From a virus, in IMG/VR virus record IMGVR_UViG_3300003323_000294, positions 1 through 21,491 of that record: a stretch of 21,491 bases of DNA. One strand, 5' to 3'. Each line of letters opens with the position of its first letter. Positions within the stretch are counted from its first letter, which is position 1. This document shows, in pieces, positions 1 through 21,491 of this stretch. The translations under genes were made by a program, and so were the position numbers. The notes beneath the pieces were generated by a model, which searched no databases, was not told the origin of the DNA, and saw only the letters and a list, made by a program, of their open reading frames with translations.

Positions 1-14
1 GGGTGGCTTTGTGC

Positions 15-23
15 GAGACCCCT
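15..23 (+). repeat. GAGACCCCT repeat in left-end leader
   Basis: Plus-strand copy of the 9-mer, 31-39 bases upstream of the plus-strand ORF start, followed by a C-run and AGTCTAA. The -10 region of any promoter for it would lie at or beyond the window edge. Confidence 0.5.
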
Positions 24-53
24 CCCCCAGTCTAAGGGACTCGTGGAGGACCC

Positions 54-209
54 ATGAACTTGGAGCTCATTTTGTTACGAGAAAGAAAGTACAAATGGAC
101 GAACAGAATCGATAATCAGATCAATCAACCGAACGATCAGACGACGAATCGAGTGACCGAACAGTTGATTGATCTGATTACGATAGTCAACGACAAGGGC
201 ATGCGATAA
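54..209 (+). CDS. Small plus-strand ORF, 51 aa, hypothetical
   Basis: This ATG ORF is the only plausible plus-strand gene in the window. It has a strong ribosome binding site, GGAGGA, three bases before the ATG. It ends in TAA 17 bases from the stop of the minus-strand operon, so the two units converge. The peptide starts MNLELILLRERKYKW and is rich in Asn, Gln, Thr and charged residues, with no membrane segment and no family that I recognise. Its middle is made of the two arms of a perfect 17-bp inverted repeat (113-129 and 164-180). That is unusual for coding DNA and leaves open that the stretch is an RNA or a regulatory site instead. The 9-mer GAGACCCCT at 15-23 lies in its leader. Confidence 0.45.
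   Translation: MNLELILLRERKYKWTNRIDNQINQPNDQTTNRVTEQLIDLITIVNDKGMR
113..180. repeat. Perfect 17-bp inverted repeat (long hairpin)
   Basis: TAATCAGATCAATCAAC at 113-129 is the exact reverse complement of 164-180, with a 34-base spacer. Beyond one unpaired base (A112) the pairing continues for 4 bp (108-111 with 181-184). It lies between the convergent ends of the minus-strand operon and the plus-strand leader. No clear U-run follows it on either strand, so it is not a textbook intrinsic terminator. It could be a processing stem, a protein-binding site or a bidirectional transcription barrier. Confidence 0.75.
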
Positions 210-226
210 CTAAGTGACGATGCATA

Positions 227-496
227 TCAAACTTCTATGTCGCTAGTCACAGGTTTGTCAGCTGGCAAGGTGACCTTCTTGTAGAACCCGCCGCTTTCGT
301 TTACAATCTCGTCAATCGCTGCCTCGATAGCTAGACTTTGATCGGCATCGGACAGCTCGTCTGATGTCCTCACTACACGCCCAAGATACGAGAGTGTGTT
401 GTAGCCAGCTGCTTGATCCCACACGAGCCACTCTTCGAACTGAAGTACTGGATCGTATGGGTTGTCCACTGTGGTGAGCATGTGTTCATCCATCAT
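227..496 (-). CDS. Conserved small phage protein, 89 aa
   Basis: The ATG overlaps the TGA of the RNA-polymerase-like gene (ATGA overlap), so translation is probably coupled and the product may work with that enzyme. The sequence DNPYDPVLQFEEWLVWD followed by AGYNTLSYLGRVVRTSDELS and an acidic helix resembles a short conserved phage protein family that I recall without an assigned function. It is soluble, acidic, and has no cysteine pairs or membrane segment. It is the last gene of the leftward operon; the hairpin at 113-180 lies downstream. An accessory or transcription-factor role for the polymerase is inference from position only. Confidence 0.85.
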   Translation of the reverse strand: MMDEHMLTTVDNPYDPVLQFEEWLVWDQAAGYNTLSYLGRVVRTSDELSDADQSLAIEAAIDEIVNESGGFYKKVTLPADKPVTSDIEV

Positions 497-3156
497 GCAT
501 CACCTTCGATTAGGCTACGTTTGAGTGTGGAGACTGAGATACCTAGTGTGTCTGCGACTTCGGCTTGGGTGTATCCGTTTCGAAGCATCGACACTGCACG
601 ACTCTTCTTAGAACCGTCCAGTAGGACCTGTGTCTTTGGCGTGGCCAGTTGTTTGACCTTGTCCAGATCCGCGTTGTTTAAGATCTGGGTTAATTTGTGG
701 TTCGTAATTGCACCGGCCTGAATCGCTTCCCACTGACGGGGGGTGATTTCGATCCTTTGTTTTCTGGCACCGGTTCTATTACGAGCTTCTGTAAGTGCTT
801 GTGCTTTCAACTTCTTGATTTCGGAAGGTTCGAGATCTGGATTGGCAGCCTTCTTCTGACTGACAATGGAGTTGGCTATAATCTGAGCCTGACGTTCGAG
901 AGGACTGTTCCTAAGAGCTAGGTTCAGACTAGCCTCTAGATCTTTTACTTCTTCCGCATACTTGAGTTTTGCTTCTGGCGAGTAAGGAATCGTCGAGGTC
1001 GATATGGCTTCCAGCCTGGCTTGGTTAGCCAAAGCCTTTAGTCTATTGGAATGATCGGCGTAGATCTTCTCAATAGGCATACCTGATGACAAAGTGTGAG
1101 CATCATCGGTCTCGGCCAACTTGGTAGAGTTGACAGTCCTTACTACAGTCTTTCCATTCTTGGTGTATGTCGCGCCTGTGGGCTCGAATACTTTCTTGCC
1201 AGTGGCTCGATCGATTGGTCCGCCATCTGCGGCAGAGCGAGCCTTCCTTTCAGGGACTCGAATGTCGGAAGATGCTCTCGAAATCAGGGTTGAGGCGCCA
1301 GCTTTCTTACTACCCTGATACTTTTCTTTGAGCTGCGCGATTCCATTATCAATCGCTGATTGCTTCCAATTGAGTCCATGCTTCTCAGCATCGATGACGA
1401 CCATTGAGTGCCGAACTGCTCGGGCAAGCTCGGACGCTGTTGCACCACGAATGGTCATGTCGGTGATGAGATTGGAAACTTGGCCCATCTCAGTTGCTTT
1501 GGCTTTGGCTGACATCTTTGTCATGCCTTCGTAGCCTGGATAGGCACGCTGAGGATCAAAGCCTTTTAGGCCTTCCAAAGCAGGTGCGGTCTTGATCTTC
1601 CGATTGTTGTTCGGAATGACAAGAACAGTATCCCCATCAAAGTCAGCACCAGACAAACGCTGAGCGACGTTGCTATGAATACCAATTGCATCTTTTGCAT
1701 TGCCGAGAAGCTTTTTGGCTTCGGGGTGTCTGTTGTTTACTGTCAATTCTGGAATCTCGAAGATCCCGCCATGCGGATAACGAACAAGAACAACTCGCTC
1801 GCCATCACGGAAGTTTGGTGCGTATACTTCCGTTTCTCGCATGCTATTGATAGGAAGTATTACATGCGATCCTTGACGCGGAAGAGCAGCCGCCTTGAGA
1901 TGAACTGCTGACGAATCGGCATCGTCCGCATAGGTTTCAAGAAGCTTCTTCTTGACTGCGGGATTTTCAAGGCGAAGGATCTCTTCGAGTTCGTTTTTCT
2001 TGCGCTCATAAGCCAAATCCAATTGAGCCCTTGCAAGGGCTGGACTCTGCTTGGACAGCATTTGGGATGAGAGTGTCTTTGACCATCGTTCCCAATCGCC
2101 CTCCTCATTGACAATGTTCATCGCAGAGGTAAGCTTCTTGTTGCCGTCTCTATCGTATTCGCCGATCTGACGACTGATAGACGCGCCGAAAGGACTGTCT
2201 TTGTCATCCTTCATCGGCTTCATGGCATCAAGCTTGTTACCGGTATCATCTTTGTTCGTGTTGAACATCAAATCGACACCGGAAGGCAAATCATCCTTGT
2301 ACATCGCCATGCCCTTGAGGTAATGTGTGCCATCTACAGCAACACGAACCTGAGCATAGCGAGACGCCCCTAGCGAAAGATCTTTTACACCAGGGCGGAC
2401 GTAAATGACGCCGTCTGCATCAGCACCGCCATCTTTGGCATAACGAACAGCAATCCGCTTGGAATCCACCGACAACGGAGGCAAGATCCTATCATAGGAT
2501 CGACCGCCATCAGTAGAATAATTAGCGACTTGCTGGATGTTGTCACGATTCCGATAGACTTCGCCCCAAGTAGTACCAGGAGCAGCCAGTACTTTGACAG
2601 TCGTGTTTTTGCCAGTACCAAGCTGTTCTACTGGAACGGAATGAACAACGTAACCCTCATCTTGAAGTCTGGCTAAGGCGTTGTTCAACTTGGTTGAGCT
2701 GATACTTAGATGGCGTTCAACACCAGAACCGATGTCGACATACCCTTTTTCAGAGACAGCAGTTCTAAGCATGTCGGATGTAGCTTGAGTAACTCTTGCT
2801 TTATCCAACTCGCCTGGCTTTAGCAGAGCGCGAACTGAAGATTCGTTAATCCCCATGCGATTACCAATGGCAACATTGGAATAGCCTTTATCCTTCAGGC
2901 GTTGCGCCATGTTGATATCGGCTTGTTTCTTGGCTTGGTTCGCTATGGCCGTGGTGTTTCTTAATTCACTTGTACTTTCAAAGCCTAACCCACGGGCAAC
3001 CTCAGCCTCGCTAAGGCCTTTATCACGAAGTTCCTTCACACTACCCAGAAAAGTGCGAGCTCTCTCTTCAGGCGTTTCGCCCGAACCCCAAGGATATCGA
3101 CCAGATCTACGAAGAATTCCATAGTGAGCAAGGTAGTCTTCTTCACGCATCTCCAC
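493..3156 (-). CDS. Single-chain two-barrel RNA polymerase (YonO/crAss-like)
   Basis: Predicted DNA-dependent RNA polymerase in one 887-residue chain. The sequence SGADFDGDTVLVIP carries the DxDGD signature that binds catalytic Mg in the beta-prime-type double-psi barrel (Asp505, 507, 509). About 45 residues before it, ERVVLVRYPHGG sits where beta-prime has its NRxPTLHR strand. Upstream, near residues 275-300, HYLKGMAMYKDDLPSGVD is a candidate for the lysine-bearing first barrel. NLITDMTIRGATASELARAV follows the metal site. Helix-turn-helix-like segments lie near residues 44-65 and 83-112, a winged-helix-like stretch near 130-190, and another HTH near 854-883. The chosen start is GTG, 8 bases after GGAGG; an upstream TTG and an ATG two codons on are less well spaced. 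The family includes Bacillus SPbeta YonO and crAss-like phage polymerases. The family call is by motif; promoter specificity is unknown. Confidence 0.8.
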   Translation of the reverse strand: MEMREEDYLAHYGILRRSGRYPWGSGETPEERARTFLGSVKELRDKGLSEAEVARGLGFESTSELRNTTAIANQAKKQADINMAQRLKDKGYSNVAIGNRMGINESSVRALLKPGELDKARVTQATSDMLRTAVSEKGYVDIGSGVERHLSISSTKLNNALARLQDEGYVVHSVPVEQLGTGKNTTVKVLAAPGTTWGEVYRNRDNIQQVANYSTDGGRSYDRILPPLSVDSKRIAVRYAKDGGADADGVIYVRPGVKDLSLGASRYAQVRVAVDGTHYLKGMAMYKDDLPSGVDLMFNTNKDDTGNKLDAMKPMKDDKDSPFGASISRQIGEYDRDGNKKLTSAMNIVNEEGDWERWSKTLSSQMLSKQSPALARAQLDLAYERKKNELEEILRLENPAVKKKLLETYADDADSSAVHLKAAALPRQGSHVILPINSMRETEVYAPNFRDGERVVLVRYPHGGIFEIPELTVNNRHPEAKKLLGNAKDAIGIHSNVAQRLSGADFDGDTVLVIPNNNRKIKTAPALEGLKGFDPQRAYPGYEGMTKMSAKAKATEMGQVSNLITDMTIRGATASELARAVRHSMVVIDAEKHGLNWKQSAIDNGIAQLKEKYQGSKKAGASTLISRASSDIRVPERKARSAADGGPIDRATGKKVFEPTGATYTKNGKTVVRTVNSTKLAETDDAHTLSSGMPIEKIYADHSNRLKALANQARLEAISTSTIPYSPEAKLKYAEEVKDLEASLNLALRNSPLERQAQIIANSIVSQKKAANPDLEPSEIKKLKAQALTEARNRTGARKQRIEITPRQWEAIQAGAITNHKLTQILNNADLDKVKQLATPKTQVLLDGSKKSRAVSMLRNGYTQAEVADTLGISVSTLKRSLIEGDA

Positions 3157-3189
3157 GGGCAACACCTCCAATACAAGACTAGTTCTTTG

Positions 3190-3750
3190 CTACGCCAACG
3201 CCTCTTGCTTAAGCGCTTCAATGCGCTTATCGAAGGTGACTATCTTGTCCATGATATGGAGAGTCATGTCTGGATCTGCTTCGTAAACTCGAACTTCGTC
3301 ACTCTGGTAGATGCGAAGCTCAGTTTTGATCTTGTGCGGCTTGAACTCGTATTCCAAGCAGAACAAAGCAGCGTAGACATAGAGTTGTTTCTCAGATGCG
3401 CGAATTCGACCATTCTTGAGATCATGAATTCGCAATTTATCACGTCTAAATGCGATCGTGTCTGCTGTTCCATAGCAGTTGATCGAATAGAACAGAATTT
3501 GTTCCGGAGTCATGTGATAGCCGATGGCATCGTTGACATACTGATTCATCGTCGCAGGCGTGTCAGGAAGCCTCTGACCGAGGCGGATGGCCATCCTAGC
3601 GAACTCATGTAGTTCAGTGCCTCTACGGGCCGCCTGTGACGTTTCAAACGCCATGTCGAGCTTGTCGTCGGTGTAGTTAATCCAGTGATAGTTACTTGCA
3701 CCGAGGAATGCGTGTGTTCCCGCCAGGTTTGAGTGCTTGTTGAAGAGCAC
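3190..3750 (-). CDS. PD-(D/E)XK exonuclease, Cas4/RecB-like
   Basis: This 186-residue protein has the RecB/Cas4-type nuclease layout. It has a His in RRGTELHEFARMA (His48), then GTADTIAF (Asp97), then IHDLKNG (Asp110 and Lys112 of the D-x-K motif), then a Gln-x-Tyr helix at KQLYVYAAL (Gln122, Tyr124). These are the metal-binding and catalytic positions of the fold. I see no iron-sulfur cysteine cluster, so it is a minimal version. The start is GTG; AGGACG lies upstream, and the ORF overlaps the end of the VRR-NUC gene by 59 bases. The conserved-looking HAFLGASNYHWINY begins before any later start codon and supports this start. Likely role: end processing in phage replication or recombination. 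Confidence 0.85.
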   Translation of the reverse strand: MLFNKHSNLAGTHAFLGASNYHWINYTDDKLDMAFETSQAARRGTELHEFARMAIRLGQRLPDTPATMNQYVNDAIGYHMTPEQILFYSINCYGTADTIAFRRDKLRIHDLKNGRIRASEKQLYVYAALFCLEYEFKPHKIKTELRIYQSDEVRVYEADPDMTLHIMDKIVTFDKRIEALKQEALA

Positions 3751-4012
3751 TTAAGACGTCCTGTTCGTTGGAAGGGTGAATAAACGCCGCGAAGGACATC
3801 TCGTTCAGCTTGTCAACGTAGTACGGTTGATTTGGCTGATTGGGCGAATCGGAATCCGCCTTAACCTCTAGCATTGCCCATCGATCCCTATAGAAGATTG
3901 AGAGATCTGGGATGCCTTGAAGGTACGATGTGTCGTTCTTTAGGATCATGCACCCAGGAAACAAGTCTCGAAGCTTTTTGATCAGCTCCGCCTGATACTT
4001 GTTTTCACGCAT
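3692..4012 (-). CDS. VRR-NUC domain nuclease
   Basis: Small 106-residue nuclease of the VRR-NUC branch of the PD-(D/E)XK superfamily, which includes structure-specific and Holliday-junction-type enzymes. The motif order is YQAELIKKLRDL (Glu9), LQGIPDLSIF (Asp36), then WAMLEVKADSD (Glu49 and Lys51), followed by a Pro/Gln-rich linker and a YYVDKLN helix. The start is the ATG 8 bases after AAAGGAG; an in-frame upstream start adds 15 residues but has no better binding site. A TATAAT box at 4063-4068 lies about 50 bases upstream. It overlaps the next nuclease gene, suggesting coupled expression. Likely role: resolving or trimming branched replication intermediates. Confidence 0.87.
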   Translation of the reverse strand: MRENKYQAELIKKLRDLFPGCMILKNDTSYLQGIPDLSIFYRDRWAMLEVKADSDSPNQPNQPYYVDKLNEMSFAAFIHPSNEQDVLSALQQALKPGGNTRIPRCK

Positions 4013-4062
4013 GGATGCACTCCTTTCACGAGGATGTCCAGCGAGCTTATTCTGCACCTTCT

Positions 4063-4068
4063 ATTATA
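4063..4068 (-). promoter_or_regulatory. Candidate -10 box (TATAAT)
   Basis: A perfect TATAAT reads leftward in the short gap between the HNH gene and the VRR-NUC gene. The region 17-18 bases upstream (TACATC or TTACAT) is a weak -35. If active, it would drive the two nucleases and the RNA polymerase gene. The evidence is the consensus match and its position in one of the few intergenic gaps. Confidence 0.4.
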
Positions 4069-4076
4069 TGCTGCGA

Positions 4077-4598
4077 TTACGAGGCGATGTAATATCTGCG
4101 ATCTTTCAAAGCTGATCGAAATTGCTGCTGAGTTGGCCACACGAAAGAGCTGTTGTTAATGGATAGCAAGACATCAACCATAAGCAATCCGAAAGTAACA
4201 GCTGCATGAAACGGATTGTCAAACCATTCTTTCGTATTCGCCTCCTCGACAGGATAATAAATTCCTTCTTGGATTTCTTCGAACTGCTGGAAATACTTGG
4301 TTGCAAACCAGCGAGGTCGCCACATCAAATTTGCGACATTGTTGTTGTGACGATCCCCATCGAGATTGATGAGGGAATCGAAGGCGTCGCTTGGACGACT
4401 CTTGATGAAAGCCGTCGCGACCAACCGAGCCACAGCGCGCTTGTACTGAACTCGATTCTTTGTGAGTCCGACATTGACTACTCCGCCCTGATTGACCAAC
4501 ATCGTCATCAGGTGACCATTGTCATCGTTCCTGACGTATCCGGTGTTGCTTACGGAGTATCCGGGGAAAGATTCTATCGGACGCCACTCAGTCGGCAT
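4077..4598 (-). CDS. NUMOD4/HNH-type protein with degenerate active site
   Basis: This 173-residue protein begins with a NUMOD4-like motif, EWRPIESFPGYSVSNTGYVR, typical of phage HNH homing endonucleases. It continues into an HNH-like core, VARLVATAFI then INLDGDRHNNNVANLMW. In active relatives the first motif usually carries His (VHRLV) and the second reads (V/I)NHIDGD. Here those positions are Ala and Leu, while the Asn-Asn and NL-W positions remain. It may be catalytically weakened or repurposed for DNA binding. The C-terminal part (WPTQQQFRSALKDRRYYIAS) is not recognised. The start has no convincing ribosome binding site. A palindrome at 4633-4649 lies just upstream. It interrupts the run between helicase and nucleases and may be a mobile insertion. 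Confidence 0.8.
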   Translation of the reverse strand: MPTEWRPIESFPGYSVSNTGYVRNDDNGHLMTMLVNQGGVVNVGLTKNRVQYKRAVARLVATAFIKSRPSDAFDSLINLDGDRHNNNVANLMWRPRWFATKYFQQFEEIQEGIYYPVEEANTKEWFDNPFHAAVTFGLLMVDVLLSINNSSFVWPTQQQFRSALKDRRYYIAS

Positions 4599-4632
4599 AG
4601 AAGGATCGCTTTCTTTGATCCGACTGGATCTT

Positions 4633-4649
4633 GGTTACTCTGAGTAACC
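4633..4649. promoter_or_regulatory. Palindromic operator-like site
   Basis: GGTTACTC and GAGTAACC flank a single T, giving a 17-bp palindrome. With one wobble the symmetry extends out to 4629-4653. The one-base centre makes a dimer-binding operator more likely than an RNA hairpin. It sits 35-51 bases upstream of the HNH gene start and next to the AT-rich repeat tract. Confidence 0.5.
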
Positions 4650-4660
4650 GAGAGCTTGCG

Positions 4661-4780
4661 ATGACAAATGTCAAAAATTTTTTGAAAACTTTTTATTTTT
4701 TGCAAATCTAATATCTGCGCTTACAGATATTGAAAATGCAATTCTGGGTAGTTTTCTCGTTCAGATTTGACATTTGTCAT
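4661..4780. repeat. 15-bp inverted repeat made of two TGACA-nn-TGTCA palindromes
   Basis: ATGACAAATGTCAAA (4661-4675) is repeated exactly inverted as TTTGACATTTGTCAT (4766-4780). Each arm holds a 12-bp palindrome, and each reads TTGACA, a perfect -35 hexamer, pointing outward. I found no good -10 at the right distance. Confidence 0.8.
4710..4731. repeat. Small perfect hairpin in AT-rich tract
   Basis: AATATCTG and CAGATATT pair perfectly (8 bp) around the loop CGCTTA. It lies midway between the two TGACA palindromes. No U-run follows directly on either strand. Confidence 0.6.
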
Positions 4781-4863
4781 TCAGGGGATGCACAAAACGG
4801 ACAAACAACCCTAGCCGAGCTTGCGAGCTGGGACAACCCGCAAGACACGACCCCCAATTTGCA

Positions 4864-4918
4864 TGACAAATCTGCTGCCAAATCCTAAACGATCTTCCCC
4901 AGATTTGGCTTTTTGTCA
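4864..4918. repeat. Nested inverted repeat TGACAAA..GCCAAATC
   Basis: The left half (4864-4884) contains TGACAAA and GCCAAATC; the right half (4902-4918) contains GATTTGGC and TTTGTCA. The inner 8-bp stem has a 17-base loop and is followed on the plus strand by TTTTT. It could therefore work as a weak plus-strand terminator as well as a repeat-binding site. Confidence 0.5.
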
Positions 4919-4969
4919 TCCACTCTCGAAATTTGGCATTGATGATCTTGGTTTTTGCCACCGTCAGAA

Positions 4970-6136
4970 TCAGAGTCGAGTTGAGAATTGGCTTTCGTTG
5001 AAGCTTCGTTTACCACTCAAAGCCTTCATCACGACTCGATCGATTAACGATTCGGACATGAGAGTGTAGTAAAACAATTCTGTAAAGGGCGTATTTAGTC
5101 TGTCCGTCCTACCGTGTGCTTGATGCCAGATTTTGTACGAATACGTCAGTGAGTAGAAACACATCGCATCCGTCGTCGTACAGTTCCACCCCTCAGCTCC
5201 GGCAACAAATTGAACCAGATACAGCCATCGGTTCGATGTCGGGACTGCTTCATGCTTGTGCCCGTTCCACTCGGCTATTGGGACCACGTCGGCGAGTGTT
5301 CGGAGCATCTTCAATTCATAGTCGAAGTTGTAAAACAGGATCAGCTTTGGGTGTTTGTCAAGCAATTCACGAACCGCAGCAAGTCGCGACGGGTCGGAAT
5401 TTACTACTTTCCGCATGATGTAAAAGAGTTCCGCCACATGTTTTACAGGACGGTCCTCATAAACATTCCATCGATCGTGGAGAACTCTATTGAATTTCTC
5501 CTTATCGAATAACACTGGAATTTCTACTGATTTTCTTGTGGTATGTCTTTCATAAATCATGCGGACTAACAATTGATTTCGAAGCCTCACCAACTTTCCA
5601 ACATTTCTATAGTGGTCAATCTTTGGGAATTTGCTATAAAGATTGTATACCACATGCTCGTGTTTAAACTGTGTTCTGTTTGCGAAGAACCCGTTCGCAA
5701 TGAATACCGGGACGTAATCCATCCAAGTATCGCCAGGCGTCGCAGTAAGAAGAATCCAGTGGTTGTGCTTAGCGATATAGATGAATGTCTTTGCCCACTC
5801 ACCACTCCCTACAAGACGCTGTTCGTCAAAGATGAAGAACGCGTCCTTGACGTTCTTATACTTCGAGATGTTGTTCCACGAATCTACGTGTAGAACACCA
5901 GCAACGGTCGCGTCAGTCGACTTGTACACGCCGTATTTCACGAACTCGGCTTCCCAGTCGAGCGAATCTCTCTTCTTGGCTGTGGTGATGACGTAGACGT
6001 CCTTCGGCGCTTCCTTCTGCATATAGTAGGCAGCTGCCGTGAGCGACTTGCCTGTCCCGACTCCGCCGCACAGAATCTTTCCGTTGTCTAGCTCATCAAC
6101 GGCTTTCTTCTGGTGGGGATACAGGTCCACCGTCAT
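4970..6136 (-). CDS. SF2 DNA helicase/translocase
   Basis: A compact 388-residue superfamily 2 ATPase. Motif I is GGVGTGKS (residues 24-31, Walker A). Motif II is FIFDEQR (104-107; DEQR in place of DEAH/DEAD). Motif III is TATPGD (131-136). A motif V-like AGAEGWN lies near 312-318 and motif VI is QAHGRTDR (339-346), with arginine-finger candidates. The N-terminal [12 protein letters not shown] matches the Q-motif-like start of SNF2/RecG-type phage helicases. The ATG follows AGGAG at good spacing. It probably unwinds or remodels DNA during replication or recombination together with the two nucleases downstream. The repeat-rich gene-free tract begins just after its stop. Confidence 0.92.
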
Positions 6137-6150
6137 GCCTACTCCTGAAG

Positions 6151-6807
6151 CTAGGCCGAATCATCCGGGGAAGTGGATGCCTCGGTCTCGTGGGGGATGT
6201 TCTCTTCGGTTTCCTTGTCCCCCCGCTTGCCAAGCTTTGGAAATTCTCGCTTGACTGCTTCTACAAGGTCTTTGGCCGTTACCCTGTGGTGTTCCGGAAG
6301 AACCGTCGGTTTTCCAGCAGCTTTCTCTTTGAAGGAATCGATCAGATCCTGCTTCGACACCCTCGCAATCACGCTAACCGTTCCGGTGGGCACACCAAGG
6401 CTTCTAACGACCGTTGTTCCGTCATACTCAGGAAGGGCTGGTTTCACGTCTGCAACCCTTACAGGAGTCTCTACGGGCTTCTGAGAGGCATCATCGTCTA
6501 TCTCCAGCCCTGCCCAGATGGGGAAATGCAATACAACCGTGTCGTCCTGTGCGAACAACATCTCTGGACGCCTGGCACTAAGCAGGTCACCAAACTGCTT
6601 GTGCGTCGCTTCTTCGAACTCTTTGGACAGTTGGTCAAATATCGGGGTCTGAGACACTGCTTCCTCCATTGGAAGGCGGAGCTCTTGACTTGTGTAAACA
6701 TAGGGGCGGAACAAGGGCTTCCCGAAAAGACCCTTGCCCCACGCCCCAAACCCCTGCAACTTCTTTCTTACTGATCTGCTTCCAGACTGTCTAGCTTGAC
6801 GAGCCAC
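6151..6807 (-). CDS. Hypothetical phage protein, 218 aa
   Basis: Not recognised. The N-terminus is basic ([18 protein letters not shown]). A central globular part includes [20 protein letters not shown] and [17 protein letters not shown] linker leads to a helical segment ([17 protein letters not shown], then [15 protein letters not shown]), and the tail is acidic and disordered. The KQDLIDSF and [12 protein letters not shown] stretches look like short protein- or DNA-binding helices. The GTG start overlaps the upstream gene by 40 bases and has only a weak binding site, so the true start could be later. It lies 14 bases upstream of the SF2 helicase gene and may act with it. Confidence 0.7.
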
Positions 6808-7148
6808 GCCAAGCTCTTATCGTATTCTCGCTTAACCTTGGTTCCGTCTTCGTAAATCCCGATGAAGGAGACCCGGCTAGCGGTTTTTCTGAGATCGGAA
6901 ACCGTGCACCATCGGTTTTTGACTTGATTAGCATACCGAGCCTTCGGTACGAAACCGCTGTTGAAACTGGTATCGGCACGCTGAATTGGGCTTTCGATCA
7001 ACACGACCATTCCGTCGCGCAACATCTCACCATCGAACAAGATGATCTCGGTTTCCGGGTTCATCATGTAGTACTGGTCGACCCAGTCAGGCTTCTGTGC
7101 AGGAGGGACCAGCTGGACGGTTATCTCTCGTCGGTTCCAGGGCCACAT
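6768..7148 (-). CDS. Hypothetical phage protein, 126 aa
   Basis: Not recognised. It starts MWPWNRREITVQLVPP, is mostly beta-strand in character (MVVLIESPIQRAD; RVSFIGIYEDGTKVKREYD) and contains WCTVSDLR. Its ATG comes two bases after the TAA of the upstream 62-codon gene (TAAGCATG), so translation is probably coupled. No membrane segment or metal site is visible. An OB-like or SH3-like small barrel is possible but is a guess. Confidence 0.8.
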   Translation of the reverse strand: MWPWNRREITVQLVPPAQKPDWVDQYYMMNPETEIILFDGEMLRDGMVVLIESPIQRADTSFNSGFVPKARYANQVKNRWCTVSDLRKTASRVSFIGIYEDGTKVKREYDKSLAWLVKLDSLEADQ

Positions 7149-7150
7149 GC

Positions 7151-7339
7151 TTAGTCGTTATCCGTTTCTTGTTTCGGATAGGTGAATCCGCAGGAGCACT
7201 GATGATCTCCATCGTGTTCCTGGGCGAACTCACGAGTACGGACACAGACATGTTTTGCATGTCCGTACTTAAGACGATCTTCGATCCTACCGAAACCTTC
7301 TTTGTGAATCGCCCAGACTTCGCACGTTCGAGAGCCCAT
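7151..7339 (-). CDS. Small Cys/His-rich phage protein, 62 aa
   Basis: The ATG overlaps the TGA of the upstream gene (TGATG), and its own TAA is two bases from the next ATG, so it fits the operon tightly. Cysteines at 6, 32, 48 and 50, and histidines in EHDGDHQCSCGF, suggest a small zinc-binding fold, although the spacing is not a classic zinc finger. The function is unknown. The coupling pattern rather than homology supports the gene. Confidence 0.75.
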   Translation of the reverse strand: MGSRTCEVWAIHKEGFGRIEDRLKYGHAKHVCVRTREFAQEHDGDHQCSCGFTYPKQETDND

Positions 7340-7713
7340 CAGAACAACTTGAGAATCTGCTTTGCTTTGTATGTCTTGGCGTCCTGCTCCAGAAGAGCCT
7401 TACGGATGATTTCTCGGACTCTTCCGAACTTGTCTTCCTTGCTGAAGAACGGTGCGAAGACCGCCATAGTCTCGCTGTCGGTGTATGCCCAGAATTCGGC
7501 GCCGACATTGACCACCCAGTCGCCGACGAAAGCGATGTCATCCTCGTTGATCTCGATATACGGCTTCGGCGAGAAATCCAAGGAATCGGGGCCGATGGAG
7601 GACGTCTGCTTGACTTCGCCACCGCACCATTGGGCGATGAAGTTCAGGTTCTCTGCGCTGATCCTGCGACTGGTGACTTCTTCGCCACCACGATTGAAAG
7701 TGAACTCGTCCAT
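7339..7713 (-). CDS. Conserved phage protein with AQWCGGE and VGDWVV motifs
   Basis: A 124-residue protein resembling a common small phage family that I recall. It has an N-terminal beta strand, then VTSRRISAENLNFIAQWCGGE, then IEINEDDIAFVGDWVVN and a C-terminal Phe-rich strand. Family members are abundant in phage genomes but have no firm function. The ATG lies 7 bases after GGGGA. An in-frame GTG 15 bases earlier overlaps the upstream TAG and is an alternative start with no visible binding site. A helical tail (KEDKFGRVREIIRKALLEQD) extends beyond the usual core. Confidence 0.82.
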   Translation of the reverse strand: MDEFTFNRGGEEVTSRRISAENLNFIAQWCGGEVKQTSSIGPDSLDFSPKPYIEINEDDIAFVGDWVVNVGAEFWAYTDSETMAVFAPFFSKEDKFGRVREIIRKALLEQDAKTYKAKQILKLF

Positions 7714-7727
7714 TGTGTATCCCCACA

Positions 7728-7925
7728 CTAGCGAACGTAGCGGTGCTTCGGACCCTTCTTTACAGCATGTACATGAATCTTCTTGAGCTTCTTCTTGATC
7801 GCGGACATCCAGATGACGGTGTTCGAGATCTTGGTCGGAGCACCCTTGGATTTCTTCTCATCGGAGAAGACGCTCCACATCATCCACACGACGATGGCGA
7901 ACTGAAGGACGACAAGCCACAGCAT
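7728..7925 (-). CDS. Small membrane protein, 65 aa
   Basis: The N-terminus MLWLVVLQFAIVVWMMWSVF is one clear transmembrane helix. It is followed by a strongly basic soluble tail (KKKLKKIHVHAVKKGPKHR). The predicted topology is N-out, C-in by the positive-inside rule. The ATG overlaps the upstream TGA (TGATG), and GAGGAG lies 8 bases before it. The function is unknown; a basic cytoplasmic tail on a single helix could tether DNA or a partner to the membrane. Confidence 0.82.
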   Translation of the reverse strand: MLWLVVLQFAIVVWMMWSVFSDEKKSKGAPTKISNTVIWMSAIKKKLKKIHVHAVKKGPKHRYVR

Positions 7926-8428
7926 CAGTCAAACTCCTCTTCGGGTTCGTAGCTGTCGCCGTAACCGACTTCCTGAACGTCGGCGTACTTGAGCTCCAAC
8001 GGATCCTCGTGGATCGTCACGTAGATCGACTTCAGATACGCCTTGCGCCCGGTGTTCCCGTTGACCAACCAGTCATACGGCCGGATGATCAGATCCACCT
8101 TGTCGATCTCGGCGTAGTCGAGCATCTCCGCCGTGCTCTCGTCCAACGTCGTACGACCTCGCGATGAGATCATGATCAGACGGGGCTTGTTCCTGCTCTT
8201 GAAGTTGACGCTCACCTTCAGGACGTTGATCGGCTCAACGCCTTCTTCCTTCGGCTTCGTCTTCTTGACGTTCCAGCCTTCCTTAAGCATCCGCTCGGCC
8301 GTCTCGTCGTCCAAGACCAGGTTGAAGTTGCGAGCTCCTGCCGCATTGAACGTCTTCTCTTCCCCGGCGAAGTTTCGCCAGAGGATTCGCGCGTCCTCGA
8401 AGACAACTTCTTCGTCTGCTGCGCTCAT
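7925..8428 (-). CDS. Probable phage single-stranded-DNA-binding protein
   Basis: A 167-residue protein of a family I recall from actinobacterial and other phages, often treated as an ssDNA-binding or OB-fold-like protein. Landmarks are VVFEDARILWRNFAG, NFNLVLDDETAERMLKEGW, INVLKVSVNFKSRNKPRLIM, a TLDESTAEMLDYAEIDKVDL helix-strand unit, and KAYLKSIYVTIHEDPLELKY. The C-terminus is acidic (SYEPEEEFD), as in many SSBs where the tail recruits partners. Aromatic and basic residues (Trp17, Phe75, Lys76, Arg78) could contact DNA. ATG start; TAA of the previous gene two bases upstream. It lies between the polymerase and helicase genes, which fits a replication role, but the function is inferred. Confidence 0.8.
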   Translation of the reverse strand: MSAADEEVVFEDARILWRNFAGEEKTFNAAGARNFNLVLDDETAERMLKEGWNVKKTKPKEEGVEPINVLKVSVNFKSRNKPRLIMISSRGRTTLDESTAEMLDYAEIDKVDLIIRPYDWLVNGNTGRKAYLKSIYVTIHEDPLELKYADVQEVGYGDSYEPEEEFD

Positions 8429-8430
8429 GC

Positions 8431-8841
8431 TTATCGGTTCCTCTCTCGAAACAAGACGCCTTCGTTTTGCATACGACTGATGAAGTCCGCAGAGGCGCTC
8501 ATGCTCATCCCATAATATTGGAGAGCCTTGAGGATCTTCCTCAGCGTGTCTTCGGTGGATACTTCTTGACGGCGAGCAGTGATCTCGATCTTTCGCTCAC
8601 GCTCGACCGAGTCCGTTTGAACAATGAAATTCAGATCGATGCCGAAGCTTTTGGCAACTTCGTCGTCGATTGAGATTACAGCGCGGTATCGATCACCGGC
8701 ATCCGTGACGACAGCCGATCCGATTCGCTTCCTCTCGTTCCCGTTCATCTCGAACAGAGGAACTGTGTGCTCGTTCGGTTCCATCGGAGCCCCCATGTAA
8801 GCCCAGAACTCGTTGGGAGGAAGTTCGTCGAAGTGATCCAC
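8431..8841 (-). CDS. GILFRERNR-tail paralogue 1, hypothetical
   Basis: This 136-residue protein is clearly related to its upstream neighbour. It shares YRAVISIDDEVAKSFGIDLN, a basic strand (KIEITARRQE), a helical TEDTLRKILKALQYY and the terminal MQNEGVLFRERNR. The shared C-terminus reads hhxxhxxxGhLFRERNR in both. The GTG start comes one base after the upstream TAG, and GAGAGG lies 10 bases before it. The function is unknown; it is soluble, without cysteines or a membrane segment. It is probably the product of a tandem duplication. Confidence 0.82.
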   Translation of the reverse strand: MDHFDELPPNEFWAYMGAPMEPNEHTVPLFEMNGNERKRIGSAVVTDAGDRYRAVISIDDEVAKSFGIDLNFIVQTDSVERERKIEITARRQEVSTEDTLRKILKALQYYGMSMSASADFISRMQNEGVLFRERNR

Positions 8842-8842
8842 G

Positions 8843-9220
8843 CTAGCGGTTCCTCTCGCGGAACAGGATTCCCGCGTTTTGCAAAGCGTCGATCACAACG
8901 CGAATATCGCTACGGAAGAACAAAGCCTTCTCCAAAGCGTTTCGAACCTTGTTCATCGTCTCGTCGGTGTGAGTCTCTTGAGGTTTGGCTATAATCTTGA
9001 GCTTCGGAATCGGGTTTGTTTCATCCGATGAAGAGACAACAGTCAGATCGATACCCAGAAGCTTCGCCGCCGCGTCGTCGATCGTGATCACAGCATTGAT
9101 ACCGTCTGCTGCGCCAACCGTGGTGATACCCACGCCGATGATTTTTTCCTCACCGGTGACTTCTGTGACTACCGGGGTTTCATACTCACCCGGAGGACGA
9201 TCCAAAGGATTCTTTGGCAT
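8843..9220 (-). CDS. GILFRERNR-tail paralogue 2, hypothetical
   Basis: A 125-residue protein starting MPKNPLDRPPGEYE; its ATG is two bases after the stop of the upstream gene (TGACCATG). An in-frame ORF extends upstream to 9472, but that part is Arg/Asp-rich low-complexity sequence lying inside the neighbouring gene in another frame, so it is not coding. The core AVITIDDAAAKLLGIDL, the KLKIIAKPQETHTDETMNK strand-helix and the tail ALQNAGILFRERNR match the following gene. Function unknown. Three adjacent genes end in this kind of tail. Confidence 0.83.
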   Translation of the reverse strand: MPKNPLDRPPGEYETPVVTEVTGEEKIIGVGITTVGAADGINAVITIDDAAAKLLGIDLTVVSSSDETNPIPKLKIIAKPQETHTDETMNKVRNALEKALFFRSDIRVVIDALQNAGILFRERNR

Positions 9221-9222
9221 GG

Positions 9223-10125
9223 TCAGTTGATCTTCTCGTGGAACAGAATCCCGTGGCTCTTGAGCGTGTCGATCAGGTGGCGCGACATCTCGTAGCTCAG
9301 ACCGCCGCTCTCCATCAATGCCAAAACCTTGGCGTTCGTGGCGCTGGTCAGAACCGGCTCGTAGAAGACCTCCTGATGGATCTTCTCGTACACGTCGACG
9401 TACGTCTCGCCGCTCTCGCCGTTGTACGTGACCTCGTAGTAGCGCTTGTCCGCCAGCGTCGTTCCGAGGCACGCCTTCCAGTTCTTCAGGGTCTTGCAGA
9501 ACCAGACGATGTAGACCTCGTACATCGGTCTCGGGTTGTTGATGAGGTCGGAGTCATCATCGACCACGGTCTTGACGGCCGCCTTGGCCTTCTCCTGGTA
9601 GTTCGCGTGGTTGTCTCCGGGCAGGACCTCGTCCTCGTACTTGTGGTCCGGATATCCGCCCATGTTCGGCCATCCCCTCTGGTTTCCCTTGACGATTTCC
9701 TGGATAAGCGTCGGATTGGGGGCTATCTGGAGTCGATTCCGCCGGATCAACTCGTCACCCTGGCGTCGCAGCTCGTTGATTTCTTCCTGCGGAATGTCCT
9801 TGTGGAACTTCTCGTACGTCGGCAATCCAGTGAGCGGAACTCCCTTGACGATCTCCATCGTACGCATGGGCTCGCTCTGATGACGGACCAAGTCGATCAT
9901 CTCGGTGTCGTTCAACGGGTAGTTGTAGCCGTCCTGCCACACACCGTCCCCTGAAATAGTGAAGCTCTTGTTCTCGTCGAACGGAGGCGGCTTCAAGGGT
10001 CCTTCAGCGATCTTCGGCATCTCCGCGGTCGCACCACCATCGAACGGAGGAAGACGCATGGGCCGGGTGTCCAGCAGGTCGTCCGTCTGGTACGCGTCTT
10101 TCTCGTCGTACGGACGCTCGTCCAT
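9223..10125 (-). CDS. GILFHEKIN-tail protein, 300 aa, hypothetical
   Basis: Starts at the ATG that lies 7 bases after AAGGAG (MDERPYDEKDAYQ). A GTG at 10230, overlapping the upstream stop as GTGA, would add 35 basic and hydrophobic residues with several rare AGG codons; it is an alternative start. The N-terminal half is Pro-rich and acidic with repeated PPFD (RLPPFDGG, KPPPFDEN), probably disordered or partner-binding. A globular part follows: EVYIVWFCKTLKNWKACL and RYYEVTYNGESGETYVDVY. The C-terminal LIDTLKSHGILFHEKIN resembles the ends of the next two proteins, suggesting a common ancestor or a shared docking tail. Function unknown. Confidence 0.78.
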   Translation of the reverse strand: MDERPYDEKDAYQTDDLLDTRPMRLPPFDGGATAEMPKIAEGPLKPPPFDENKSFTISGDGVWQDGYNYPLNDTEMIDLVRHQSEPMRTMEIVKGVPLTGLPTYEKFHKDIPQEEINELRRQGDELIRRNRLQIAPNPTLIQEIVKGNQRGWPNMGGYPDHKYEDEVLPGDNHANYQEKAKAAVKTVVDDDSDLINNPRPMYEVYIVWFCKTLKNWKACLGTTLADKRYYEVTYNGESGETYVDVYEKIHQEVFYEPVLTSATNAKVLALMESGGLSYEMSRHLIDTLKSHGILFHEKIN

Positions 10126-10226
10126 CGCTCGTCTCCTTAGACGATAGAACTCAAGTATGGGAAGAAACAGAGGGGCGAGAGTCCGGATGATCCTTTCCCT
10201 CGCCGTCCTCCGTCGTTTTGCGTGTT

Positions 10227-10550
10227 TCACTCGTAAACAGACCCCGGGATACGTAAGACACGTCTTCTGGGTTTTTCATGATCGAGTTCCCAGGCGGAAA
10301 CAATATCGAACCCGTGTTCAAACCACCCGGACAAGCCCTTAACGAGATACTCCATTGTCATCTCGTTATCGACGTTATCCAAATCCTTAGAGTACATCAC
10401 TATGGCGACAATCCTGTCATTCTGATAGACAGGCTGTACAAGCTCAAACATACACCTGTGATCCATGCGAATGTAATCTAGGACTCGCTGAACGAGATGT
10501 TGATTCTCTCCGCCAAGGAAGGATGTGATATGCATGTGCCTAAAGCTCAT
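10227..10550 (-). CDS. Hypothetical phage protein, 107 aa
   Basis: Starts MSFRHMHITSFLGGEN at an ATG 7 bases after AGGTGAT and a few bases after the upstream stop. The pattern of strands (CMFELVQPVYQNDRIVAIVM) and helices (NEMTMEYLVKGLSGWFEHGF) suggests a small alpha/beta protein. It contains WELDHEKPRRRVLRIPG near the end. I recognise no family. Its stop is followed by the long leader or alternative N-terminus of the GILFHEKIN-tail gene. Confidence 0.78.
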   Translation of the reverse strand: MSFRHMHITSFLGGENQHLVQRVLDYIRMDHRCMFELVQPVYQNDRIVAIVMYSKDLDNVDNEMTMEYLVKGLSGWFEHGFDIVSAWELDHEKPRRRVLRIPGSVYE

Positions 10551-10557
10551 GACTTTA

Positions 10558-11163
10558 TCACCTGATCGAGATGTCGCCAGGCTTCAGCGGAGGGAACAGC
10601 GATCCATCGTCGGCCAGACGAGCAGACAACAGAATCTCGTCGTTTTGGATCTGGAGTTCCGCCTCCCCAAGAACCGTGCGCTCACCACCGAACTGCCCAT
10701 CCTCGTAGCGAGCCAGCGGCACTCGTCGACCTTCTTCTGCGGCCTTGATAGCCGCGTCGAGTTCCATCTGAGTGGTGGCATCGATCATCAGACGATCGGC
10801 GAGCCCCAACTTCGAGAGAGGAGACGTCAACACCCCTTCCCAGGCCGTGGAATGGAGTTTGGCTTCTTCGCGAGCCTTAGCGAATTCTTCCTCAACTACG
10901 ACTTCTTTGACGATGGCCATCAACGATTCGTCTTCAAGCTGCTCGATTTCCGATCGCAATGCGGGGTCGTCGATGATTGCCTGCTTGACAATCGCCCTGT
11001 GTCGCTGGTTGATCTCGTTGGTCGTCTTCTTACTCTTCTCCGCCAACGCTTCACGACGCTTGCGGTCAGCTGCTTGAGCCGCCAAGCCGGACAGGCGAAC
11101 TGACTCCTCGAACGCCGCCCTCTTCGCTTCCGCTGCTTCGCGCTTCTGCTTCTTGGTCGCCAT
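10558..11163 (-). CDS. Charged coiled-coil protein, 201 aa, hypothetical
   Basis: The ATG follows GGAGGGG closely. Residues 1-110 are a highly charged, Ala-rich helix (KKQKREAAEAKRAAFEES, then ADRKRREALAEKSKKTTNEI) likely to form a coiled coil. A second helical part contains LGLADRLMIDATTQMELDAA. The C-terminal third (GERTVLGEAELQIQNDEILL and PPLKPGDISIR) looks beta-rich. The function is unknown; such layouts occur in phage scaffold-like and nucleoid-associated proteins, but neither is supported here. Confidence 0.8.
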   Translation of the reverse strand: MATKKQKREAAEAKRAAFEESVRLSGLAAQAADRKRREALAEKSKKTTNEINQRHRAIVKQAIIDDPALRSEIEQLEDESLMAIVKEVVVEEEFAKAREEAKLHSTAWEGVLTSPLSKLGLADRLMIDATTQMELDAAIKAAEEGRRVPLARYEDGQFGGERTVLGEAELQIQNDEILLSARLADDGSLFPPLKPGDISIR

Positions 11164-11242
11164 CACCCCTCCCTTTCAAGAAATCACGCCAACGATCTTC
11201 TATGATCTTGGCGACTCGTCTGATGGTGTCTAGATCGCTCAC
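11066..11242 (-). CDS. Possible small overlapping gene, 58 aa
   Basis: The GTG overlaps the TGA of the upstream gene (GTGA), the usual coupling pattern here, and the ORF fills the 75-base gap. The first 25 residues, beginning MSDLDTIRRVAKIIEDRWRD, look like a genuine amphipathic helix. The rest runs out of frame through the start of the coiled-coil gene and is Gly/Ser/Glu-rich. Either a short gene with a non-conserved tail or chance; no binding site is evident. Confidence 0.35.
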   Translation of the reverse strand: MSDLDTIRRVAKIIEDRWRDFLKGRGDGDQEAEARSSGSEEGGVRGVSSPVRLGGSSS

Positions 11243-11472
11243 CAGCGGGAGTTAACCGCGTGCAAGTAGTAGCTAAGAGCTATCGCCCTCAAACCCTTGG
11301 TCTCTAGCCCGTTAAGCCATTCCATCCACTCAATGCGAATTTTGAACAGATCGTCCTGCCAGTTCTTCTGCTTGTACGTCTTGGTCATCGACCCGAAATG
11401 CTTGGCCAAGACGATGACGTCGTTCGTGGTGCCACCTTCGAGAAGACCACTCGACGGCAAAGAAACGGTCAT
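11239..11472 (-). CDS. Small conserved-looking phage protein, 77 aa
   Basis: The ATG follows an AGGGGCGGGA purine tract. The peptide has a Gly/Ser-rich N-terminus, an alpha-helical core (NDVIVLAKHFGSMTKTYKQK; then FKIRIEWMEWLNGLETKGLR) and ends HAVNSRW. It is Trp-rich for its size. Not recognised; possibly a small DNA- or protein-binding helical domain. Its stop overlaps the GTG of a possible small downstream ORF. Confidence 0.75.
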   Translation of the reverse strand: MTVSLPSSGLLEGGTTNDVIVLAKHFGSMTKTYKQKNWQDDLFKIRIEWMEWLNGLETKGLRAIALSYYLHAVNSRW

Positions 11473-11489
11473 TCCCGCCCCTGTTCTAG

Positions 11490-11615
11490 CTACTTGTTGT
11501 TGGGCTTCTTACCCTTGAGGATATGGCCGACGATGGTCTGAGGAGGCTTCTTCTCGTTGTCCTTAACGATCTTCTTGACGATGTCCTTGGTGGAAGGTTC
11601 TTTCTTTTCAGCCAT
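11490..11615 (-). CDS. Small lysine-rich protein, 41 aa
   Basis: Reads MAEKKEPSTKDIVKKIVKDN then EKKPPQTIVGHILKGKKPNN and a Lys before TAG. The ATG overlaps the end of the upstream gene by 8 bases, and the ORF exactly fills an otherwise empty gap. It is highly basic (13 Lys) and helical in the middle, which suits nucleic-acid binding or an anti-host peptide. Function unknown. The codon pattern (GAC, AAG, ATC) resembles the neighbouring genes. Confidence 0.65.
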   Translation of the reverse strand: MAEKKEPSTKDIVKKIVKDNEKKPPQTIVGHILKGKKPNNK

Positions 11616-11859
11616 CGGAACAGTCCATTCCGTAGAAAGGCGACGACTTGATCTTTCTCACTTCTTCGTCCGCATAAAGCCTCAACGAAGAATCAGGATT
11701 GGCCAGAGCATCCGCGATGTATTCGTGAAGCTCTTCTGTGATTGAGAATACTTCGTCGATTTCTTCCTGGCTCAGAAAGTCGTCGAGTCTTGGTTGGCGA
11801 ATGGTTTGTCTGTTGATCGGTGTTCTTCGAAACATAGCCAATGGATCGTCGTCACTCAC
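11608..11859 (-). CDS. Hypothetical acidic protein, 83 aa
   Basis: GTG start two bases after the upstream TAG, with AAGGG about 9 bases before it. Reads MSDDDPLAMFRRTPINRQT then RLDDFLSQEEIDEVFSITEE, a helix-rich acidic protein ending FYGMDCSDG. No recognisable domain. It overlaps the following 41-codon gene, so the two are probably co-translated. Confidence 0.72.
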   Translation of the reverse strand: MSDDDPLAMFRRTPINRQTIRQPRLDDFLSQEEIDEVFSITEELHEYIADALANPDSSLRLYADEEVRKIKSSPFYGMDCSDG

Positions 11860-11861
11860 TG

Positions 11862-12115
11862 CTACAAACCCTTTTCTGTCACGTTCCAGATACCCATCCC
11901 CTGCATGAGTTTCTTAACTAGAGGGGAATCACGCTCAAGGGTGAAATTGACCGATACAGTTCCGTCTTCCAAGAACATGATTTCCCCGTCAAGGATGCTG
12001 ATACGGACGGTTTTCGTATCAGCCGTGACGATGGAGACGTCCGCTTTGGTTCCGACCTTGGCAAGCGGTCTGACGACATCTACTGGATTGGAGACCTTCC
12101 GATCTTCCTGCTCCA
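11862..12115 (-). CDS. Hypothetical beta-rich protein, 84 aa
   Basis: The ATG lies 5 bases after GAGGAG; an in-frame GTG two codons earlier overlaps that site and is less likely. The sequence shows alternating strands (ADVSIVTADTKTVRISILDG; IMFLEDGTVSVNFTLERDSP) and a short helix (LVKKLMQGMGIW). It is probably a small beta-sandwich or barrel. Family not recognised. It follows the Cys-rich 152-residue protein with overlapping signals. Confidence 0.75.
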
Positions 12116-12118
12116 TCG

Positions 12119-12577
12119 TCACTCCTCATATTCATCGTCGGTAGGCTCACGACGAATTTCATCGTAGTAAGCATCCAAAGCCGTCAGACCCCACTCTTTC
12201 GAGATGGCGTCACAGAACGTGCGAAACTCTCGCCGAAGACGTTTGTGCTCTTCGGTTAAACCCTTGTCCTGAGTCTCTCGAACTTTTCTTCCGAACGATC
12301 GAGCAGTTGCTATGAGTGTTCCAACGGAAGGGTCGAGTTCGTATTGATTGACGACCTTGTATCGATCGACGTCCTTCACTACGAATCTTCCGCCACATGC
12401 AGCACATCCGAATTCTGTATTACATGCACAGTATCCGAACATACGCAGCCGGTGTAGAAGCTCTTTTGAAGATACGTCCTCTTCTATAGAGTCGAACACG
12501 AGTCCAAGCACGACGTATGCATCATTACCATTGAGTTGAACCCGTACGCCACGATGTTTTATTCGGTCTGGATTCAT
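12119..12577 (-). CDS. Hypothetical protein with CxC..CxxC zinc-like cluster
   Basis: A 152-residue protein with the cluster YCACNTEFGCAACGGRF near residues 49-65. The four to five cysteines are spaced like a small zinc ribbon. An N-terminal beta part (VRVQLNGNDAYVVLGLVFD) precedes it, and a charged helical C-terminus (EEHKRLRREFRTFCDAISKE) ends in an acidic tail. The ATG overlaps the upstream TAA (TAATG). Zinc binding is inferred from spacing; a DNA-binding or regulatory role is possible but unproven. Confidence 0.8.
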   Translation of the reverse strand: MNPDRIKHRGVRVQLNGNDAYVVLGLVFDSIEEDVSSKELLHRLRMFGYCACNTEFGCAACGGRFVVKDVDRYKVVNQYELDPSVGTLIATARSFGRKVRETQDKGLTEEHKRLRREFRTFCDAISKEWGLTALDAYYDEIRREPTDDEYEE

Positions 12578-12774
12578 TATAGTTCAACATTCTGAACATA
12601 TCCGACAGAGTACGCCATGACAGCAACGTCCTGCCAAGCAATCGGAATTCCGGTGAGCAAAGAGTCCCAGGACAGGTGGTTCTGATCGATACCAAGAACG
12701 TCGTTACTCTTCTCTAACTTGGCAAGCGATCTGCCAAGAAGCATTGCTAGCTTCAAAACGTCATGGAGTCTCAT
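12577..12774 (-). CDS. Small helical protein coupled to DNA polymerase, 65 aa
   Basis: The ATG overlaps the polymerase stop (ATGA), so it is translated right after the helicase-primase-polymerase and might assist it. Reads MRLHDVLKLAMLLGRSLAKL then LTGIPIAWQDVAVMAYSVGY; hydrophobic and helical but without a clear membrane-spanning stretch. I recognise no family. Confidence 0.75.
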   Translation of the reverse strand: MRLHDVLKLAMLLGRSLAKLEKSNDVLGIDQNHLSWDSLLTGIPIAWQDVAVMAYSVGYVQNVEL

Positions 12775-15700
12775 TTCACAAACTCCGTGAAATCGCCGAA
12801 CTTCTCGATGGTCTTCATCGCATCATCGACCAGCCGTTCGTAGTAACTGAGGTCAATGACGTCCGTAATGAAACCGGGCTCGCTACCACTCCAATGAACC
12901 AGCTCATCGAACGACCAGTTGATCAGATCGAGGTTCATCTGCCGAACCATCTCGGCTTCGAGCCAGAAGTGGCCCTTCGTACCGGTGACGGCGTAAGGCT
13001 TTTCGTCCCGAACCACAACAAGTTTGGCGCCACCAGCGCTTTTGTGGACCGGAACGAACATACCCGTTCGACCCACGAACTGCATGCCCTTGTCGGGCGT
13101 GTTCGGCGTTGCCTCGGACTCGTTGAAGTCCAGGTACATAGCCGTAGGAGCCTTTACTTGCTTGGTCTCACACAAGTCGTTAAACGTGATGGGATCGCCA
13201 CTGAACAACGCCTTGAAGACCACCGGGTGTTGGAACTGCGCACCGACGGCATCCCACTTCTCGCCCTTGCGAGCGATGTACACGGCGTCGTTCACAAGAC
13301 AGAACTTCTCGTATGTCGTCTCGTGCTCGAAATCGTAGCCGTACTTCTTTCCGAATTCCGTCACGAATTCGATGATCTCGGGTGTGGCATTCGGAATCTT
13401 GATCGAGTCCGTCTTAATGTGGACTACCTTGAATCCCTTGGCCTGCACCGCGTTCTTCAGGTCGATCATGAACAATGCGCCGCGCTTGGCAGCGATGTTG
13501 TCCTTGTTCCTCGGATCGCGGAACGGGTTGTCGAACTTCGCCGAGGTAAGACCGTAAACGATGTTGATTACGATCTTCAACGCATAAGCAAGCGCTGTTG
13601 CATCGTCATCCGAGCCAAGGTAAGGGGCAAGGATTCCGTTGAGCATTTCCCTGGCTCGATCGTAATCGTGATGCTTGATCGCGACTCTTGCAATCTTGAG
13701 TGCTGAGAAATTATCTGTATAAGGACCAAATAGATCCAGCATCTCGATGGACGTAGGGTGCATGGACGCGACATCCAACACTGCGACCTGAGAATACATT
13801 CCCGGTTCTGCATAGACGTAACCTCCTTCCCCGACCTCTTCGCCCCGGTATGTACTCTTTCCAGAATCATATACATACCCCGGAAATTCCTCACTCAAGT
13901 CCGTGTAGACGAACTTTTCCTGAGGCCGTCGATCGTTGCCGAAGATGATCTTCGCAGTGTGCTTCTGCGTCGTGTCGTTGACCGTAAGACCGCTTAACTG
14001 CGCCAGGATCTGGCGAGCTGCAAAGTCTTGCTTGCGGTCCTTAAAGACCGCCTCAGTGCCGATGACGTCGTTGACACAGTACTCTACGACCTTTGGCCAA
14101 AGTTCTTCTGGAACATCCTGATCCCACGGAAGATCCATCTCCATGTGATGTAGGCCCAGATCAATCATGAACCGCTTCAGGCTCTTCTTAACCGAGCTGA
14201 AGTCGTAGATGTCGGCATAGGAAGCGTTGTACGCCTCACCGAACATCGCGCCTTGGTTACCAGCGATGATCTTCTTCGAAAGTTCGTAGAGTTGGCGATT
14301 GTCATAACCCATGAAGCGAGCCCACAGGATGTGGTTGTCGTATCGCCGGTTGTTGAATCCCACGATCTTAAGCTGAAGAACACCTTCAATCTCCTGCGCC
14401 GTGGGGTTGATCATCCGAACGACAGTGTCGCTGTCCTCGTACTTCCAGCAAACCACGAAGAGATTCGGGTAAACCTCGACATCAAAGAGGACTACACGAC
14501 CATCCTTGGGCTTAACGTTCGCCATTTCCTCGCCGACTACTTCGCCTTCGGACTTGAACTTCATCCGTTGGACGGTCTTAAGACAAGTCAGCGCTTGGTT
14601 CGTGCTGTTGTTGGCGAACGCCATGATCTTCGGACGCATATCCGTCACGTCGTAGACGATCCCGGAGTTGTACGCATCTTCCAGAATCTTCTCGATGAAA
14701 TCAACGGACGGCTTGGTTCCCGGGTGGATCTCCTTGCGCAGGTTTCGCATAATCAGTTCTCGCAGTGCCTTCTCGCTCTGGAGAACCTTCGTGTCGAGCA
14801 TCGTTTTTTTCTCCTTGAACGGAAGACCGCTACTGATTGTAGCGATTGCCACCCCGTTGCATTTCGTCAGCCGTCGACGAAGGGCGCTGTTTCCGGGGAA
14901 GGTTTTGATCTCGATCCCATCAGAATATCCAGCTGCCAGCTCTCCGGGATCACCCCCATCATAGAAGTAATGAAGGTGAACGCCTCCTCCCGACTTACTG
15001 AGCTCGGCATAAGTGGCAGGCCATGCACTTGCCGCCTCAAGGTTTCTCTCAAGGGATTTCTTGCCATCATCGTCCTTAAGATCGAAATCGATGACGATGT
15101 GATTCTTCGGGACCTTAACGAAATGGACGCGCGATGTATCCAGATCACCGAGAACCGACGTAACCTTCGACCACACTGTCGCAGGCACGTCGTCTGGAGT
15201 TCCATACTGCGCAGGAAGTCCAGCATACATCTCGTCAAGAAGCGACGTCGTCTCATCCAAGACCAGGGAGAAAGTCTTGGAATCAAGAGTTATCGGCATC
15301 TTGAATCGCTGAATGTCGAATCCCTTGAAGTAGCTTCGCATCGTTGCTCCGTCGATCACAATTCGATCGTGGAACTCCGTGAAGTAGTTTCGAAGCTCAT
15401 CGCGGAACCTGTACATAGGAAGTTTGTACTCGATATTTGCTTCGAGACAGTATTCCTTGTACAAGGTGTACGCTTGCTTCAGGGTTGTACCGTCCTGCTC
15501 CTTGAAGATGTCGTAGTATGCTTCGACGAAGTTCAGGAATACATCCGTCTGAAGCATCATCTCCATGGGTCGATAGGTGTTGTAGTAATTCTTACCCATC
15601 GACTTGTATACTTCGAGACAGTGATGTGCGATTGCTCCGAGCTCGAAGTCGATTCGCGACATCAGCGCATAGTAGTGGTCTGGGTCGAACTTTTTTCCCG

Positions 15701-16589
15701 TGGGGACCACATCGATAAGACGACGAATAAGGCCGGACTTGGCGTCGGTGATCTTTACCGGCTTGTTCGTCCCCATGAAGAGGAAGGCGTTAATTCGAGA
15801 AGTGTACCCAGCCTTGTACTTCTCGTTGATCAGCATCTCCTCATGAGACACGATCGAGTTCAACTTGCTGTTGTCGTCGATCTTCGACAAGTCGCCGTCG
15901 TGTTGGATCGCAACCAACGGGTTGGACTTGAAGACCTCAGTTGAGAACGAGTTGTTGTTGCCGACCAGAGCCTTGGCATCAAACATCGCTGTATAGCCTT
16001 CAAACAGCTTCTGAATGATGATAAGGATGGTGGACTTACCGGTTCCGCCTGGCCCGTAAAACACCAAGAACTTCTGCAAATTCTTCGAGTCCCCAGCGAT
16101 AACGGAACCGATAGCCCATTCGATTTTTGCTCGTTCTTCTGGTGAGTAAAGGAAGCCGACTAGCTCATCCCACGCTTTGCAATCCCCGGGGGTGAGAGCG
16201 TAAGGAAGTCTGCGGCTAGCGTAGTCCTTCTTCTTCACTTCCGTGTTGGCGAACGTCAGTTTCGTGTCCAACTGATGCGAGTTGTCGCTGACGTTCTTCA
16301 AGAACTTCTTGAACTGGTTCCAACGGTTCGTTTCGTAAGAACGGAGGAGTTTCGCGCTGCACGGTACTCCGTTGGCCTTGAATTTCTCGGTGAATCGTAG
16401 AACTTCTTCATCCACCAAACGGCGAACATCATACTCGTCGGTAGACCAAAGCCCGCGTTCCTCGTCCCACACCGCATAGAACGACTGACCACGGACCATG
16501 AGGTCCTGAGACCTACCGACGATGAAGTCGGGGTAAATTTCCGTGACACCACCCCGAGCCTCTTTCGTGCAGATTTGAAAGAAATCCAT
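12771..16589 (-). CDS. SF3 helicase - primase-like - family B DNA polymerase fusion
   Basis: One 1272-residue replication enzyme. Residues ~150-340: SF3/D5-type helicase (DUF5906-like) with Walker A GPGGTGKST (179-187), an acidic HDGDLS element (230-235) and a sensor MGTNKP near 272-277 followed by GLIRRLID. Residues ~475-595: archaeo-eukaryotic-primase-like region with VIDFDLKDDDGK (Asp501, Asp503), SKSGGGVHLHY (His538, His540) and GIEIKTF (Glu560). Residues ~697-850: proofreading exonuclease with FDVEVYP (Exo I, Asp703/Glu705), FNNRRYDN (Exo II, Asp751) and YCVNDV (Exo III, Asp841). Residues ~930-1180: family B polymerase with DVASMHP (motif A, Asp939), KIVINIVYG (motif B) and IKTDSI (motif C, Asp1061; the usual first Asp is Lys). 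The ATG follows GGAGGG; a TTG just before it is unlikely. It should unwind, prime and copy phage DNA. Confidence 0.93.
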   Translation of the reverse strand: MDFFQICTKEARGGVTEIYPDFIVGRSQDLMVRGQSFYAVWDEERGLWSTDEYDVRRLVDEEVLRFTEKFKANGVPCSAKLLRSYETNRWNQFKKFLKNVSDNSHQLDTKLTFANTEVKKKDYASRRLPYALTPGDCKAWDELVGFLYSPEERAKIEWAIGSVIAGDSKNLQKFLVFYGPGGTGKSTILIIIQKLFEGYTAMFDAKALVGNNNSFSTEVFKSNPLVAIQHDGDLSKIDDNSKLNSIVSHEEMLINEKYKAGYTSRINAFLFMGTNKPVKITDAKSGLIRRLIDVVPTGKKFDPDHYYALMSRIDFELGAIAHHCLEVYKSMGKNYYNTYRPMEMMLQTDVFLNFVEAYYDIFKEQDGTTLKQAYTLYKEYCLEANIEYKLPMYRFRDELRNYFTEFHDRIVIDGATMRSYFKGFDIQRFKMPITLDSKTFSLVLDETTSLLDEMYAGLPAQYGTPDDVPATVWSKVTSVLGDLDTSRVHFVKVPKNHIVIDFDLKDDDGKKSLERNLEAASAWPATYAELSKSGGGVHLHYFYDGGDPGELAAGYSDGIEIKTFPGNSALRRRLTKCNGVAIATISSGLPFKEKKTMLDTKVLQSEKALRELIMRNLRKEIHPGTKPSVDFIEKILEDAYNSGIVYDVTDMRPKIMAFANNSTNQALTCLKTVQRMKFKSEGEVVGEEMANVKPKDGRVVLFDVEVYPNLFVVCWKYEDSDTVVRMINPTAQEIEGVLQLKIVGFNNRRYDNHILWARFMGYDNRQLYELSKKIIAGNQGAMFGEAYNASYADIYDFSSVKKSLKRFMIDLGLHHMEMDLPWDQDVPEELWPKVVEYCVNDVIGTEAVFKDRKQDFAARQILAQLSGLTVNDTTQKHTAKIIFGNDRRPQEKFVYTDLSEEFPGYVYDSGKSTYRGEEVGEGGYVYAEPGMYSQVAVLDVASMHPTSIEMLDLFGPYTDNFSALKIARVAIKHHDYDRAREMLNGILAPYLGSDDDATALAYALKIVINIVYGLTSAKFDNPFRDPRNKDNIAAKRGALFMIDLKNAVQAKGFKVVHIKTDSIKIPNATPEIIEFVTEFGKKYGYDFEHETTYEKFCLVNDAVYIARKGEKWDAVGAQFQHPVVFKALFSGDPITFNDLCETKQVKAPTAMYLDFNESEATPNTPDKGMQFVGRTGMFVPVHKSAGGAKLVVVRDEKPYAVTGTKGHFWLEAEMVRQMNLDLINWSFDELVHWSGSEPGFITDVIDLSYYERLVDDAMKTIEKFGDFTEFVK

Positions 16590-16602
16590 CAACCCTCCTT
16601 CC

Positions 16603-17139
16603 TTACTCGCTCTGTTCTAGAACGTAAGCGCCCAATTGATACCAGAGTTCGACTTTTCTCATATCCTGGTCGGGATTCTCAAGCGGAAAGAATCCTCCCT
16701 CGCCATTCGCCTTATAGTTTCGGAAGATAACCCGATCCAGGATTTTTTCTACTTGTTTTTTTTGAAGTCGTTTATCGTCGCTGTACTTGTGAAGGCCTAT
16801 GTTCTGCATCATGCGCCAGAACCAATAGTGAGGCTCACCGTCCGCTTCGAAGGAAAGTGCACGCGCAAGCCCCACCATTAATTCCAACACCGAGCAACCG
16901 AGTCCTATCCATTCGCTGTCTACTTCACGCAGACTTTCATCGTGGATGAACTCCTGTCGAAGAGCCTTCCCGTCCTCCAACCGATTGTCGTCGTTTGGAA
17001 TCAACCAGATGAACTCTCTTGTGAAGAGTATCTTAAGCAGATTCCAGAAGGTTAGGGAAGGATCTGTCAATTCAGGATCAGCGACTTGACTATAGAGCCA
17101 TACGAAATACAGCTCGTCAAGAGGCTGAGGCTCGTTCAT
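16603..17139 (-). CDS. Conserved phage protein of unknown function, 178 aa
   Basis: Resembles a conserved phage family that I recall without function. Landmarks: LDELYFVWLYSQVADPELT, SLTFWNLLKILFTREFIWLI, PNDDNRLEDGKALRQEF, WIGLGCSVLELMVGLARALS, then EPHYWFWRMMQNIGLHKYSD and ILDRVIFRNY. It is rich in Trp and aromatics, mostly helical and soluble. Its ATG overlaps the stop of the upstream membrane-anchored gene (ATGA), and it lies 13 bases upstream of the fused polymerase gene, so it is expressed with replication genes. Confidence 0.85.
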   Translation of the reverse strand: MNEPQPLDELYFVWLYSQVADPELTDPSLTFWNLLKILFTREFIWLIPNDDNRLEDGKALRQEFIHDESLREVDSEWIGLGCSVLELMVGLARALSFEADGEPHYWFWRMMQNIGLHKYSDDKRLQKKQVEKILDRVIFRNYKANGEGGFFPLENPDQDMRKVELWYQLGAYVLEQSE

Positions 17140-17906
17140 GGTGACTCTTCATCCAGCCCAGCGACTTCCACGCTGTACTTACCTTCGCTTCGAGCGATCT
17201 CGTAGTCCACACCGGTGATCGGACTACGAACGTAAACGAGATGGGGTTCGCTCGCATTCTCACCGAAATGCTGAAGAGCATTGCCTACTGCGTAGATTCG
17301 ATCACTCCCGTCAACGATCTGATCAGACTCGTCGACAAGAACGTCGTCTCCCGCGTAGTAAGTCCAGGTCTCCTGAGGGTAGTCGCCACCAGCCTCGCCA
17401 GGGCTGTTCATGAAGTCTTCCTGGCTTATCACGAACGGCGACGACCCTGGAGGAGTATCGAACGCCTCAAGAACCTTCTGTTGAACCTCAGGGTTGGTGA
17501 GAGACTCTAACTCTTGCACGGAAGTCTGAGACGGCCCGAAGAATCCTTGATAGTTCGTCAAAGCCTGTGATGCTTCCGCCTCTTGAGCTGCGTTACGAGC
17601 CGACTCAAGTGGATCTCCGACGAACTGGGCGAGTTGTTCTTCCGCTGTGTACTCTCGCCCATTATCATCGTCCGTCACGGGCTTGCTTTCCTTCTCCTCT
17701 TGCTCAGCAAGCCATTTCTCGTACTCCTGAACAGCTTCATCTGCGACCTTGCCGAGACGATTCTCGTAGTACTTCTTCGCATCAGCGATTTCTGAATCGG
17801 CAAAGTCCGCATAGAACTTCTGATACCTGTTCTTGCCGACTGCAAGACCACTAGCAAAACTGACGACTGCGATCACTACACCGGCAAATGCAAACTTCAC
17901 TACCAT
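17136..17906 (-). CDS. Membrane-anchored protein, 256 aa
   Basis: Starts at an ATG 7 bases after GGAGG. Residues ~4-24 (KFAFAGVVIAVVSFASGLAV) form one transmembrane helix or uncleaved signal anchor. Next comes a charged coiled-coil-like stretch (ADSEIADAKKYYENRLGKVA), then an acidic region, then a C-terminal globular part with YYAGDDVLVDESDQIVDG, SDRIYAVGNALQHFG and VYVRSPITGVDYEIARSEG. The last motif resembles small beta-barrel modules in phage proteins. A longer in-frame ORF upstream is Arg-rich read-through of the neighbouring gene. It may be part of a membrane complex with its neighbours; function unknown. Confidence 0.85.
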   Translation of the reverse strand: MVVKFAFAGVVIAVVSFASGLAVGKNRYQKFYADFADSEIADAKKYYENRLGKVADEAVQEYEKWLAEQEEKESKPVTDDDNGREYTAEEQLAQFVGDPLESARNAAQEAEASQALTNYQGFFGPSQTSVQELESLTNPEVQQKVLEAFDTPPGSSPFVISQEDFMNSPGEAGGDYPQETWTYYAGDDVLVDESDQIVDGSDRIYAVGNALQHFGENASEPHLVYVRSPITGVDYEIARSEGKYSVEVAGLDEESP

Positions 17907-17917
17907 GCCGGTGCCTC

Positions 17918-18826
17918 CTAGATCTTGTCCCAGATCACGCCGTCGACGTTGAAGTCGAGCCAGACAGATCGCTCGGCTCCGTTGACGAACTGCCGACCCA
18001 TCCATCCATCACCACTGAAGACGCCGAAGTCGATGTAGTTGTCACCGTCTCCGTTCTTGACCCAGCCGACTACCGCACCTTCACGGCTGCGCTCCAGACC
18101 CAGCATGTCGTAGACCTCGTTGAGGAAGACATGACCCTGCCTACGAAGCAGATCATTCGCGTAGTTCTGCTGCGCCTGGATGAAGACTCGATTGCTCATC
18201 GAGCTTCGCTCCCAGTTCGTGCTGCTGGTCTCGTCGAAGACTCGGGCGTAGATCGACTTACCGCTCGCCTTGTCCAGATCCTTGACGGTCTTGACCGCCA
18301 CGCCATCGTCCGTGTCTACTGCAATCTCACGCTCGACAACGCCAAAACGAAACTCGTCGTCCTTCTCCTGGCCGAATTCCTTAACGACACGCTCTCGGTA
18401 CTCCTTGAAGCCACGATCCAACGCCGTGTAGGCCGCCGTCAGCGCAACGTTTCGGCGGCTGAGGATGATGTGCGAACCGCTCAGGGCTCCGATCGAGACG
18501 ATACCGACACACACGGCCGGGGCGTACAGCTTCACGACCTTTAAAGCTGTCTGCACCCGCAGCGTTGCGCGGTCCTTCTTTGCTTCTTCTTCCTGATAAT
18601 CCTTGTCTTCGAGAAGGAGCGCCGACTGGATCTGCTCATCCTTGGTCTCGGCGTCCCGAAGGATCTCGTCCATCTTGAGTGTGGCCCGGCTTGCGAGGAC
18701 TACAGTGGTTACTACACCAGCAACGCCAACGCCGAACAGCAGCGCGGGTGAATGCTTCCGGGTTACCAGGAGCTGGCGCCCCACCCTACTTGTGACCTTG
18801 TTCTTGACGGACTTGAGGCCCGACAT
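17918..18826 (-). CDS. DUF6353-like membrane protein, 302 aa
   Basis: Starts at an ATG 6 bases after AAGGAG. Two membrane helices: residues ~28-46 (ALLFGVGVAGVVTTVVLAS) and ~102-122 (APAVCVGIVSIGALSGSHI), separated by a charged coiled coil. The C-terminal domain includes IYARVFDETSSTNWERS, QQNYANDLLRRQGHVFLNEV and a terminal VWLDFNVDGVIWDKI. That ending and the layout match the phage protein family I know as DUF6353, of unknown function. It probably sits in the host membrane with most of its mass in the cytoplasm. It belongs to a run of membrane proteins upstream of the polymerase. Confidence 0.88.
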   Translation of the reverse strand: MSGLKSVKNKVTSRVGRQLLVTRKHSPALLFGVGVAGVVTTVVLASRATLKMDEILRDAETKDEQIQSALLLEDKDYQEEEAKKDRATLRVQTALKVVKLYAPAVCVGIVSIGALSGSHIILSRRNVALTAAYTALDRGFKEYRERVVKEFGQEKDDEFRFGVVEREIAVDTDDGVAVKTVKDLDKASGKSIYARVFDETSSTNWERSSMSNRVFIQAQQNYANDLLRRQGHVFLNEVYDMLGLERSREGAVVGWVKNGDGDNYIDFGVFSGDGWMGRQFVNGAERSVWLDFNVDGVIWDKI

Positions 18827-18859
18827 CAGACACTCCTTATGAAGTAATTCGTTCGCGAA

Positions 18860-19006
18860 TCAGGAAAAGCGCTTGCGGACGACGCTCCAGGTGCGGCCGA
18901 AAGTCGCCGCTACATCCTCGATTACGCCCTCAATGGGCTGGTCCTTCTTGGAGTGGAGCACGTAACCCAAGACGACCCCTCCGCCCAGAGTCAATACGAA
19001 ACGCAT
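18860..19006 (-). CDS. Small one-helix membrane protein, 48 aa
   Basis: The ATG follows TAGGAG at good spacing. MRFVLTLGGGVVLGYVLHSK is a glycine-rich transmembrane segment, followed by a short charged helix (EGVIEDVAATFGRTWSVVRK). A longer in-frame ORF to 19132 is read-through of the preceding gene in another frame. It resembles the small membrane peptide at 19742-19879 in size and layout. Function unknown. Confidence 0.78.
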   Translation of the reverse strand: MRFVLTLGGGVVLGYVLHSKKDQPIEGVIEDVAATFGRTWSVVRKRFS

Positions 19007-19013
19007 GATGCTC

Positions 19014-19661
19014 CTAGTCGAGTGCTTCGGTTCGAGGCAGTTCGAGCAAATATCCGTTAGACACTCGTCGGATTCGAGCATCTTCGAGGTTTGTCCATCC
19101 CCACTTGGCGTCGGTGTGATGGAAGTCCACACCTACGATTTCGTAGAGATCCTTGACGCTGGCCGCTTCGTACTTGTCAACAATATCCTTGAGCTGGTCG
19201 AGAACTTCCTCGGCCTGACCTCGGTTCGGAATGATGATGTCGTCGAAGTCACGAGAGCTTCGATTACGCCTTGCAACGGGCCTTTCTTCAGGCCTGGAAG
19301 AGCTTGACGAATACCGAGTGTAGTTCGTGTGGCTCTGACTGGTGTTTCCAAAGACGCTAGTTCCCGAAGTTGGGCGTCGCCTCGGTCTCGCATTCTCACC
19401 AAAGAAGAATCGTTCTATTCCTTGGGCGAACGCGTCGGTGATCATGTCCTTCGCGGCAGGGATCATGACGTCCTTAACCACGTATTCAAGGACGCTCGCC
19501 GGGTCATCACCAAGGAAAAGCTCTCGAAGTCTCGAACCAGACGACTTCTTTCGACGAACTACGCCGCCTTCGCTACCATCGACGACTTTCAGGATCCTTT
19601 TTTCAGGTCGCTTGTCGTCAGGAGCGGCCCTGGATTCGTGGCTGTTGCTGGGTAATTCCAC
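19014..19661 (-). CDS. Conserved phage protein of unknown function, 215 aa
   Basis: Resembles a phage family I recall as conserved but uncharacterised. It has a disordered basic N-terminus (VVRRKKSSGSRLRELFLG), then DPASVLEYVVKDVMIPAAKD and MITDAFAQGIERFFFGE, which form an amphipathic helical hairpin. A Ser/Arg/Tyr-rich linker follows, then a folded C-terminal part with DFDDIIIPNRGQAEEVLDQL and DAKWGWTNLEDARIRRV. Start: the GTG 7 bases after GAAGG; another GTG two codons earlier lies too close to it. The start is only about 30 bases past the terminator-like hairpin at 19681-19708. Possibly a DNA- or membrane-associated structural factor. Confidence 0.82.
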   Translation of the reverse strand: MELPSNSHESRAAPDDKRPEKRILKVVDGSEGGVVRRKKSSGSRLRELFLGDDPASVLEYVVKDVMIPAAKDMITDAFAQGIERFFFGENARPRRRPTSGTSVFGNTSQSHTNYTRYSSSSSRPEERPVARRNRSSRDFDDIIIPNRGQAEEVLDQLKDIVDKYEAASVKDLYEIVGVDFHHTDAKWGWTNLEDARIRRVSNGYLLELPRTEALD

Positions 19662-19680
19662 GTTCACACCTTCGAAATGG

Positions 19681-19708
19681 AAAAACTAAAGGCCGTGTAA
19701 TACGGCCT
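19681..19708 (-). terminator. Intrinsic terminator-like hairpin
   Basis: On the minus strand AGGCCGT and ACGGCCT form a perfect 7-bp GC-rich stem around ATTAC, followed by TTAGTTTTT. It lies just downstream of the 45-residue membrane peptide gene and just upstream of the 215-residue gene. It would stop or attenuate transcription entering the rest of the operon. Confidence 0.65.
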
Positions 19709-19741
19709 ATTAGCTTTGGACTGATACGACAGGTGTCGCGG

Positions 19742-19879
19742 TTACTCCTTGTTGTCGAAGTGCTCGTCGATCTTGTCCTCGACCTTCTTCTCCACCTTCA
19801 TCGTGTAACCGATGGCGGCAGAGACAGTAAGGCCAAGGGCGAGCTTGACGACGTTCTTCACAATCTTGGGGTTTTTCAC
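19742..19879 (-). CDS. Small membrane peptide, 45 aa
   Basis: GTG start preceded by GAAAGG and, about 25 bases upstream, a TATAAT box. Reads MKNPKIVKNVVKLALGLTVS followed by AAIGYTM, one weakly hydrophobic transmembrane helix, then a Lys/Glu/Asp-rich tail (KVEKKVEDKIDEHFDNKE). It is followed by an intrinsic terminator, so it may be its own transcript. Function unknown; size and layout resemble the small membrane gene at 18860-19006. Confidence 0.72.
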   Translation of the reverse strand: MKNPKIVKNVVKLALGLTVSAAIGYTMKVEKKVEDKIDEHFDNKE

Positions 19880-19904
19880 GGCGGTGCCTTTCGATAGGGG
19901 TCTC

Positions 19905-19910
19905 ATTATA
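19905..19910 (-). promoter_or_regulatory. Candidate -10 box (TATAAT) before 45-aa gene
   Basis: A perfect TATAAT reads leftward, directly followed by GAGACCCCT, a motif that recurs in this window. No good -35 is seen at 17-18 bases (TAACTC). On the plus strand the same bases form the loop of an AGGGG/CCCCT hairpin followed by TTTTTT, which could end plus-strand transcripts. Confidence 0.5.
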
Positions 19911-19933
19911 GCCCCTGTTTTTTCTGCGAGTTA

Positions 19934-20272
19934 CTAGCGCCGCGTGCTCTCGTCATACTGCCGGAGATAATCGTCAATGGAAAGGAGTTCCATTGTCTCG
20001 CCAACACACACTTGCTTCGGAGCGGAATCGGCTGCATGCTCTACAAGCCACTCCGCTACCTCTTCGGGAGTGCTGTTAAACAACGGTTCCATATCCGCAT
20101 CGAGTACGGCGTCGAAGTACATTACACTCCCGTCTGGAAATATATGCTTTTGAAGCATGGCCAATCCTAACTTTTTATAATGGGTTAGCCGCACCAGGTT
20201 GCCATTCGTCACGCTCAAAAACGTGCTCTTGGTCACGGTCTCATTACTAAGAGGCAATTCAACCCATCGCAC
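19934..20272 (-). CDS. Hypothetical phage protein, 112 aa
   Basis: GTG start with only a distant AAGGGG purine tract upstream. Beta-rich N-terminal half (WVELPLSNETVTKSTFLSV; LVRLTHYKKLGLAMLQKHIF), then PDGSVMYFDAVLDADMEPLF, an acidic helix (TPEEVAEWLVEHAAD) and a C-terminal MELLSIDDYLRQYDES. Family not recognised. It is bounded by a 270-bp gene-free stretch upstream and the TATAAT box downstream, so it may be separately transcribed. Confidence 0.75.
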   Translation of the reverse strand: MRWVELPLSNETVTKSTFLSVTNGNLVRLTHYKKLGLAMLQKHIFPDGSVMYFDAVLDADMEPLFNSTPEEVAEWLVEHAADSAPKQVCVGETMELLSIDDYLRQYDESTRR

Positions 20273-20295
20273 GTACTGAAGTTCCCCTTCTTAAG

Positions 20296-20317
20296 TCTCT
20301 ACGGTTCGTCGTAGAGA
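20296..20317. repeat. Perfect 8-bp hairpin
   Basis: TCTCTACG and CGTAGAGA flank a 6-base loop. It sits 24-45 bases upstream of the GTG start of the 112-residue gene on the minus strand. No U-run follows, so it is more likely a leader RNA structure or operator than a terminator. Confidence 0.6.
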
Positions 20318-20483
20318 AATAAGATGCTACAGGGGACCTCCAGTACATCTAACCAGGGCGCATGTTGTCGCAGTCCGCATCTCACCGGGTGGGGTTGGTG
20401 ATCATCGGAAAGGCCGGGGGTATGACCTCACCGTTGCGCGCGAATCGCGGCTGTCGTTTAAAATCAGCATCCGGTCCAGAGCC

Positions 20484-20495
20484 TGAGAGACCCCT
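20484..20495 (+). repeat. TGAGAGACCCCT repeat, copy in gene-free stretch
   Basis: This 12-mer is identical to the minus-strand copy at 21414-21425 and contains the 9-mer GAGACCCCT also found at 15-23 (plus) and 19896-19904 (minus). It is followed by AGTCTAA, which also follows the 15-23 copy after a short C-run. Confidence 0.6.
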
Positions 20496-20541
20496 AGTCT
20501 AACGAAGCTCTTGCTGATTCCCTGGTAAGTCTTTTTTTGTG

Positions 20542-21081
20542 TTACGCCGGTTGGCGGTTCCGGCGCTTCATGGCGACGAGAAGCTGCTCACGGGTCCAGT
20601 TCTTCTCGTCCGTCCCGACCACAGCGGAGAACTCAGTGTCATCCATCGACAGGAGCTCTTCCTCGGTGTAGGTCTTCTTCTCAGGCAGGGCCGGAGTGTC
20701 GTCGATCTGGGAGGATATGTCAGACGGAATGACGGCGCGAACGAAAGCAAGCGATGCGTCCGGATCCGTCATGAGCTCCATGAAGAGCTCCGAGTAGGCG
20801 TTGGTCGACAGGAAATCACTGGCGATCTCCGGAGACTTCATGAACCGCTTGCCGTCAGGCGACTTGATACCGACGGACTTGGCGATGAAATCCTTGAAGA
20901 AAGCCATAATCAATCCGCCGTCGTTTGCGGCGATGATCTGCTGGAGTCGCGTTCGGATGTCTGTGCCCTCTTCACCGGAGTACAGCATCTCACCCAGCTC
21001 AGGCTTGCTGAGGTTGAAATAGAACTCCTCAGTCTGGGTCTGACCGTTGAAGTCCTCGTACGTTATGGTTTTCTTGAGCAT
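20542..21081 (-). CDS. Tail-assembly-chaperone-like phage protein, 179 aa
   Basis: The ATG lies 7 bases after GGAGT. The N-terminal MLKKTITYEDFNGQTQTEEF, followed by YFNLSKPELGEM, then GIKSPDGKRFMKSPEIASDF and AYSELFMELMTDPDASLAFV, matches a conserved phage family that I recall being treated as tail assembly chaperones. The C-terminus (YTEEELLSMDDTEFSAVVG, then WTREQLLVAMKRRN) also fits it. Chaperones of this kind usually precede the tape-measure gene and use a programmed frameshift; neither is seen here, since the A-run lies after the stop. The identity is therefore tentative. Confidence 0.8.
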   Translation of the reverse strand: MLKKTITYEDFNGQTQTEEFYFNLSKPELGEMLYSGEEGTDIRTRLQQIIAANDGGLIMAFFKDFIAKSVGIKSPDGKRFMKSPEIASDFLSTNAYSELFMELMTDPDASLAFVRAVIPSDISSQIDDTPALPEKKTYTEEELLSMDDTEFSAVVGTDEKNWTREQLLVAMKRRNRQPA

Positions 21082-21125
21082 GATGCTGTACTCCGATTCT
21101 CAGATATTCCCGAACAAGCTGGGAA

Positions 21126-21410
21126 TTAGGCGGTGGTGTTCAAGTCCTCGGACTCGTCGTTCTGCTCTGCGTTGCGCTTGCGAACTACCAGGACACCCGC
21201 CGTCAGCAGGACGATGCTGGATGCTCCGGCGATGATCTTCTTGTCCGTGGCGAAGCGCTTGATCCGCTCCTTGAAGCTGATGTTCTCCTCCACGACGATT
21301 CCCTCGACCCGCTCGGCCTGGTGCGGGATCTTCTCGTTGACCTTGGTCGCGACGTTCTGCGCGACTTCGGCAACAGCTTCGGCGGGAGTGATGTTCTTGG
21401 CGTTGGTCAT
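21126..21410 (-). CDS. Small one-helix membrane protein, 94 aa
   Basis: Soluble charged N-terminal part (ITPAEAVAEVAQNVATKVNE; IVVEENISFKERIKRFATDK), then one transmembrane helix near residues 59-76 (IIAGASSIVLLTAGVLVV), a basic stop-transfer RKRN and an acidic tail. The predicted topology is ambiguous. ATG start; the leader carries TGAGAGACCCCT about 4-15 bases upstream and lacks a clear GGAGG. Function unknown; one of six small or anchored membrane proteins in the window. Confidence 0.8.
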   Translation of the reverse strand: MTNAKNITPAEAVAEVAQNVATKVNEKIPHQAERVEGIVVEENISFKERIKRFATDKKIIAGASSIVLLTAGVLVVRKRNAEQNDESEDLNTTA

Positions 21411-21413
21411 TTC

Positions 21414-21425
21414 AGGGGTCTCTCA
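21414..21425 (-). repeat. TGAGAGACCCCT repeat in leader of 94-aa gene
   Basis: Minus-strand copy of the 12-mer also present at 20484-20495. It ends four bases before the ATG of the 94-residue membrane protein gene, so it occupies the ribosome binding region. The last 66 bases of the window to its right hold no recognisable gene. Confidence 0.6.
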
Positions 21426-21491
21426 ATCAACCATTAGTAGGAAGTTGTGGTACAGCTCTCTTCAACGGATGCCGACGTAATATCCTCGGAA

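Follow-up and report, generated by a model that had tools for sequence, protein, structure and literature searches.

A predicted single-chain two-barrel phage RNA polymerase with HTH units, a linked promoter-like element and a putative virion tag

Several single-chain polymerases provide a frame for the locus described here. YonO of Bacillus phage SPbeta (phrog_8308) is one chain with a D-x-D-G-D motif. The non-virion proteins gp64 of Thermus phage P23-45 and gp62 of P74 contain a two-barrel core, and the Thermus phages also possess a virion RNA polymerase, gp96. In the crAss-like phage phi14:2, gp66 (6vr4) is a single chain of 2166 residues with two barrels and is packaged in the virion according to its PDB title. 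The eukaryotic enzymes QDE-1 and RDR2 are cellular and have a role in RNA silencing. A further family is already catalogued as PHROG 4291, under the name 'RNA-dependent RNA polymerase' in RefSeq and 'HTH protein' in most actinophage records; no established function for it was found in the literature read. The member analysed here lies in a viral stretch of 21,491 nucleotides (IMG/VR record IMGVR_UViG_3300003323_000294, positions 1 to 21,491), hereafter the window.

The polymerase gene occupies positions 493..3156 on the minus strand and encodes 887 aa from a GTG start, in agreement with the reading frame named in a preliminary description of this DNA. GTG 3156 is a better start than TTG 3171, because the ribosome-binding site GGAGG (3169-3165) lies 8 nt upstream of the GTG, whereas TTG 3171 overlaps it. 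The phrog_4291 profile matches the full length of the protein (E 0, 1372 bits, residues 6-889 on 4-907 of 909). Residue numbers refer to the 887-aa protein, with alignment and model numbers 5 higher. The stop codon is overlapped by 4 nt by a conserved small partner gene, phrog_4303 (227..496, minus strand), and the same pair is present as gp54-gp55 in RosaAsantewaa and as gp75-gp76 in phage 1706.

In the AlphaFold2 model (pLDDT 86.7), the two-barrel polymerase core (1003..2484, minus strand) is delimited by VIA fold matches over model residues 227-725. The top matches are single-chain two-barrel polymerases: QDE-1 at Z 15-16, with 355-360 residues aligned in the model range 230-725 at 3.9-4.3 A, RDR2 at Z 12-16, and P74 gp62 / P23-45-type gp64 at Z 12.5. 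One chain holds the whole core; the second barrel and the overall arrangement are covered by the QDE-1 alignment of the entire core rather than by a separate search. The ADFDGD motif and its barrel-like context, both proposed in the preliminary description, were found as proposed: structure prediction and fold search place the DFDGD metal-binding loop (1630..1644, minus strand; D505/D507/D509) within stretch 423-519, which fits isolated double-psi barrels (7dg9) and Rpb1 barrels at Z about 10. Asp507, singled out earlier for mutation, is the middle aspartate of this motif, and DFDGD is unchanged in all 251 full-length relatives. The upstream YLKGM segment (2308..2322, minus strand) is likewise present, K281 and G282 being invariant in a 98-sequence alignment, and K281 is by analogy the candidate lysine of the first barrel. 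A PDB sequence search gave nothing useful for the core: its best profile matches were HTH chains and designed helical repeats, with the tape-measure polymerase of P23-45 (8h2n) further down at E 0.64 over the stretch containing DFDGD. Pfam RNA polymerase beta or beta-prime domains were absent from the 21 families listed up to E 10. Taken together, model and conservation indicate that the protein almost certainly has a polymerase fold with an intact metal site, and polymerase activity is predicted.

The core is flanked by HTH units on both sides. The N-terminal HTH-HTH-winged-helix module (2572..3060, minus strand) reaches pLDDT 89.6 when modelled alone with AlphaFold2 and has PHROG and Pfam HTH matches, those to PHROG HTH families spanning residues 71-111 (E 2e-8). 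In the model, helix pairs near residues 36-56 and 94-111 precede a winged helix of order H-E-H-H-E-E at about 122-191. A fold search with this module pointed to no specific family, with Foldseek E of 0.2 or worse and VIA Z of 5 to 7.7, values no better than usual for unrelated models. The C-terminal HTH (505..615, minus strand) matches Pfam HTH_23 at 27.7 bits (cut-off 24.6), and three helices are modelled at 848-884. Profiles and model thus agree with the earlier proposal of HTH segments at both ends and a winged helix, and fold, motif and conservation give good support to the wider claim that the phage encodes an RNA polymerase of one chain and two barrels into which HTH domains are built.

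A repeated element of ~35 bp, TCGCA-N6-ACA-N4-C-TATAAT-GAGACCCC, with its consensus tail also written GAGA(C/A)CC, precedes small, presumed early genes in every carrier phage examined, and its register is constant from the phages of Streptomyces to those of Lactococcus. The term 'early' is applied to these genes by their position. The window contains one copy, CTCGCAGAAAAAACAGGGGCTATAATGAGACCCCTAT (19894..19930, minus strand), with a PWM score of 56.1, while no score in shuffles exceeds 6; a 45-aa ORF with a GTG start (19742..19879, minus strand), read from the sequence, lies 15 nt behind it. The contig carries four copies in total, the other three (23037, 23697 and 24129, minus strand) lying beyond the window, and the hexamer is TATAAT in three of the four and TATAGT in the fourth. 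De novo motif searches before small genes recovered the repeated element in RosaAsantewaa, Conley, Bing, DizzyRudy, FP_oengus and 1706, with log-likelihoods of 145-285 vs 78-104 in shuffles. In Xenomorph, six copies were found by pattern, and the top motif returned by the motif finder is a terminator. Across 132 distinct sites, collected with a pattern that fixed TATAAT and did not contain TCGCA, the latter is conserved at 82-99% per base and at fixed spacing.

The element also follows the polymerase from genome to genome. When long viral contigs were selected with nothing but the core pattern, 28 of the 30 proved to encode the polymerase and the other two look truncated; conversely, the strict pattern is missing in 5 of 24 polymerase contigs, three of these five being fragments of 25-29 kb. 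When two motif versions were compared by blastn with 50,697 phages, the counts per genus (Gordonia 55, Streptomyces 54, Arthrobacter 95, Rhodococcus 4, Microbacterium 4, contig89 12) equalled those of the polymerase. Common descent of the phage lineage, instead of recognition, could explain this co-occurrence; the hosts are different, however, and sequence between genes has otherwise diverged, which speaks against descent alone. The protein is probably a DNA-dependent enzyme that uses the promoter-like element; co-occurrence and register were tested at the sequence level, and from them we infer recognition. It is plausible that the HTH units read the element. Neither the element nor its link with the polymerase was found described in the literature searched.

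A second feature, missed in the preliminary description and pointing to the virion, is an N-terminal tag, LAHYGILRRSGRYPWGSG (codons at 3079..3132, minus strand), which is disordered in the model and conserved in relatives. The form LxHYGxxRxSGRYPWGSG occurs in 234 of 251 full-length relatives, with a variant in several of the remaining ones. The tag is related to Pfam DUF7211 (PF23847), a motif found on head-module proteins of the carrier phages. Both start with LxH[HY]G near the N-terminus in the same phages, but the DUF7211 tag continues with GMKWGVRR and the polymerase tag with RxSGRYPWGSG. LxHYG is the main part that the two have in common, and the polymerase tag scores 12-15 bits against DUF7211, below the cut-off of 27. 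DUF7211 proteins above the cut-off were present in 31/31 long polymerase contigs scanned, and all 12 sub-threshold matches listed lay on polymerase-sized frames, at the polymerase N-terminus wherever the gene had been placed. In 9 cultured phages, DUF7211-tagged genes flank terminase and portal. When DUF7211 tags were compared with polymerase N-termini by hhalign, the result was 81% across 11 columns; since both sets had been chosen by an H-x-G pattern, the relationship rests on the unanchored genome scan. LxH is also found repeatedly in the linker that precedes the capsid domain in protease-capsid fusions; cutting by the prohead protease at LxH was considered on this ground and set aside, the count being too small.

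In the EU081845 deposit of Lactococcus phage 1706, the polymerase homologue orf75 (gp75) is labelled 'structural protein' by the authors, as is gp7, which carries two DUF7211 tags. Literature searches matched neither GMKWG with phage nor 1706 virion proteomics, and the polymerase tag was found described nowhere. The tag relationship and this deposited annotation make a virion-carried polymerase reasonably probable. The same enzyme and promoter could instead operate without packaging: the host would transcribe the gene, and the protein, produced once infection is under way, would serve middle or late genes, as with YonO or P23-45 gp64. Besides these precedents, such a non-virion role is favoured by the neighbours of the gene in actinophages, which belong to replication and recombination (helicase, VRR-Nuc, Cas4-like exonuclease). 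We nevertheless regard it as unlikely, given the disordered tag related to that of head-module proteins, the 'structural protein' label of orf75, and the RosaAsantewaa copies of the element, which stand before small genes located in front of the replication block, not before structural genes.

Because the hexamer is TATAAT in most carrier phages, a perfect host -10 sequence, the element might also be used by host RNA polymerase assisted by an activator from the phage. It would then be a sigma-A promoter lacking a -35 box and activated through TCGCA, and the polymerase would have another job. No TTGACA was found at spacers of 15-19, the mean being 0.5-1.9 matches of 6 in the 132 sites, which leaves the -35 box absent at any normal spacer. 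In RosaAsantewaa, GAGACCCC downstream of the hexamer is more constant than the hexamer itself. CGC, CA and TATAAT hold one register across actinobacterial, Lactococcus and (as T-T-ATG) Faecalibacterium phages, and in FP_oengus CGC, CA and ATG stay in register while T-TTATG replaces TATAAT. With the tight co-occurrence of element and polymerase, these features make the host-promoter explanation distinctly improbable. The start independent of host sigma suggested in the preliminary description has indirect support from the polymerase-linked promoter-like element, which keeps one register in phages of two bacterial phyla and lacks a -35 box, with the prevalent TATAAT still standing against it.

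An RNA-dependent RNA polymerase, copying phage or host RNA as the RefSeq and PHROGs name implies, is very unlikely. The best solved matches, QDE-1 and RDR2, do copy RNA (QDE-1 also DNA), and Pfam RdRP (PF05183) gives a weak match (E 0.008, 15.3 bits) below its gathering cut-off of 23.8. However, DNA-dependent phage enzymes have this fold too, the protein carries several HTH units of the DNA-binding kind, a promoter-like element is linked to the gene, and the carrier double-stranded DNA phages are not known to have an RNA stage. A regulator with a dead polymerase core, as the label 'helix-turn-helix DNA-binding protein' on most actinophage records would have it, is extremely improbable, as the three aspartates are kept in 251/251 relatives along with the core invariants.

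The favoured mechanism is that of a DNA-dependent, virion-loaded polymerase. The disordered tag would load the enzyme into the virion, from which it would enter the cell with the DNA and start early transcription without host sigma. All or some of the HTH units at the two ends would read TCGCA-N6-ACA-N4-C-TATAAT-GAGA(C/A)CC before small early genes, and the two double-psi barrels would synthesise RNA with D505/D507/D509 and a lysine. All steps jointly are given a little better than an even chance. Evenly balanced is the broader proposition of a large lineage of small siphophages of Gram-positive bacteria whose virions contain a free-standing, HTH-equipped, two-barrel polymerase. A short modular N-terminal tag would load it, as it would many unrelated DUF7211 cargo proteins, and the enzyme would fire at an early promoter of its own whose register is kept in phages of two bacterial phyla. 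If correct, more than 240 cultured phages, including those of Streptomyces, Gordonia, Arthrobacter and Lactococcus, would have an unrecognised, host-sigma-independent transcription system consisting of a ~100 kDa enzyme and its own promoter. It would offer a small orthogonal polymerase-promoter pair for actinobacteria and a simple model of promoter finding by single-chain two-barrel polymerases, give the orphan motif DUF7211 a concrete candidate function in virion loading, and correct the widespread labels 'RNA-dependent RNA polymerase', 'HTH protein', 'tail fiber protein' and 'excise'.

Compared with the systems above, the protein shows no essential difference from phrog_4291, its own family, whose members (1706 gp75, ReqiPoco6 gp47 and the actinophage 'HTH DNA-binding domain protein') have the same neighbours and the same small gene behind. 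YonO gives nothing significant in direct alignment, and the phrog_8308 profile matches the DFDGD barrel region only (E 0.005); YonO has no Pfam domain of any kind, and therefore no detected HTH, in contrast to the polymerase here. QDE-1 and RDR2 are the best fold match, at about 15% identity and without reaching the Pfam RdRP cut-off. The match to phi14:2 gp66 is weak (Foldseek E 0.012). P23-45 gp64 and P74 gp62 have the two-barrel core in common with it, although gp64 has only ~595 residues against 887. Finally, the Thermus phage gp96 is fused to the tape-measure protein, whereas the polymerase described here is a separate, tagged protein.

The open reading frame at window positions 493-3156 (minus strand) is preceded by GGAGG 8 nt ahead of the GTG at 3156, confirming the frame and coordinates of the preliminary description; a longer alternative start, TTG at 3171, overlaps this ribosome-binding stretch. 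The product comprises 887 aa, and alignments and models were built on an 892-aa version, whose residue numbers are 5 higher. The AlphaFold2 model, computed from 98 aligned window and locus sequences, reaches a mean pLDDT of 86.7 and a pTM of 0.77, with residues 1-37 disordered. Foldseek places QDE-1 first (E 4e-9), followed by the single-chain phage polymerases P74 gp62 and P23-45-type gp64 (E 2e-7), and only then by cellular beta-prime/Rpb1 chains (E 2e-3 and above). In VIA-align, the matches to QDE-1 (Z 16.2, 360 residues, 4.3 Å), RDR2 (Z about 15-16) and P74 gp62 (Z 12.5) all fall within model residues 227-725. The DFDGD stretch alone (model 428-524) matches isolated double-psi barrels with Z about 10, which places the motif inside such a barrel, as had been predicted from the sequence; phrog_8308, the YonO family, matches the same barrel weakly (E 0.005). 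DFDGD is intact in 251/251 full-length relatives, and K286 and G287 of YLKGM (K281 and G282 of the 887-aa protein) are invariant across the 98-sequence alignment, the former being the candidate catalytic lysine. The fold and the intact metal site are thus established, and the reading of 493-3156 as a polymerase is well supported.

The polymerase matches the phrog_4291 profile over its full length (1372 bits), a family that is already known at the sequence level. It is labeled 'RNA-dependent RNA polymerase' in PHROGs and RefSeq, and 'helix-turn-helix DNA-binding protein' in most actinophage records; a literature search found no paper studying a protein of this family. By tblastn, the annotated phage collection contains it in 251 records, with coverage above 80% in 249, from phages of Arthrobacter, Gordonia, Streptomyces, Lactococcus, Rhodococcus, Curtobacterium, Microbacterium and Faecalibacterium. 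Hundreds more homologues, some of them in Clostridia prophages, come from scanning viral contigs and bacterial genomes. Directly behind the polymerase lies a phrog_4303 gene (227-496, minus strand), which keeps this place from actinophages to Lactococcus phage 1706 and has no match in a Pfam search; its product is a candidate polymerase partner.

The helix-turn-helix (HTH) units proposed at both ends, together with a winged helix, are present in the model. On the N-terminal side, two helix pairs precede a winged-helix order of H-E-H-H-E-E, and the C-terminal end consists of three helices. The C-terminus gives a Pfam HTH_23 match above the family's cut-off, as does the N-terminus of the CHPC971 homologue. 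Modeled alone, the N-terminal module reaches a pLDDT of 89.6; fold searches with it return just generic HTH and winged-helix matches with Z under 8, and it is therefore assigned to no family. In the large Arthrobacter phage Qui, which has the whole polymerase, the winged helix also occurs as a separate 95-aa protein, gp87 (L395:10677-10961), which could compete for the promoter or regulate it.

A repeated promoter-like element lies ahead of small, presumed early genes. In RosaAsantewaa, reading of the intergenic stretches reveals it, with a length of about 35 bp, six times in the small-gene region between the tail/lysis and replication genes, 15-20 nt ahead of the start codon in the five sites aligned by the motif finder. 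A de novo motif search of the 110 nt ahead of small genes, performed without prior knowledge of the element, recovers it or a counterpart in RosaAsantewaa, Conley, Bing, DizzyRudy, FP_oengus and 1706, scoring log-likelihoods of 145-285 where shuffled sequence gives 78-104; in Xenomorph it is present by pattern. The window's contig carries four copies scoring 41-56, one of them inside the window (19894-19930, minus strand), and no shuffle exceeds 6. The consensus in most actinophages is TCGCA-N6-ACA-N4-C-TATAAT-GAGACCCC, with GAGAACC instead in some Arthrobacter and Microbacterium phages; the counterparts are gCATnTTTTACATAnACTATAGTAGAAAG in 1706 and ACGCGAAAAnnnCAnnnTnCTTTATGGAA in FP_oengus. 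One register, CGC or GC, CA and the hexamer, is common to all versions. The downstream half of the element, GAGACCCC / GGGGTCTCGC, also appears at the genome end (window 1-40 and the right end of contig L082), near the presumed cos end.

The element is linked to the polymerase. When 2.9 million viral contigs were scanned with the core ACANGNNCTATAATGAGACCCC alone, 28 of the 30 long contigs containing it encode the polymerase. One exception stops right behind the helicase gene, whose place in this gene order is ahead of the polymerase, and the other lacks the helicase as well, so both appear truncated. TCGCA, outside the search pattern, recurs at a fixed distance in 132 distinct sites (96/99/99/94/82% per base). 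In the reverse direction, a stricter form of the element occurs in 19/24 polymerase contigs, against 0/24 for the backward control. Across the annotated phage collection, blastn with two element versions and tblastn with the polymerase give equal counts for Gordonia (55/55), Streptomyces (54/54), Arthrobacter (95/95), Rhodococcus (4/4), Microbacterium (4/4) and contig89 (12/12), an agreement of per-genus counts that does not imply identical record sets and, since many records are near-duplicates, does not represent independent events. Blastn finds the element in 8 of 13 polymerase-bearing Lactococcus records and 0 of 7 from Curtobacterium; stray short matches (E 0.9 or worse) occur in Aeromonas, Vibrio, Bacteroides and Cellulophaga. 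Qui (113 kb), an outlier among the motif matches, also encodes the polymerase. The main rival explanation for the element is recognition by host RNA polymerase with an activator, given that TATAAT is the host hexamer as well; TTGACA at spacers of 15-19 is found in none of the 132 distinct sites.

The disordered N-terminus of the polymerase bears a tag, LxHYGxxRxSGRYPWGSG, in 234/251 relatives, and several of the remainder have longer variants such as LMHYGVGKLDGSPGRGSGRYPLGSG. A related motif, L-x-H-[HY]-G-[IV]-x-G-[MQ]-[KR]-W-G, corresponds to Pfam DUF7211, a family of unknown function. Across 260 loci, 152 copies of it lie near the polymerase genes, every one on the polymerase's strand; the small proteins that bear them are unrelated to one another, number at least 40 and mostly carry the motif near the N-terminus. 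DUF7211-tagged genes adjoin terminase and portal in nine cultured phages, and DUF7211 is above cut-off in 31/31 long polymerase contigs tested. The further, sub-threshold DUF7211 matches listed are polymerase-sized frames (890-946 codons) in 12/12 cases, and in every contig with the polymerase already placed the match is the polymerase N-terminus; obtained without anchoring on the tag, these matches point to the tag of the polymerase as a diverged DUF7211 form. In contig L142, the polymerase-type tag sits on a non-polymerase protein weakly similar to DUF7211 cargo families.

DUF7211-tagged cargo at L058:9369-10280, L262:5942-7501 and L105:1185-2105 includes 2'-5' RNA ligase/LigT-type proteins, one with a faint match to anti-CBASS Acb1, as well as a papain-fold glutamine-deamidase-like protein; such cargo would suit a role as anti-defence proteins or effectors delivered with the virion. 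In protease-capsid fusions (L098 gp10, L082 gp9 and five more complete ones in L263-L268), an LxH resembling that of the tags recurs in the interdomain linker, in several directly ahead of the capsid part, and might be a prohead protease site.

Among the window's other minus-strand genes, 12771-16592 encodes a 1273-aa helicase-primase-PolB replicase (phrog_4210), by position and annotation the counterpart of 1706 GP55, which a 2025 study demonstrated to be a four-in-one replicase (PMC12205980). The neighbouring proteins at 8431-8841, 9223-10230 and 12119-12577, and the frame at 8843-9472, have PHROG 19392/DUF6275 pieces in common and end alike at the C-terminus (...GVLFRERNR, ...GILFRERNR, ...GILFHEKIN), as if duplicated in tandem. 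A NUMOD4 homing-endonuclease-type gene (4077-4598, minus strand) adjoins the recombination genes. Outside the window, an N run within a frame of its contig (L260:4491-4500) is an assembly gap.

The proposed mechanism builds on the observed fold, metal site, HTH units, linked element, and tag with its relatives. The polymerase would be carried inside the virion and enter together with the DNA; its HTH units would contact TCGCA and possibly ACA, TATAAT would be where the barrels open, with the start close to GAGACC, and the early genes would be transcribed as many short units. For the enzyme, the chief alternative is that the polymerase is expressed after infection. Independently of the tag, the authors of the 1706 genome (Garneau et al. 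2008, cited in PMC12205980) deposited the polymerase homologue orf75 as 'structural protein', a label they also give to gp7, which bears two DUF7211 tags; the ReqiPoco6 record repeats the label. As the family is already catalogued, what is new is the system surrounding the polymerase, and polymerase, element and tag are directly testable in cultured phages. Parts of the proposed mechanism have precedents: YonO is a single chain with its own promoter for late genes (PMC5467207), P23-45 gp96 is a virion polymerase fused to the tape measure (PMC10770324), and crAss phi14:2 gp66 is virion-packaged according to its PDB title. In contrast to these, the polymerase here stands alone as a tagged protein and brings its own HTH units, in siphophages of 43-60 kb.
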